Part shown: positions 1 through 64,000 of the stretch, one piece after another | Layout of the letters: every line of letters starts with the position of its first letter | Position numbering within the stretch: the stretch's first letter is position 1 | Notes under the pieces: model-generated | Database searches by the model: none | Told to the model about the DNA's origin: nothing | What the model saw: the letters and a program-made list of their open reading frames with translations, nothing else | Program-made: the position numbers and the translations under genes | From: Ignavibacteria bacterium | GTDB taxonomy: Bacteria; Bacteroidota; Ignavibacteria; Kapaibacteriales; UBA961 | NCBI GenBank assembly: GCA_947491315.1 | Contig: CANLII010000009.1 | Coordinates: 1 to 64,000 of the forward strand | DNA length: 64,000 nt | Direction: 5' to 3'

Positions 1-3000
1 TCATCCGTTGCTTCAAATGGTATCGTAAATATTGAAGCAAATAATATCAGAACAATGGGTGTTGGTGTTTATTATACTTTCAATGCTGGTTTTGGATTTA
101 CAAACAATATCAGTACCAAGCAAAACTTCATTGTAAATGGTGCGAATGGTGTATTTGTTTCAGGAACCATGGCAGGTAATACTGTCAATAAATTCTTTGT
201 TAATAATAATGACTTGAGTAATAACCTCAGCACAGGTATTAATATCGAAGCAACAACACCTGATAATGTTTCTTCAACCAATTTCCTCGATCTTCGCTTT
301 AATTGGTGGGGTTCACCAATTGGCCCGGTCAGACCTATTGGTGTTGGTATTGCAAATACTCCAACACTTGCATCAACAGATTCATTGTATTTGAGAGGAT
401 ATATTCCATTCACACATACCACTGGTTCAATGATTGGAGATTTGAATTCTGGATTGGGTAGATGGGTTATTTATCCTGCTGCAAATTCAGGGATTAATTC
501 AAATACCAATGGTTGTGGCTGGACATATTCTTCAATGATGGCAGCTGTTCTTCGTGTCAATGGTGCATCCAATGCCATCCTTGGTACATATAATACAATC
601 ACTGATGCTCGTGATGATGTGAACTTCTCAACAGGAACACGCGCTACTTCGGATCAAATCTTTGTTATTGCAAAATCTGTCTATGAAACAGCGATATTTG
701 GTTATGATGGTGATAGTCCTGTTGAATCAGCATATCCAATCGTGTTCAGTGCGTCTCCTCAACCATCCAAGATTCGTGGTATCAATCGTCCAAGAATCTT
801 AACAAATGGCGTTGGTACAGGTTCTGTAAGTGTTACTTCAGCATATCCAACTGACTTCGAAGTAAAAGATTATATCGAGCATGTTGGTACAAATAATACC
901 TATACAGCATTGAGTTTTGCGAATAATGGAAGTAATAATATTGAAAACAACTTTATTACATCAACTGTAGCTAATCCTACTACATTTATCGGTATTACAA
1001 TTTCCAATGCAACGGCAGGTAATATCAATTCAATTGATTCAAATAGAATCAAACTTGCAAGCAATCCTCGCTGGCCCGCTGGACCTTCAGTAGCACCTAG
1101 TGCACCTGCTACATTTACCGGTATTCAAATTACAGGCAGTGGTGCAAATGGTGTTGCAGAGATTGTTGCAAATGACATTTCTGTTGCTCCAATTGCTGGT
1201 TCAAAATCAGTAGGTATTTATGCGAATGGACTTACTATTAATCTGAATGTTTCTACAAACAGTATTTATGGTATGGCTGCCCCTGCTGCAGATGCAACAC
1301 GCACTGATTATTGGGGTACAGGTATATACCTTTCTGAGCCATTAATTTTCACTGTTAATAGTAATTCTATTCAAGGTGGAAATGGTATTGGAACAAAAGG
1401 TCATGATGGTATTACCATAGATAGACCTCAAACAGGTGCATTTATTAATCAAATTCATACAAATGCAATTTCGAATATCTCTGCTCTGTCCGGGATCAAT
1501 ATGAATTCCACTAGAGAAAGAGGCTATGGTGTAAAGGTTTATAGCTCTACAGGAGTCGGAAACTTTGGAACAACTGAGATTTTAGGTAATTCATTTGGTT
1601 CATTGAGTGCAACAGCACCAGGCGTTGCATCAATTTATATTGGTGGAACAAGTGGAACGATTGCTCAAACGACAATTACGCAGAATGATATCAGAAATGG
1701 TGTTCAAAGCAATAATGCATCTGTACAAATCGCAACAAGTCAATATTCCGGTACAGCATCAGATCCTGCCCTTATCGATATCAATAATAATAATATTGGA
1801 ACGATTGTTTCAGGCGAGTCAAATGCAATGTTCTTGGCAATTGGTACTGATGGTGTTGGCGCTGTAAATAATGTATTTGCAAATAATTACACAGTAAATG
1901 TAAGAGTTAATACTATCCGTACATCAGATCAATCAATTGGCGGATCAACTATTGAAGTTGCTGATGGAAGAACTAATAGAGCTTCTAATATTCGTAATAT
2001 CTTTGGTTTTGGCACAGGTGCAACTCTCAATGGAGCAGCATCAGCAGGTAATGGTAATAGTGGTAATAACACATTTACCCATGCAGCAATCTTGACAGGT
2101 GAAACTTCACTTGCAGATTATTCAACAACGATGCTTAGAACAGAAAATGCAATTGCATATCCAAATTCTACAGATCCTATTGTGATTTCTCGTTTGATTG
2201 CATCACCATTGGCAAATGCCACAAGTGACATTACAAGAAATGCAGTTGAAGTTCGCGAAAGCAGTGGCTGGTCAATCGGTTCAGAAGGTACATATTTCAA
2301 AGAAACACTTACATTCCCTGACCATAGAGTATTATTGAATGGTCCTCGTTTGAATGGAAATGGTTTTGCTGAACTTCTACCTGGAGCAGGTGGAACCGGT
2401 GTTATGGTAACTTCAACAGGTCGTGAAAACAAAGACATCCGTGGATCAATTCGTTTCAATACAGTTGGTGCAGGTCTTTTTGGTCGCGTAGCAGTAGGTG
2501 CACAACACAAAGGTGATGTATATGTACAAACAGCAAATGTTGGTGTAGATAATGGTCTAGCTTTCCGTCATAGCTCAACAACATTGCCTTCATTGGCTTC
2601 CGTAACAGGAATGAGCAACAGTTTGGACCGTGCATTGGATATCAAAGCAGGTATGGATGATGCAGATGATGATAATTATACTGCAAATACTTCAACATTG
2701 CGTCGTACAGGTGTATTCCGTGCAGGTACAAATAGCAATCAATTCTTGAAAGAAACACCAAATGCAGTTGCCGGTACAGAGCTCATGAATGTCTTCCCAA
2801 ATCCCGCAAGCGGAGATGTGACAGTTGCATTCAAGGTTCCTGTAGAAGGTATGATTCGCGTTGCATTGTATGATGCAATGGGTAGAAAAGTAACAGATCT
2901 TCGTGAAGAATATCTGAACATCGATACCTATTCAACAACATTCAATGCTGCTGACTTACCAAGCGGTACCTATCATGTACGCCTTATGCATGACTTGTTC

Positions 3001-3033
3001 ACTGTAACAACATCCGTAAGCGTAATCAAGTAA
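1..3033 (+). CDS. Secreted right-handed beta-helix protein with C-terminal T9SS sorting domain (5' truncated by window edge)
   Basis: ORF open from base 1 in the frame of ORF 55..3033; Asn/Gly-rich repetitive beta-helix composition; C-terminus 'NVFPNPASGDVTVAFKVP...VALYDAMGRKV...LPSGTYHVRL' is a typical Por-secretion CTD. Confidence 0.85.
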   Translation, partial: SSVASNGIVNIEANNIRTMGVGVYYTFNAGFGFTNNISTKQNFIVNGANGVFVSGTMAGNTVNKFFVNNNDLSNNLSTGINIEATTPDNVSSTNFLDLRFNWWGSPIGPVRPIGVGIANTPTLASTDSLYLRGYIPFTHTTGSMIGDLNSGLGRWVIYPAANSGINSNTNGCGWTYSSMMAAVLRVNGASNAILGTYNTITDARDDVNFSTGTRATSDQIFVIAKSVYETAIFGYDGDSPVESAYPIVFSASPQPSKIRGINRPRILTNGVGTGSVSVTSAYPTDFEVKDYIEHVGTNNTYTALSFANNGSNNIENNFITSTVANPTTFIGITISNATAGNINSIDSNRIKLASNPRWPAGPSVAPSAPATFTGIQITGSGANGVAEIVANDISVAPIAGSKSVGIYANGLTINLNVSTNSIYGMAAPAADATRTDYWGTGIYLSEPLIFTVNSNSIQGGNGIGTKGHDGITIDRPQTGAFINQIHTNAISNISALSGINMNSTRERGYGVKVYSSTGVGNFGTTEILGNSFGSLSATAPGVASIYIGGTSGTIAQTTITQNDIRNGVQSNNASVQIATSQYSGTASDPALIDINNNNIGTIVSGESNAMFLAIGTDGVGAVNNVFANNYTVNVRVNTIRTSDQSIGGSTIEVADGRTNRASNIRNIFGFGTGATLNGAASAGNGNSGNNTFTHAAILTGETSLADYSTTMLRTENAIAYPNSTDPIVISRLIASPLANATSDITRNAVEVRESSGWSIGSEGTYFKETLTFPDHRVLLNGPRLNGNGFAELLPGAGGTGVMVTSTGRENKDIRGSIRFNTVGAGLFGRVAVGAQHKGDVYVQTANVGVDNGLAFRHSSTTLPSLASVTGMSNSLDRALDIKAGMDDADDDNYTANTSTLRRTGVFRAGTNSNQFLKETPNAVAGTELMNVFPNPASGDVTVAFKVPVEGMIRVALYDAMGRKVTDLREEYLNIDTYSTTFNAADLPSGTYHVRLMHDLFTVTTSVSVIK

Positions 3034-3065
3034 TCGGTTCAAAACGAAAGTTTTGATGCAAATAG

Positions 3066-3101
3066 AAAGCCCGCTCTTCGTAAAAGAGCGGGCTTTTTTT
3101 A
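3066..3101 (+). terminator. Intrinsic terminator downstream of T9SS gene
   Basis: Perfect 13-bp stem AAAGCCCGCTCTT/AAGAGCGGGCTTT followed by a T-run. Confidence 0.9.
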
Positions 3102-3107
3102 TATAGA

Positions 3108-3310
3108 ATAACCCCTCGGGGTGCAGGAAAGCTCCGTAGGAGTGGCATCACAATAGCCCCATCGGGTCGTGATGGTAATAGCCCCATCGGGGCGTGATGT
3201 TCAACGATTGGTTTTATAATGAATGTCAGAATCAATTTCGCCCCTACGGGGCTATTATGATGTCGCCCCTACGGGGCTCTATTGCACCCCGAGCGAAGCC
3301 GAGGGGTGGG
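3108..3310. repeat. REP-like array of 25-bp hairpin units (minus-oriented then plus-oriented), bracketed by an 11-bp inverted repeat
   Basis: Units at 3131-3155, 3156-3180, 3181-3205 (minus orientation) and 3240-3252, 3253-3277 (plus orientation, TATTATGATGTCGCCCCTACGGGGC). Outer inverted repeat CTCGGGGTGCA (3115-3125) / TGCACCCCGAG (3283-3293). Confidence 0.85.
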
Positions 3311-4769
3311 GTATCATTTCAGCGACTATCTTTCCGCTACTCATAACGCCTGGCAAACCTGCGCCGGGATGAGTGCCTGCACCAACGATATAAAGGTTTG
3401 AAATATCTTCAGAGAGATTATGAGGACGGAACCATGCAGATTGCGTGAGAATTGGTTCAACGCCAAATGCATTACCAAGATGAGAATTGAGCGTGTCACG
3501 GAAATAGGTTGGAGTGACAAAATGCTCACTGACAATATGCTTGGATAAATCAGGCATATAACGCTCTTCAAGATATTTCACGATGCGGTCGCGATATTCA
3601 GGACCCTTCACTGACCAATCAGTACCAGATGCCAGATGTGGAACGGGCGAAAGAACATACCAACAATCATGTCCTTCAGGAGCAAGCGATGGATCCGTTG
3701 CCGATGGACGATGCAAATACAGTGAAAAATCATCAGCCAAATGCTTCTTTTTAAAGATGTCTGTGACGAGTTCTTTATATCTTGGACCCATAATGATCTC
3801 ATGATGCGCAAGATCTTCATACTTTTTGTCTGTACCGAAATACATCACAAATAAACTCATCGAATAATGCAGATTCTTCATCCGATTATCGGTGTTCTTC
3901 TTGCGATATTTCGCGGGAATCATCTTCATATACATATTCCCAATATCCGCATTACTCACCACAATATCAGCTTTCATAATTTCACCTGATATGGTCTTGA
4001 CCCCTGTGGCAAGCTTGGTTGAATCATCAATCATGATTTCTTGGATTTCTGTGCCAAGTTGAATCTTTCCGCCAATATCTTTGAAGACATTCACGAGTCC
4101 TTGAACCAATGCACCCATGCCGCCCATCGCAAACCACACGCCCCATCTTTGCTCCAGAATGTGAATCAAAGCATAAATGGAAGTAGTTTGAAATGGATTA
4201 CCGCCTACAAGCAATGGATGAAAACTGAATACCTGACGAAGTCTGTGATCTTTAATATGCTGATTCACCATGCCCGCAACAGAACGCTCGGCACGCAATG
4301 AGATGAGATCAGGCAGAACTTTAAGCATTGAACCAATTGTGGTAAATGGCTTATCAATCAAATCAAATCCCGCTTTGAAGATTTTCTCGGCATCTTTGAT
4401 GAAACGATGATATCCTTTCACATCATCCGGATTCAATGCCTCTATCTGCTTGAGAATCGAGTCTTTGTCGCCATTATAACGGAATATGGTTCCATCTTCG
4501 AAGCGTACATTATAGAATGGATCGATAGGAACGATGTTCACATAATCATCGGTTTTCTTGCCGGCGATTTCAAATAATTCATGAATAAGCCATGGAGCGG
4601 TGATGATCGTCGGACCCGCATCAAATTTGTACCCATCGCGCTCAAAAACATATGCTCTTCCACCCGGTTTATCGAGCTTATCGACTATGGTGACTTGATG
4701 TCCTTGAGCTTGTAAACGAATCGCGGCACTGAGTCCGCCAAAACCACTTCCGATGACAATGATATTCAT
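3279..4769 (-). CDS. crtI: Phytoene desaturase/CrtI-family FAD oxidoreductase
   Basis: N-terminal Rossmann motif 'IIVIGSGFGGLSAAIRLQAQGHQVTIVDKLDKPGGRAYVF...FDAGPTIIT', C-terminal 'NLYIVGAGTHPGAGLPGVMSSGK', both typical of the CrtI family. Confidence 0.9.
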   Translation of the reverse strand: MNIIVIGSGFGGLSAAIRLQAQGHQVTIVDKLDKPGGRAYVFERDGYKFDAGPTIITAPWLIHELFEIAGKKTDDYVNIVPIDPFYNVRFEDGTIFRYNGDKDSILKQIEALNPDDVKGYHRFIKDAEKIFKAGFDLIDKPFTTIGSMLKVLPDLISLRAERSVAGMVNQHIKDHRLRQVFSFHPLLVGGNPFQTTSIYALIHILEQRWGVWFAMGGMGALVQGLVNVFKDIGGKIQLGTEIQEIMIDDSTKLATGVKTISGEIMKADIVVSNADIGNMYMKMIPAKYRKKNTDNRMKNLHYSMSLFVMYFGTDKKYEDLAHHEIIMGPRYKELVTDIFKKKHLADDFSLYLHRPSATDPSLAPEGHDCWYVLSPVPHLASGTDWSVKGPEYRDRIVKYLEERYMPDLSKHIVSEHFVTPTYFRDTLNSHLGNAFGVEPILTQSAWFRPHNLSEDISNLYIVGAGTHPGAGLPGVMSSGKIVAEMIPHPSASLGVQ

Positions 4770-4890
4770 ATTCTATGAGGAGATTGTATGGGATAATCGT
4801 GAGATATGCGCAAAACATGAAAAAAAGGAGCTTTGGTTCCATCATTTCGATATGCTTATGGCTCAAATCCTTGAAAGTACGGCATATACT

Positions 4891-4922
4891 ATTGGTCGCG
4901 GAGCAGTCATTCCGTATTTTTG
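4891..4922 (+). promoter_or_regulatory. Putative Bacteroidetes-type promoter for exopolysaccharide cluster
   Basis: ATTG (4891-4894)-N20-TATTTTTG (4915-4922), close to TTTG-N19-21-TAnnTTTG; upstream of the ORF start at 4942. Confidence 0.45.
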
Positions 4923-4941
4923 AGCCATTATTCAAACCACA

Positions 4942-5988
4942 ATGGCTTCAATGTCAAATCCCGGACTCAGAACCATCCTCGTCTCAGGAGGAGCAGGATT
5001 CATCGGAAGCGCATTTGTCATGCAAATGCTCGCTTCTCAATCCAATTTCCGCATCATCAATGTGGATGCTCTTACCTATGCAGGAAATCTAGAAAATTTG
5101 CAATCGATCGAGAATAATCCGCGACATGTTTTCGTGCATGCTGAAATCCAAAATACAGAATTGATGCATAGTCTATGCGAGCAATATGCTGTGGAAGGCA
5201 TCATCAATATCGCAGCCGAATCTCATGTTGATAGATCAATTCAAGATGCAAGTCCATTCATTGATACAAATATTCAGGGTACGGTATCTTTGTTAACCGT
5301 GGCTCGTGATAGAAAGCTCAAAAAGTTTGTGCAAGTCTCCACAGATGAGGTATATGGTACTTTAAAACTAGATTCGAAAGATTTATTTACCGAATCAACA
5401 CCTTTGGCACCAAATTCGCCTTATTCTGCATCAAAAGCATCGGCTGACATGTTCGTGAGAGCATTTCATCATACCCATGATGTTCCGACTGTCATTACGC
5501 GATGTTCGAATAATTATGGTCCGAGACAATTTCCGGAAAAACTGATTCCACTCATGATTTTGAATGCGATGGAATCAAAGTCCTTGCCCGTCTATGGCGA
5601 TGGACTCAATGTGCGCGACTGGATTCATGTGAATGATCATTGCGATGCGATTCATCGTGCTTATGAATATGGAATTCCCGGTGAAGTCTATAATATCGGA
5701 TCGGAAAATGAATGCAACAATTTGCATATCGTGAAGTCCATTGTGTCCATACTCGGCAAATCCGAAGATCTTATTCAATTTGTGAAAGATCGACCCGGAC
5801 ATGATCAACGATATGCGATTGATGCGAGCAAAGCAAAAAAAGAATTGGGATGGATGCCACGCATTACTTTTGAACATGGTCTCCGCGAAACGATAGAATG
5901 GTATCAAGATCATCCCGAATGGTGCGAGCATGTATTGAGCGGAAAATATCGAGACTATTATTCACAGCAATATCACAGAGAACGATAA
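4942..5988 (+). CDS. rfbB: dTDP-glucose 4,6-dehydratase-like SDR
   Basis: 'ILVSGGAGFIGSAFVMQML', 'AAESHVDRSIQD', 'STDEVYGTL', 'YSASKASADMFVRAFHHTH', 'NNYGPRQFPEKLIPLMI', 'RPGHDQRYAID'. Confidence 0.92.
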   Translation: MASMSNPGLRTILVSGGAGFIGSAFVMQMLASQSNFRIINVDALTYAGNLENLQSIENNPRHVFVHAEIQNTELMHSLCEQYAVEGIINIAAESHVDRSIQDASPFIDTNIQGTVSLLTVARDRKLKKFVQVSTDEVYGTLKLDSKDLFTESTPLAPNSPYSASKASADMFVRAFHHTHDVPTVITRCSNNYGPRQFPEKLIPLMILNAMESKSLPVYGDGLNVRDWIHVNDHCDAIHRAYEYGIPGEVYNIGSENECNNLHIVKSIVSILGKSEDLIQFVKDRPGHDQRYAIDASKAKKELGWMPRITFEHGLRETIEWYQDHPEWCEHVLSGKYRDYYSQQYHRER

Positions 5989-5991
5989 ATC

Positions 5992-7350
5992 ATGGCTATC
6001 AAGAAACAATCCGTTGCCAAGCTTACAGCAGATGCATTGATGTCATCCATTCAAGATCATGCAATCACCGTTGGAGTGATCGGTCTTGGCTATGTGGGTC
6101 TTCCCATCGCAGTTGAATATGCACATCTCGGTGTTCATACAATTGGTTTTGACATCGATGAACACAAAATCCGCACTTTGCAAAAAGGCGGAAATTATAT
6201 CATGGACATTGATTCATCGCTCGTTGCTTCAGTCGTGAAAGGCAAAACATTGGAAGCTACCACGAGTTTTGAACGCTTGTCCGAGTGCGATGTGATTTAT
6301 ATCTGCGTTCCAACTCCATTCACGCCAAATAAAGATCCCGATATTTCTTATATCATTCATTCCGCGGAATCCGTTGCCAAAACTTTGCGCAAAGGACAAC
6401 TCGTCATTTTGAAGAGTACAACATTTCCCGGTACAACAACGAAATATGTACAACCGATTTTGGAAAAAGTCGGTTTGAAAATAGGCAAGGATTATTTCCT
6501 CGCCTTTTCTCCGGAAAGAATTGATCCGGGTAATCAAACATGGCATACAGGCAATACGCCGATTGTGGCTGGTGGCGTGACTGAATCATGTACAAGTCTT
6601 GCTTGTGCCGCGCATGCAATCATCGTAAGCAAAGTGATTCCTGTTTCTTCTCCGGCTGTTGCCGAAATGGAGAAATTACTCGAGAATATTTTCCGTAGTG
6701 TAAATATCGCACTCGTAAATGAACTCGCTCAATTATGTGATCGCATCGGAGTGAATATCTGGGAAGTAGTGGAAGCAGCGGCGACAAAACCATTTGGTTT
6801 CATGCCGTTTTTCCCCGGACCCGGTATCGGTGGTCATTGCATTTTGATTGATCCATATTATTTGTCATGGATGGCACGCGAATATGATTTTGAAACAAAT
6901 TTTATCACGCTCGCCGCTGAAGTGAATGAATCCATGCCATTTTATGTGCGTAGTATGATCGAACGCGAAGTGGCAAAACAACCCATCACTTTGGCAAAAG
7001 CAAAAGTGCTCATGCTCGGAATGGCATTCAAAAAAGATGTCGATGATTTGCGACATTCGCCAGCACTCAAAGTGATGGAACTGCTCATGCAGGATGGATT
7101 CAAAAATGTGCATTATCATGATCCATTTATTCCTTCGGTGGATGTGCATGGAACAATGATGAAATCACAAAAAAATCTCACTCCTGCAACACTGAAAAAA
7201 TATGATATCGTTGTGATCACCACAGATCACACATGCTTTGATTATTCCATGATCGTAAAGAATGCAAAAGTGGTGATTGACACGCGCAATGCAACAAAAA
7301 AGATTCGTGGTTCAAAGAAAAATGTCGTGCTATTGGGTAGCGGATCGTGA
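5992..7350 (+). CDS. wbpA: Nucleotide sugar dehydrogenase (UDP-N-acetyl-D-glucosamine 6-dehydrogenase type)
   Basis: 'VGVIGLGYVGLPIAVEYAHLG', 'AFSPERIDPGNQ', 'PGPGIGGHCILIDPYYLSW', 'GMAFKKDVDDLRHSPAL'. Confidence 0.88.
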   Translation: MAIKKQSVAKLTADALMSSIQDHAITVGVIGLGYVGLPIAVEYAHLGVHTIGFDIDEHKIRTLQKGGNYIMDIDSSLVASVVKGKTLEATTSFERLSECDVIYICVPTPFTPNKDPDISYIIHSAESVAKTLRKGQLVILKSTTFPGTTTKYVQPILEKVGLKIGKDYFLAFSPERIDPGNQTWHTGNTPIVAGGVTESCTSLACAAHAIIVSKVIPVSSPAVAEMEKLLENIFRSVNIALVNELAQLCDRIGVNIWEVVEAAATKPFGFMPFFPGPGIGGHCILIDPYYLSWMAREYDFETNFITLAAEVNESMPFYVRSMIEREVAKQPITLAKAKVLMLGMAFKKDVDDLRHSPALKVMELLMQDGFKNVHYHDPFIPSVDVHGTMMKSQKNLTPATLKKYDIVVITTDHTCFDYSMIVKNAKVVIDTRNATKKIRGSKKNVVLLGSGS

Positions 7351-8465
7351 GCAAAATCTATCGCATAATGTCTGTTGTCGGTGCAAGACCCAATTTCATG
7401 AAAGTCGCTCCGATTCATCGCGCATTCGAGAAATATGCTCCCGAATATGAACATCATATCGTGCATACGGGTCAACACTATGATGCCGCCATGAGCGATG
7501 CATTTTTTCAAGATCTTGAAATGCCGAACCCATCAAAGTTTCTTGGTATCGGCAGTGGATCACATGCTGAGCAAACAGCGAAAGTGATGATTGCATTCGA
7601 GCAAACATGTCTTGAACTCAAACCCGATCTCGTGATCGTCGTTGGTGATGTGAATTCCACGATTGCCTGCGCATTGGTTGCAGTGAAATTGGGAATAAAA
7701 ACAGTACATGTTGAAGCCGGTTTGAGAAGTTATGATCGCTCGATGCCGGAAGAAATCAATCGCATCGCAACAGATTCCATTTGTGATTATTGGTTTACTA
7801 CAGAAGAATCCGGCAATAGAATTCTGAAAGAATCCGGATATCCCGAAGACCATATATTCTTCGTTGGAAATACCATGATTGATTCACTGCATTTCGCAAT
7901 GCCGAGAGCAGAACAATCACAAGTGAGAGAAGAGCTTGGCTTGAAGGATAAGAAATATGGTTTGGTCACCATGCATCGACCATCCAATGTTGATGATCCT
8001 GAACAATTGAAATCTTTGCTGGAAATTCTTGCTGAAATATCAAATGATAGAGCAATCGTTTTTCCAATGCATCCGCGTACGAGTTCGAAGATTCACGAAT
8101 ATGGATTTTCTGATATTATAGAATCTGGAAAACAACTCATTATCACGGAACCAAAAGGATATATTGATTTTCTCGCATTGATGAAAGATGCAGATTTTGT
8201 TCTCACCGATTCAGGTGGAATACAAGAAGAAACAACTGTGCTTGGAATTCCTTGCATCACGGCGCGAACCACGACGGAAAGACCCGTAACGATAGAACTT
8301 GGAACGAATATATTGATAGAGCCAAATCCTGAGTCCATCGCAAAAGCATTGCATGATATCGTGCATATGCCACGCAAAAGTGGATCCATTCCACCACTTT
8401 GGGATGGTAAGGCGGCAGAGCGAATAGCAGAAATACTTGTGACACAATGCATCAAGACACAATGA
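7347..8465 (+). CDS. wecB: UDP-N-acetylglucosamine 2-epimerase (non-hydrolysing)
   Basis: 'SVVGARPNFMKVAPIHRAFE', 'HTGQHYD', 'VEAGLRSYDRSMPEEINRIATD', 'LTDSGGIQEE...GIPCITARTTTERPVTIELGTN'. Confidence 0.92.
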   Translation: MSKIYRIMSVVGARPNFMKVAPIHRAFEKYAPEYEHHIVHTGQHYDAAMSDAFFQDLEMPNPSKFLGIGSGSHAEQTAKVMIAFEQTCLELKPDLVIVVGDVNSTIACALVAVKLGIKTVHVEAGLRSYDRSMPEEINRIATDSICDYWFTTEESGNRILKESGYPEDHIFFVGNTMIDSLHFAMPRAEQSQVREELGLKDKKYGLVTMHRPSNVDDPEQLKSLLEILAEISNDRAIVFPMHPRTSSKIHEYGFSDIIESGKQLIITEPKGYIDFLALMKDADFVLTDSGGIQEETTVLGIPCITARTTTERPVTIELGTNILIEPNPESIAKALHDIVHMPRKSGSIPPLWDGKAAERIAEILVTQCIKTQ

Positions 8466-10228
8466 ATCAATTTTTCAAGAACATCCGCATAATTAGTTGC
8501 GGAATACTCATCATGATTTCATTGATCGCTTCAATGACAATTCAAGCGCAATTGATGGGATCTTCGAGTGATTTCGATATGACAAAATTGATGCAATCTT
8601 CCGCACCCGGAAGCGCAGATCTTTTGAAAGCGGAATTATTGCCATCGGATAATATCGTTGATGCAGACCATTATCGCATTGGTCCCGGTGATGTATTGTC
8701 CATACAAACTCTATCCGGAAATGCCACAGAACAATTTGTGTCCATCTCTCCTGAAAATTCCGTACTCGTTCCAAGAATCGGCGAACTGTCACTCAAGAAT
8801 GCAACATTGACACAAACAAAGTCAATGATTATAGAAATGATGAAACAACGCAATCCAAATGCAACTGTGACCGTTATGCTGAGAAAATGTAGATCATTAT
8901 ATATCAGTATCAGAGGCAATGTTCGCTATCCCGGAACCTATGCTGTTCCAGCCTCGATGCGTGTTTCTACTGTTATTCGACTTGCAAATCAACCACCGAA
9001 ATCTCCATCGCAACCAAATGGCGGAACAACTCAAGCCGCAATGGAAAGTACAAAAGAGTTGACAGTGATCGAAGCACGCCGTTCAGCAATGCGTGGTGGT
9101 ACATTGACCGGAAATGATGAATTACCATCCTATGTGGCAAGAAATATCACCGTTCTTCATGCTGATGGTACATCCACAAATGCAGATCTGGAGCGCTCAT
9201 TGGCTCTATCAACAATAAAAGATGATCCAACGCTTCGTGAGGGCGATCAAATATTTATTCCATTTGATCAAGGATTGAACTCAGCCATCGCGATTGCCGG
9301 TGCGGTTATCAGACCAATCAATATCGCATTCAAGAAAGGCGATAAAGCATCAATGCTGTTGAAACTTGCTTATGGATTAACCGATGAGGCCGATCCTTCA
9401 GATATTCAGCTGAAGCAAGGTGATATGCTGAAGACTTTGACATTGAAAGAAGATGGCACATTCAGTGAAGATCCCGATTTGATTCCGGGTGCCGTGATCG
9501 TGGTTTCAAAAAAGGAATATTCCGCGAAAGGTGCTATGTCAGGCGTTGTGGAAGTAACCGGTTCCGTTCAAAAACCCGGTGCATTCACAATCGTGCAGGG
9601 TCAAACCAAATTGAAAGATATCATCGAACAATCCGGTGGATTCACAGATAAAGCATATTTGCCATTGGCCTATATCGTTCGCAAAGAACAACAACAACCT
9701 GCTTCTAATGAACCTCGATATCGTGCAATTATGGGCATGCAGTATACTGATCTCACTGCAGAAGACACCACGCGATATTTGATGCATACCATGTTCCGTC
9801 AGCCAACTGTGGCATGTGATATACAAAAAGCATATAATGGATCAGAAGAAGACAATGTGATATTGGAATCAGGTGACATCATCGTGATTCCTGAAAATCC
9901 AAAACGCGTCTATGTCTATGGACAGGTAAATAATCCCGGATATGTCACATTCGAGCCAGGCAAATCCATGCAATGGTATATTAATAGAGCTGGTGGATAT
10001 GCAAGTGGTGCTGAAAAAGAGTTGACACGCATCATCAAAGGTCGCTCACATGTCTGGATCAAAGGCGATGAAAAGAATGTGATGGTTGAATCCGGTGATG
10101 AAATTTATTGTCCACCACCAACATACCGTCCTCCCGGATATGAGTATCAATACTATACATTCCTCATTACTGCAATTGGTGGTTTGGTTGGTATGCTAAA
10201 TGTTATCTATTGGGCATTTCTCAGATAA
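8462..10228 (+). CDS. Polysaccharide export protein with multiple SLBB domains (Wza/OPX-like), C-terminal transmembrane segment
   Basis: 'DHYRIGPGDVLSIQTLSGN' poly-export domain followed by several SLBB repeats ('ISIRGNVRYPGTYAV', 'VVEVTGSVQKPGAFTIVQGQTKLKDIIEQSGG', 'RVYVYGQVNNPGYVTFEPGKSMQWYINRAGGY'); hydrophobic C-terminal segment. ATG 8462 overlaps the wecB stop; the ORF track starts at 8447. Confidence 0.88.
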   Translation: MNQFFKNIRIISCGILIMISLIASMTIQAQLMGSSSDFDMTKLMQSSAPGSADLLKAELLPSDNIVDADHYRIGPGDVLSIQTLSGNATEQFVSISPENSVLVPRIGELSLKNATLTQTKSMIIEMMKQRNPNATVTVMLRKCRSLYISIRGNVRYPGTYAVPASMRVSTVIRLANQPPKSPSQPNGGTTQAAMESTKELTVIEARRSAMRGGTLTGNDELPSYVARNITVLHADGTSTNADLERSLALSTIKDDPTLREGDQIFIPFDQGLNSAIAIAGAVIRPINIAFKKGDKASMLLKLAYGLTDEADPSDIQLKQGDMLKTLTLKEDGTFSEDPDLIPGAVIVVSKKEYSAKGAMSGVVEVTGSVQKPGAFTIVQGQTKLKDIIEQSGGFTDKAYLPLAYIVRKEQQQPASNEPRYRAIMGMQYTDLTAEDTTRYLMHTMFRQPTVACDIQKAYNGSEEDNVILESGDIIVIPENPKRVYVYGQVNNPGYVTFEPGKSMQWYINRAGGYASGAEKELTRIIKGRSHVWIKGDEKNVMVESGDEIYCPPPTYRPPGYEYQYYTFLITAIGGLVGMLNVIYWAFLR

Positions 10229-11937
10229 TGATAGTTGACATAACATATGCCACACTGTTGAATAGAAAGATCATGCTTTTACTCATGATCTTTTTTGTCA
10301 TGAATAGTGTAGCAAATGCTCAAGTGGAACATCTTCCGATTGTGCATCCTGTGTATCAATTTCTAGAACATTGTGAAGCGAAAGGTGTATTACCACATTT
10401 TTCTCTTTCTGCTCTTCCATTGCAAAGAGGCGAAGTACAAAAAGCTTTGCAATTGATTCGGAAATCAGAAAATGAATTGAGTGAAGATGAACGCGATGTA
10501 TTGCTGCATTATGAACATGAACTCTTAACCGAAAAGAGAGTCAATGCAACACTTTTTCATAGTTCAATGCCTGTGAATGATTCTCTTCCATTTTTCTTTG
10601 ATGGAATTGCTTCGAATCATGAAAAAGCAATCTATCTCCAACAAGATTCTCTCGTCACGCTTTTTTCGTCTCCATTATTTTCCATTGAATCAGCATTTAG
10701 ATCTGACTCAGCATCAGCTTCCATGCTGACAGGTCAGGTAGGACTTCGCATGCATGGAACAATGCGTGGGAATGTTGGATTCTTTTTACAAGTGACCAAT
10801 GGTGCATTGCTCTCAGGTGATCGTTCGCTTGCACTTGATGATCCACGGCTTCGACAGAATATAAAGTTTGCGGTCTATGACAGTGATTTTGATTTTACGG
10901 AATCACATATTCGCTATGACAATGATTGGTTTTATGCAAGTATTGGCCGTGAGTCCAGAACGCTTGGTGCGGGTTTCAATCATCATCAATTTCTAGGGAG
11001 AAATTCTCCGCCGCTTGATGCATTGATGATTGGCGCGAGAACCAAGACATTTGAATATCGTTATACGCATGCTTCACTATTGTCGCTCCCGCAAGATGCG
11101 AATGGACAAATCATTCTGCCGGGTCAGACAAATTCAACTGGCTCCGATAAATTCATGCCGGCAAAAACATTGGTAATGCATAGAGCGGCATTTCGTCCAA
11201 CTTGGGGAGAAATTGCATTATGGGAAAGCGTGATTTATCAAAATAGAACATTTGATTTGGCATATCTAAACCCACTGTCTTTTTTGAAATCTGTTGAACA
11301 TTCGCTTCGTGATCGTGACAATAGTGCAATGGGTTTTGATTTCACGGTGAGACCAATGAAAAATCTCATACTCAAAGGGGCATATCTACTTGATGATTTG
11401 ATTTTCTCTAAAATTGGAACGGATTATTGGTCGAATAAATCTGCTTTTTCATTCGGTGGGATGTATGCACTTCCCGCAATGAATATCGCAATCGAATATG
11501 CACGCGTGCAACCATATACCTATTCGCATTTCAATGTGCAGAATTCCATGTCAAGCGATGGAGCGAATATCACGGGTTCACTCAGACCCAATTCGGATGA
11601 GATATCACTCAGTGCTTCGCTCTTTCATGGACATCGCTATCCGATTCGTTTATTGATTGCCTATCAAAGACATGGCGCAAATGAAATTGTCAATATCAAT
11701 GGTCGAGATTCCATCATCGTGAATCATGGCGCAAATACATTGCAGGCGCGCAGACCTTGGGATTCTGAATATGCACCATTCCTTGGTGGAATTCTTGAAG
11801 AGGCATTGCGAGCACAAATCACTGCGGGTTTTGAAATCATTCGTGGTTTGAATGTGCAAGCACTCTATGCATTGCGTTCACAAGCGGGGAATCTTATGCA
11901 TTTCATGCAGGCCTCACTTCGTTTTGAAGATTTTTAG
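10228..11937 (+). CDS. Wzi-like capsule assembly outer-membrane beta-barrel protein
   Basis: Signal peptide, then beta-barrel-like sequence ('LTGQVGLRMHGTMRGNVGFFLQVTNG', 'GRESRTLGAGFNHHQFLGRNSPPLDALMIGARTKTFEYRYTHASLL'); position next to the OPX gene. Confidence 0.65.
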   Translation: MIVDITYATLLNRKIMLLLMIFFVMNSVANAQVEHLPIVHPVYQFLEHCEAKGVLPHFSLSALPLQRGEVQKALQLIRKSENELSEDERDVLLHYEHELLTEKRVNATLFHSSMPVNDSLPFFFDGIASNHEKAIYLQQDSLVTLFSSPLFSIESAFRSDSASASMLTGQVGLRMHGTMRGNVGFFLQVTNGALLSGDRSLALDDPRLRQNIKFAVYDSDFDFTESHIRYDNDWFYASIGRESRTLGAGFNHHQFLGRNSPPLDALMIGARTKTFEYRYTHASLLSLPQDANGQIILPGQTNSTGSDKFMPAKTLVMHRAAFRPTWGEIALWESVIYQNRTFDLAYLNPLSFLKSVEHSLRDRDNSAMGFDFTVRPMKNLILKGAYLLDDLIFSKIGTDYWSNKSAFSFGGMYALPAMNIAIEYARVQPYTYSHFNVQNSMSSDGANITGSLRPNSDEISLSASLFHGHRYPIRLLIAYQRHGANEIVNINGRDSIIVNHGANTLQARRPWDSEYAPFLGGILEEALRAQITAGFEIIRGLNVQALYALRSQAGNLMHFMQASLRFEDF

Positions 11938-11945
11938 GCGCATCC

Positions 11946-13103
11946 ATGAATATGTATTTCATAGTTGCATTGATTGCAGTCTTCTTCATGGTATACCCAT
12001 TTGCATTCTATCCCATGATACTGAAGATATTGATGTATATGCGTAAAATATCACTGCATTCACTTGATACACCGCAGATCAAGCTTGAGGATTTACCGAG
12101 CATTGCAGTACTTATTTCAGCATATAATGAAGCGGAGTATATAGAAGACGCGATTCGAACAATCATTGATCAACGATATCCGAAATATGAAATTCATATC
12201 GGGAGCGATGGTTCAACGGATGATACGGTTAAAAGAGTGGAAATACTCCAAAGTGAAATACCTCATCTGCATATTCATGATTTGTCAAAGCGCGGAAAAA
12301 ATGCAGTGAATGAATATTTGGTTGCACATTCCGCTTCCGAAATCATTGTGCATGTTGATGCAGATGTGCGACTGAAACCAGGAGCTTTACATTCCATGTG
12401 TTCTAGATTTCATGATGTGGAAGTTGGTGCCGTAATTGGAACTTCCATGGATGCGCCAATGGACAATGCACATCATGATCATGAGGAAGAGCATTCAGCA
12501 TATAGAAATATGGAGTTCAAGACACGATCCATGGAATCTGCTTTGGCTTCCACGGTTACGAGTCTCGGACATTTTTACGCGGTGCGAAGAATATATCGCA
12601 AAGCACTTCCAAATGAAAAAGTATGCGATGATTATATGCCTATTCTTCATGTATTGATGGAGAAAAAACGAGTCATTGCGGATCCTTATGCATTTGCCTA
12701 TGAAGTGCGTGAAATGAAACCCGGAACTGAATTCAAACAAGCCAAGCGCTTTGCGGCTTGTGGTATGGCAACAGTTTGGGAAGCAAAAAAACTACTGCTT
12801 CCACAATATGGATTGATTGCATTATTCCTGTGGTCACGCAAAATGCTCCGCTGGCTGATGCCGATCATCTACATGAAAGCAATGGCATTTGCATTTCTGG
12901 CTTGGATGGATGATTCAAATGGCGGACAGTATCTTTTCTATTTTTTGTCCGGAATTATACTGCTTTCCTTACCGGGTTTTCTCGGAATACGCATAATGCC
13001 TATTCGACAAGCATGTATGTTTGTACGATTGCAAATCAGTTTACTCGGTGCATGGTATCATGTATTGAGTAGCAATGCTTCTTCCTCATGGGAGAGAACA
13101 TAA
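11946..13103 (+). CDS. Family 2 glycosyltransferase (membrane-associated)
   Basis: 'SIAVLISAYNEAEYIEDAIRTIIDQRYPKYEIHIGSDGSTDDTV...VHVDADVRLKPGAL' GT2 motifs; C-terminal TM segments. Confidence 0.85.
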   Translation: MNMYFIVALIAVFFMVYPFAFYPMILKILMYMRKISLHSLDTPQIKLEDLPSIAVLISAYNEAEYIEDAIRTIIDQRYPKYEIHIGSDGSTDDTVKRVEILQSEIPHLHIHDLSKRGKNAVNEYLVAHSASEIIVHVDADVRLKPGALHSMCSRFHDVEVGAVIGTSMDAPMDNAHHDHEEEHSAYRNMEFKTRSMESALASTVTSLGHFYAVRRIYRKALPNEKVCDDYMPILHVLMEKKRVIADPYAFAYEVREMKPGTEFKQAKRFAACGMATVWEAKKLLLPQYGLIALFLWSRKMLRWLMPIIYMKAMAFAFLAWMDDSNGGQYLFYFLSGIILLSLPGFLGIRIMPIRQACMFVRLQISLLGAWYHVLSSNASSSWERT

Positions 13104-13107
13104 TTTA

Positions 13108-14592
13108 ATGAACACTGAGCTTCACATGTCTCCATATCGGCGCTTTCGAGATTTCGCCACCAAATCCACACCCGGAATATTTCAGGTGATTGGAGACATC
13201 ATCTCCATTGCATCTGCATTGCCTGTGTTTTTGCTACTGGGATTTGTGACAGGACTCTATACCACGACACTTCCATTATCCGATGAAACAACGCTGCAAA
13301 CACTCGTTTTGAGTGTAATGCCACTCTTGGTGACCTATTGGATTATCATATTTTGGCTAGCAGGATTGTATCGGAATTGGTTCGTGAGATCGCCATTTAC
13401 TGAAATGTTTACGGTGATCAGAGCCATTGGTTTTGGAAGTATCGTCATCTTCCTGGCCATATTATTCACGAGCGCAAATTTCAGAGGATTTCGTTTGAAG
13501 ATTGTGCTCTATGCTGTCATTCTTACCATACTCGTGGTACTTATGCGCGTATTTGGCAGAATGTTGCAACGATTCTTGCGAAGAAAAGGTATCATCAAAG
13601 TCTCCACGATTTTCTTAGGACATCCCGAAGCTATGCTTGAGATGTTCACAATAATGAAAGAGAATCCATCATGGGGTTATAATGTTCAAGGAGTTGTTTT
13701 AAAAAGTGATGCCGATTTGAAAAAATGGACATCCATTGCTCATGGAGAAGCTTTACAAATACCAGTTCTTGGATTCGTGAATGACATTCATGAAATTGTG
13801 AAAAGAGATAGACCGGCAGATCTTGTGGTGATGATGGATGCCCTTGATCATAAATGGATGATTGAATTGGTGATGGGATGCAGAGAGCTTGGAATTGGGG
13901 TGAAAATACAACCTGATTTATATGAGCTTTTTACCGGTCAGGCGAGATTGCTCGCAATACACGGTATGCCATTGATTGACATTAATCCCGAACTCATGAA
14001 AACATGGGAGCGATTCATCAAACGCGCGATTGATATCGCATTGAGCTCTTGTGTACTGATCATTGGTTTTCCATTTCTTCTCATTACGGCATATTTGGTA
14101 CGATTGGATTCGAAAGGACCAGTTATTTTCAAGCAGAGAAGAGTAGGTAAAAATGGTAAAGTATTCACCATGTACAAATTTAGATCAATGGTGATTGATG
14201 CTGAAGCTGGTGGACAAAAATGGGCAGTGGTGAATGATCCGCGTGTGACAAGAATCGGTAGATTTTTGCGTAAGTCTCATCTCGATGAAATGCCGCAATT
14301 TTGGAATGTGCTCAAAGGAGAAATGAGTCTTGTGGGACCAAGACCCGAGATGCCTTTCTTTGTTGATAAATTCAAAAAAGAATTACCATACTATACACGC
14401 CGACTTGTTATTCGACCCGGTCTTACAGGTTGGAATCAAATACACTATCGGAATTATCAAGAGTCGATTGAGGAAATCACCAATCGTCTCAAACATGATT
14501 TTTATTATATTGAAAACATGTCTTTACAACTCGATATCGAGATCATCATGCGTACTGCAATTCGCGTATTCAAAGGACATGGTCAGGCATAA
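13108..14592 (+). CDS. Exopolysaccharide biosynthesis polyprenyl glycosylphosphotransferase (initiating sugar transferase)
   Basis: N-terminal TM helices and CoA-binding-like domain; C-terminal 'RAIDIALSSCVLIIGFPFLLITAYLVRLDSKGPVIFKQRRVGKNGKVFTMYKFRSM...MPQFWNVLKGEMSLVGPRPEMP' typical of bacterial sugar transferases. Confidence 0.92.
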   Translation: MNTELHMSPYRRFRDFATKSTPGIFQVIGDIISIASALPVFLLLGFVTGLYTTTLPLSDETTLQTLVLSVMPLLVTYWIIIFWLAGLYRNWFVRSPFTEMFTVIRAIGFGSIVIFLAILFTSANFRGFRLKIVLYAVILTILVVLMRVFGRMLQRFLRRKGIIKVSTIFLGHPEAMLEMFTIMKENPSWGYNVQGVVLKSDADLKKWTSIAHGEALQIPVLGFVNDIHEIVKRDRPADLVVMMDALDHKWMIELVMGCRELGIGVKIQPDLYELFTGQARLLAIHGMPLIDINPELMKTWERFIKRAIDIALSSCVLIIGFPFLLITAYLVRLDSKGPVIFKQRRVGKNGKVFTMYKFRSMVIDAEAGGQKWAVVNDPRVTRIGRFLRKSHLDEMPQFWNVLKGEMSLVGPRPEMPFFVDKFKKELPYYTRRLVIRPGLTGWNQIHYRNYQESIEEITNRLKHDFYYIENMSLQLDIEIIMRTAIRVFKGHGQA

Positions 14593-15326
14593 TGGACAAC
14601 TTCATGAAAGCGATCGTCGTCATACCGACTTATAATGAAATAGATAATATCGACAATATCCTCACTGCGGTTCTGGAAGCCGCCGATGTGCATGTGATGA
14701 TTGTGGATGATAACTCTCCAGATGGCACGAGTAATCATGTGGAAGAGAGAATGAAAAGCGATTCTCGCATTCATCTTTTGTCGCGACCCGGCAAAATGGG
14801 TTTGGGAACGGCTTATTGCGAAGGTTTTGCAAAAGCTCTCGGAATGGGATATGATGTGATCATGGAAATGGATGCGGATTTCTCACATGACCCGAAAGAA
14901 ATTCCAAGATTCTTGAAAGAAATTGAAACGAATGATTTAATTATCGGCTCGCGTTATTCCAATGGCGTAAATGTCGTGAATTGGCCGCTGCGCCGATTGA
15001 TTCTCAGTTATAGCGCAAATTTATATACGAGAATCATCACTGGCATGCCCGTAAAAGATGCAACGGGAGGATTCAAGTGTTTTCGTGCTTCAATGCTGAG
15101 CAAGATTGATCTCAATGATATTCATTCGAATGGATATGCATTTCAGATTGAAATGAATTATCGCTTGTGGAAGGCAGGGGCACGCATCAAGGAAATTCCG
15201 ATTGTCTTCGTGGATCGTACATCTGGTGTTTCAAAGATGAGTAAGAATATCGTCTATGAAGCAGCATTCTTGGTGTGGAAATTACAATTCATGTGGATCT
15301 TTGGAAGAATCAAAACAAAATCTTAA
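14592..15326 (+). CDS. Polyprenol monophosphomannose synthase / dolichol-phosphate mannosyltransferase-like GT2
   Basis: 'AIVVIPTYNEIDNIDNILTAVL...VMIVDDNSPDGTSNHVEE...GLGTAYCEGFAKALGMGYDVIMEMDADFSHDPKEIPRFL...DLIIGSRYSNGVNVVNWPLRRLILS'. Confidence 0.9.
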   Translation: MDNFMKAIVVIPTYNEIDNIDNILTAVLEAADVHVMIVDDNSPDGTSNHVEERMKSDSRIHLLSRPGKMGLGTAYCEGFAKALGMGYDVIMEMDADFSHDPKEIPRFLKEIETNDLIIGSRYSNGVNVVNWPLRRLILSYSANLYTRIITGMPVKDATGGFKCFRASMLSKIDLNDIHSNGYAFQIEMNYRLWKAGARIKEIPIVFVDRTSGVSKMSKNIVYEAAFLVWKLQFMWIFGRIKTKS

Positions 15327-15847
15327 TAATTTGATTCATCGCGCCATCGCAGAATTTTCCAATCCTCTGCAGTTGAATTTCTTTTCAATTGCAGATTTAC
15401 CCTTCCTTGAACACGCATGATGTCTTGCGGATTAAATGTAATCGTGAGATTGAATCCCCGTGCAATGTCCAATCGTATGCTATCCCCGGTTGATATCACG
15501 ATATCATTCCAAATCAAATCCAGATTTTGTGCTGCATTGAATAAACCTGATGTCGTAAACATGTCTTGATCTCTTCCCCAAGTTCCATCCACACCGGTTT
15601 CATAATTGCGATAGATGAAGATGAAGTCTTTGTCGAGTAATCGACCATAAGCCAAAGTATCTTTATACAAATAGGCGCTTCTGAAATTTTGAAAAATACC
15701 ATCCACCGTTTTTTGATCGGCAAAAACATTTTCTCCGAGTGGAGTATCGGAAAGTTTTGGCGCAAATGGATTGGTACATGAAGAAAACAGCATCATTCCT
15801 AAAATGATGAAGAACGATAAAATATATGCTGTTAATTGGCGGAACAT
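15323..15847 (-). CDS. Hypothetical lipoprotein (NTF2/SnoaL-like fold possible)
   Basis: Lipobox-like 'GMMLFSSC'; no other recognised motif. Confidence 0.6.
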   Translation of the reverse strand: MFRQLTAYILSFFIILGMMLFSSCTNPFAPKLSDTPLGENVFADQKTVDGIFQNFRSAYLYKDTLAYGRLLDKDFIFIYRNYETGVDGTWGRDQDMFTTSGLFNAAQNLDLIWNDIVISTGDSIRLDIARGFNLTITFNPQDIMRVQGRVNLQLKRNSTAEDWKILRWRDESNY

Positions 15848-15928
15848 GTCTTGATATAATGCTGTTTATTGATGCGATTGCGATAAATTAGCAAGAATTC
15901 AGCTATTCATGCACATTGTCACTTCTTT

Positions 15929-16678
15929 ATGATCAAGGCAGAACATTCCCCTTTATGGAGAAAAATACTTACATGGTATTTTTCGCGCTCATTGCGCAAG
16001 ACATTTTACAGATGTCTTGTAAAGGGCGAAAAGTATATGAAGCCTTGGCATCTTGACAACATACATGATTCTCCAGCTATTCCCTTAATTGTATATTGCT
16101 CGCATGGTGGATGGTGGGATGCGGCTCTTGCAATTGTCATCACAAATGGTCGGCTCACTGTTGAGTCCTATGGCATGATGGAAGAAAAGCAATTACAGAA
16201 ATATCGTTTTTTTTCCAAAGTCGGCATGTTTTCCGTTCATCGCAGCAATGCCCGATCGGCAATCAGATCTTTGAAATACGCTTCTGAATTGATCAAGGAT
16301 TCACGCAAAGTACTCTGGATGTTCCCACAGGGTGAGCTGATTCATCAAGAGATTAGACCCATTCAGACATATTCGGGAATGGCGAATATGGTTAATATGT
16401 TGGAAAGCGCATGGTGTGTACCGATTGCCATTCGTTATGATTTTCTTCATGAACAACAGCCCGAAGCATGGCTTTCGATCGGTGAACCGGAACTTATGAC
16501 TGTGGAAGCCTTTCCTGATACATTCTCAATGAACGAGCATTTTCGCACTCGTCTTACTGAATTAATGGATGAAGTCCGTGTTGATGTGATGGAAAATCGA
16601 AAAACCGGCTATGAGGTATTTCTACAAGGGAAAACTTCTGTCGAAAAGCGTTGGGATTCTGTACGAGGGATGGAATAA
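15929..16678 (+). CDS. Lysophospholipid (1-acyl-glycerol-3-phosphate) acyltransferase-like protein
   Basis: 'PLIVYCSHGGWWDAA' and 'LWMFPQGE' match PlsC-like motif pattern (variant HxxxxD: 'HGGWWD'). Confidence 0.75.
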   Translation: MIKAEHSPLWRKILTWYFSRSLRKTFYRCLVKGEKYMKPWHLDNIHDSPAIPLIVYCSHGGWWDAALAIVITNGRLTVESYGMMEEKQLQKYRFFSKVGMFSVHRSNARSAIRSLKYASELIKDSRKVLWMFPQGELIHQEIRPIQTYSGMANMVNMLESAWCVPIAIRYDFLHEQQPEAWLSIGEPELMTVEAFPDTFSMNEHFRTRLTELMDEVRVDVMENRKTGYEVFLQGKTSVEKRWDSVRGME

Positions 16679-16701
16679 ACCTGTAAATCAGTCTTTTTTT
16701 A

Positions 16702-16733
16702 TTTGCCTTTCATGAATTCAAGGACTATGTTTG
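16702..16733 (+). promoter_or_regulatory. Putative Bacteroidetes-type promoter immediately upstream of ORF 16738
   Basis: TTTG (16702-16705)-N20-TATGTTTG (16726-16733). Confidence 0.55.
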
Positions 16734-16737
16734 TTGT

Positions 16738-17157
16738 ATGCAAAAATTCAGATACATATTTTTAGCTCTCATTACGACAATCACCGTATTTGCGGCTGAG
16801 ATATCTTTCGATCATATGACAGCAAAATCTGATGGAAAGGTTATTACCGTTGAATGGCGTCCAAGTCTTGAAAAAGGGGTCAGATTATATGAATTGGAGC
16901 GTAATTCCGGTAATGAAGGATTTCGTTCCATCGCAGAATTAGAGCCAAAAGGAGCCCAGTTTACCTATCGATTCATAGATGAAAATGCTTTGATGAAGGG
17001 TGGGAATAATGAGAGAATTTTGGGGAAAGTATATTCGTACAGGGTGAAAGTCATTGCCTTTGACAATTCCATTTCTTATTCAAACATTGTGAATGTCAGT
17101 CATAGTGTGAGCGGAATTCGTCGCACTTGGGGTATGATAAAAGAGATGTTCCGTTGA
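16738..17157 (+). CDS. Small secreted fibronectin type III-like protein
   Basis: Signal peptide; 'TAKSDGKVITVEWRPSLEKGVRLYELERNSG...FTYRFIDENALMKG...YSYRVKVIAFDNSISYSNIVNVS' is FnIII-like; conserved-looking basic/aromatic tail 'SGIRRTWGMIKEMFR'. Confidence 0.6.
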   Translation: MQKFRYIFLALITTITVFAAEISFDHMTAKSDGKVITVEWRPSLEKGVRLYELERNSGNEGFRSIAELEPKGAQFTYRFIDENALMKGGNNERILGKVYSYRVKVIAFDNSISYSNIVNVSHSVSGIRRTWGMIKEMFR

Positions 17158-17158
17158 T

Positions 17159-18832
17159 ATGATTCCAATATTTTTGATTGTCTTTATGCGTAATGCCCTT
17201 TTATGTTTGGGTTTGTGCATGTTTTGTTTTGTCCCCGAATTATTGGCGGATAAGTGCGGAACATTCGGCAATCGCCATGAAACAAGCATGGGAGCCATTC
17301 TCAAGGGAGAGCGAGTCCTCAAGCCTGATTTACCTTTCTCTTTCACATCAAGCAAAAATCATTTTCGAATTCATTATGCTTTAAGTGGTCCGGATGCCGT
17401 GGATACCACTGATGTAAATCGTAATGGCACCCCTGATTATGTGGATGCTTGTGGCGAAGCATTTGAATATGCTTATACCATACAAGTTGACAGCATGGGC
17501 TTTCCTCCTCCGCCGAATAATGGAGAAAATGGAAAAGACCCATATGATGTATATCTGATAGATCTTTCTCAAGATGGCTTTTATGGTTTGACCACTTCGG
17601 AATTGTCATTGCCTGGTTCAACAAATCAGCATACATACACACTGACATATATTGAGCTTGACAATAATTACAGTAAGAGTGACAAGACAGGCAATGGGAG
17701 TCCATCATTCAATACTTTTGAAGTGGATGCATTGAAAATTACCGCTGCACATGAGTTTCAGCATGCCATTCATCTTGCCAATTATGGGATGAATGATCAG
17801 TTATATGATGTTTCTTTATATGAAATGTTCTGTACATGGATTGAAGCATATCAATATCCTGAAATCAAAGATTATCAGTTTTATGTAAAGAACTTTTTTA
17901 GCAATCCCAAAGAGAATCGATTTGGTCAAAGATATTCTCAATTTGTCAGTTCCGGCTATGCAAATGCATTGTTTTTTGAGTACCTTCATGACAAAACAAC
18001 AGAAAAGAATATAGGTTTTAAGCCTATTTTGGATATGTGGGACAATATCGGTAAGAAGAATTTACCTTATAGAGCATTGGAATTGTCTTTAACAAACAAC
18101 AATCTTCCTTTGCATGAATTATGGTGTGGTTTTCTGGAGCGAACATATTTTACGGGCAAAAGAACCAGAGGTATTGATTCCGCGCTTTTGTTCAGGGATG
18201 CGCATGTATTTCCACTCATGAAATCCGATACTCTGACGGCCAATCCAACAGCACTGTTCTCGGGTGATGTATTCCCTTATGAGATAAGATCATTATCCAG
18301 CGGCTTGATTGGCAGTGGTTATTTGACGGATACGGCCAATATGTTCATTTCACCTGCTTATCCTGATTTTTTCAGGGTATTTGGTGGGCAAAGCACATCA
18401 TATTCAGTAGTTATTGATAAGAACTCCGACAAAACACCTATTGGTTTTTCGGAATACTATGTTGATATAGATCTTAAATCCACCAAATACTGCTCACTTA
18501 TCAAATTATCCGAGGGTGAATTATTATTACCTACGGAAAGACCATATCCGAATCCACTGTCACTCAGCAAACACTCGAAGATTAATTTCCCATTGCCTTA
18601 TGCAATAGGATTGGGTCAGGAAGTTGAAATCAAGATATTCACTGTAGCCGGTTTACCTGTTCACTCAGAAAGGGTTAAAACACGAATAGATTATTCGAAT
18701 AATTCGGTATCAGGAGCCAATATTTTGACTGCAACCTTGGAAAACACTGCTGTCTTAAGCCCTGGTGTGTACATTTTCACCATTTTTTCCGGAGTGGAAC
18801 CCATATCCGGAAAATTAATGGTCAAGCGTTAA
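17159..18832 (+). CDS. Secreted putative metalloprotease (HExxH; MXAN_6640-type) with T9SS sorting domain
   Basis: 'ITAAHEFQHAIHLANYG...YEMFCTWIE' zincin-like motif; N-terminal 'HFRIHY...AVDTTDVNRNGTPDYVD'; C-terminal 'PYPNPLS...VEIKIFTVAGLPV...LSPGVYIFTIFSG'. Confidence 0.75.
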   Translation: MIPIFLIVFMRNALLCLGLCMFCFVPELLADKCGTFGNRHETSMGAILKGERVLKPDLPFSFTSSKNHFRIHYALSGPDAVDTTDVNRNGTPDYVDACGEAFEYAYTIQVDSMGFPPPPNNGENGKDPYDVYLIDLSQDGFYGLTTSELSLPGSTNQHTYTLTYIELDNNYSKSDKTGNGSPSFNTFEVDALKITAAHEFQHAIHLANYGMNDQLYDVSLYEMFCTWIEAYQYPEIKDYQFYVKNFFSNPKENRFGQRYSQFVSSGYANALFFEYLHDKTTEKNIGFKPILDMWDNIGKKNLPYRALELSLTNNNLPLHELWCGFLERTYFTGKRTRGIDSALLFRDAHVFPLMKSDTLTANPTALFSGDVFPYEIRSLSSGLIGSGYLTDTANMFISPAYPDFFRVFGGQSTSYSVVIDKNSDKTPIGFSEYYVDIDLKSTKYCSLIKLSEGELLLPTERPYPNPLSLSKHSKINFPLPYAIGLGQEVEIKIFTVAGLPVHSERVKTRIDYSNNSVSGANILTATLENTAVLSPGVYIFTIFSGVEPISGKLMVKR

Positions 18833-18968
18833 ATCACCCAAAACTTCTCCCCAGTTTATCCACATTTTATCGTGGAAAATCCCGCAATCCTCTATTCAGT
18901 TCCTAGTTAGGATATTCTCTTCACTAATGTGGGACATATTCTAATTTTTTGAAAATAAGAGATTTAAT

Positions 18969-18999
18969 TTTGCACATTCTTCATTTTCCCGTAAATTTG
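18969..18999 (+). promoter_or_regulatory. Bacteroidetes-type promoter upstream of fusA-like gene
   Basis: TTTG (18969-18972)-N19-TAAATTTG (18992-18999), an exact match to TTTG-N19-21-TAnnTTTG. Confidence 0.7.
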
Positions 19000-19081
19000 T
19001 GGTCTTCGCTTTTGCGAGGATTTTTCAATCTTGAAACTATATTATCTTCATACATATTCCATTGAGTAGGTTAAGGCAGCT

Positions 19082-21175
19082 ATGTCAGATATCTCAAAAG
19101 TTCGAAATATTGGTATTTCTGCCCACATCGACTCGGGCAAGACCACGCTCAGTGAGCGCATTTTGTTCTACACAGGCAAGATCCACAAGATCGAGGAAGT
19201 GAGAGGAAAGTCGGGTGTTGGTGCTACGATGGATTCCATGGATCTTGAGAGAGAAAAAGGGATTACCATTCAGTCTGCAGCCACTTACTGCACATGGGGT
19301 GATTTTGAAATCAATTTGATTGATACTCCAGGTCACGTTGACTTTACAGTTGAAGTGGAAAGAGCTTTGCGCGTTTTAGATGGCGCCGTTTTAGTTTTGT
19401 GCGGTGTTGCGGGCGTTCAGAGTCAGTCGATCACAGTAGATCGTCAGATGAAAAGATATAATGTTCCAAGACTTGCTTTTGTGAACAAGATTGACCGTTC
19501 AGGTTCAAATCCAGATCGTGTTGCCGAGCAATTGCGTGAAAAATTGCATCATAGACCTGTTGTAATGACATATCCAATGGGATTGGAAGACAAATTTGCG
19601 GGTCTTATTGATTTATTGCACATGAAGGCAGTGTACTTTGATGGCGATAATGGTGAAGACATGCGTAGAGAGGATATTCCTGCGGAATATTTGGAAGAAG
19701 CGAAGAAGCGTCGTCATGCGATGATTGAAGCACTTTCAGATTTCGACGATATAATTGCAGAGAAATTCCTAATTGAAGAAGAAGTGACTGCTGAGGAATT
19801 GATTCCGGTTATTCGTCGTGAAACCATCAATTTGAAAATTACTCCATTGTATTGTGGTTCAGCGATGAAGAATAAAGGCGTTCAAATTCTTTTGGATGCT
19901 GTTGGAATGTTCTTGCCTTCGCCACAAGATGTAAAGAATGAAGGGCTTGATCAGAGCCAGAATGAAGCAAGTATTGAATTGATTCCTGAAAGAACGAAAC
20001 CATTTGTTGGCTTGGCATTCAAGCTTGAAGATGGTCGTTTCGGTCAGCTCACATATATGCGTATTTACCAAGGTGGCGTGAAAAAGGGTGATACACTCAT
20101 CAATATGTCCAATGGTAAGCGAGTGAAAGTTCCAAGACTTGTTCGTATGCATGCTGATGAGATGCATGATGTTGATGAAGTGGGACCTGGTCAAATTATC
20201 GCGATGTTTGGTATTGACTGTGCATCAGGCGATACATTCACAGATGGTAATCTTAGTGTTACGATGACTTCTATGTTTGTTGCTGACCCTGTTATTGAAC
20301 TTGCGGTTAGTCCGAAAGAAAAAGCAGGTCAAGTGAACTTCTCAAAAGCATTGAATCGCTTTACAAAAGAGGATCCAACCTTCCGCGTATATCGTGATGA
20401 AGAAAGTGGTGAAACGATTATTAAGGGAATGGGCGAATTGCACTTGGAAATTTATATTGAGCGTATCAAGCGTGAATATAATTGCGAAGTGAATGTTGGT
20501 AGACCAAAAGTTGCATTCCGCGAGACAATCACAGCGAACTCCAATTTCAATTATACTCATAAGAAGCAAACAGGTGGATCCGGTCAATTTGCTCGTGTAG
20601 CAGGTTTGCTTGAGCCATTACCTAGTGATGCGGTTGAAACATATGAATTTGTTGACGATATCGTGGGTGGTGCTATTCCTCGTGAATATATCCCTGCTTG
20701 CGATAAAGGTTTCCGTGAAGCCGTAACTGAAGGTTCATTGATTGGCCAACCTGTTGTAGGTGTTCGTGCCACGATCAATGATGGTGCAGAGCACCCAGTT
20801 GACTCTTCAGAAATGGCATTCAAGGTTGCTTCTATTGCAGCTTTCCGCGAAGCATACCTCAAAGCAAAACCAGTTATTCTTGAGCCAATCATGAAATTGG
20901 AAGTCAGTGCTCCTGAAGAATTCCAAGGTGTTGCGATTGGTCAGATCAATCAGCGTCGCGGTGTGATTGTTGGTGCAACTATGGATGCTGCATATGTAGT
21001 TGTTGAAGCAGAAGTTCCATTGAGCGAAATGTTTGGATATTCTACAGACTTGCGTTCGGTAACACAAGGTAAAGGTGAGTTTTCTATGGAATTCTTGCGC
21101 TATTCACAAGTGCCGAAAAGTGTTCAAGACGAAATGGTCAAAGCTTATCAACAAAAGCGTTCTGAAGGTAGATAA
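19082..21175 (+). CDS. fusA: Elongation factor G, EFG1mt/spdEFG1-like
   Basis: '[62 protein letters not shown]' and C-terminal '[57 protein letters not shown]' resemble mitochondrial EF-G1. Confidence 0.93.
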
Positions 21176-21182
21176 AAAAAGT

Positions 21183-21214
21183 TTTGGTGGTTATCAACAT
21201 TTTGTGTAGTTTTG
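21183..21214 (+). promoter_or_regulatory. Bacteroidetes-type promoter upstream of rpsL
   Basis: TTTG (21183-21186)-N20-TAGTTTTG (21207-21214). Confidence 0.65.
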
Positions 21215-21285
21215 CAAGCTCTATCAGAATGACGAAAACGATCCGACAGTGATAGAATAAGATGTTTTTTTAAGGAATAGATACT

Positions 21286-21672
21286 GTGCCAACGATTAGT
21301 CAACTTGTAAGAAAAGGTCGCAAAAAGCTGATAGAGAAAAGTAAATCTCCGGCTCTTGCCAGTTGCCCACAGCGCCGTGGAGTTTGTACTCGCGTGTATA
21401 CAACAACGCCGAAGAAACCAAATTCTGCTTTGCGCAAGGTAGCAAAAGTTCGTTTGACAAATCAGTTTGAAGTTATTGCCTATATCCCAGGTGAAGGGCA
21501 CAATCTTCAAGAGCACTCAATAGTATTGATTCGTGGTGGTCGTGTGAAGGATCTTCCTGGTGTTCGTTATCACATTGTTCGTGGTGCAGCGGATACTCAA
21601 GGTGTAAAAGATCGTATGCAGTCTCGTTCCAAGTATGGAGCGAAACGTCCAAAGCCGGCCGGAACTAAATAA
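21286..21672 (+). CDS. rpsL: 30S ribosomal protein S12
   Basis: '[14 protein letters not shown]...[33 protein letters not shown]'; GTG start. Confidence 0.98.
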
Positions 21673-21700
21673 TTAGAATCGCATAGTCAGAGATAGTTTT

Positions 21701-22168
21701 ATGAGAAAGAAAAGAGCAGAGAAACGATATGCAGTGCCCGATCCACGCTTCAATGATGTGATGGTATCAAGGTTCATCAATAAAGTGATGATACAAGGCA
21801 AAAAAAATACAGCGCGTATTTTGGTGTATTCTGCATTCGATATCATTGCAGATAAATTAAAGCAGGATCCGATTGAAGTGTTCCGCAAAGCATTAAGCAA
21901 TGTATCTCCTGCTATCGAAGTTCGCTCTCGCCGTGTTGGTGGTGCTACTTACCAAGTGCCGGTAGAAGTTCGTGAAGAACGTCGCTTTGCCTTGGCAATT
22001 CGTTGGTTGAAAATGTATGCATCAGAGCGTCGCGATAAATCAATGGCTTCCAGACTAGCGTCTGAATTGATGGCTGCCGCGAATGGCGAAGGTTCATCAG
22101 TAAAAAAGCGTGATGATATTCACAGAATGGCAGAAGCAAATAAGGCTTTCGCACATTTCAAGTGGTAA
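21701..22168 (+). CDS. rpsG: 30S ribosomal protein S7
   Basis: '[30 protein letters not shown]...[14 protein letters not shown]'. Confidence 0.98.
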
Positions 22169-22218
22169 TGAAAAATAGTTCGTTCTTTGTCAATTAAACC
22201 CTGGTAGCGCTGTAAACT

Positions 22219-24276
22219 ATGTCGCGCATAATTGAGCTAGATAAATATAGAAATATAGGCATCATCGCTCATATTGATGCAGGCAAGACAACAACTACCG
22301 AGCGTATTCTCTTTTATTCCGGTTCTCTCCATAAGATGGGAGAAGTTCATGAAGGCACGGCTTTTATGGACTATATGGATCAGGAACGAGAAAGAGGTAT
22401 CACGATAACATCTGCTGCGACAACATGCTTTTGGCATGATCATCAGATTACAATCATAGATACGCCCGGACATGTTGATTTTACAGCAGAAGTGCAGAGA
22501 TCATTGAGAGTGCTAGACGGAGCTGTTGCAGTATTTTGTGCTGTAGCGGGAGTCGAGCCACAATCAGAAACGGTCTGGAGACAGGCGGATCAATTCGGTG
22601 TACCGAGAATTGTATACATCAATAAGATGGATCGAATCGGAGCTGATTTTGAGAAAGCTGTGGAATCTATTCGCGAAATACTTGGAGCAAATCCTACTCC
22701 AATTTTTATACCTGTTGGAAGTGCCGAAGAATTTGTCGGCATTATTGATTTAATCGCTATGAAGTATTTATACTTTAACGGAGATAATCAAAACCTCGAC
22801 AACTATGAAATTCGTGAGATTCCAGAATCGATGATTGGTGCGTCAAATGATGCAAGATCATATATGATTGAATCGATTGCCGAGACCAATGACAATCTTC
22901 TCGAAAAATATTTTGGTGGAGATGTCATAACAGAAGAGGAGTTGATTGCTTCTATTCGAGAAGCAGTGATTGCATCAAAGTTTTTACCTGTTTGCTGTGG
23001 TTCATCATTTAAGAATAAAGGTGTTCAGCAAGTATTAGATTCAATCACAAGGTATTTACCTTCACCGATTGATCGTGGTATCGTAAAAGGATTTGATCCT
23101 CAAGATTCTGAAAAGGCAATTGAAAGAAAGCCATCATCAGATGAACATTTTTCAGCTCTTGCATTTAAGGTGCTCACGGATGTATATGTAGGTCGTTTGA
23201 CATTTATTCGGGTTTATTCCGGAATACTTAAAGTTGGAGACATGATATACAATGCTTCAATAGGCAAGCGTGAACGAGTGCAAAAGATACTAAGAATGCA
23301 GGCTAATAAGCGAGATGAATTGTCATCATGTGAAGCCGGTGAAATAGTTGCATTGCCTGGGTTGAAATTAACGAAGACAGGTGACACTTTGTGTCATCAA
23401 GACAGTCAAGTGCTCTTTGAAAAAATCAGTTTTCTCGATCCTGTGATCAATCAGTCGATAGAGGCAAAATCGGCGGCAGATCAAGCAAAAATGCTAGATG
23501 CATTAGCTAGACTTGCAGATGAAGATCCAACGTTTAAATTCAATAATGATCAAGATAGTGGTCAAAACATTATCAGCGGCGTTGGCGAATTGCACTTGGA
23601 CATCATGGTTGACAGACTCAAGCGTGAGTTTGGTGTTGCAACGAAAGTTGGCAAACCACAGGTAGCTTACAGAGAAACGATTCTTGGATCTTCAACAAGT
23701 GAAGTTGAATTTGACAGACAAATTGGAAACAAGAATCAGTATGCGAAGGTGATCGTTTCATTACGTTCATCGGATTCAGGTCAAGGCAATCAAGTGTTGC
23801 TTGGTGAGAATCTTCCAAAGCTGGCTCCGCAATTGCTTGAAGCATTGCAAATCAGCGCAAAAGAATCGTTAGGTGTAGGTCCGATAGCAGGATATCCGAT
23901 TGTTGATATAACAGTTGAAATAACGGATGTCGGAATAAGAGATGGAGAGACAACTGATATAGCTTGTAAAGTTGCAGTTGCAAATGCGGTAAGAGAGGCC
24001 ATTAGATTGGCTAATCCAACATTGTTGGAGCCCGTTTTTGCAGTAGAAGCAATAGCTCCTATGGAATATATTGGCGAGGTAATTGCTGATTTGAATTCCA
24101 GAAGAGGCAAGATCGAAGAGATTACGCAAAAGGGTAGCTCGCAAGGAGTGAGAGCCTCAGTACCATTGAGTGAAATGTTTGGTTATGTAACCAAACTGCG
24201 TTCAATGACACAAGGTAGAGGATCATATTCAATGATTTTCTCACACTACGAGCCTACGACGCTAAAGCAGTATTAA
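22219..24276 (+). CDS. fusA2: Elongation factor G paralog, EFG2mt/spdEFG2-like (predicted ribosome-recycling type)
   Basis: EF-G GTPase motifs ('[19 protein letters not shown]','DTPGHVDF','[10 protein letters not shown]'), but domain IV lacks the canonical GG.IP.EY segment. '[19 protein letters not shown]' and '[14 protein letters not shown]' resemble human GFM2. Confidence 0.9.
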
Positions 24277-24330
24277 CAGCATAGCGATAAGCAGTTTTTC
24301 ATTACATATAGTTATCACGTTAGGTGCACT

Positions 24331-25539
24331 ATGGCAAAAGAGAAATTTGAAAGGTCTAAGCCCCACGTCAATGTTGGTACAATTGGCCACGTTGATCATG
24401 GTAAGACAACGCTCACTGCAGCGATCACAATGGCATTGGCTAAATCAGGCCTGTCTGCAAAGCGTTCGTATGATTCAATTGATAATGCTCCCGAAGAGAA
24501 GGCACGTGGAATCACCATTAACACTGCTCACGTGGAGTACGAAACAGCAAATCGTCATTATGCACACGTTGACTGTCCAGGTCACGCGGATTATGTGAAA
24601 AACATGATCACAGGTGCGGCACAAATGGATGGTGCTATTCTTGTAGTGGCAGGTACAGATGGACCTATGCCACAAACACGTGAGCACATTCTACTTGCCC
24701 GTCAGGTTGGCGTTCCTCGTATTGTAGTCTTCATGAACAAAGTTGATATAGCTGATCCCGAACTTTTGGATCTTGTAGAATTAGAAGTTCGTGAGCTACT
24801 CAGCAAATATGATTTCCCAGGTGATGATATTCCTATCATCAAAGGTTCCGCACTCCAAGGTCTTGACGCTGGTACTTCAGAAGAAGCTGCCATTGATGAT
24901 CCGCGCTTGAAACCTATCTATGACCTCATGGAAGCTGTTGATACTTATATCCCAACACCTATCCGTGATACAGAAAAGCCATTCCTTATGCCCGTTGAAG
25001 ACGTTTTCTCAATCACTGGTCGCGGTACAGTTGCTACTGGTCGTATTGAGCGTGGAATCGTGAATGTAAACGAGGAAGTTGAATTGGTTGGTTTTGGTCT
25101 CCAGAAGAAAACTATTGTAACTGGTGTTGAAATGTTCCGCAAGCTTCTTGATCAAGGTCGTGCGGGTGATAATGTTGGTCTTTTGCTTCGTGGTGTTGAC
25201 AAAGCAGAGATTGAGCGTGGTATGGTTCTTGCTAAAACAGGTACTATCACACCTCACCACAAGTTCAATGCGCAGGTTTATGTGTTAACGAAAGATGAGG
25301 GTGGTCGTCACACTCCATTCTTTAATGGTTATCGTCCGCAGTTCTATTTCCGTACAACAGATGTGACAGGAGTTGCAACACTTCCTTCAGGTACTGAAAT
25401 GGTTATGCCTGGTGATAATATTGACAATCTCGTTATTGAGCTTATTACTCCGGTAGCTATGGATGAAGGACTACGTTTCGCGATTCGCGAAGGTGGCCGC
25501 ACAGTAGGTGCAGGTGTAGTAACAAAGATTATTGAATAA
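24331..25539 (+). CDS. tuf: Elongation factor Tu
   Basis: '[33 protein letters not shown]...[26 protein letters not shown]'. Confidence 0.98.
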
Positions 25540-25552
25540 AATATGTACCGTT

Positions 25553-25590
25553 AGATGGGAATGTTAATTCCATTCCCATCTTTCTTTGTC
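25553..25590 (+). terminator. Intrinsic terminator/attenuator between tuf and rpsJ
   Basis: Perfect 11-bp stem AGATGGGAATG/CATTCCCATCT (loop TTAATTC) followed by TTCTTTGTCTC; 20-30 nt before the rpsJ start. Confidence 0.65.
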
Positions 25591-25610
25591 TCTCATTTTT
25601 TTGAAGGTAC

Positions 25611-25925
25611 GTGAGCGTGGCTACCCAAAGGATTCGTATCAAATTAAAATCGTACGACCACAACCTAATTGATAAATCGTCCGAGCGTATTGTTCGCACT
25701 ATTAAGCAAACAGGAGCAGTAGTATCCGGTCCTATTCCGTTACCAACGGAAAAGACAGTATATACAGTTCTACGTTCACCACACGTTGATAAAAAATCAC
25801 GTGAGCAGTTTGAGGCGCGAGTTCATAAACGTCTGATAGATATTTTCAGCTCAACTCAACGCACTATAGACGCTTTAATGCGTCTGGAGCTTCCAGCAGG
25901 TGTTGATGTCGAGGTTAAGGTCTAA
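25611..25925 (+). CDS. rpsJ: 30S ribosomal protein S10
   Basis: '[63 protein letters not shown]'; GTG start. Confidence 0.97.
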
Positions 25926-25939
25926 GGAGTAAAGAAAAG

Positions 25940-26557
25940 ATGCTATTAGGTCGTAAATTGGGCATGACTAGCATATTCAGCGAGAACGGTGAATATGTGC
26001 CCTGTACAGTCATAGAAGCTGGACCATGCGCAGTAGTGCAAGTCCGCACATTAGATAAAGATGGATACACTGCCGTTCAACTTGGCTATGGAGAAATAGC
26101 CGAGCGTAAGGTATCTCAACCGCTTGCCGGGCATTTTAAAAAAGCCGGTATTGCACCAAAGCGCCATATCAAAGAATTCAGAATGGACAATGTTACCGTA
26201 GCACTCGGTGAGACTGTAACAATTGAGACCATCTTGAAAATTGGAGATATAGTGAAGGTATCCGGCACATCAAAAGGTCGTGGTTTCCAAGGTGTAATGA
26301 AACGACATCACTTCGGTGGTGTTGGTATGTCAAGCCATGGTCAATCTGATAGAGCACGTGCTCCAGGATCAATCGGTTCATCATCATATCCTTCGAGAGT
26401 TTTCAAAGGTATGCGTATGGCTGGTCGAATGGGTGGTACGAGAATCAGTATCAGAAATCTCATTGTGCTTGATATCATGCCGGATCAGAATTTGCTAGTT
26501 GTAAAAGGTAGCATACCCGGTGCAATTAATTCCATAGTAGAAATTGTTAAGCTGTAA
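25940..26557 (+). CDS. rplC: 50S ribosomal protein L3
   Basis: 'LLGRKLGMTSIFSENGEYVPCTVIEAGPCAVVQVRT...SKGRGFQGVMKRHHFGG'; SD-like aaggag. Confidence 0.97.
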   Translation: MLLGRKLGMTSIFSENGEYVPCTVIEAGPCAVVQVRTLDKDGYTAVQLGYGEIAERKVSQPLAGHFKKAGIAPKRHIKEFRMDNVTVALGETVTIETILKIGDIVKVSGTSKGRGFQGVMKRHHFGGVGMSSHGQSDRARAPGSIGSSSYPSRVFKGMRMAGRMGGTRISIRNLIVLDIMPDQNLLVVKGSIPGAINSIVEIVKL

Positions 26558-26568
26558 GGTATAGAACA

Positions 26569-27189
26569 ATGCTCATAAATGTATTCGGAATAAATGGATC
26601 TGTAACCAGTCAGGTAGAATTGCCTGAAGAGGTTTTTAATGTGGAGCCAAACGAGCATGCGATGTACCTTGCGGTAAAAGCATACTTGGCAAACCAAAGA
26701 CAAGGAACTGCAAAAACTAAAGTCAGGTCTGAAGTTCGTGGTGGTGGCAGAAAACCTTGGAAACAAAAAGGTCGTGGTACAGCAAGAGCTGGTTCTAATC
26801 GCTCACCTGTATGGGTAGGCGGTGGTACCATTCACGGTCCAAGACCACATCTTTACAAGCAATATCTTCCTGCACAAATGAAAAAATTGGCTAGAAAGTC
26901 AGCTTTGTCATTGCGTGTTAAAGAGGAAAATCTTTTAGTACTAGAAGGTTTAGCTTTTGATGGTATAAAGACTAAGAACATGATTAGTGTAATGAAGGCA
27001 TTGAACATTGATGGTCAAAAGTCTTTATTTATGCTCAAAGATTCCGATAAGAATGTAGTGTTGTCTGCAAAAAACATACCTGGCGTAATGACATTGCCAG
27101 CGACTATTGCTTCTACATACGACATTCTTAATCATAGGAAAATCATCCTTAGCAAGGAAGCCTTGCAGGATTTGGTACAAACTTTTTAA
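26569..27189 (+). CDS. rplD: 50S ribosomal protein L4
   Basis: 'RGGGRKPWKQKGRGTARAGSNRSPVWVGGGTIHGPRPH'. Confidence 0.97.
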   Translation: MLINVFGINGSVTSQVELPEEVFNVEPNEHAMYLAVKAYLANQRQGTAKTKVRSEVRGGGRKPWKQKGRGTARAGSNRSPVWVGGGTIHGPRPHLYKQYLPAQMKKLARKSALSLRVKEENLLVLEGLAFDGIKTKNMISVMKALNIDGQKSLFMLKDSDKNVVLSAKNIPGVMTLPATIASTYDILNHRKIILSKEALQDLVQTF

Positions 27190-27216
27190 TGCTGAAGTAA
27201 TTAGGCAAAAAAATCG

Positions 27217-27522
27217 ATGATTACAGTTATTAAACGCCCGATGCTCACAGAGAAAGCGGCAATGCTTGCAGAGAAGAAGCAATATGCTTTTGAAGTGACG
27301 ACAGATGCAAACAAGATCCAGATCAAAGCCGCTATAGAGCGTCTTTATGAAGTAAAAGTTTCTTCTGTTAGAACAATAAATGTGAAAGGCAAAAACAAAA
27401 CACGTGTTACTAAGCGTGGTTTGATGCGCGGTGCAACTCCTCTTCGCAAGAAAGCATATGTGACATTAGCACCCGGATACTCCATCGACCTTGTCGGCGG
27501 TGAAGGCAATACTGAAGATTAA
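27217..27522 (+). CDS. rplW: 50S ribosomal protein L23
   Basis: 'IKRPMLTEKAAMLAEKKQYAFEVTTDANKIQIKAAIERLYEVKVSSVRTINVKGK'. Confidence 0.96.
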   Translation: MITVIKRPMLTEKAAMLAEKKQYAFEVTTDANKIQIKAAIERLYEVKVSSVRTINVKGKNKTRVTKRGLMRGATPLRKKAYVTLAPGYSIDLVGGEGNTED

Positions 27523-27536
27523 TTTCGAGATAGACA

Positions 27537-28373
27537 ATGGCTTTAAGAATTCTCAAACCTATTACACCTGGTACTCGTTTTTACTCTGTGAGTTCATTTA
27601 ATGAAATCACACCTGGAGCGCAGCCAGAGAAATCTCTTCTTGTTCCTAAAAAGAAGAGTGGTGGGCGGAACAATACAGGTCGCATCACATCAAGGCATCG
27701 TGGTGGCGGACACAAGCAACAGTATCGTATTATTGATTTTAAGCGTAGAAAGCATGGCATTGCTGCAGAGGTAATGAGCATACAATACGATCCGAATCGT
27801 ACTTGCCGAATTGCGCTACTGCGTTATGATGATGGTGAACTGACATATATCTTGGCACCTGGTAAGCTAAAAGTTGGCCAGAAGGTAATGTCGGGTCCAA
27901 ATGCAGAACTTCAAGATGGTAATGCGCTACCGATGGAAAAAATTCCTGTAGGTATGTTCATTCACAATATTGAAATGAAGCCTGGTAAAGGTGGTCAGAT
28001 GGTTCGTAGTGCAGGTACAGGTGCTCAACTTCTTGGTTTTGACGGTGGGTTGGCTCAGATTAAATTGCCATCCGGTGAAATCAGAAAAGTACCACAAACA
28101 TGCATGGCAACTCTAGGAGTTGTAGGTAATTCCGATCATGAGAACATTCTTTATGGAAAAGCTGGTCGTATGCGTTGGTTGGGAGTTCGTCCACAAACAC
28201 GCGGTATGGCGATGAATCCGATCGATCACCCGATGGGTGGTGGTGAAGGTCGTTCCAAATCCGGTGGTGGTCGTCAACATCCACGCTCACCTTGGGGTCA
28301 ATTGGCCAAGGGCTTGAAGACTCGCAAGAAAAAAAAGAAGTCAACTGATCTTATTGTTCGTAAAAGAAAGTAA
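27537..28373 (+). CDS. rplB: 50S ribosomal protein L2
   Basis: '[28 protein letters not shown]...[29 protein letters not shown]'. Confidence 0.98.
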
Positions 28374-28383
28374 TTAGGACATT

Positions 28384-28671
28384 ATGGCTCGCTCACTGAA
28401 AAAAGGCGTATTCATCTACTATAAACTTATGAAGAAAGTAGATGCATTGAATGAATCAGGCAAGAAGACTGTTGTAAAGACATGGTCACGTGCTTCAACG
28501 ATTGCACCAGACTTTGTTGGCCACACTTTTGCGGTTCATAATGGCAATAAATTCATTCCTGTGTATGTGACAGAGAACATGGTTGGTCACAAGCTTGGTG
28601 AATTTTCTCCAACGAGAACATTCAAAGGTCATGCAGGTAGTAGAAAGGACCAAAAGTCCGGAAAACGATAA
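28384..28671 (+). CDS. rpsS: 30S ribosomal protein S19
   Basis: '[11 protein letters not shown]...[54 protein letters not shown]'. Confidence 0.98.
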
Positions 28672-28698
28672 TTCGTAGCTGAATAAGGTTAAAATATT

Positions 28699-29052
28699 AT
28701 GCTTAATGCTCGTGCAACAAAGCGTTATCTACGCTCTTCACCTCGTAAAATGCGATTGGTGATTGATTTGATACGAGGAAAATCAGCCGCTCAAGCTTTG
28801 GCGACGCTGAGATTCTCTACAAAGACTGCATCCAAGGATGCTGAGATGGTTCTTCGTTCTGCGATAGCGAATGTCATGGAGAAGGCCACAGCAGCCAGTG
28901 AGCGCGTTGATGAAGGAAAATTATTTGTGAGTGCGGCCTTTGTAAATCAAGGTCCTACAGCGAAACGCATTTCTCCTGCCCCTATGGGTAGAGCTTATAG
29001 AATACGCAAGCGTTCGCATCACTTAACTATTGAAGTCTCAGTTACTCAGTAA
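28699..29052 (+). CDS. rplV: 50S ribosomal protein L22
   Basis: 'RYLRSSPRKMRLVIDLIRGKSAAQALATLRFSTKTASKDAEMVLRSAIANV'. Confidence 0.96.
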   Translation: MLNARATKRYLRSSPRKMRLVIDLIRGKSAAQALATLRFSTKTASKDAEMVLRSAIANVMEKATAASERVDEGKLFVSAAFVNQGPTAKRISPAPMGRAYRIRKRSHHLTIEVSVTQ

Positions 29053-29069
29053 CTTTCAGGAGTAAAACC

Positions 29070-29714
29070 TTGGGTCAGAAGACAAATCCGATTGGTATCC
29101 GTCTAGGCATTACTCGCCACTGGGATGCAAACTGGTTCGATGAAAAGAATGTGGCTGAAAAGCTGTCTGAAGACTTAATGGTCCGTTCTTACATCAAAAG
29201 TAGCAAGCGTAAAGCTGGAGTTGCACGCATCGTGATTGAGCGTACGGCAAAACAGTTGCGCATAACATTGCACACATCTCGTCCAGGCGTGATTATCGGT
29301 AAATCCGGTAAAGACATTACGCAGTTGGAAGAAGAATTAAAGAAGATTTCTAAGAAAGATGTTAAGATTCTCATTCATGAAATCAAGCGTCCTGAAATCG
29401 AAGCTCAATTGGTTGCCGAGAATATAGCTCAGCAATTGGAAGGTAGAGTTTCATTCCGTAAGGCTATGAAGCAATCTGTTGGTGCAGCGATGAGAATGGG
29501 AGCTGAAGGAATTCGTGTTATGTGTTCCGGTCGATTGGGCGGAGCAGATATGTCCCGCACAGAACAGTATAAAGAAGGTCGCGTACCATTGCACACATTG
29601 CGTGCAGATATTGATTATGGTACTGCAACAGCTTCAACGGTCTACGGATTGATTGGAGTTAAAACTTGGATTTGTCGTGGCGAAGTAATTGGTAAGCTTG
29701 TAACTAAAGATTAA
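29070..29714 (+). CDS. rpsC: 30S ribosomal protein S3
   Basis: 'MGQKTNPIGIRLGITRHWDANWFDEKN...RPGVIIGKSGKDITQLEEEL'; TTG start after aggag. Confidence 0.97.
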   Translation: MGQKTNPIGIRLGITRHWDANWFDEKNVAEKLSEDLMVRSYIKSSKRKAGVARIVIERTAKQLRITLHTSRPGVIIGKSGKDITQLEEELKKISKKDVKILIHEIKRPEIEAQLVAENIAQQLEGRVSFRKAMKQSVGAAMRMGAEGIRVMCSGRLGGADMSRTEQYKEGRVPLHTLRADIDYGTATASTVYGLIGVKTWICRGEVIGKLVTKD

Positions 29715-29730
29715 ATAAGGATATGGCACA

Positions 29731-30150
29731 ATGCTGATTCCTAAAAGAGTAAAGCATAGAAAAACACAACGTGGTAGAATGAAAGGCAAAGCCTATCGCG
29801 GTTCTCAGGTTGCATTTGGAACCTTTGGAATCAAAGCGATGGAGCCGGCGTGGATTACCAATCGTCAGATTGAATCAGCTAGAATTGCCATCAATCGTTT
29901 TCTCCGTCGTGACGGTAAAGTATGGATTCGTATTTTCCCTGATAAACCAGTAACCAAAAAACCTGCAGAGGTTCGAATGGGTTCCGGTAAAGGTAATCCC
30001 GAATTTTGGGTAGCGGTTGTGAAGCCTGGTAGAATTCTTTTTGAGATCGATGGCGTATCAAGAGAAAAGGCAGTAGAAGCAGCTCGTTTGGCCTCTCATA
30101 AATTACCAATAAAAGTAAAGTTTGTAACACGCTTGGATGCGGTAGAGTAA
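29731..30150 (+). CDS. rplP: 50S ribosomal protein L16
   Basis: '[54 protein letters not shown]'. Confidence 0.97.
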
Positions 30151-30353
30151 TGAAAAAGCAAAAAGCGTCCGAAATTCGCAAAATCTCCACTGAAGAGTTG
30201 ATGGAGATGTTAACTTCCACTGAGGAAGCAATGGTTTTGAGAAACTTTGAGAAGGCGATGAGCCAACTTGAAAATACTTCGCAAATCAGAACCTTACGCA
30301 AAGATATTGCGCGTATCAAAATGGTATTGCGCGAGCGAAATGTTGCAGTTTGA
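30150..30353 (+). CDS. rpmC: 50S ribosomal protein L29
   Basis: 'KASEIRKISTEELMEML...LENTSQIRTLRKDIARIKMVLRER'. Confidence 0.93.
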   Translation: MKKQKASEIRKISTEELMEMLTSTEEAMVLRNFEKAMSQLENTSQIRTLRKDIARIKMVLRERNVAV

Positions 30354-30383
30354 TACACTACGCACTATTAAGAATTGAACAAT

Positions 30384-30665
30384 ATGGCTACTAAAGCTAC
30401 AGAACAAGCGCCTTCTACAACGGGAAAGAAAATCCGTCAAGGCAAAGTAATCAGTGCCGCCATGAACAAAAGTATTGTTGTGGCAATTGAGCGCCAGGTT
30501 GCTCATCCATTGTACAAGAAATATTATAAGCAGACGAAAAAAATCATGTCACATGATGAAGCAAATGAGTGTCGCATAGGTGATACAGTCCGTGTCATTG
30601 AAAGTCGTCCATTGAGTGCCCGCAAGCGCTGGATGCTCGTTGAAATTGTCGATCGTGCGAAGTAA
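30384..30665 (+). CDS. rpsQ: 30S ribosomal protein S17
   Basis: 'RQGKVISAAMNKSIVVAIERQVAHPLYKKYYKQTKKIMSHDEANECRIGDTVRVIESRPLS'; ATG 30384 preferred over TTG 30375. Confidence 0.95.
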   Translation: MATKATEQAPSTTGKKIRQGKVISAAMNKSIVVAIERQVAHPLYKKYYKQTKKIMSHDEANECRIGDTVRVIESRPLSARKRWMLVEIVDRAK

Positions 30666-30680
30666 TTAAGGAAGAACATT

Positions 30681-31049
30681 ATGATACAAGAAGAGTCAAA
30701 TCTTATTGCAGCGGATAATTCGGGTGCAAAGCGTGTAAGATGCATTCGTGTTCTAGGTGGACATGCTCGTCGTTATGCTGGAGTAGGCGATCTTATCGTC
30801 GTTTCCGTAAAAAGCGCGCTTCCGAATGCAGGTGTAAAAAAAGGCGAAGTTTGTAAAGCTGTCGTTGTTCGCACCAAGAAAGAGATTAGACGTAAGGATG
30901 GATCATTCATCCGTTTTGACGAGAATGCCGCTGTGATTCTAAACACTCAAGGTGAACCAAGAGGTACGCGTATTTTCGGACCTGTGGCACGCGAATTGCG
31001 TGACAGTGGTTTCATGAAAATCGTTTCTTTGGCACCAGAAGTATTATAA
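30681..31049 (+). CDS. rplN: 50S ribosomal protein L14
   Basis: '[44 protein letters not shown]'. Confidence 0.98.
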
Positions 31050-31060
31050 GGATAGCAAAC

Positions 31061-31396
31061 ATGAAGATGTCAATTAAAAAAAATGATATAGTGAAGGTTA
31101 TCTCCGGCGATGACAAAGGCAAAGAAGGCCGTGTTATCGAAGTTGATGCGAAGAAAGGTCGTCTCCTCATAGAGGGTGTGAATGTGCACAAGCGCCACAT
31201 GCGCAAAAGCCAAGCATATCCTGATGGTGGAATTCATGAGCGTGAATTAGCGATAGCATATTCTAATGCCATGTTGATCGACCCTGACACAAATCAAGTA
31301 ACACGCATCCGTTTGGATCGTACAATTGATGAAAATGGAAGAGCACAAGTAAAGCGCCTTGCCGTAAAATCCGGCAAAGAAATAAAAATGCCTTAA
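31061..31396 (+). CDS. rplX: 50S ribosomal protein L24
   Basis: '[54 protein letters not shown]'. Confidence 0.96.
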
Positions 31397-31416
31397 GACT
31401 TGAATAGAGAATAATC

Positions 31417-32043
31417 ATGGCTAAAGCCCAAACAACATCGAAAAAATATGATCTGAAGCCCGAGGGAAAACGCCTCGAGGAATACTCTGGAGCGGTGCCC
31501 GCGCCGAGACTCTATGCCTTTTACAAAGAGCAGGTAATACCTGTACTAAAGGCTAAGTTTGAATATAAATCAGTGATGCAGGTTCCAAAAATCACAAAGA
31601 TTTGTATCAATATGGGAGTCGGAGCCGCAGTACAAGATCCTAAAATTCTTCAAGCTGCTGTAAATGAGCTAGAGCTTATAACAGGTCAACGCCCTGCAAT
31701 CAGCAAAGCAAAGAAGGCGATTGCAAATTTCCGTCTTCGTCAAGGCATGCCTATTGGCTGTCATCTTACATTGCGTGGTGCAAGAATGTATGAATTTTTG
31801 GATAGATTCATCAATATTGCTTCCCCTCGCATTCGAGATTTCCGTGGATATTCAAGTAATGGATTTGATGGTCGCGGTAATTTGACGCTTGGTATCAAGG
31901 AGCAGATAATTTTCCCTGAAATCGATGTAGACAAGGTAACAAAAATTGCCGGTATGGACATCACTTTCGTCACAACATCCAAAACCGATGAAGAAGCATC
32001 AGCTCTTCTCATGGAATTTGGTTTTCCTTTTCGCAAAGGTTAA
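31417..32043 (+). CDS. rplE: 50S ribosomal protein L5
   Basis: '[64 protein letters not shown]'. Confidence 0.97.
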
Positions 32044-32046
32044 TAC

Positions 32047-32316
32047 ATGGCAAAGACAAGTATCGTAGCACGGAATGAAAAAAGAAAACGCCTTGTGGCA
32101 AAATTTGCAGCAAAGCGTGAAGAATTAAAAGCGGCTGGAGATTTCGAAGGCTTGCAGATGTTACCTCGTAACAGTTCACCGACGCGTGTTCGCAGTCGTT
32201 GTTCCGTGACAGGTCGCGGTAAGGCAGTCTATAAAAAATTCGGCGTTTGCCGAAATGTTTTCCGCCAATTGGCCCTGGAAGGAAAAATTCCGGGTATTCG
32301 CAAATCGAGTTGGTAA
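32047..32316 (+). CDS. rpsN: 30S ribosomal protein S14 (zinc-independent form)
   Basis: '[29 protein letters not shown]...[43 protein letters not shown]', 89 aa without a CxxC pair. Confidence 0.96.
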
Positions 32317-32338
32317 ATACACTTTACGATATACTATT

Positions 32339-32734
32339 ATGCCGGTAACAGATACCATAGCAGATTTCATCACTCGCATCCGTAATGCGGGTCAGGCACG
32401 CCACAAATTTGTCACTGCACCTGCTTCAAAAATGAAGCACGCAATTGCGGAGATTCTCCGTGATCAAGGGTTCGTTGGCGATGTAGATCTAGTAGAAGAG
32501 GAAGGCCATAAAGTTATTAAGGTCGGTCTCAAATACTATGAAGGCAAGCCAGTTATCCAGGACATTCAGCGAGTCAGCAAGTCCGGAAGAAGAATTTATT
32601 CACCTGTTGAAAAATTGCCCCGCGTCAGCAATGGTTTGGGCATTGCCATCATCTCCACTTCAAAGGGTTTGATGACAGAAAAACAGGCACGCGCTTACAA
32701 TGTAGGCGGTGAAATTATTTGCACAGTACGCTAA
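32339..32734 (+). CDS. rpsH: 30S ribosomal protein S8
   Basis: 'MPVTDTIADFITRIRNAGQARHKFVTAPASKMKHAIAEILRDQGFV'; the ORF-track start 32255 overlaps rpsN, ATG 32339 is the likely start. Confidence 0.96.
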   Translation: MPVTDTIADFITRIRNAGQARHKFVTAPASKMKHAIAEILRDQGFVGDVDLVEEEGHKVIKVGLKYYEGKPVIQDIQRVSKSGRRIYSPVEKLPRVSNGLGIAIISTSKGLMTEKQARAYNVGGEIICTVR

Positions 32735-32758
32735 ATCCTGAACTGAAGGAGTAATGCC

Positions 32759-33298
32759 GTGTCACGAGTTGGCAAAAAACTAATTACCGTTCCCAATAAT
32801 GTTCAGTTGAGTTTCACTGATGGTGTTCTTACCGTCAATGGCCCAAAAGGCACTCAAGTTGTTCCAATCGCGGAAGGTATTTCATTCAATAATGAAAATG
32901 GCGCTCTCACATTTCAGAGAGCTAATGATGATAAGAAAGTTCGTGCATTGCATGGTCTTTCGCGCGCTTTAACATTTAATGCAATTGAAGGTGTATCGAA
33001 TGGATTTCAGAGAAATCTCGCCATAGAAGGTGTTGGTTTCAAAGCTGAAATGCGTGGCAAGAAATTGCTGTTGAATTTGGGCTATTCACATCCAATTCTG
33101 GTGATTCCACCTCCTGATATTGAGTTAGTTACTCCAACACCAACTACAATACAGGTCAAAGGAATCAGTAAACATGATGTTGGTGAAGTTGCGTCTAAGA
33201 TTCGAAGCATTCGTCCGCCTGAGCCCTATAAAGGCAAAGGTGTTCGATACGAAGGTGAGTATATCCGTCGCAAGGCCGGTAAGTCTGCAGGTAAATAA
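32759..33298 (+). CDS. rplF: 50S ribosomal protein L6
   Basis: 'MSRVGKKLITVPNNVQLSFTDGVLTVNGPKG...RPPEPYKGKGVRYEGEYIRRKAGKS'; GTG start with aaggag. Confidence 0.97.
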   Translation: MSRVGKKLITVPNNVQLSFTDGVLTVNGPKGTQVVPIAEGISFNNENGALTFQRANDDKKVRALHGLSRALTFNAIEGVSNGFQRNLAIEGVGFKAEMRGKKLLLNLGYSHPILVIPPPDIELVTPTPTTIQVKGISKHDVGEVASKIRSIRPPEPYKGKGVRYEGEYIRRKAGKSAGK

Positions 33299-33332
33299 TA
33301 GTTGAACGAAAGATTCTCAAGAGACAACAGAG

Positions 33333-33704
33333 ATGAATTTAGAAAAATCAAAAAAAATACGTCAAAAGCGCAGAAAGCAACATATTCGTAAGCGCATATT
33401 CGGTAATCCCGAACGCTTACGTCTGAGTGTTAACAAAAGCCTCAAGCATATTACTGCACAGATTATTGATGATACAAAGGGTGTAACACTCGTATCGGTT
33501 TCTTCTGTGGAAAAAGATGTTCGAGAGGCTTTGACATCAGTTGCAACAAAAGTTGCTCAAAGTCAGTATATTGGTGGCTTGCTTGCAAAGCGCGCTAAAG
33601 AAGCAAATATTTCAATCGTGGCATTTGATCGTAATGGTCATTTGTACCATGGAAGATTAAAAGCACTTGCCGATGCCGCCCGCGAAGGCGGTCTGCAATT
33701 CTAA
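33333..33704 (+). CDS. rplR: 50S ribosomal protein L18
   Basis: '[34 protein letters not shown]...[28 protein letters not shown]'. Confidence 0.96.
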
Positions 33705-33719
33705 TTTATAGAGGATGCC

Positions 33720-34223
33720 GTGAGCAAAGTAAGAGTGTCTGAACTGGATCTAAAAGATAAGTTGGTTTATGTTGGCCGTACTGCGAAAGTAGTAAAAGGT
33801 GGTCGACGTTTCAATTTCACTGCATTGGTTGTTGTCGGTGATGGCAATGGTTATGTGGGTTATGGACTAGGCAAAGCTGGTGAAGTCGTTGACGCTGTAA
33901 GCAAAGCGACTAATGCTGCAAAGAACAATATCGTAAAAGTGCAATTGCAAAAAACTACAATTCCACATGAAGTTCTTGCGAAATACGGTGCTGCATCAGT
34001 TCTTATCAAGCCCGCAACAGCTGGTACTGGCGTTATTGCAGGTGGTGGTGTTCGTGCAGTGCTCGAACTTGCCGGAGTGCAGGATGTTCTGACGAAGAGC
34101 ATAGGATCTTCTAATCCACACAATACGGTTAAAGCAACTATTCGTGCATTGACAATGCTTGAGGATGCACAATCTGCTTCGAAACGCAGAGGCATCTCAT
34201 TACAGAAATTGTTGCAAGGTTAA
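33720..34223 (+). CDS. rpsE: 30S ribosomal protein S5
   Basis: '[57 protein letters not shown]'. Confidence 0.97.
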
Positions 34224-34235
34224 GGAGTGTTTGAT

Positions 34236-34424
34236 ATGAAAGAAGGTTCAAAAATTAAAGTAACACAGGTTCGCAGCATCATCAAATGCAAGCAGAATCA
34301 AAAAGATACAATACATGCGTTAGGCTTGGGTCGTCCCAACTATTCAGTTGTTCACACGCTCAATCCTCAAATCGCAGGCATGATCAATGTGGTCAGCCAT
34401 CTTGTGAAAGTTGAGACAATTTGA
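34236..34424 (+). CDS. rpmD: 50S ribosomal protein L30
   Basis: 'SKIKVTQVRSIIKCKQNQKDTIHALGLGRPNYSVVHTLNPQIAGMINVVSHLVKVE'; aggag upstream of ATG 34236. Confidence 0.94.
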   Translation: MKEGSKIKVTQVRSIIKCKQNQKDTIHALGLGRPNYSVVHTLNPQIAGMINVVSHLVKVETI

Positions 34425-34444
34425 AAGTCGGAGAATACCTCATT

Positions 34445-34909
34445 ATGAAGCATATTGGAAATATCAGCCCCAGCAAAGGTTCAGTAAAAGGCATGAAGCG
34501 CATCGGTAGAGGTGCAGGTTCTGGACATGGTGGGACATCAACTCGCGGACACAAGGGTCATTCTTCTCGTTCAGGTTTTAAGCAGAAGAGAAACTTCGAG
34601 GGCGGTCAAATGCCTTTGAGTCGTCGTCTGCCAAAATTTGGATTCAAGAATCCATTCCGTATAGAATATCAAGAAGTTAATGTTGCTCGTTTGCAAGAAT
34701 TGGTAGACACTCAAAAAATTCATGCCGGCGATACAATCAATCTTGAAACACTTCGGAACTTGGGCGTAGTTCGTTCTTCAAGAATACCTGTAAAGGTTCT
34801 CGGCAACGGTGAACTTTCAGCAAAGTTGAATGTATCTGCTGCAAAATTCACTGAGTCAGCCAAAGGAAAGATTGAACTAGCCGGAGGCACCGCTGCAATC
34901 GATGAATAA
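34445..34909 (+). CDS. rplO: 50S ribosomal protein L15
   Basis: 'KRIGRGAGSGHGGTSTRGHKGHSSRSGFKQKRNFEGGQMPLSRRLPKFGFKN'; ATG 34445 more likely than the TTG at 34421. Confidence 0.95.
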   Translation: MKHIGNISPSKGSVKGMKRIGRGAGSGHGGTSTRGHKGHSSRSGFKQKRNFEGGQMPLSRRLPKFGFKNPFRIEYQEVNVARLQELVDTQKIHAGDTINLETLRNLGVVRSSRIPVKVLGNGELSAKLNVSAAKFTESAKGKIELAGGTAAIDE

Positions 34910-36254
34910 GTTTTTTCAGACATTGGTCAATGTATTTCGCATTGAGGAATTGAGAGATAGAATAATCTTCACAGCACTTGTTTTATTAGCTGTGAGAATT
35001 GGTTCTTATATTCCCCTACCCGGTGTGGATGTCATTGCATTGCAGTCAACAAAAGGTGGAGATTCGAATACATTATTCGGATTATATGATCTATTTGTGG
35101 GTGGAGCATTGTCCAATGCAGCCATCTTTGCGCTCGGTATCATGCCATATATTTCGGCTTCCATTATCCTGCAATTGGCAGGTATTGTGTTGCCAGAATT
35201 TCAGCGCCTTCAAAGAGAAGGTGAAGATGGACGAAGAAAGATTAATCAATTTACACGCTATCTTACAGTGCTTATTGCAGCTTTGCAAGGTTGGGGTGTG
35301 ACTATAAAGATACTTAATCCAGGTACAAGTTCAGCTGCAGTTGTAGCACCTGACATGGTTGGAATATTTACTATTTCATCTATTGTTTTGCTTACTGCGG
35401 GTACTGTATTCCTAATGTGGCTTGGAGAACAAATAACAGAGCGTGGTTTGGGAAATGGTATTTCGCTTATCATTTTCATTGGAATTATAGCTCGTCTTCC
35501 TGATGCATTATTTGCAGAAATTGCGTATATCACTTCAACACCGCAATTATTTGTACACCTCATCATATTCGCTGTATTGATATTTATCATTGCCGGTGTA
35601 ATATTGGTTACCCAAGGTGCGCGAAGGATACCAATTCAATATGCAAAGAGAGTAGTTGGCAGGAAAGTATATGGTGGAACAACCCAATACATCCCATTGA
35701 GAGTGAATACTTCAGGTGTTATGCCGATTATTTTCGCTCAGTCAATATTGTTTGTACCAAGTACAATCTTAAGTTTCTTTCCTGAAAACACATCTTTACA
35801 ATGGCTTTCACAGCAATTGTTTAGTGAGCAGTCTTGGGTATATGCAATGACATTCTCATTGTTAATTGTATTCTTTACCTATTTCTACACTGCAGTAGCT
35901 TTTAATCCAAAAGATGTTGCAGACAATATGAAGAAGCAAGGTGGGTTCATTCCAGGTGTAAGACCAGGTGCTCCAACTGCAGATTATATTGAGAATATAT
36001 TGACAAGAATTACATTGCCCGGTGCTATATTTCTTGCATTGATTGCAATCATGCCAACATTCGTTTCAAATGTATTGCGCGTTCAGCCATCATTTGCCTC
36101 CTTTTTTGGTGGAACAAGTTTGTTGATTATGGTTGGTGTTGCACTTGACACTTTGCAACAAGTTGAATCTTACTTACTCATGCGTCATTATGATGGATTT
36201 ATGAAGAGTGGAAAGATTCGTGGTCGTGCAAATGCAGGTCAAGGTGGATTTTAA
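34902..36254 (+). CDS. secY: Preprotein translocase subunit SecY
   Basis: 'RIGSYIPLPGVDV', 'FALGIMPYISASIILQL', 'NPKDVADNMKKQGGFIPGVRPG'; about 10 TM segments. Confidence 0.98.
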   Translation: MNKFFQTLVNVFRIEELRDRIIFTALVLLAVRIGSYIPLPGVDVIALQSTKGGDSNTLFGLYDLFVGGALSNAAIFALGIMPYISASIILQLAGIVLPEFQRLQREGEDGRRKINQFTRYLTVLIAALQGWGVTIKILNPGTSSAAVVAPDMVGIFTISSIVLLTAGTVFLMWLGEQITERGLGNGISLIIFIGIIARLPDALFAEIAYITSTPQLFVHLIIFAVLIFIIAGVILVTQGARRIPIQYAKRVVGRKVYGGTTQYIPLRVNTSGVMPIIFAQSILFVPSTILSFFPENTSLQWLSQQLFSEQSWVYAMTFSLLIVFFTYFYTAVAFNPKDVADNMKKQGGFIPGVRPGAPTADYIENILTRITLPGAIFLALIAIMPTFVSNVLRVQPSFASFFGGTSLLIMVGVALDTLQQVESYLLMRHYDGFMKSGKIRGRANAGQGGF

Positions 36255-36259
36255 TTGAC

Positions 36260-37045
36260 ATGGAATTAACCGCGGTACATATACCCGGACCAAACCATGA
36301 TATTGAAAAAGCATGTAGAATAGTTGCAGAAACTATTTCATTGGTTGGAAAATCTGTAAAGCCAGGTATAACAACTATAGAGCTTGATAAAATAGCAGAA
36401 GATAATATTCTTTCCAGAAATGGAAGACCTGCTTTCAAGGGTTATAAGGTTGGATCATTAGAATTCAAACATTCATTATGCATATCTGTAAATGAAGAAG
36501 TGGTTCACGGTGTTCCTGGGACAAGAGTTCTGAAAGAAGGTGAAATAGTATCGATCGATTGCGGTGTGGAATACAATGGTTGGTTTGGAGATAGCGCCTA
36601 TACCTTTCCTGTTGGTACCATCGATAAGTCGGTACAAGATTTGCTAATAGCTACACAAGATTCATTGGATCTTGGAGTTCAGCAAGCAAAAAGTAAGAAT
36701 AAGGTCTATGACATAGCTCGAGCAGTACAAACGCACGTTGAAAAACATGGTTATTCGGTAGTTCGACAATTGGTTGGACATGGTATAGGAAAGCATCTTC
36801 ACGAAGATCCTGCCATACCGAATTTTGTTCCTGCACTATTGCAGCGCAGTTACTATCCAAATGATAAATTGCGGAAAGGTCAAGCAATTGCAATTGAGCC
36901 GATGGTCAATTTAGGAACCTATAGCGTAAAGACATTGAGTGATGGATGGACGGTTGTGACGGCAGACAAAAAACCATCGGCACATTTTGAGCATACAGTG
37001 CTCATTGAAGATGATGGACCGGTGATATTAACCTTAATGGATTAA
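36260..37045 (+). CDS. map: Methionine aminopeptidase, type I
   Basis: 'AFKGYKVGSLEFKHSLCISVNEEVVHGVPGTRVLKEGEIVSIDCGVEYNGWFGDSAYTFPVG...VGHGIGKHLHEDPAIPNF'. Confidence 0.97.
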   Translation: MELTAVHIPGPNHDIEKACRIVAETISLVGKSVKPGITTIELDKIAEDNILSRNGRPAFKGYKVGSLEFKHSLCISVNEEVVHGVPGTRVLKEGEIVSIDCGVEYNGWFGDSAYTFPVGTIDKSVQDLLIATQDSLDLGVQQAKSKNKVYDIARAVQTHVEKHGYSVVRQLVGHGIGKHLHEDPAIPNFVPALLQRSYYPNDKLRKGQAIAIEPMVNLGTYSVKTLSDGWTVVTADKKPSAHFEHTVLIEDDGPVILTLMD

Positions 37046-37051
37046 GACAAT

Positions 37052-37270
37052 ATGTCGAAACAAGATCTTATTCGGATAGATGGTGTGATTGATGAGACGC
37101 TACCAAATACACAATTTATTGTGAAGTTGGAAAATGGACACAAGGTTCTCTGTCATATCTCCGGTAAGATGAGAATGAATTTCATCAAGATTTTACAAGG
37201 CGACAAAGTAACTGTTGAATTGTCACCCTATGATCTTGCAAAAGGCAGAATAGTATATCGTTATAAATAA
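37052..37270 (+). CDS. infA: Translation initiation factor IF-1
   Basis: '[72 protein letters not shown]'. Confidence 0.98.
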
Positions 37271-37278
37271 GTGATTTC

Positions 37279-37395
37279 ATGAAAGTACAAGCATCTGTAA
37301 AAAAACGCAGCCCTGAAGACAAAATCGTCGTACGCAGAGGCAAAGTGTATATCATCAACAAGAAAAATCCACGCTTTAAGCAAAGACAAGGATAA
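37279..37395 (+). CDS. rpmJ: 50S ribosomal protein L36 (Cys-less form)
   Basis: Hand translation [38 protein letters not shown] (38 aa); absent from the supplied ORF track because of its length. Confidence 0.95.
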
Positions 37396-37409
37396 TTTAG
37401 GAGTATACA

Positions 37410-37787
37410 ATGGCTCGTATAGCCGGTGTCGATCTGCCAAAAAATAAGAGAGGCGTTATTGGCCTCACATATATCTTCGGTGTGGGCAAGAAAAAGTCCG
37501 CTGAGATTCTCACAAAGGCAGGAATTGCTTTTGAGAAACGTGTATTGACTTGGACAGATGAAGAAATTGCAAGCATTCGTGCGGCAATTGCTGACCATAA
37601 AGTTGAAGGTCAATTGCGTTCCGAAATCCAGTTAAACATTAAGCGTTTGATGGATGTCGGATGCTATCGCGGATTGCGTCATCGCCGTGGATTGCCTGCT
37701 CGCGGTCAACGTACACGCACCAATTCCAGAACGAGAAAAGGTCGTCGTAAGACAGTTGCAGGTAAGAAAAAGGCAGTCAAGAAGTAA
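37410..37787 (+). CDS. rpsM: 30S ribosomal protein S13
   Basis: '[39 protein letters not shown]...[26 protein letters not shown]'. Confidence 0.98.
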
Positions 37788-37817
37788 TAGCATTATTAAC
37801 CTCACATTCCGAATATT

Positions 37818-38204
37818 ATGGCGGCAACTAAAAAGCGCGTAAAGAAAAAAACCGTCAGTGACATACACGGTAAAGCACTCATTCGTGCAACATTTAACAA
37901 TGTAATCGTGACAATCACCGACACATATGGTAATGTTCTCACTTGGTCATCCGCAGGTCGTAATGGCTTCCGTGGTTCCAAGAAGAATACTCCATATGCA
38001 TCACAAGTTTCTGCAGAGCGTGCAGCGAAGGAAGCTCATGAAATGGGCTTGCGTAAAGTAGAGGTAATTGTACGCGGACCCGGCTCAGGTCGTGAAGCTG
38101 CAATTCGTGCACTAGCTCAAGCAGGACTTGAAATATTGAATATACTTGATAAAACTCCTTTGCCTCACAATGGTTGTAGACCACCAAAGCGTAGAAGAGT
38201 TTAA
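37818..38204 (+). CDS. rpsK: 30S ribosomal protein S11
   Basis: '[82 protein letters not shown]'. Confidence 0.98.
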
Positions 38205-38235
38205 TCGAAACCGACAGCATAATCGGAAGAACATG

Positions 38236-38322
38236 ATGCCTGCTTGATGCGGGCATTGTGCACTCTGGAAATACAGAGATAATTAACGATTGCTCTTACC
38301 CGGCTCCCCGTTTTGGGTAGCC
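38236..38322 (+). promoter_or_regulatory. Structured leader upstream of rpoA (three consecutive hairpins)
   Basis: Hairpins 38236-38256 (ATGCCTGC/GCGGGCAT), 38263-38278 (CTCTG/CAGAG), 38302-38322 (GGCTCCC/GGG-t-AGCC) in the rpsK-rpoA gap. Confidence 0.5.
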
Positions 38323-38341
38323 TCCATGAATGAGATAGAGA

Positions 38342-39355
38342 ATGAATACTTCAATGCAAATGCCCGAACGGGTACAAATCGAAGAAACAGAGATAGCGAA
38401 TCAGGGTCGTTATGTACTTCAGCCTCTCGAAGAAGGCTATGGCGTAACGATTGGTAATGCTCTCCGTAGAGTACTCTTGTCATCCATTCCCGGACATGCC
38501 ATTATTGGTGTGAAAATCGGCAATGCATTGCATGAGTTCGAAACAATTCCTGGTGTAGTAGAAGATATGTGTGAAATTGTCCTCAATCTCAAAGAGGTTC
38601 GTTTCCGCTTGCTTGACAAGAAAAACACCAAAATTTCCTTCAAGATGAAAGGTCCAAAAATTTGGACAGCCGCTGATATTCAAGCAGCAGCTCCTCATAT
38701 TGAGGTGATGGATCCTGACAAATATATTGCAACCCTCGAAACAGATGCTGAATTCGATGTTGATTTCCGCATTGGTAAAGGTAAAGGATATGTTCCTTCA
38801 GAAGAGCAAAACAGTTCTGAATATCCTATGGGCATGATTCCGATTGATGCGATTTTCACACCAATCAAGAATGTGATTTACACAGTTGAGCCATTCCGTG
38901 TTGGTCAAAAAACTGACTATGAAAGACTTACATTAGATGTATACACAGATGGTACTTTAACTGCTCAAGAATCAATCCAAGAAGCTGCGGCAATTCTTCA
39001 AGATCACTTAATGCTTTTTGTGAACTTTGAGCAAATGCGTCGTGAAATGGAAGCACAAGAAGTTGTTGAAGAAGAAGCGAAGGAAGCAGAAAAATCTCGT
39101 ATGAGACGCATTCTTTTCACTCCTGTAGATGAACTCGAATTGTCTGTTCGAGCTCACAATTGCCTGAAAGCGGCAAATATTAAAACACTTGCGGAACTTG
39201 TCTCTTTGAATGAACAAGATTTGCTCAAGTTCAGAAATTTTGGTCGCAAATCACTTTCTGAATTAGCAGATATTGTTCGTGTTCATGGCCTTGCATTTGG
39301 CATGAACATCGAAAAATACGTTCTAGAGCAAAAAGCCGCAGAATCAGAAGCATAA
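38342..39355 (+). CDS. rpoA: DNA-directed RNA polymerase subunit alpha
   Basis: 'YVLQPLEEGYGVTIGNALRRVLLSSIPGHAIIGVKI...VDELELSVRAHNCLKAANIKTLAELVSLNEQDLLKFRNFGRKSLSEL'. Confidence 0.98.
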   Translation: MNTSMQMPERVQIEETEIANQGRYVLQPLEEGYGVTIGNALRRVLLSSIPGHAIIGVKIGNALHEFETIPGVVEDMCEIVLNLKEVRFRLLDKKNTKISFKMKGPKIWTAADIQAAAPHIEVMDPDKYIATLETDAEFDVDFRIGKGKGYVPSEEQNSSEYPMGMIPIDAIFTPIKNVIYTVEPFRVGQKTDYERLTLDVYTDGTLTAQESIQEAAAILQDHLMLFVNFEQMRREMEAQEVVEEEAKEAEKSRMRRILFTPVDELELSVRAHNCLKAANIKTLAELVSLNEQDLLKFRNFGRKSLSELADIVRVHGLAFGMNIEKYVLEQKAAESEA

Positions 39356-39382
39356 TACAACGATAGAATAGAGAGAATTACC

Positions 39383-40096
39383 ATGATCCATCGCAGAGTA
39401 GGAAGAAAGCTTAATCGTACCTGGAGCCATAAGAAAGCTCTTATGTGCAACCTTGCTACAGATCTCTTTCTTCATAAAAAACTGGTAACAACAGAAGCCA
39501 AGGCAAAAGAACTCCGTCCATTCGCTGAGTCTTTGATTACTCGCGCACGCATTGCTCTTCGCAATGAACAAAACGGAAAATTGCCAACCGCTCGCCCAAA
39601 TAAGGCAGGCGAAGTTATACCTGTTACAAAAGATTTTGTGCAACGCCGACAAGTAGGACGCTTCATTCGCAATAAAGCAGTTCTTCAAGAATTATTTGAT
39701 ACAATTGCTCCTGCAGCAGCAACTCGTGATGGTGGATATACACGCATCATCAAAATTGGTCGCCGTCGTGGTGATGCAGCCCGCGAAGCAATCATTGAAT
39801 TGGTTGATTTTTCAGCCCCTCAAGATGGTATTGTTCGTCGCAAAAAGAAAGCAATTCCAGCTCCAAAAGTATCTACTTCAGCACCCGTAGAGGTTATTGC
39901 ACCTGTAGCTGCTCCAATTATTGAAGAAATAGCTCCTGAAGTGGATGAAACAATTGTAGATACAGTCCAAACATCGGCTGATGCTATTGAATTGCAAGCT
40001 GATACTACCGAAGTAACACCTATTGAAGATGCACCTGCAAGTGAAGATGCACCCGCAGATGCCCCAAAAGATAGTGGCGATGCTTCAGCTGAATAA
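39383..40096 (+). CDS. rplQ: 50S ribosomal protein L17 with long acidic/Ala-Pro C-terminal extension
   Basis: 'RRVGRKLNRTWSHKKALMCNLATDLFLHKKLVTTEAKAKELRPFAESLITRAR'; 237 aa in total, the last ~85 aa low-complexity acidic. Confidence 0.96.
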   Translation: MIHRRVGRKLNRTWSHKKALMCNLATDLFLHKKLVTTEAKAKELRPFAESLITRARIALRNEQNGKLPTARPNKAGEVIPVTKDFVQRRQVGRFIRNKAVLQELFDTIAPAAATRDGGYTRIIKIGRRRGDAAREAIIELVDFSAPQDGIVRRKKKAIPAPKVSTSAPVEVIAPVAAPIIEEIAPEVDETIVDTVQTSADAIELQADTTEVTPIEDAPASEDAPADAPKDSGDASAE

Positions 40097-40117
40097 TGTT
40101 AATACATTGAATATTTA

Positions 40118-40148
40118 AAGGCAACTGTTTTAGTTGCCTTTTTTTTTA
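40118..40148 (+). terminator. Intrinsic terminator after rplQ (end of ribosomal super-cluster)
   Basis: AAGGCAACT/AGTTGCCTT 9-bp stem followed by a run of T. Confidence 0.92.
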
Positions 40149-40159
40149 GGTAATGGTCA

Positions 40160-41128
40160 ATGCATGTAATGATTTCATGCGGTGATATCAATGGCATCGC
40201 AACAGATATTTTCTTTCGTACATTCACGAAGCAAGTTTTCCCCGATATGCAATTCAGCATTGCAATCAATGAAGATACTGCAAAAGAAGTATGCGCAAAG
40301 TGGAATGTTATGTATGTCAATCAATGCATGCACTTTGAATCCTTGAAGATTAATATTCTTCCATGCAGGCAATATGCTGAGTATCATCCTGGATCTTCAC
40401 TTTCAGATGCTTCAAAACTAGCAATCGAATCATTGGATGTCTCTCTAAATGCAGTGAAGAATGGATATGCAGATGCATTGTTGACTTTACCTATCGCAAA
40501 AGATGCAATGAATGCCGAGGGTTGGAAATACAGTGGTCAAACAGATTGGCTCAAACATGAATTTGAGGGTTCAAATCCAATCATGATACTGTTTCATGGA
40601 TCAATGAGAGTTGCACTTGCAACTGTGCATATGCCTTTGAAAAAAGTATCACAGTCACTTACGATTAGTTCACTTACTGATATCATTGATGGCGTTGATC
40701 AATGCATGAAGATCGATTTCAATATTGAATATCCGCGTATTGCTGTATTGGGACTTAATCCTCATGCAGGTGAACATGGTTTGCTTGGAGATGAAGAAAA
40801 AGGTTTTATCATTCCTGCGATTGAATCTGCAAAGTCAAATGGGATACAATGTTTCGGACCTTTCCCTGCAGATGGTTTTTTCTCTCGTCCAAGTTGGAAA
40901 AATTATGATGCAATCATTGCTCAATATCATGATCAAGGATTGATTCCATTGAAGTTATATGCGCAAGGGCATGGTGTGAATTTCACTGCAAATCTTCCCA
41001 TAATTCGCGTATCTCCAGATCATGGAACTGCTTATGATATTGCAGGTACTGATGTGGTTGAAGAACATAGCATGATTTCAGCAATAGATGCAATTCGAAC
41101 AATTCTAAATAATAGAAAAAGTAGATGA
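40160..41128 (+). CDS. pdxA: 4-hydroxythreonine-4-phosphate dehydrogenase
   Basis: 'ISCGDINGIATDI', 'ALLTLPIAKDAMN', 'GLNPHAGEHGLLGDEEKGFIIPAI', 'GPFPADGFFSRPSW', 'IAQYHDQGLIPLKLYAQGHGVNFTANLPIIRVSPDHGTAYDIAG'. Confidence 0.93.
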   Translation: MHVMISCGDINGIATDIFFRTFTKQVFPDMQFSIAINEDTAKEVCAKWNVMYVNQCMHFESLKINILPCRQYAEYHPGSSLSDASKLAIESLDVSLNAVKNGYADALLTLPIAKDAMNAEGWKYSGQTDWLKHEFEGSNPIMILFHGSMRVALATVHMPLKKVSQSLTISSLTDIIDGVDQCMKIDFNIEYPRIAVLGLNPHAGEHGLLGDEEKGFIIPAIESAKSNGIQCFGPFPADGFFSRPSWKNYDAIIAQYHDQGLIPLKLYAQGHGVNFTANLPIIRVSPDHGTAYDIAGTDVVEEHSMISAIDAIRTILNNRKSR

Positions 41129-42414
41129 GAGAAGAGATGCAAGATTATCATATACATATGGATCAACAGGATCCACTATCATCACAAAAAAATGCATTTT
41201 ATATTCCTGAACATGAAGGGAAAGATGCTTTATATTTTTGTGGAAATTCGCTTGGTCTTCAACCAAAAGGCGTCATGGCATTATTAGAACAAGAAGTCAT
41301 GGACTGGCGTAAATACGGCGTAGAGGGACATTTCCATGCGAAAAATCCATGGTTTTCCTATCACTCAATTGTCACCGAATCGCTCTCTAGAATAGTTGGA
41401 GCAAATCCAAGTGAAGTTGTTGCAATGCAGACACTCACCGCGAATCTGCATTTGGCGATGGTATCATTTTACAAGCCAACAAAAGATCGATATAAAATTG
41501 TGATGGAAGCTGGTGCATTTCCGTCGGATCAATATGCAATTGAATCACAAGTAAGATTTCATGGATTTGAACCTGATGATGCGATCATTGAGATAAGACC
41601 TCGTGCTGGGGAGCATATCATTCATCATGAAGATATTATTGATGCGATTGAACGAAATGCTGACTCAATTGCACTTGTCATGTTTAGTGGTGTGCAGTAT
41701 TTGTCAGGTCAGCGTTTTCGAATGAAAGATATCACGGAATCGGCTCATAGAGCAGGTGCAATGTGTGGCTTTGATCTAGCGCATGCCATAGGGAATGTAG
41801 AATTGCAATTGCATGATTGGAATACAGATTTTGCAGTGTGGTGTTCATATAAATATCTGAACTCGGGTCCGGGAGGTATTGGTGGACTCTTTATTCATGA
41901 TAAACATGCGAATTCTCCCGATCTTCCTCGCTTTGCCGGATGGTGGGGCCATGATGAGCAATCACGATTTTTAATGAAGAAGGGATTCATTCCATCACAT
42001 GGAGCAAGTGGATGGCAACTCAGCAATGCACAGGTATTTCACATTGCAAGTTTACGTGCTTCCTTGGATATTTTTGATGAAGTGAAACTTGAAGAATTAT
42101 TCTCAAAGCGAGATGCATTGACAGCATATGCAGAGCAATTATTATTGCAATTGAAAGAAGATATTCCTCAAATTCCTTTGGAGATTATCACACCGAAGAA
42201 TAAGGATGAAAGGGGGGCACAATTGTCATTGTTATTTCATGAACATGGAAAAACACTGATTGACAAATTACTTATAGATGGAATCATCGTGGATTGGAGG
42301 GAGCCAAACATCATTCGCTTGGCACCAGCTCCACTCTATAATACTTTCAGGGATGTTCATGAGTTTGCGAATCGCTTTGGTAAGCATTGCATTGATTTAT
42401 TCTGTGAGCAATAA
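41125..42414 (+). CDS. kynU: Kynureninase
   Basis: 'ALYFCGNSLGLQPKGV', 'LTANLHLAMVSFYKPTKDRYKIVMEAGAFPSDQYAIESQVRFHG', 'CGFDLAHAIGNVELQLHDWNTDFAVWCSYKYLNSGPGGIGGLFIH'. Confidence 0.93.
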   Translation: MREEMQDYHIHMDQQDPLSSQKNAFYIPEHEGKDALYFCGNSLGLQPKGVMALLEQEVMDWRKYGVEGHFHAKNPWFSYHSIVTESLSRIVGANPSEVVAMQTLTANLHLAMVSFYKPTKDRYKIVMEAGAFPSDQYAIESQVRFHGFEPDDAIIEIRPRAGEHIIHHEDIIDAIERNADSIALVMFSGVQYLSGQRFRMKDITESAHRAGAMCGFDLAHAIGNVELQLHDWNTDFAVWCSYKYLNSGPGGIGGLFIHDKHANSPDLPRFAGWWGHDEQSRFLMKKGFIPSHGASGWQLSNAQVFHIASLRASLDIFDEVKLEELFSKRDALTAYAEQLLLQLKEDIPQIPLEIITPKNKDERGAQLSLLFHEHGKTLIDKLLIDGIIVDWREPNIIRLAPAPLYNTFRDVHEFANRFGKHCIDLFCEQ

Positions 42415-43770
42415 TCGATCAGATAATTTTGTGATATCCCCTGCTCCAAGCGTGATGACAAGATCGCCATTTTGCATGATGCTCCTGACTTTTGCATCCA
42501 CATCTGAGAGATTCGGAACATAATGCACATGTCGATGCCCTGAGTTCTTTGCTGCTTGTGCAATTAATTCCCCGGAAATTCCCTCGATTTTCTCTTCTCT
42601 TGCAGGATAGACATCCGTAATGAATACTATGTCTGCATCATCGAAAGAAAGACCAAAATCTTTGTAAAAATCGCGAGTGCGGGTATAAGTGTGCGGTTGA
42701 AAGACTGCAACAATTCTTCTTTCTTTCCAACCTGATCTAGCACCTAACAATGCACTTTTCAATTCCGTAGGGTGATGCGCATAATCATCGACGATCAGAA
42801 TATCGTCCAACATTCCTTTGATTTCAAAACGACGATAGACGCCTGCGAATTCCTTCAATGCTTCGGCAATTGTTTCGAATGGAATACCAAGATGAAGTCC
42901 CACCGTAATTGCCCCAAGAGCATTCTTCACATTATATTCCCCCGGGATATTTAGGTTGACTTTACCGAGTTTTTCTCCATGAGAAATAACGGTGAATTCA
43001 GTGCTTCTTTCATGTGGAATGATATCAATTGCTCGAATATCACATTGACGAGACAGTCCGAATGTTACCACTTTCTTATTGATATGAGGCAATATTGAAC
43101 GAATGCCTGCATCATCGAGTCCGACTGCAACAAAACCATAGAAAGGGACTTTTCCAGAGAATTCAATGAATGCCTTTTCCACTTCTTCAGCCGTGCCATA
43201 AATATCAAGATGTTCCGCTTCGATATTATTAATAATAGCTATTGTCGGGAATAATTGAAGAAATGATCGATCATATTCATCAGCTTCCACTACGGTCCAT
43301 TCACCATGTCCCAATCGAGCATTCGTTCCACCCAAACCATTCAAGCGCCCTCCCACAATTACGGTTGGGTCAATCCCACCTTTCATTAGTACAAGACCAC
43401 ACAATGAAGTGGTTGTGGTTTTTCCATGTGTACCTGCAATCGCAAGCGTATAATTCAATCGTGAAATTTCAGCAAGCATTTCAGCTCTGCGAATGATTGG
43501 AATTCCATGTTCCATTGCCGCGATTGTTTCAGGATTTTCATTTGGTTTTACTGCGCTTGAATAGACCACCACTTCAGCATTTGCAATATGTGCTTCGTGA
43601 TGTCCGATATGTATCGTGGCACCAATCGATTGCAAATATTCAGTATTCTGTGATGCGGAAAGATCGGATCCACTCACTGAGAATCCCTGATTAATCAGAA
43701 TTTCAGCGATACCGCTCATGCCGATACCACCGATTCCAACGAAGTGTATGTTTTTAACAGAAGAGAACAT
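42397..43770 (-). CDS. murC: UDP-N-acetylmuramate--L-alanine ligase
   Basis: 'IHFVGIGGIGMSGIAEILINQGFSVSGSDLSAS', 'AIAGTHGKTTTTSL', 'EADEYDRSFLQLFPTIAIINNIEAEHLDIYG', 'DDYAHHPTELKSAL'. Confidence 0.97.
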   Translation of the reverse strand: MFSSVKNIHFVGIGGIGMSGIAEILINQGFSVSGSDLSASQNTEYLQSIGATIHIGHHEAHIANAEVVVYSSAVKPNENPETIAAMEHGIPIIRRAEMLAEISRLNYTLAIAGTHGKTTTTSLCGLVLMKGGIDPTVIVGGRLNGLGGTNARLGHGEWTVVEADEYDRSFLQLFPTIAIINNIEAEHLDIYGTAEEVEKAFIEFSGKVPFYGFVAVGLDDAGIRSILPHINKKVVTFGLSRQCDIRAIDIIPHERSTEFTVISHGEKLGKVNLNIPGEYNVKNALGAITVGLHLGIPFETIAEALKEFAGVYRRFEIKGMLDDILIVDDYAHHPTELKSALLGARSGWKERRIVAVFQPHTYTRTRDFYKDFGLSFDDADIVFITDVYPAREEKIEGISGELIAQAAKNSGHRHVHYVPNLSDVDAKVRSIMQNGDLVITLGAGDITKLSDRLLLTE

Positions 43771-43964
43771 GAAGCATTACCTAAATCTAAATAGTTTCGG
43801 GCGGGTATAATAGACAACACATGTAATAGCCAATCACCTATTTCAAAGATAGGGATTTTATGGACAGGTTATAGTTACCATGCACTCAATACACTCCCGG
43901 AAAAATACAATTGGACTTTTTATGTTTTTTGTTTGTCAATATTGTCTGTATGTTGTTTTTGGGT

Positions 43965-44180
43965 TATAATGATGTCGCTCTATTATGATGTCGCTCGTGC
44001 GGAGCTGTTGGGATGTCGCTCGTGCGGAGCTATTATGATGTCGCACCTACGGAGCTATTATGATGGCGCACCTACGGAGCTATTGGGATGGCGCACCTAC
44101 GGAGCTATTATGATGTCGCTCCTACGGAGCTATTGGGATGGCGCACCTACGGAGCTATTGGGATGGCGCACCTACGGAGC
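43965..44180 (+). repeat. Tandem array of eight 25-bp units (consensus TATTATGATGTCGCTCCTACGGAGC) plus a partial unit, upstream of IS200-like tnpA
   Basis: Head-to-tail units begin at 43981, 44006, 44031, 44056, 44081, 44106, 44131 and 44156, each exactly 25 bp; partial unit 43965-43980. Confidence 0.95.
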
Positions 44181-44195
44181 TATTATAGGGGTACA

Positions 44196-44257
44196 GCACC
44201 AGAGGTGCGATATCACAATAAACATTGATGGAAAAGGAATTTAAGCCCCATCGGGGC
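44196..44257 (-). repeat. Oppositely oriented hairpin units at tnpA 5' side
   Basis: GCACCAGAGGTGC (44196-44208) followed by GATATCACAATA (minus-orientation unit), and GCCCCATCGGGGC (44245-44257) followed by GATATATGC. Confidence 0.75.
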
Positions 44258-44280
44258 GATATATGCAGGGGGGTAGTGAT

Positions 44281-44745
44281 ATGGCAAACACATATACACA
44301 AGTTTATGTGCAGATTGTATTTGCAGTTAAACATAGACAGCATCTTATTCATAAGTCATGGAAAGATGAATTGTACAAGTATATTTGCGGAATAATCAAT
44401 GGTAAAGCACAGAGGGTATATGCAATAGGAGGTGTTGAAGATCATATACATATACTGGTTAGTTTGAAACCGGATATGTCGATTTCTGAATTAGTAAGAG
44501 AGATTAAAGCATGCTCTTCAAAATGGGTAAATGAAAAGGGTTTTGCACTAGGGAAATTTCAATGGCAGGGAGGGTTTGGGGCTTTTTCATATCAAGGTGA
44601 TGCATTAGAAAATCTGATTCGATATATCAATAATCAAGAACAGCATCATCAAAAAAATAAATTTAAAGATGAATACATTGCATTGATGCAACAGTATAAC
44701 ATTGATTATAATGAAAAATATTTGTTTGTTTTTATGGATGAATGA
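44281..44745 (+). mobile_element. tnpA: IS200/IS605-type Y1 (HUH) transposase TnpA, solitary (no tnpB); candidate repeat-associated/RAYT-like protein
   Basis: 'HRQHLIHKSWKDELYKYICGIINGKAQRVYAIGGVEDHIHILVSLKPD' (HIH = HUH motif) and 'LENLIRYINNQEQHHQKNKFKDEYIALMQQYNIDY' (catalytic-Tyr helix, YIxxQ); ATG 44281 preferred over 44263. Confidence 0.9.
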
Positions 44746-44751
44746 TGTTGA

Positions 44752-44865
44752 TATTGGGATGTCGTTATTATGATGTCGCTCCTACGGAGCTATTATGATG
44801 TCGCTCGTACGGAGCTATTATGATGTCGCTCCTACGGAGCTATTGGGATGGCGCTCGGAAGGAGC
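44752..44865 (+). repeat. Downstream array of four 25-bp units plus partial, abutting the stop codon of the SUI1-family gene
   Basis: Units at 44766, 44791, 44816 and 44841 (25 bp each) plus partial TATTGGGATGTCG at 44752-44764. Confidence 0.93.
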
Positions 44866-45207
44866 TTATCCAATCATTCTTGTTTTATATCCATGGTCTA
44901 TGAGTGTTTGTTCTAATCTTTTTCGATGATCACCTTGAATTTCAATGAGATTATCGCGGACGGTACCGCCTGTTCCGCAAAGTTTTTTGAATGTTTTGCA
45001 GAGTGTATCTAGTTCAGTGGGATTTGACTGAAAGCCCGAGAGTACGGTCACCATTTTACCACCTCTTCCTTTTTTATCGAGGCGGATATCGATGCGTTGT
45101 TGCGAACCATCATATCCTTTTTTTTTTACGATGACCTGATCATTCTTTTTGGCATCATCCGGCAAGAGAGATGCGAGATCTTGTAATGATGTAAAGGACT
45201 TACTCAT
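44866..45207 (-). CDS. SUI1/eIF1 family translation initiation factor (YciH-like)
   Basis: 'KKGRGGKMVTVLSGFQSNPTELDTLCKTFKKLCGTGGTVRDNLIEIQGDHRKRLEQTLIDHGY'. Confidence 0.9.
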   Translation of the reverse strand: MSKSFTSLQDLASLLPDDAKKNDQVIVKKKGYDGSQQRIDIRLDKKGRGGKMVTVLSGFQSNPTELDTLCKTFKKLCGTGGTVRDNLIEIQGDHRKRLEQTLIDHGYKTRMIG

Positions 45208-46697
45208 TCTTCAGTGGAATGTTTGTGTGCTGTAAGATCGATTTGCACGGGATACTCTCCCGTAAAGCATGCATTGCAATATCCGATGCCTTCTTCATCG
45301 GGAACGGATTGCATAAGTTTTTCGACTGATAAATAATGCAATGAATCCGCATTGAGTGAAGAAGCAATGCCGGGTATATCTTGATAACGATTTGCAATCA
45401 ATTCTTCTCTACTTGGGAAGTCCATTCCATATTGACATGGATGGGTGATTGGTGGTGAGGTAATGCGCATATGCACTTCTTTGGGATGTGCCTCTCGAAT
45501 CAAATTAATGAGTGCGCGAGAAGTTGTTCCACGAACTACTGAATCATCAACCACCACTACTTTATTATTTTCCAATACGCCCTTGACGGTATTGAATTTA
45601 GTCTTGACTTTGAATTCGCGATTATTCTGCCCGGGTGCGATGAATGTTCTTCCCACATAATGAGAGCGAATAAGACCGATTTCATAACGAGATGGATTGC
45701 CTAATTCATTGTTGACATTTGCATAACCCAGTGTTGAGGTGTTTCCGCTGTCGGGCACTGCAATTACAACTACTTTATCATCGGGAGAATCAGCAGGAAC
45801 AGGACTTTCTTCTGCAAGATTTTTGCCAAGTTTTCTGCGAACTTTATCGACATTATGACCAAAGATTCTGGAATCAGGTCTTGAGAAATAGATATACTCA
45901 AAAATGCAATGTTTTGAACATGGTGTTTCATCATCTATGAGATAACTCTTGATCTCACCGGTTTTGACTGTCTCATCATCAATCACAATGATCTCATTAT
46001 GCTTCACATCCCGCACATATTCTGCGCTGATGATATCAAGAGCGCATGTTTCTGAAACAATAACATAAGACCAGCCATCTTCCACTTTTTTTCTTCCGAT
46101 GCAAAGTGGTCTGAAACCATAGGGATCACGAGCGGCCACAAGTGCATTATTTGTCATGATGACAAGTGAATATGCACCACGAGCAATTCGTAATGCTTCA
46201 CGAATTTGATCGAGTTGAGATTCCTTTTTGCTACGAGCAATTAAATGCAAAAACAATTCACTATCTGTCGTAGTCTGAAATATCGCACCTTCATTCTGCA
46301 ATTCATTGCGAAGTATCTTTGTATTGGTAAGATTGCCATTATGCGCCACGGCTATAGTGCCGGAACGATATTTTGTGAGAAATGGCTGAACATTTGCAAT
46401 GCCACCGCTGCCTGTAGTGGAATAGCGATTATGTGCAATCGCCATATTTCCTTTAAGTTTTTCTGTAAGGATATTAGGAGCAGAAAATACATCAAGCACC
46501 AGACCTTCGCCTTTGTGTGATGCGAATTTCATGGTATCACCCACTTTCCCAGCGGCAACTATACCGGCGGCTTCTTGTCCACGATGTTGCAGTGCATGCA
46601 ATGCATAATATGCCATGATTGATGCCTGTGGATCATTAAAGATACCTACAATGCCGCAATTGCAATTGGGTTTGTCGAGATCTCGAAGATTATTCAT
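45204..46697 (-). CDS. purF: Amidophosphoribosyltransferase
   Basis: 'CNCGIVGIFNDPQASIMAYYALHALQHRGQEAAGI', 'VVVVDDSVVRGTTSRALINLIREA', 'HMRITSPPITHPCQYGMDFPSREELIA'. Confidence 0.96.
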   Translation of the reverse strand: MNNLRDLDKPNCNCGIVGIFNDPQASIMAYYALHALQHRGQEAAGIVAAGKVGDTMKFASHKGEGLVLDVFSAPNILTEKLKGNMAIAHNRYSTTGSGGIANVQPFLTKYRSGTIAVAHNGNLTNTKILRNELQNEGAIFQTTTDSELFLHLIARSKKESQLDQIREALRIARGAYSLVIMTNNALVAARDPYGFRPLCIGRKKVEDGWSYVIVSETCALDIISAEYVRDVKHNEIIVIDDETVKTGEIKSYLIDDETPCSKHCIFEYIYFSRPDSRIFGHNVDKVRRKLGKNLAEESPVPADSPDDKVVVIAVPDSGNTSTLGYANVNNELGNPSRYEIGLIRSHYVGRTFIAPGQNNREFKVKTKFNTVKGVLENNKVVVVDDSVVRGTTSRALINLIREAHPKEVHMRITSPPITHPCQYGMDFPSREELIANRYQDIPGIASSLNADSLHYLSVEKLMQSVPDEEGIGYCNACFTGEYPVQIDLTAHKHSTEE

Positions 46698-46859
46698 GTG
46701 GATTGGATGCGTACAAAATGAGGAGGAAAAACGAAGTGCGAAGATACGAAATCTGCATCAATGGACATGAGTTTGAACAATGCTCATTGGGATTACACTA
46801 TGAGTGGTTCTCAATCGTGAACAAACTCACTTTTGTTTCTCATGCGCTTGATTGAATCT

Positions 46860-47156
46860 ATGGCTACTTTTGCTCAAATTATTAAAGAAAAAGAACTCCT
46901 ACTTGTCGACTTCTCAGCCGAATGGTGCGGTCCGTGCAAAATGATGCCACCGATCCTAGAAGAAGTAAAAAAGAATATCGGGAATGAAATCACCATCATC
47001 AAAATGGATGTCGATAAAAATCCCCAAACTGCAAGACAATATGGCATTCAATCCGTGCCCACCTTGATTCTCTTTCAAAAAGGAAAAGTGCTCTGGAGAC
47101 AATCAGGTGTTATTCAGGCAAGTCAATTGGAACTACTCTTACGCCGTTTTCTGTAG
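46860..47156 (+). CDS. trxA: Thioredoxin
   Basis: 'LLVDFSAEWCGPCKMMPPILEEV...VDKNPQTARQYGIQSVPTLILFQKGKV' (WCGPC). Confidence 0.94.
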   Translation: MATFAQIIKEKELLLVDFSAEWCGPCKMMPPILEEVKKNIGNEITIIKMDVDKNPQTARQYGIQSVPTLILFQKGKVLWRQSGVIQASQLELLLRRFL

Positions 47157-47231
47157 TAGGTTTTGCAGTGCATGCAATCATGCATTGAATGATTAGTTTT
47201 GTTTATAACATTAATTTTTTCGAGGAAAATC

Positions 47232-47705
47232 ATGCCGGTCAAACTGAATGCCGCGGCTCCCGCATTCAAGGGAGTGGATCAAAACAATGAAGTGATTGCT
47301 TCAAATGATCTTAAAGGACAATGGTATATTTTGTATTTCTATCCCAAAGACAATACCAGTGGCTGCACCAAACAAGCGTGTGATTTCCGTGATATCATGT
47401 CATCACTCACACCATTGGGCGTGAAAGTCATCGGAGTAAGCCCCGATAGCATCAAATCCCATCAGAAATTCAATAATGATCATGATCTGAATTTTAGCTT
47501 GATTTCCGATGAAGATAAGTCGATTTGTGAGAAATATGGCGTTTGGGTGCAAAAATCCATGTATGGTCGTTCCTATATGGGTGTGGAACGCTCCACCTTC
47601 ATCATCGATCCAGATGGAAAAATCAAACAATTCTATGCAAAGGTCAAAGTGCCGGGTCATGTAGAAGCAGTTACAAATTGGCTGAAAGACAATCTCAAAG
47701 CATAA
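47232..47705 (+). CDS. bcp: Peroxiredoxin, BCP/AhpE-like thioredoxin-dependent thiol peroxidase
   Basis: 'GQWYILYFYPKDNTSGCTKQACDFRDI...VIGVSPDSIKSHQKFNNDHDLNFSLISDEDKSICEKYGVW'. Confidence 0.93.
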   Translation: MPVKLNAAAPAFKGVDQNNEVIASNDLKGQWYILYFYPKDNTSGCTKQACDFRDIMSSLTPLGVKVIGVSPDSIKSHQKFNNDHDLNFSLISDEDKSICEKYGVWVQKSMYGRSYMGVERSTFIIDPDGKIKQFYAKVKVPGHVEAVTNWLKDNLKA

Positions 47706-47851
47706 ACTCTTTGAATGTTCCACGAAAAAGCACTAATTTTGTTGCCCTTTCGGATTGTACTAACCATGATTATCACATGTGATATCTTCATGGCACATTT
47801 CATCAATATTGCGCGGGAGTCGATATCCCGCAGCGTGGTACAAGGAGTACT

Positions 47852-48466
47852 ATGAATTATACCGGACCTAAGGTAAGGAACTCCCGCAAAATCGGTGTTC
47901 CAATGACGGCAAAAGCCGGCAGAATTATGTCTAGCGACAAAGCTGGCAGAAAGAGCCCTCCGGGCCAACACGGTTCCACAAAACGTCGTGGAAAATTATC
48001 TGTTTACGGTACACAGCTTTTCGAAAAACAAAAGCTTCGTTTGCAGTATAATATTCATGAACGTCAAATGACAAATTATTATAAGAAGGCTTCACATCTT
48101 ACTGGTAATACTGGTGACATCCTTCTTCACATGCTTGAGACACGCCTTGATGCGATGATATTCCGTTCAGGACTTGCTCGCTCAATGGCATCTGCCCGTC
48201 AATATGTTAATCACGGACATTTTCTTGTTAATGGCAAGCCAGTCAATATTCCTTCATATCAAGTGAAGGTGAATGATGTGGTTACTGTGCGTCTAAAAAG
48301 CCGCAAGATGGAAGCATTTCAAGAGTCAATCAGAACTGCTGCACCTCCGGTGTATTTGACATTATCCAAAGCGGACTTCTCAGTCAAATTCCTTCATCTT
48401 CCTGCTCGTGAGGAAGTTCCCGTAATTTGTGAAATTCCTCTCGTCATTGAGTTTTATTCTCGTTGA
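47852..48466 (+). CDS. rpsD: 30S ribosomal protein S4
   Basis: 'MNYTGPKVRNSRKIGVPMT...KSPPGQHGSTKRRGKLSVYGTQLFEKQKLRLQYNIHERQMTNYYKKA...ETRLDAMIFRSGLARSMASARQYVNHGHFLVNGK'. Confidence 0.97.
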   Translation: MNYTGPKVRNSRKIGVPMTAKAGRIMSSDKAGRKSPPGQHGSTKRRGKLSVYGTQLFEKQKLRLQYNIHERQMTNYYKKASHLTGNTGDILLHMLETRLDAMIFRSGLARSMASARQYVNHGHFLVNGKPVNIPSYQVKVNDVVTVRLKSRKMEAFQESIRTAAPPVYLTLSKADFSVKFLHLPAREEVPVICEIPLVIEFYSR

Positions 48467-48487
48467 TGAGCCAAATAGCAGAAATAA

Positions 48488-48514
48488 AGCTCTCCGATCG
48501 GAGGGCTTTTTTTC
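48488..48514 (+). terminator. Intrinsic terminator after rpsD
   Basis: AGCTCTCCGATCGGAGGGCT near-palindrome followed by a run of T. Confidence 0.8.
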
Positions 48515-48555
48515 TTTGCAGTCTTTATCTACCCACTCAATCATCGTGAAAGAAC

Positions 48556-49653
48556 ATGCAAACACATGAAGATTTCATGCAACACACAATTCGATTGGCT
48601 TTGCGTGGTACCGGCAAAGTGAGTCCAAATCCACGCGTAGGATGCACGATAGTCAAAGATGGCCATATCATTGGCGAAGGATGGCATCGTGAATTTGGAG
48701 GTCCTCATGCCGAGGTAGATGCATTGAACAGATGCACAGAAGATCCCAAAGATGCCATTGCTTATGTGAATCTTGAGCCTTGCGCCCATATTGGCAAGAC
48801 GCCACCCTGTGCGCCGCTTCTCATTCAAAAAGGAATTACAACAGTTGTGATTGCCATACAAGATCCGAATCCACTAGTGGCCGGAAAGGGTATTGCTTTG
48901 TTACGTGAGGCTGGAATTACTGTCATAGAAGATATTTGTAGAGAAGAAGCATTCTGGATGAATCGTTTCTTTGTGAAGCATATTCTCACTGGCATGCCAT
49001 ATATCATTGGGAAGATTGCACAATCATTGGATGGATTCATAGGAACTTCTACCGGTGAATCACAGTGGATCACATGTGAAGAAAGCAGACATGAAGTCCA
49101 TCGCATGCGTGGTGAAATTGATGCAGTAATGATTGGTCGTGGTACTGCCGAAGCAGACAATCCATCATTGACCGTACATTCCATGCCCGGTAGAAATCCA
49201 ATGCGCATCATTTTAGATACGAAATGTGGATTATCGACTTCGCTTCAAGTATTCACCGATGAATTTCGTGGACTGACGCTCTATTGTCATGGCGAAGATC
49301 AAGAGCATTCAAATCATGTGAAACAACTGCATGATCAAGGAATCAACACAATATCCTGCATGCTCGGAAAATCAGGAAAAATAGATTTGCCCATGTTGTT
49401 TTCCAATCTCTCTCAACAATTTGGCATAGCTTCCATTTTGATTGAAGGTGGCGGAATCTTGATGCAAGAAGTAATAGAACAACAATTACTGGATGAAATG
49501 CATTTTTTCATTGCACCAATCCTGATTGGTCAAGGAATACAGTCATTTGGCGGATATTCAGCCGAAAACTTGGAGACTGCATATAGATTGACCTCAAAAG
49601 GCGTATTAAAAAGCGGTACCGACTTACATGTCATCACCGTAAAATCCGCATGA
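48556..49653 (+). CDS. ribD: Bifunctional diaminohydroxyphosphoribosylaminopyrimidine deaminase / 5-amino-6-(5-phosphoribosylamino)uracil reductase
   Basis: 'MQHTIRLALRGTGKVSPNPRVGCTIVKDGHIIGEGWHREFGGPHAEVDAL...YVNLEPCAHIGKTPPCAPLLI...IGKIAQSLDGFIGT'. Confidence 0.95.
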   Translation: MQTHEDFMQHTIRLALRGTGKVSPNPRVGCTIVKDGHIIGEGWHREFGGPHAEVDALNRCTEDPKDAIAYVNLEPCAHIGKTPPCAPLLIQKGITTVVIAIQDPNPLVAGKGIALLREAGITVIEDICREEAFWMNRFFVKHILTGMPYIIGKIAQSLDGFIGTSTGESQWITCEESRHEVHRMRGEIDAVMIGRGTAEADNPSLTVHSMPGRNPMRIILDTKCGLSTSLQVFTDEFRGLTLYCHGEDQEHSNHVKQLHDQGINTISCMLGKSGKIDLPMLFSNLSQQFGIASILIEGGGILMQEVIEQQLLDEMHFFIAPILIGQGIQSFGGYSAENLETAYRLTSKGVLKSGTDLHVITVKSA

Positions 49654-49704
49654 GCCATGCAAAGCACGTCTATTTTGTATCTTTGTTTTTACTCGGAATA
49701 AAAC

Positions 49705-50580
49705 ATGAAAAGTATGACCGGCTTTGCGAAGGCAGAGATTAATCAACAAGGCAACAATGCCATCATTGAAATCAAAAGCGTTAATGGACGATATCTTGAA
49801 CCGACAATCAAATTGCCGAGGAGTTTGTCGAGCAAAGAAATCGAAGTCAGAGAGATGTTGCGTAAAGCATTGAATCGCGGAAATATTTTTGTGAGCATTC
49901 AAGTTGAATCCACTGAAGTCGAAGCAAAAATCCCTGGAATCAATATTGAAAAAGCCAAAGCGATACATGGCATGCTTTCTGAATTGAATAGAGAACTTCA
50001 TGGAAATGAACAAGTAACCATGACGAATATTCTTTCCTTTTCACAACATTTCATAGAATCCGAAAAAGAGGATATCGCTGAGTTGCAATGGACAATCGCT
50101 CGTGAAGCATTAAAAAAAGCATTACAATCATTGGATATAGCTCGTTCAAATGAAGGCAAAGAATTAGCTGATGACATGATGATGCGCATCAAGAATATTG
50201 AGCATTCCCTTTCTTATGTTGAAGAAAGATCCAAAACACGCATTCCAGAAGAGCGTGAACGATTAAGACAAAAACTTGCATTATTATTGGACAATGAAGA
50301 AATTGAAGAATATCGCTTGAATCAGGAAATTATCATTCTTGCAGATAAACTGGATGTATCAGAAGAAAGTGTTCGCTTGAGAAGTCATATCAAGTTTTTC
50401 TATGAATTGATGCAAGACAAAGAACCCGTTGGTAGAAAATTAAATTTCTTGACACAGGAATTAAATAGAGAAATAAATACAATCGGATCAAAAGCAAATG
50501 ATGCAGAAATAGCGCATTATGTTGTTGGAATGAAAGAAGAACTCGAACGCATCAGAGAACAAGCACAGAATATCGAATAA
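49705..50580 (+). CDS. YicC/YloC family endoribonuclease
   Basis: 'MKSMTGFAKAEI...EIKSVNGRYLEPTIKLPRSLSSKEIEVREMLRKALNRGNIFVSIQ...EVNT-like C-terminus NREINTIGSKANDAEIAHYVVGMKEELERIREQAQNIE'. Confidence 0.93.
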   Translation: MKSMTGFAKAEINQQGNNAIIEIKSVNGRYLEPTIKLPRSLSSKEIEVREMLRKALNRGNIFVSIQVESTEVEAKIPGINIEKAKAIHGMLSELNRELHGNEQVTMTNILSFSQHFIESEKEDIAELQWTIAREALKKALQSLDIARSNEGKELADDMMMRIKNIEHSLSYVEERSKTRIPEERERLRQKLALLLDNEEIEEYRLNQEIIILADKLDVSEESVRLRSHIKFFYELMQDKEPVGRKLNFLTQELNREINTIGSKANDAEIAHYVVGMKEELERIREQAQNIE

Positions 50581-50588
50581 TTATATTC

Positions 50589-51152
50589 ATGAAGAATCTC
50601 ATCGTATTATCCGCGCCAAGCGGAGCCGGCAAAACAACAGTTGCGAGATATTTACTCAAGCAATTTCTGCAATGCACCTTTTCAGTTTCTGCAACGACGC
50701 GTCCAATGCGTGCGGGAGAAGAACATGGAAAGGACTATTTCTTTTTGTCGAGAGAGGAATTTCTCACCAATATCAACAATGGAAATCTGGTTGAATATGA
50801 GGAGATCTTTGGTAATTATTATGGTACGCTTCGCTCACAAACAGATAAGAGAATTCAGGAGCAAGGATTGATTCTATTCGATGTGGATGTGAAAGGAGCT
50901 ATATCCCTTCGTAATGCATATCCAGAAGAGTCATTGCTTATTTATATCGCTCCTCCCGATTTGTCCATCTTGGCAAATCGCTTGCGAAGTAGAATGACAG
51001 AAAGCGAAGAACAAATTGCGCAAAGACTCAGTCGTGCCGCAATGGAAATGGAATATATGCGACATTTCGATCATATCATCATCAATGACAAACTCGATGT
51101 CACGCTTGAAAAAGCAATTAGTATTGTTGAAGAAGCACTTTCGGAATTATAA
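50589..51152 (+). CDS. gmk: Guanylate kinase
   Basis: 'LIVLSAPSGAGKTTVARYLL...FSVSATTRPMRAGEEHGKDYFFLSREEF...LVEYEEIFGNYYGTLRS'. Confidence 0.96.
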   Translation: MKNLIVLSAPSGAGKTTVARYLLKQFLQCTFSVSATTRPMRAGEEHGKDYFFLSREEFLTNINNGNLVEYEEIFGNYYGTLRSQTDKRIQEQGLILFDVDVKGAISLRNAYPEESLLIYIAPPDLSILANRLRSRMTESEEQIAQRLSRAAMEMEYMRHFDHIIINDKLDVTLEKAISIVEEALSEL

Positions 51153-51157
51153 TTATT

Positions 51158-52603
51158 ATGCAATTCACATCACTTGTCGGACATGGCGCCCAGTTATATC
51201 AGATTCTGCGTAAAGCTCACAGAACAGGAGAAGACATAGCTTCTGATTATTTCCGGGGAAGAAAATATATCGGAAGTAAAGACAGAAAATTCATTTCTGA
51301 ATTATTGTTTTCTTCACTTCGCGTTGCAACATTGATTGAACATTGCGCAAAAAAGGCGAATGAAGTTGCTCCAATTGAAATTGAGCAAGTGCATCCGTGG
51401 GATGCAATGATTGCTCATTGCATTATTGGCACCGATTTGAAATCATTTCCGATTGAACAGTATTTACATCCTTTTTTTGGCGTCAGGGATGCGGAAGAAG
51501 GAATAGACTTTTCTATATCTGAAAAACTTGGTTTGCGCGAGGAAGCCGCTGAAGCATGGAAAGCGGGAGTCATTGATGCATATGAACAAGTGATTGCAGA
51601 GTCCCAAACAATCATCGCAGAAAATGATATTTCCGATCCTAATAAAGCACAGATATTATCGCTCTACTGTGCCATGCCATTATGGATTGTGAATCTATGG
51701 AAAGAGCAAGGCATGTCATGCAAAGAGATAGCTGATCTTTGCACTTCACTGCATTCGGTGGCACCTGTAGGACTTCGCATCAATGCTGAAATCATTGATC
51801 GCGATCTTGCGATTGATATACTTCGTAGAGATGGTATCCCATGCAAAACCGGGAAATACTCGCCACAAGCAATCATCATGCCTGAACGCATTCCACTGAC
51901 GCATCTTGACATTTTCATGTCAGGAGCTATTGAAGTGCAAGATGAAGGAAGTCAATTGATTTCTTTTGCCGTATCTCCAGATGAGCATTGGCGTATTTTG
52001 GATTATTGTGCCGGGGCAGGTGGAAAGTCTTTGCATCTTGCAATGTTGCAACATGATCAAGGTGAAATTCTCTCGACAGACATTGATTATAGCAGAATGA
52101 GAGAAATCCGTAATCGTGCAAATAGAGCTGGTTATCAATCCATCAGTATTATTCCTATGCATTTGAAAGGTCATTCAAAAAATGCTCTGCAAATGTATGC
52201 GCAAACATGTGATGCAGTATTGGTTGATGCACCGTGTACGGGTATGGGAACTGTACGTAGAGCTCCAAATATTAAATGGAATTTGAAGAAAAAGCATGTT
52301 GAAAGCATACAGCGTACGCAATTGGATATACTCACAAAAGCATCCGCTTATGTGAAGACCGGCGGCGTGCTTGTCTATGCAACATGTTCATTGATGCGTG
52401 AAGAAAATCAAGATCTTATTACTTTGTTTTTAGAGAAGAATCAAGATTTTGCAGTGGATCCTCTACGCAATGCATTTCCCAAAGAAGTACAAGAATCCTT
52501 GCTCAATGAACATCCTGATGCATGCATGCTGTCTATGAATCCTGCAAAGCATGGAAGTGATGGGTTCTTCATGTGCAGAATGATTCGCAAAACGACTGAT
52601 TAA
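51158..52603 (+). CDS. RsmB/NOP-family 16S rRNA (cytosine-C5) methyltransferase
   Basis: 'GAIEVQDEGSQLISFAVSPDEHWRILDYCAGAGGKSLHLA...VLVDAPCTGMGTVRRAPNIKW...VLVYATCSLMREEN'. Confidence 0.93.
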   Translation: MQFTSLVGHGAQLYQILRKAHRTGEDIASDYFRGRKYIGSKDRKFISELLFSSLRVATLIEHCAKKANEVAPIEIEQVHPWDAMIAHCIIGTDLKSFPIEQYLHPFFGVRDAEEGIDFSISEKLGLREEAAEAWKAGVIDAYEQVIAESQTIIAENDISDPNKAQILSLYCAMPLWIVNLWKEQGMSCKEIADLCTSLHSVAPVGLRINAEIIDRDLAIDILRRDGIPCKTGKYSPQAIIMPERIPLTHLDIFMSGAIEVQDEGSQLISFAVSPDEHWRILDYCAGAGGKSLHLAMLQHDQGEILSTDIDYSRMREIRNRANRAGYQSISIIPMHLKGHSKNALQMYAQTCDAVLVDAPCTGMGTVRRAPNIKWNLKKKHVESIQRTQLDILTKASAYVKTGGVLVYATCSLMREENQDLITLFLEKNQDFAVDPLRNAFPKEVQESLLNEHPDACMLSMNPAKHGSDGFFMCRMIRKTTD

Positions 52604-52624
52604 TAAGACGGAGAATATCATCTC

Positions 52625-53776
52625 ATGAGCTCAATTGCATTGATCACAGGAATTACCGGACAAGATGGTTCCTATCTTGCTGAATATCTCTTGAAAAAAG
52701 GATATGAAGTGCATGGAATTATCCGCCGTGCAAGTACATTCAATACGCATCGGATTGATCATATGTATGTTGATCCGCATGAACTTGGAGCGCGATTACA
52801 TTTGCATTATGGTGATCTCTCCGACCCCGGAATTCTCACTGAAATTATGCATTCCATTGCACCAAATGAGATATATCATCTAGGCGCTCAGAGTCATGTA
52901 CGCGTTTCTTTCGATATGCCCGAATATACGGGTGATATCACGGCGCTTGGTACAACAAGAATATTGGAAGCGATTCGCAGAAGCGGCATCAATACCAAAT
53001 TTTATCAGGCATCTTCATCAGAGTTATATGGATCGGCTCCAGCGCCGCAACATGAATTGACACCATTCATGCCGCAAAGTCCTTATGCAGCAGCAAAATT
53101 ATATGCGTATTGGATGACAGTGAATTATCGCAATGCCTATGACATGTTTGCATGTAATGGCATTTTATTTAATCATGAAAGTCCGAGACGCGGTGAGATA
53201 TTTGTTACAAGAAAAATTACAAGAGCGATTGCAAGTATTTTGGCGGGGAAGCAACAGACATTATTTATCGGCAATTTGGATGCACTTCGCGATTGGGGCT
53301 TTGCTCCTGAATATGTTGCAATGATGTGGCTAATGTTACAACAAGATACACCCGATGATTATGTGGTTGGTACCGGAGTTTCTCACTCTGTTCGTGATTT
53401 CATAACAACAGCTTGTACCTATGTCGGAATTGAAATAGAATGGAAATGTACTGGCATTGAAGAGAAAGCATATGCCAAACAAGCAGTGGGCAATATCGTA
53501 GCCGGACAATGCATCATTGAAGTTGATCCAAGATATTTTCGTCCAACCGAAGTGGACAAATTGCAAGCGGATATCTCAAAAGCAAAAAAACAACTCGGAT
53601 GGGAACCGGTCATCACATTTGAAGAACTCGTGCATATCATGATGGATCACGATCTTTCAGCAAATGGAATCAAAGCCCCTGGTTTAGGAAATCAAGCAGT
53701 CATACAAAAAGGGTTTGATTGGACATCGCATGCATTTTCTAAATCTGTAGAACAATCCGCAAGAGATATTGGATAA
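52625..53776 (+). CDS. gmd: GDP-mannose 4,6-dehydratase
   Basis: '[44 protein letters not shown]...[35 protein letters not shown]...[20 protein letters not shown]'. Confidence 0.96.
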
Positions 53777-53780
53777 AAAA

Positions 53781-53806
53781 AAGTCGCTCAAGTGAGCGAC
53801 TTTATA
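53781..53806. terminator. Bidirectional intrinsic terminator between gmd and convergent lipoprotein gene
   Basis: AAGTCGCTCA-AG-TGAGCGACTT flanked by A-run and T-rich sequence. Confidence 0.88.
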
Positions 53807-53807
53807 T

Positions 53808-54380
53808 TTACCAGCTGAATCCGTCAGCCATAACTTCTTCGAGTTTTTGTCCGGGGCTATCGTCAATCTTACCATTTCCACTGACATATAACTGTCCATC
53901 AATCACTTCCATTTTGCATTTGATCACATCATTTACTGTGATGAAAATGGATGGAAGATCACGCAATTGGAATTTGTCTTTCAATGGATAATCATCTGTA
54001 TGTGATTTCATTGAATAGATCACAATGCGATCATCAGGAATACCAGCATCTTTGAGAATGCGAATTGCTCTTGGAAATGTCTTTTTTGTTCCATCACATG
54101 AGCATGAAGGGTTCACGAAAAGATAAATTTTCTGATTCTTATTTTTAAATGCTTGATTGATATCGCGCACTTTTGAATCATCCGGAGTATAAATGTTTTT
54201 TTCCGCATCAAACCAAGCATAACCGGCATTATTGCTGATTTGACTCAAACTGAGAAGTGTAGCTGAGCTTGTTGGCTCTGTATTCGTTGTGCATGATGAA
54301 AGTAATGTCATGCCGAATATGAGAGCAAGAGCTGTAGATAGTAGTCTATTCATATTTGTGTCCTTAGGTATGTCATTCAA
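53808..54380 (-). CDS. Lipoprotein with thioredoxin-like features (CSC motif)
   Basis: Lipobox 'GMTLLSSC'; 'KIYLFVNPSCSCDGTKKTFPRAIRILKDAGIPDDRIVIYSMKS...LRDLPSIFITVNDVIKCKMEVI' resembles a thioredoxin-fold beta-alpha-beta with cis-Pro-like 'LPS'. Confidence 0.6.
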   Translation of the reverse strand: MNDIPKDTNMNRLLSTALALIFGMTLLSSCTTNTEPTSSATLLSLSQISNNAGYAWFDAEKNIYTPDDSKVRDINQAFKNKNQKIYLFVNPSCSCDGTKKTFPRAIRILKDAGIPDDRIVIYSMKSHTDDYPLKDKFQLRDLPSIFITVNDVIKCKMEVIDGQLYVSGNGKIDDSPGQKLEEVMADGFSW

Positions 54381-54403
54381 ATTAAGAGAAATCTGTCAAT
54401 TCA

Positions 54404-56887
54404 TCATCGTATGATTTGTTCCCATTGTTTTTTCTGCCATGGTTTCCATTCGGATCTGCCATTTCGGGCATTGATGATGAGTATTTTGTGCTGTGCTTGC
54501 TGATAAAAGTATTGCAGTGTTTCAATGGAATTAGAAGCAAGTCTGCTATTTGGATTCCATGCACCATCCAGAATGTTCCATAAGGCTTTCTCATTGAATG
54601 TATTGATGCGCTTGAGTGCATTCATGGCATTTCGGCGTGTCCAGAACTCAAAAGAAGGACCGGTATAATCTATCAAAGAATCGAGTGCAATTGCATCACC
54701 TTTGCTTGAGCGGATTTCTAATGCCTTGATGCGAATCTGTGCATGAAGACCAATTTGTGATTCCACGGTTTTCAAATATGATGGAATGTCTGCAGGAAAA
54801 GCATCTGCTAATTTTTCGAGAGCAATCGAGATGATTCCATAGGATTCATCTTTCAATAATTTTTCTATGGCACCTTTCAAATCACGGGGTATGATTTTGA
54901 ATCCGTTCAAAGAGGTTTTTCTTACATCTTCAGATGGATCTTCCAATCCTTTTTGAATGAGAGCATATGCTTTTGATGTTGTAAGTTCCATCATTTGATT
55001 GAGCACTTCACTTTTCATCGCATGGAATTGTTCTTTCGCAAATACCTTCTCGAGCAATTCTTGTTTTGATGGATCTTCAATTTCTTTTAATGCTACAAGT
55101 GCATCATAGCGATCAATCATGTTTGGTGCTTTGAGTACTTGCTCACGCAATTCAGCAAATGATTTTTTGAATGTGATACGCTTTAGTACATTACTTGATG
55201 GATCGAATAATGTGAAAGCAATTTCTTTATTTCCCGGATTTGGCACGAGCACATTATTGAATGTTTTGTCAATCCAGGCTGTTTTGCTGTCTTTTGTTCC
55301 ATCCTTATAATGAACTTCAAATACGATAGGCATTGCGAATGGTTTTGTGAGTTCATCTTGTGGATGAATTTGCTCAATATGGAATACGGTATTTCTGATA
55401 TTCTCTTTGACGACTTCTACATGATTGACGGAATAATGTGGTTCACCGCCTTTGTATAACCATTGTTCGAAGAACCAATCCGGACTTAAGCCAAGTGTGT
55501 CTTGAAAAGCGAGATACAAATCATTGGTTTCAACATTTCCATAGGGATGCTTTTCCAAATACTGTTTGATCACTCTTCGTACTTCATCTTCGCCATATAC
55601 ATACATCATCATGTCGATGACTGTTGATCCTTTTGGATAGATCCTCGCTGAACCCGATGATGGATGGACAATTGGGAGTCTGTCTTTTTCTCCGGCTGAC
55701 AAAGCTGAGTTTTGTTCACCGCGACGATTCCATTGATAGGCATCTTCACCGAAATATTTTTTTGCATCAGGCATCACGGTGCCAGTATATCTTCTAAAGA
55801 AATATTTAGGATAAAATGTAGCAAAACTTTCTTGCAGCCACACATGCTGTTGAGAGCGTGCTGTTATGAAATCTCCAAACCACTGATGCGTGAGTTCATG
55901 CACATTCGTTGCGATATAACTTCTGTCTTTGAATCCTCGATTATCAACAAAAGAAAAATCACCAAACGTTGTGGCGGTTGTATTTTCCATCGCGCCGAAT
56001 GTAAAATCCTGAACCATGGCTTGTGCATAGGTTTTCCAGGGATATGGCACGCCGATATATGACTCGAGCCAATCCATCATTTCTGTGGAGAAGCGATATG
56101 TTGGTTCAACTCTTTCAGGGAATTCAGGATAGTAATACAATTTGTGTTTGATACCGGAAGTAGACGCTCTTTCTTCGATGGCAAATCGACCCACAATCAA
56201 AGTGAGTAGATATGGAGCATGTGGTTTATCAATGCGATAATGCCATGTTTTGGTATTATCACTATTATCTTTTGCTGAGATGAGATTTCCATTGGAGAGT
56301 ACCTCATATTCTTTGTCGAATGTCGTATATGTTTCAGTGATATACTTATCATTCATCTCATCATACATTGGAATCCATGCACGATTGTCAATGCCTTGCC
56401 CCTGGGACCAAATCTGCTTTCTTGAACGATTTGTCGTATCATTCCAGCCGATGAAGTAGAGTCCTTTTCTCGGGCTTGCCTCATACACAAATGAAATTGA
56501 ATCAGTGGAATTCCACTTCATATTCAGTGGATAGACAATGATTTCATTGCCGGTATTTTTATGTCGAACAGGTTTTCCATTCAACATTGCTTCCTTGATT
56601 GTGATGTCAATAGCATCAAAAATGATGGAATCAACATTTTTTCGAAGCGGTGTGAATACATGTGTGACCATTCCTTTCACCACATTTTGTTTTGGTTCAA
56701 AGGATAATCGCACAGACATTGTAAGCATGTCAATGGAATGTTCTCTGGGCTCACTTCCCACCTCTTTGACGCGTGTATTAAGTGGGATGGCAACTTGTGC
56801 AATGAGCATGGATGCATTGAGCATCATGAATAAGGCAAGAAGTACATTGAAGTACATTTCAACTCCAAAATGAATGGCATAAAGCAC
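54404..56887 (-). CDS. M1 family metallopeptidase (aminopeptidase N-like) with C-terminal HEAT-like helical region
   Basis: 'FGAMENTTATTF', 'NVHELTHQWFGDFITARSQQHVWLQESFATFY' (HExxH-x18-E); C-terminal repeat helices 'DPSKQELLEKVFAKEQ...DPSEDVRKTSLNGFKII'. Confidence 0.92.
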   Translation of the reverse strand: MLYAIHFGVEMYFNVLLALFMMLNASMLIAQVAIPLNTRVKEVGSEPREHSIDMLTMSVRLSFEPKQNVVKGMVTHVFTPLRKNVDSIIFDAIDITIKEAMLNGKPVRHKNTGNEIIVYPLNMKWNSTDSISFVYEASPRKGLYFIGWNDTTNRSRKQIWSQGQGIDNRAWIPMYDEMNDKYITETYTTFDKEYEVLSNGNLISAKDNSDNTKTWHYRIDKPHAPYLLTLIVGRFAIEERASTSGIKHKLYYYPEFPERVEPTYRFSTEMMDWLESYIGVPYPWKTYAQAMVQDFTFGAMENTTATTFGDFSFVDNRGFKDRSYIATNVHELTHQWFGDFITARSQQHVWLQESFATFYPKYFFRRYTGTVMPDAKKYFGEDAYQWNRRGEQNSALSAGEKDRLPIVHPSSGSARIYPKGSTVIDMMMYVYGEDEVRRVIKQYLEKHPYGNVETNDLYLAFQDTLGLSPDWFFEQWLYKGGEPHYSVNHVEVVKENIRNTVFHIEQIHPQDELTKPFAMPIVFEVHYKDGTKDSKTAWIDKTFNNVLVPNPGNKEIAFTLFDPSSNVLKRITFKKSFAELREQVLKAPNMIDRYDALVALKEIEDPSKQELLEKVFAKEQFHAMKSEVLNQMMELTTSKAYALIQKGLEDPSEDVRKTSLNGFKIIPRDLKGAIEKLLKDESYGIISIALEKLADAFPADIPSYLKTVESQIGLHAQIRIKALEIRSSKGDAIALDSLIDYTGPSFEFWTRRNAMNALKRINTFNEKALWNILDGAWNPNSRLASNSIETLQYFYQQAQHKILIINARNGRSEWKPWQKKQWEQIIR

Positions 56888-56931
56888 ACAAATTTACAAT
56901 AAATCACTATTCTGAAGCTATCCCAAAAAGC

Positions 56932-56965
56932 AAAGAGCCATGGATTAGTGTCCATGGCTCTTTTT
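56932..56965. terminator. Bidirectional-type hairpin terminator downstream of T9SS giant gene
   Basis: Perfect AAAGAGCCATGGA/TCCATGGCTCTTT stem followed by T (plus strand) and preceded by A-rich sequence. Confidence 0.85.
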
Positions 56966-56986
56966 ATTTGAGTGATAAGCAGTCTT

Positions 56987-59900
56987 TTATCGTACAATGG
57001 TGAATGTCTGTGTAGATACCTTACCATTCATGTTCATTGTGCAGAGATATGTTCCCGGTGTAAGATGTTCAATATTGATAGGAATATCTGTATATCCTCT
57101 GTCAACTGTAATCTTGAAAGCAGGAATCATGCTTGTACCGAGAATTGAATGTATTTCAATCATTGCATCACCGGGCATAATGCTCATGACACGAGCATTG
57201 ACTTGATCGCTTGCGGGATTCGGCATGATTTGTTGCAAACCGAATGTTGCCACACCTGTAATTGTACCTTCATCTTCCACAGATACAGGAACCAATCGTA
57301 CTTTTATGGTATCTGAGTTGATATCGCCGCATTGATCATTGATGACGCACCAATATGAACCGCTATCTATTGAAGTTGCATTGCTTTTGAAATATCTTGC
57401 TTCGGTTGCACCATCAATTTTTTCGCCATTCTTATACCATTGATAACGCAGAGGAGTCACACCGGCGGCATATACATCCAATGAGAGATTTTTGGTGAGA
57501 TTGATAACCACATTTTTCGGTGATTGACTCAATACAACCAATTCTTGAAAGGCTGTTATTGTTGCAATGTTTGATGCCTTTGTACCACAGATGGCAGTTA
57601 CGATTACACGGTACTGACCAATCAAATCGCGTGACATGAGGGGAACAGTATATGTTGCATCACTTGCACCAACAATATTGGTGTCATTTCTTTGCCATTG
57701 ATATGTTGTCTGTTCACCTTGTGCATCTACGGAGAAAGTATAAGGTTTATTCATACATACTTGCTCTGAAGCGGGTTGTTTGGTGATTTCAGTTGCTTTA
57801 TACAATTGTATTTTCACCGGATTGGAAAAGAATCGAGCATTATTTGCCAACACTATCACTTCCAGAATATAATTGCTTGAAGTGTCTCTCATTGATAAGC
57901 TATCAATGGTCAAAGTTGAAGTGGTTGCTCCTTTTATAGTGCTGTTTTCATCAACAGGAATGAATGTTGCACGCTTCCATTGATATGCCAATTCCAAGCC
58001 TGAGATTGTTGGATAGACCTCGGCAGAAACAAATACATTTCCATTCAAGCAAGATGCTGTATCGCGGGGTTGACGGACGAATAATACACCGGGCATATAG
58101 ATTCCTGCAATCGCACTTGTGTCTGAACCACATCCACCTTCGACGATGACGCTATATCGAGCACCTGTGTCAGCAACTTGTATATTTCTCAAAACAAGTC
58201 TTGGAGTATTAATACCGGTAACTGTATTTGTATTGACGGTATACTCAACGGTATCTCTAAACCAGCGATATTTCACGGCATGTGTCGGCGGAAGATTTGC
58301 AACTTCAGCGCCAATGTCAAAAATTGCTGTTCCACCTTGAATGGTATATTGATTTTGTAAATCATTCAAAATCGTTGTGCGTGTTGAAACCAACAATTGT
58401 GCTTGATTCGTGATTACGCTATCAGCACCTGAATTTGCTCTGATGATACAGCGATAAAATCCTTCATTCTGAAATGTTGCACGATTGATCACAAGCGTGT
58501 CATTTGTTGCACCATTGATAATCGTTCCATTTTTGGTCCATTGATATGTCAATTGACCCTTGAATGTTGCATTTGCAGTGACAAACAACAAAGTTGTTAT
58601 TGTATCACAAGTGATGGTGCGAACTGGTTGTTGAAGAACAGTTATTACCGGAATTATTTCATCAGCTCCCATATAACTATTTCTTCTTTGATCTCCATCG
58701 ATGTCTTTGTTCACGATTTGCTTTACAGTTTGATCGCCGAACAATTGTATATCAACTTCATTCAAATGAAGTCCATCATTTGCGAATATGACTTTTTTGG
58801 ACAATGAATTGATATCCTTGGAAGTGGCTGAGCGCCATTGAGGTAAGGATACGAATTGTGTTGTATTGATGCCATCATTGATTTGTCCCACTCTACCTGA
58901 GTCAGTTTGAATGAGATTAAAATCCGAAATCACAAGCGGGAATGATTGAGCAAGAGTATAAGAAACAGAAATCCCAATTGCTCTATTTGGATTGGTCAAC
59001 AAATTATTCAGTGCTGTTATTGTGCTTCCACCATTTATACTGAGCAATGAGGCATCAAGTGAGCGATTTGCACCATGCACTGTATTGTGAAGAATGCTTG
59101 CATAACCTGAATTCTTCAAAGTGATGCCATTGGCATTGGAAGTTGAATCACCAACTCTGGCCATATTATTGCTGATCATCGTTGTTGTTTGTTGATTACC
59201 TGGTGCTTCAATCACTGAGATTGCAGATCCACTTCTCAAATGTGAAATCACATTATTTGTAATTGTTGTATTTCCACTTCCTTTCACAAGTGTGATACCT
59301 GCAATTGCACTTGAACCCGGTTCAAAATTATTACCTGTGATAGAAACAGCTTGCGTATTGCGGATATGAATTCCACCTTGCTTGAATTGTTTGAATTGAT
59401 TTCCTGTCAATGTGCTATTAATCGGGGTCAATGTTGTGTCATAAGCACTATGAATGCCATAATCTCCGCCGATGAACATTGAATTTGTGATCTTCAATCC
59501 TTCGGTTTGATTCAAGGCATCGATGCTGATTCCATTTCCTGAAGCCATCGCAGGAATTTCAATATTCACATTATTGAAGGTGATATTTGTATTGGTATTT
59601 GTCATGCTGATAGCATTGCCCAAAGTACCGGACTTTGAAGCAAAATTCAATCCATCAAAATGCATATTGTCTGTGCCATTCAATTGCATGACATAATGAC
59701 GCTCTGCATATTGCGAGGTAAATGTGATATCAGGAGCTTGATTTTGTGCGGGATCGCGTTTGAATATGACGGGTTTCATCACATTGGAACCTGGAATCTC
59801 ATTCATCACGATTTGTCCATCATAGATTCCGGGACGAACATGAAATACCACTGAATCCATGATTCCCCAATTGGAAATATATTGAGTTGCTAGTGCAACA

Positions 59901-61651
59901 GTCGTGAAAGTCGGTGAAGGTGAAACACCGCCAATTGTATATGTTCCTTTAAGAAGTGCAGGTCCGATGGATCTCGTAAATGCATTGTTTCCTTGATTGC
60001 CATCTTGCTGACCATTCGGAGTCATTGCAACTGCTGTCAATTCAACAAGTCTTGCAGGAGTCAAATTCAGTGAATCTAGTGAAACATTCATTGTGGCACC
60101 GGGAGCCAATGGACCTGGTAAACTCTTTGATGAAAGTTTTGAGTTTCCTGAATACAATTCAATTGTAGCGGATGTAACCGTATTTGAACCGGTATTTGCA
60201 ATCGTTGCGGAAATTTGTCTGAAGCCTGGAGCAAAAGGCGCGGCAGGAACATTGACTGCAATCACCGCAAGATCATTTTGCGCGATGTCCAAGATTCTCG
60301 CCATGTAAAAATCATCTCCGCCTCTACCAGTCAAAGTGAATGGTGTGAGCGTTGTTTCAAAACCATGTGCACCGGTGATATATGCGCTTCCTGAACCATT
60401 ATTCGAGATGGACTCAACATTGTCATTTGAACTTGAACCTGCTTGTTGCGCCCATTGAATAGAACCGGAAGTATGTAATTTCAATACATATACATCAGTA
60501 CCACCTCTTGATGTAAGCGTGGTTGCGTCAAATGTTGCATTGCCTGAGAATGTTCCGGTTGTCATGACATTACCCGTGATGTCAACACTCACACCGGCAC
60601 AATTGTCATCACCTTGACCACCAATCAATCTGGCCCATTCAACAACTCCAGCAGGTGTTACTTTGGCAAGAAAGCCATCTGTACCGCCTTGTGATGTTAG
60701 TGCAATTTGCCCTACATTGAAATTCCCCGTCGTCATTCCGGCGAGATACAGATTTCCTGTATTGTCAATTGATAAATCATCGCCAGCATCAATACCTGTA
60801 CTACCCATATGTGAGATCCATATAGGTTCAAAGGTATTCAATGAATAGTTTGCAAGAAGGATGTCCGATGCACCATTTGAGGTGAGTGTATCATTGTGGA
60901 ATCCAGCTTTTCCTGAGAATGTACCTGTAAATGCAAGTCCGGCGGGATGAAACAGAATGTCTGCTGATATATCATCTCCGGAACCACCTCCACGAGCATG
61001 AGAAATGATCTTGCCTTGCTGATCAAATTTGAAGAGTATAATGTCCTTGCCACCCGCACTTGCATAAGTGAGTGTATCCAAAGTTTTCGTAACAAAGGTC
61101 AAAGAATCAGAATATGTTGCGGAGAGATACACATTTCCCAAGGCATCACATGTCACGCCGGTTCCCATATCATCACCGACACTTCCGAGATTTCTCACCC
61201 AGCTAAGAACCCCGCCTTGTGAATACTTGGCGATAAACAAGTCTTTATTGCCATTACTTTCGAAAAATATACCACTTATACCGGCGGTGGATTCAAAATA
61301 TCCGGTGGCATAAAAATTACCTGATGCATCGCTTGTAACTGCAAGAACGCGTTCATTTCCTGGACCTGCAATGCGATTGACCCATGCAGCTTCGCCAATG
61401 GCATTGAAGCGAATCATGAGACCATCCTCACCTCCACTTCCGGGAATATTCAATTGTCCAAATGTGATTGAACCTGAAAAATGCCCGCCTGCATAAATAA
61501 TGCTTGGTGAATGTCGATGTATCGACATCCCTTTGTCTGATTGCGTATTTCCACCGTTTCTGGCCAAATCCCAGCCCGGGACTTGTGCATTCAAGCCTGA
61601 AAACATAAGGAATAACAGCGCAATAAACACCGAGTTCAGGCTGTGATTCAT
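56987..61651 (-). CDS. Large secreted multidomain protein: SBBP-like propeller repeats, CARDB-like domain, beta-helix, several Ig-like domains, T9SS sorting domain
   Basis: Repeats 'W.R..GG.GDD...V.VD..GNV..TG.FSG.ATF....LTS.GG.D.Y..K', 'NDLAVIAVNVPAAPFAPGFRQISATIANTGSNTVTSATIELYSG', 'Q..W.KNG..I.GAT...Y' Ig motifs, C-terminal 'QQIMPNPASDQVNARV...LTPGTYLCTMNMNGK'. Confidence 0.88.
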   Translation of the reverse strand: MNHSLNSVFIALLFLMFSGLNAQVPGWDLARNGGNTQSDKGMSIHRHSPSIIYAGGHFSGSITFGQLNIPGSGGEDGLMIRFNAIGEAAWVNRIAGPGNERVLAVTSDASGNFYATGYFESTAGISGIFFESNGNKDLFIAKYSQGGVLSWVRNLGSVGDDMGTGVTCDALGNVYLSATYSDSLTFVTKTLDTLTYASAGGKDIILFKFDQQGKIISHARGGGSGDDISADILFHPAGLAFTGTFSGKAGFHNDTLTSNGASDILLANYSLNTFEPIWISHMGSTGIDAGDDLSIDNTGNLYLAGMTTGNFNVGQIALTSQGGTDGFLAKVTPAGVVEWARLIGGQGDDNCAGVSVDITGNVMTTGTFSGNATFDATTLTSRGGTDVYVLKLHTSGSIQWAQQAGSSSNDNVESISNNGSGSAYITGAHGFETTLTPFTLTGRGGDDFYMARILDIAQNDLAVIAVNVPAAPFAPGFRQISATIANTGSNTVTSATIELYSGNSKLSSKSLPGPLAPGATMNVSLDSLNLTPARLVELTAVAMTPNGQQDGNQGNNAFTRSIGPALLKGTYTIGGVSPSPTFTTVALATQYISNWGIMDSVVFHVRPGIYDGQIVMNEIPGSNVMKPVIFKRDPAQNQAPDITFTSQYAERHYVMQLNGTDNMHFDGLNFASKSGTLGNAISMTNTNTNITFNNVNIEIPAMASGNGISIDALNQTEGLKITNSMFIGGDYGIHSAYDTTLTPINSTLTGNQFKQFKQGGIHIRNTQAVSITGNNFEPGSSAIAGITLVKGSGNTTITNNVISHLRSGSAISVIEAPGNQQTTTMISNNMARVGDSTSNANGITLKNSGYASILHNTVHGANRSLDASLLSINGGSTITALNNLLTNPNRAIGISVSYTLAQSFPLVISDFNLIQTDSGRVGQINDGINTTQFVSLPQWRSATSKDINSLSKKVIFANDGLHLNEVDIQLFGDQTVKQIVNKDIDGDQRRNSYMGADEIIPVITVLQQPVRTITCDTITTLLFVTANATFKGQLTYQWTKNGTIINGATNDTLVINRATFQNEGFYRCIIRANSGADSVITNQAQLLVSTRTTILNDLQNQYTIQGGTAIFDIGAEVANLPPTHAVKYRWFRDTVEYTVNTNTVTGINTPRLVLRNIQVADTGARYSVIVEGGCGSDTSAIAGIYMPGVLFVRQPRDTASCLNGNVFVSAEVYPTISGLELAYQWKRATFIPVDENSTIKGATTSTLTIDSLSMRDTSSNYILEVIVLANNARFFSNPVKIQLYKATEITKQPASEQVCMNKPYTFSVDAQGEQTTYQWQRNDTNIVGASDATYTVPLMSRDLIGQYRVIVTAICGTKASNIATITAFQELVVLSQSPKNVVINLTKNLSLDVYAAGVTPLRYQWYKNGEKIDGATEARYFKSNATSIDSGSYWCVINDQCGDINSDTIKVRLVPVSVEDEGTITGVATFGLQQIMPNPASDQVNARVMSIMPGDAMIEIHSILGTSMIPAFKITVDRGYTDIPINIEHLTPGTYLCTMNMNGKVSTQTFTIVR

Positions 61652-61744
61652 ACTATATCCTTGAAATTATATATAAAAAGTCTATGTCATGAAATTCGGT
61701 CCAATATCTGACCGACATACGATATATGTTTTCTGTAACAGACT

Positions 61745-62491
61745 TCAGAATATGAAGCGGAGAATCTCAGGCCATTTCGTGAAGAGAATCACGCGATAAC
61801 CAAGATATGTCCCCACCCCAATCATGGTGAGACCGGCAAATCGCTGAATACGCATCGTGTATTCAGCTGAAAACCTGGTCTTGAAATGCAGCAGTACACG
61901 AAGGAGTATATACATCCATGCAAAGTTGCCAATTCCAAATCCAATGGAATACAAGACGCTGTCCAACGATGAAACCGCAATCATATTGCTGTGCTGCACA
62001 AACATGCAGGTATAAGCTAATGAAGGCAGAAATGTGGGATTTGCAATATTTGCTAGAGCAATTGCTATACCAAGGAAAAAAGGGCCCCCATTCTTTGACC
62101 GCTCCATTAACCTTTTTAATGGCGAAACAGCAGATTGATTAGCCATTTCTGGGGTTTGAGAAGAAAATTTTGGAGTTCTGAATTGCAATAGACCAAACAT
62201 GAACATTGCAGCTACACAACAACCCTGAAATAACAACATCGCGAAAGGATATTCATCGAAGAAATACTGCACTGAACCGAAGACTGCCGTTGTGAACAGC
62301 ATGGCCAACAAACAGTAGAACATATCCATCAAAGACGCACCAATACTGATGAGTATGCCACCTCTCTTGTCATTATTCAAAGCAATGCGTATGACAGATA
62401 CTGCTACGGGACCAGGTGGAATGGCAAGTACGAATCCAACAGCAATGCCAATGAGGAGAGAAATAATCATAGGCAGAAACATATGACTCAT
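61745..62491 (-). CDS. LysE/RhtB-family amino-acid exporter-like membrane protein
   Basis: 'GIAVGFVLAIPPGPVAVSVIRIALNNDKRGGILISIGASLMDMFYCLLAMLF'; about 6 TM segments. Confidence 0.82.
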   Translation of the reverse strand: MSHMFLPMIISLLIGIAVGFVLAIPPGPVAVSVIRIALNNDKRGGILISIGASLMDMFYCLLAMLFTTAVFGSVQYFFDEYPFAMLLFQGCCVAAMFMFGLLQFRTPKFSSQTPEMANQSAVSPLKRLMERSKNGGPFFLGIAIALANIANPTFLPSLAYTCMFVQHSNMIAVSSLDSVLYSIGFGIGNFAWMYILLRVLLHFKTRFSAEYTMRIQRFAGLTMIGVGTYLGYRVILFTKWPEILRFIF

Positions 62492-62905
62492 CAGTAAAAC
62501 ATGGGGCTAAACCCTGAAGGTAGCTTTGTTAGTGCATAAACTTACAAAATTGGACATGCCCTGCCAAAAGTGTCAGGACAAGTGAGAAAAAACTTGCACA
62601 CTTTTGCAAGTGTGATGTGATAAAGAGTATTGATTGTGCAATTCATAAAAGCTACTTATCACTTGAAATACTGTTTTGAGGAGTTTGGCACAAATTTTTC
62701 TTTTGTAGGTGAAAACAATGCATGGTAATTTACATACGATTCTTTATTACATCATTTGCGGCTGCCTATTCCTCTTACGATACATGTCTTTTAACACTTG
62801 GTTGGTTTTGAAGCACAAAGGCCGAGGAACTTTATCCTTTATTAATCGGTCTTAGAAACCGAATAGTATTCATCCCACACCATGTATAATTTGTAAGGAG
62901 AGTTA

Positions 62906-64000
62906 ATGCCACAGTCAGCAATACATACAATGACCATGATCAAGGGGATTATTGTTTGCATGTTGTGCATTTTCATCTCTAATGGAATGCAGGCCAATCA
63001 GGGACTTCCAAAAAGCTCCATCATTCAATCAGATGTGAAAAAGTTCACTGTTCGTTTGAACGTCGAAATCATGGGATATGACACAATTCAAACAGTTGAT
63101 GGTCAAATAACGATTTTTCCGCAAATCAAACATGCAATCAGAAAGGGAAATCCAGGATCTCCCTCTGAAATCGTTTACTCAATTCCTCTCACAGTACCGG
63201 GTGAACAGCAATTTTCATTGCACTCATGTAAAACCGGAATGATTCAAAAAGTTCAAGGTTTGATATCACCGGTACCCACACTTGTAAAAGACTCAGAGAA
63301 TATTTCAGGTTTCATTCATCGAATTGATGAAGCTCTTTATGCAATCGAACACAAAACTAATTGGGCCGAAATCACCTATTCAGGAATTGCTCGTAATCGA
63401 CATATCGCACATCTAAACATCAAAGCTCTGAGAGTACATGCCATTACAGGAATATTGGAAATCCCCAAGACAATTGAATGTACGGTGATCTTCAATCCAA
63501 AGAATGTGAATTCCCCGATAATCGCTGATGATTTTGATGAGATTGATATATCCGCAAACCATAATGAAACAAGATCTTGGTTAGTTGAAAAACAGTCTGC
63601 ATTTGCTAAAATTATTCCAAAGACATTGAAACTGACAGGACCATGGGCAAAGGTAAATGTCAATCAGCAAGGCATTTATACATTAGATAAATCAGCACTC
63701 GCATCAGCAGGAATCAATGTTGGCAAGGATCTAATCTCTACAATTAAAGTATTTGGTCTCGGTGGCACAATGCTGCCCGAACATGTTGACTCAGCTTTGG
63801 CGAATACAATGTCAGAACAGCCGATCATTGTCAAGACAAACAATGATGGTGAACTCGATGCCATTTATTTCTATGGCGAACCTGCAAAAGGTTTTCGATT
63901 GGATACAGATGAAGCAGGAAAAAATCTTGATTTCAGACATTTCACTCATCCTTATGACAATGAGTCTTCATACTTGATCACCATTGGTGGTGCTTCCGGA
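62906..64000 (+). CDS. porU: PorU-like type IX secretion system protein, N-terminal part (3' truncated by window edge)
   Basis: Hand translation is open for 365 codons to the window end; contains 'GPWAKVNVNQQGIYTLDKSALASAGINVGKDLISTIKVFGLGGTMLPE...DGELDAIYFYGEPAKGF...FRHFTHPYDNESSYLITIGG', typical of the PorU N-terminal region; the ORF track lists only short ORFs here. Confidence 0.7.
   Translation, partial: MPQSAIHTMTMIKGIIVCMLCIFISNGMQANQGLPKSSIIQSDVKKFTVRLNVEIMGYDTIQTVDGQITIFPQIKHAIRKGNPGSPSEIVYSIPLTVPGEQQFSLHSCKTGMIQKVQGLISPVPTLVKDSENISGFIHRIDEALYAIEHKTNWAEITYSGIARNRHIAHLNIKALRVHAITGILEIPKTIECTVIFNPKNVNSPIIADDFDEIDISANHNETRSWLVEKQSAFAKIIPKTLKLTGPWAKVNVNQQGIYTLDKSALASAGINVGKDLISTIKVFGLGGTMLPEHVDSALANTMSEQPIIVKTNNDGELDAIYFYGEPAKGFRLDTDEAGKNLDFRHFTHPYDNESSYLITIGGASG

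Follow-up and report, generated by a model that had tools for sequence, protein, structure and literature searches.

The tnpA locus analyzed here is probably the autonomous member of a hairpin family that resembles REPs, with very short units and a class-1 transposase (TnpA_Y1 subclass 1.2) that serves them. It lies in a 64,000-nt stretch (the window) of contig CANLII010000009.1 of Ignavibacteria bacterium GCA_947491315.1. We favor this reading because tnpA is the only Y1 gene of the genome, about 60 units lie elsewhere, hairpins are enriched in the flanks of related genes and their sequence co-varies with TnpA; likewise because the site is precisely empty in congeners, related cores are found between inverted arrays, and the predicted fold resembles that of the IS608 and ISDra2 transposases. 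The sequence comparisons also indicate that a transposase group recorded as REP-less appears to have its own small hairpin repeat family.

The tnpA Gene and Its Protein

A profile search revealed tnpA as the sole Y1_Tnp gene in the 2.30-Mb assembly, and a search for the C-terminal domain of TnpB (PF07282) gave no match in the genome. The protein matched Pfam Y1_Tnp with 94 bits and exceeded the cut-off of the NCBIfam IS200/IS605 model NF033573 (62.5 bits, cut-off 55), while its score against the RAYT model NF047646 stayed below the cut-off (26.2 bits, cut-off 80). The motifs DHIH, WQ and YINNQEQHH, whose residues were invariant or nearly so in an alignment of 30 homologs, agree with the signature DH[IV]H, WQ, Y---Q--HH given for subclass 1.2 in the motif table of Quentin et al. 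(2018; PMC6006769). In a quick tree, in which many branches were weak and long-branch warnings were raised, both the IS200/IS605 and the RAYT references fell outside the subclass-1.2 group. The AlphaFold model (mean pLDDT 91) found its best structure matches in the TnpA proteins of IS608 and ISDra2, many of them as DNA complexes; the E. coli RAYT ranked lower. Judged by its sequence, the window TnpA is a class-1, IS200-like protein of subclass 1.2.

Membership among the RAYT or class-2 TnpAREP proteins, which the initial annotation had proposed, was therefore rejected based on YINNQ in place of Y---NP and on the low model score. RAYT-type units were rejected as well: the tetranucleotide GT[AG]G is not present at the hairpin foot, which reads ATGTC or GACAT. 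Plasmid carriage was also considered and dismissed, with just two near-full-length relatives (51 and 41% identity); the remaining plasmid matches listed were distant IS200/IS605 TnpAs with about 30% identity.

Repeat Units and History of the Locus

The locus sits inside an 83-kb contig, and its repeat region may contain an assembly error. The features are given in Table 1.

Table 1. Positions of the insertion, the repeat units and tnpA in the window.
Feature	Position	Strand	Details
Another unit site	3131..3277	.	reverse units left, forward units right
Insertion of ~1.1 kb between murC and yciH	43772..44866	.	left boundary at 43772 give or take a few bases; right boundary close to 44866
Left 193 bp of the insertion	43772..43964	.	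no units
Partial unit	43965..43980	+	from sequence and TRF
Eight head-to-tail 25-bp units	43981..44180	+	hairpin at right end of unit; perfect stem in 1/8
Reverse unit	44196..44220	-	hairpin GCACCAGAGGTGC, tail GATATCACAATA; tail points to tnpA; stem perfect
Reverse unit	44245..44269	-	hairpin GCCCCATCGGGGC, tail GATATATGCAGG; tail points to tnpA; stem perfect
tnpA, Y1 HUH transposase, TnpA_Y1 subclass 1.2	44281..44745	+	154 aa
tnpA motifs			HUH motif DHIH, residues 54-57; WQ, 95-96; catalytic Tyr115 in YINNQEQHH
Four head-to-tail 25-bp units	44766..44865	+	perfect stem in 2/4

The coordinates that the initial annotation gave for the eight and four units and for tnpA were all correct, and so was its statement that tnpB is missing; the two reverse units between the left array and tnpA were absent from it. 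The unit of the window combines a 12-nt lead (TATTATGATGTC) with a 13-nt hairpin (GCTCC-TAC-GGAGC). A perfect 5-bp stem was present in only 3 of the 12 array units; the others carried one mismatched pair, frequently the identical one, and two imperfect unit variants did not give the hairpin when folded alone. An Rfam search returned no meaningful match. Because most array units share stem mismatches, the arrays in the window probably grew via local tandem duplication of altered copies. Amplification of these 25-bp arrays by TnpA, as suggested initially, is thus not supported, since the shared mismatches fit local duplication and two congeners have units without a detectable tnpA.

In the congeners yciH and murC are co-directional and near-adjacent, and in the genome studied here they are parted by the insertion. 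The insertion was missing in all six congeners, in which the two genes lie close together (with a gap of only a few bases in the nearer ones), and no Y1 TnpA was detectable in any of the six. Its boundaries could be mapped on the single genome copy, and no common ends were identified; the unit-free left part showed no convincing similarity to any locus compared. Two of the congeners, G396 (86% complete) and G398 (91%), contained 13 and 7 units, respectively, with no detectable Y1 TnpA. The presence of units in genomes in which TnpA was not detected therefore implies that the units spread earlier, were driven from another copy or spread independently of TnpA. In a quick tree with moderate support the window TnpA clustered with Chitinophagales-like TnpAs, followed by a protein of the same order, and the TnpA of a same-family genome did not group with it. 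Horizontal arrival of the tnpA locus would be the simplest reading of these sequence relationships.

Dispersed Copies in the Genome

When the genome was scanned with the window unit pattern (up to 3 mismatches), 80 matches were obtained, 14 of them in the tnpA locus, compared to 5 for the reversed pattern used as control, so that the arrays exceed what chance would give. About 60 further unit copies are located outside the locus, mostly in intergenic DNA; the units therefore occur at many other sites, and the initial description of the locus as REPtron-like, in which hairpin repeats dispersed over the genome surround a solitary Y1 TnpA, is supported. Most matches form arrays with a 25-bp period between large ORFs or at their edges, one array site being overlapped by an uncurated ORF. 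A check anchored on the tail and blind to the stem recovered at least 4 of the 5 stem pairs at 45 of 65 tail-bearing sites. At several genome sites the left-hand units are inverted and the right-hand ones forward, and at three of these (contigs C20, C44 and C14) a related core was found between inverted unit arrays. With C20 as the reference, the core of C44 was 80% identical over 95 bp and that of C14 80% identical over 55 bp, an alignment that partly consists of unit sequence.

The hairpin units are interleaved with a second (TGCACCCCGAGCGAAGCCGAGGGG) and a third repeat family (CCCACCCCGCCC...GAGGGGAATG) in mosaic intergenic arrays, seen at loci L007, L010, L017, L018 and L031 of the same genome and at 3100-3320 of the window. 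At shared intergenic positions, sister genomes whose flanks were about 94% identical differed in their repeats (L030 vs. L203, L014 vs. L193, L012 vs. L210). Judged from these pairs, the differing array sites turn over fast; clean 25-bp steps between sister-genome array sites were not seen, and some sister sites contained runs of N.

Hairpins Beside Subclass-1.2 Genes in Relatives

We analyzed 109 subclass-1.2 loci (29 homologs from a phylum-wide search and 80 named ones from a scan of species genomes, with a few duplicates), using dinucleotide shuffles and DNA 1.5–3 kb away in the same loci as controls. Within 300 bp of the gene, GC hairpins reached 5.43 per kb compared to 0.155 in shuffles and 0.296 in the distant DNA, corresponding to a 35-fold and an 18-fold enrichment. 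At least one hairpin was present at 96 of the 103 loci with enough flank, and 62 had hairpins on both sides (0.3% in shuffles); at 7 of the 103 no hairpin was found within 300 bp. The median was 4 hairpins within 600 bp on each side of the gene. The general unit has a 5-bp stem, a loop of 3–4 nt and a 3′ tail near GACATnnTAATA, with the consensus G-A/G-N-A-T adjoining the stem.

The hairpins are spaced by about 50 bp (173 of 274 gaps measured 46–56 bp), and a period of 25 bp was therefore rejected as typical. Neighboring hairpins were arranged head-to-tail (55 RR, 53 FF and 2 mixed pairs). This order is general in relatives, and the window, at 25 bp, represents a variant with half the usual period; the layout indeed differs from the BIME-like one, as had been noted initially, both in the window and beyond it. 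Tails mostly face the gene (135 vs. 55 upstream, 104 vs. 53 downstream), units on the left and right of a locus are mostly in inverted orientation, and the TnpA homologs are bounded by related hairpin arrays instead of unrelated IS200 ends. At L078 (Algoriphagus boritolerans, identical to L149), tnpA is surrounded by a higher-order array: four hairpin types, 25 hairpins in total, follow one another in a recurring order on either side of the gene, across about 2 kb. Subclass-1.2-like TnpAs were also observed at L108, L115, L147, L148, L153 and L160, beyond the published Bacteroidetes and Cyanobacteria; the records of this set are labeled Neomarinimicrobiota, Verrucomicrobiia, Cloacimonadota, Acidobacteria and a Thalassobius MAG, and binning error may lie behind such out-of-phylum records.

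Quentin et al. (2018; PMC6006769) described subclass 1.2 as having neither REPs nor IS ends. Their REP search accepted only units tagged GTAG or GTGG whose basal stem measured 7–20 nt, and it could not find the units reported here because these criteria exclude them. Given the hairpins at 96 of 103 loci, we consider that the published REP-less description needs correcting. In the searchable literature, which includes few subscription papers, subclass 1.2 was nowhere described with REP-like units, and the novelty of these units is probable but not certain. Of the undescribed RAYT/REP variety put forward in the initial annotation, the first part agrees with the searchable papers, while the RAYT part does not hold.

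Co-variation of Units and TnpA

Across 102 loci, units were more alike the more identical their TnpAs were (Mantel test, p = 0.0005; r = 0.36 for tails and 0.38 for stems; pairs above 80% identity were excluded, and host phylogeny remains in r and may contribute to it). The closest units to those of the window were found at a Chitinophagales MAG locus whose TnpA is 65% identical; they equal the perfect units of the window in stem, loop and tail. Also, units beside one TnpA clade were alike across different bacterial classes (L084).

The association was visible at the genome level. Among 396 genomes of the phylum, counted as independent although related and scanned with the window-type unit pattern, 26 of 111 with a strong TnpA hit were unit-rich, compared to 21 of 285 without (p = 2e-5). 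Outside family f26 the proportions were 22 of 105 and 5 of 205 (p = 1e-7). Sixteen f26 genomes were unit-rich without a strong TnpA hit. Many units and no subclass-1.2 TnpA were observed in G056, G213, G071, G225, G300 and other f26 genomes; most of the unit-rich f26 genomes that were checked had other, mostly longer Y1 proteins, and some had none.

Proposed Mechanism and Alternative Explanations

In the mechanism that we propose, a unit present as single-stranded DNA, e.g., on the lagging-strand template, would fold into a hairpin with a 5-bp GC stem and a loop of 3–4 nt. TnpA would bind this hairpin together with the conserved foot bases (5′ ATGTC, or 3′ GACAT when the opposite strand is read), and would cut and rejoin through Tyr115. 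It could thereby move or copy segments enclosed by inverted units with inward tails; this would seldom affect the tnpA locus as a whole and more often short non-autonomous segments or solo units, and tandem arrays would then grow or shrink through slippage. The sequences themselves show the anatomy of the locus, the dispersal of units, their association with subclass-1.2 genes across the phylum, the co-variation with TnpA and the empty site; binding, cleavage, the choice of strand and TnpA as the cause of unit spread are what we infer here. The unit-bearing congeners without a detectable TnpA, the unit-rich f26 genomes without a strong hit, the imperfect arrays and the 7 of 103 loci lacking hairpins argue against this reading.

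The same locus might be an ordinary IS200-type IS, with hairpins that are locally duplicated subterminal ends and dispersed copies that are remains of old insertions. The class-1 protein scoring above the IS200/IS605 cut-off, the fold nearest to IS608 and ISDra2 TnpA and the fact that the locus is an insertion would all suit such an element. We nevertheless regard it as unlikely: several hairpins per flank are usual instead of one per end, a single tnpA copy is accompanied by dozens of units, and the units are mostly inverted between left and right, whereas recognition of IS200/IS605 ends takes place on one strand. Quite unlikely, in our view, is that the hairpins form a separate repeat of intergenic DNA (e.g., terminators, attenuators or the repeats of another enzyme), independent of tnpA, which lands or is kept among them. 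Intergenic hairpins can serve as terminators, and genomes with units but without a subclass-1.2 TnpA fit this idea; however, it leaves unexplained the 18-fold density near tnpA relative to other parts of the same loci, the orientation of tails towards the gene, the co-variation with TnpA across families and the similar units of one TnpA clade in different bacterial classes. A domesticated TnpA acting in host single-strand DNA processing, with repeats as binding sites and not as mobile DNA, seems very improbable. Its single copy and the catalytic residues conserved over 30 homologs are in line with domestication, but the gene is missing in all congeners and was recently inserted here, its distribution is patchy and the TnpA tree is unlike the host tree.

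Beyond the autonomous locus, we lean slightly towards a third REP superfamily, characterized by 5-bp hairpins, an ATGTC/GACAT foot and head-to-tail arrays of ~50 or 25 bp, which would be mobilised by class-1 TnpA, be widespread in Bacteroidota and neighboring phyla and stand between IS and RAYT/REP systems. This bears on the question of how REPs originated, as well as RAYTs, the domesticated descendants of IS200-like transposases. If subclass 1.2 has cognate hairpins, REP-like systems would have had at least two origins or have gone through a class-1 stage. If true, pairs of protein and substrate from cultured Flavobacterium or Chryseobacterium would be directly testable, and many short palindromes of Bacteroidota intergenic DNA would be explained.

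Comparison With Known Systems

The CGTC-tagged palindromic repeats, which were reported from Chlorobi and Bacteroidetes among others and said to have no dedicated transposase (Di Nocera et al., 2013; PMC3733652), are likewise short tagged palindromes. However, the tag here is ATGTC-like (A-T-N-Y-C), loops have 3–4 instead of 4–5 nt, and head-to-tail arrays occur together with a TnpA, while head-to-tail dimers are negligible there. With IS200/IS605 elements such as IS608 and ISDra2 the locus shares the family-level protein match and the fold, and by analogy hairpin recognition would be expected. Those elements have one hairpin per end, in contrast to the many inverted unit arrays, the dispersed solo units, the single copy and the missing tnpB found here.

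The protein resembles subclass 1.2 (PMC6006769) in size (154 aa here, median 148 aa there), in the motifs DHIH, WQ and Y---Q--HH, in low copy number, in the lack of tnpB and in having Bacteroidetes among its hosts; unlike the subclass as published, nearly all loci tested here have hairpin units. Class-2 RAYT/TnpAREP REPtrons also consist of a solitary Y1 gene between cognate hairpins dispersed in intergenic DNA, and in both systems units and protein go together. They differ in the protein (YxxxQ here, YxxxNP there), in the 5-bp stems and the ATGTC/GACAT foot found here in place of GT[AG]G, and in the ~50- or 25-bp head-to-tail arrays that stand in place of inverted BIME/REPIN pairs. In its likely working the locus resembles a REPtron most, while its protein belongs to subclass 1.2 and not to the RAYTs.
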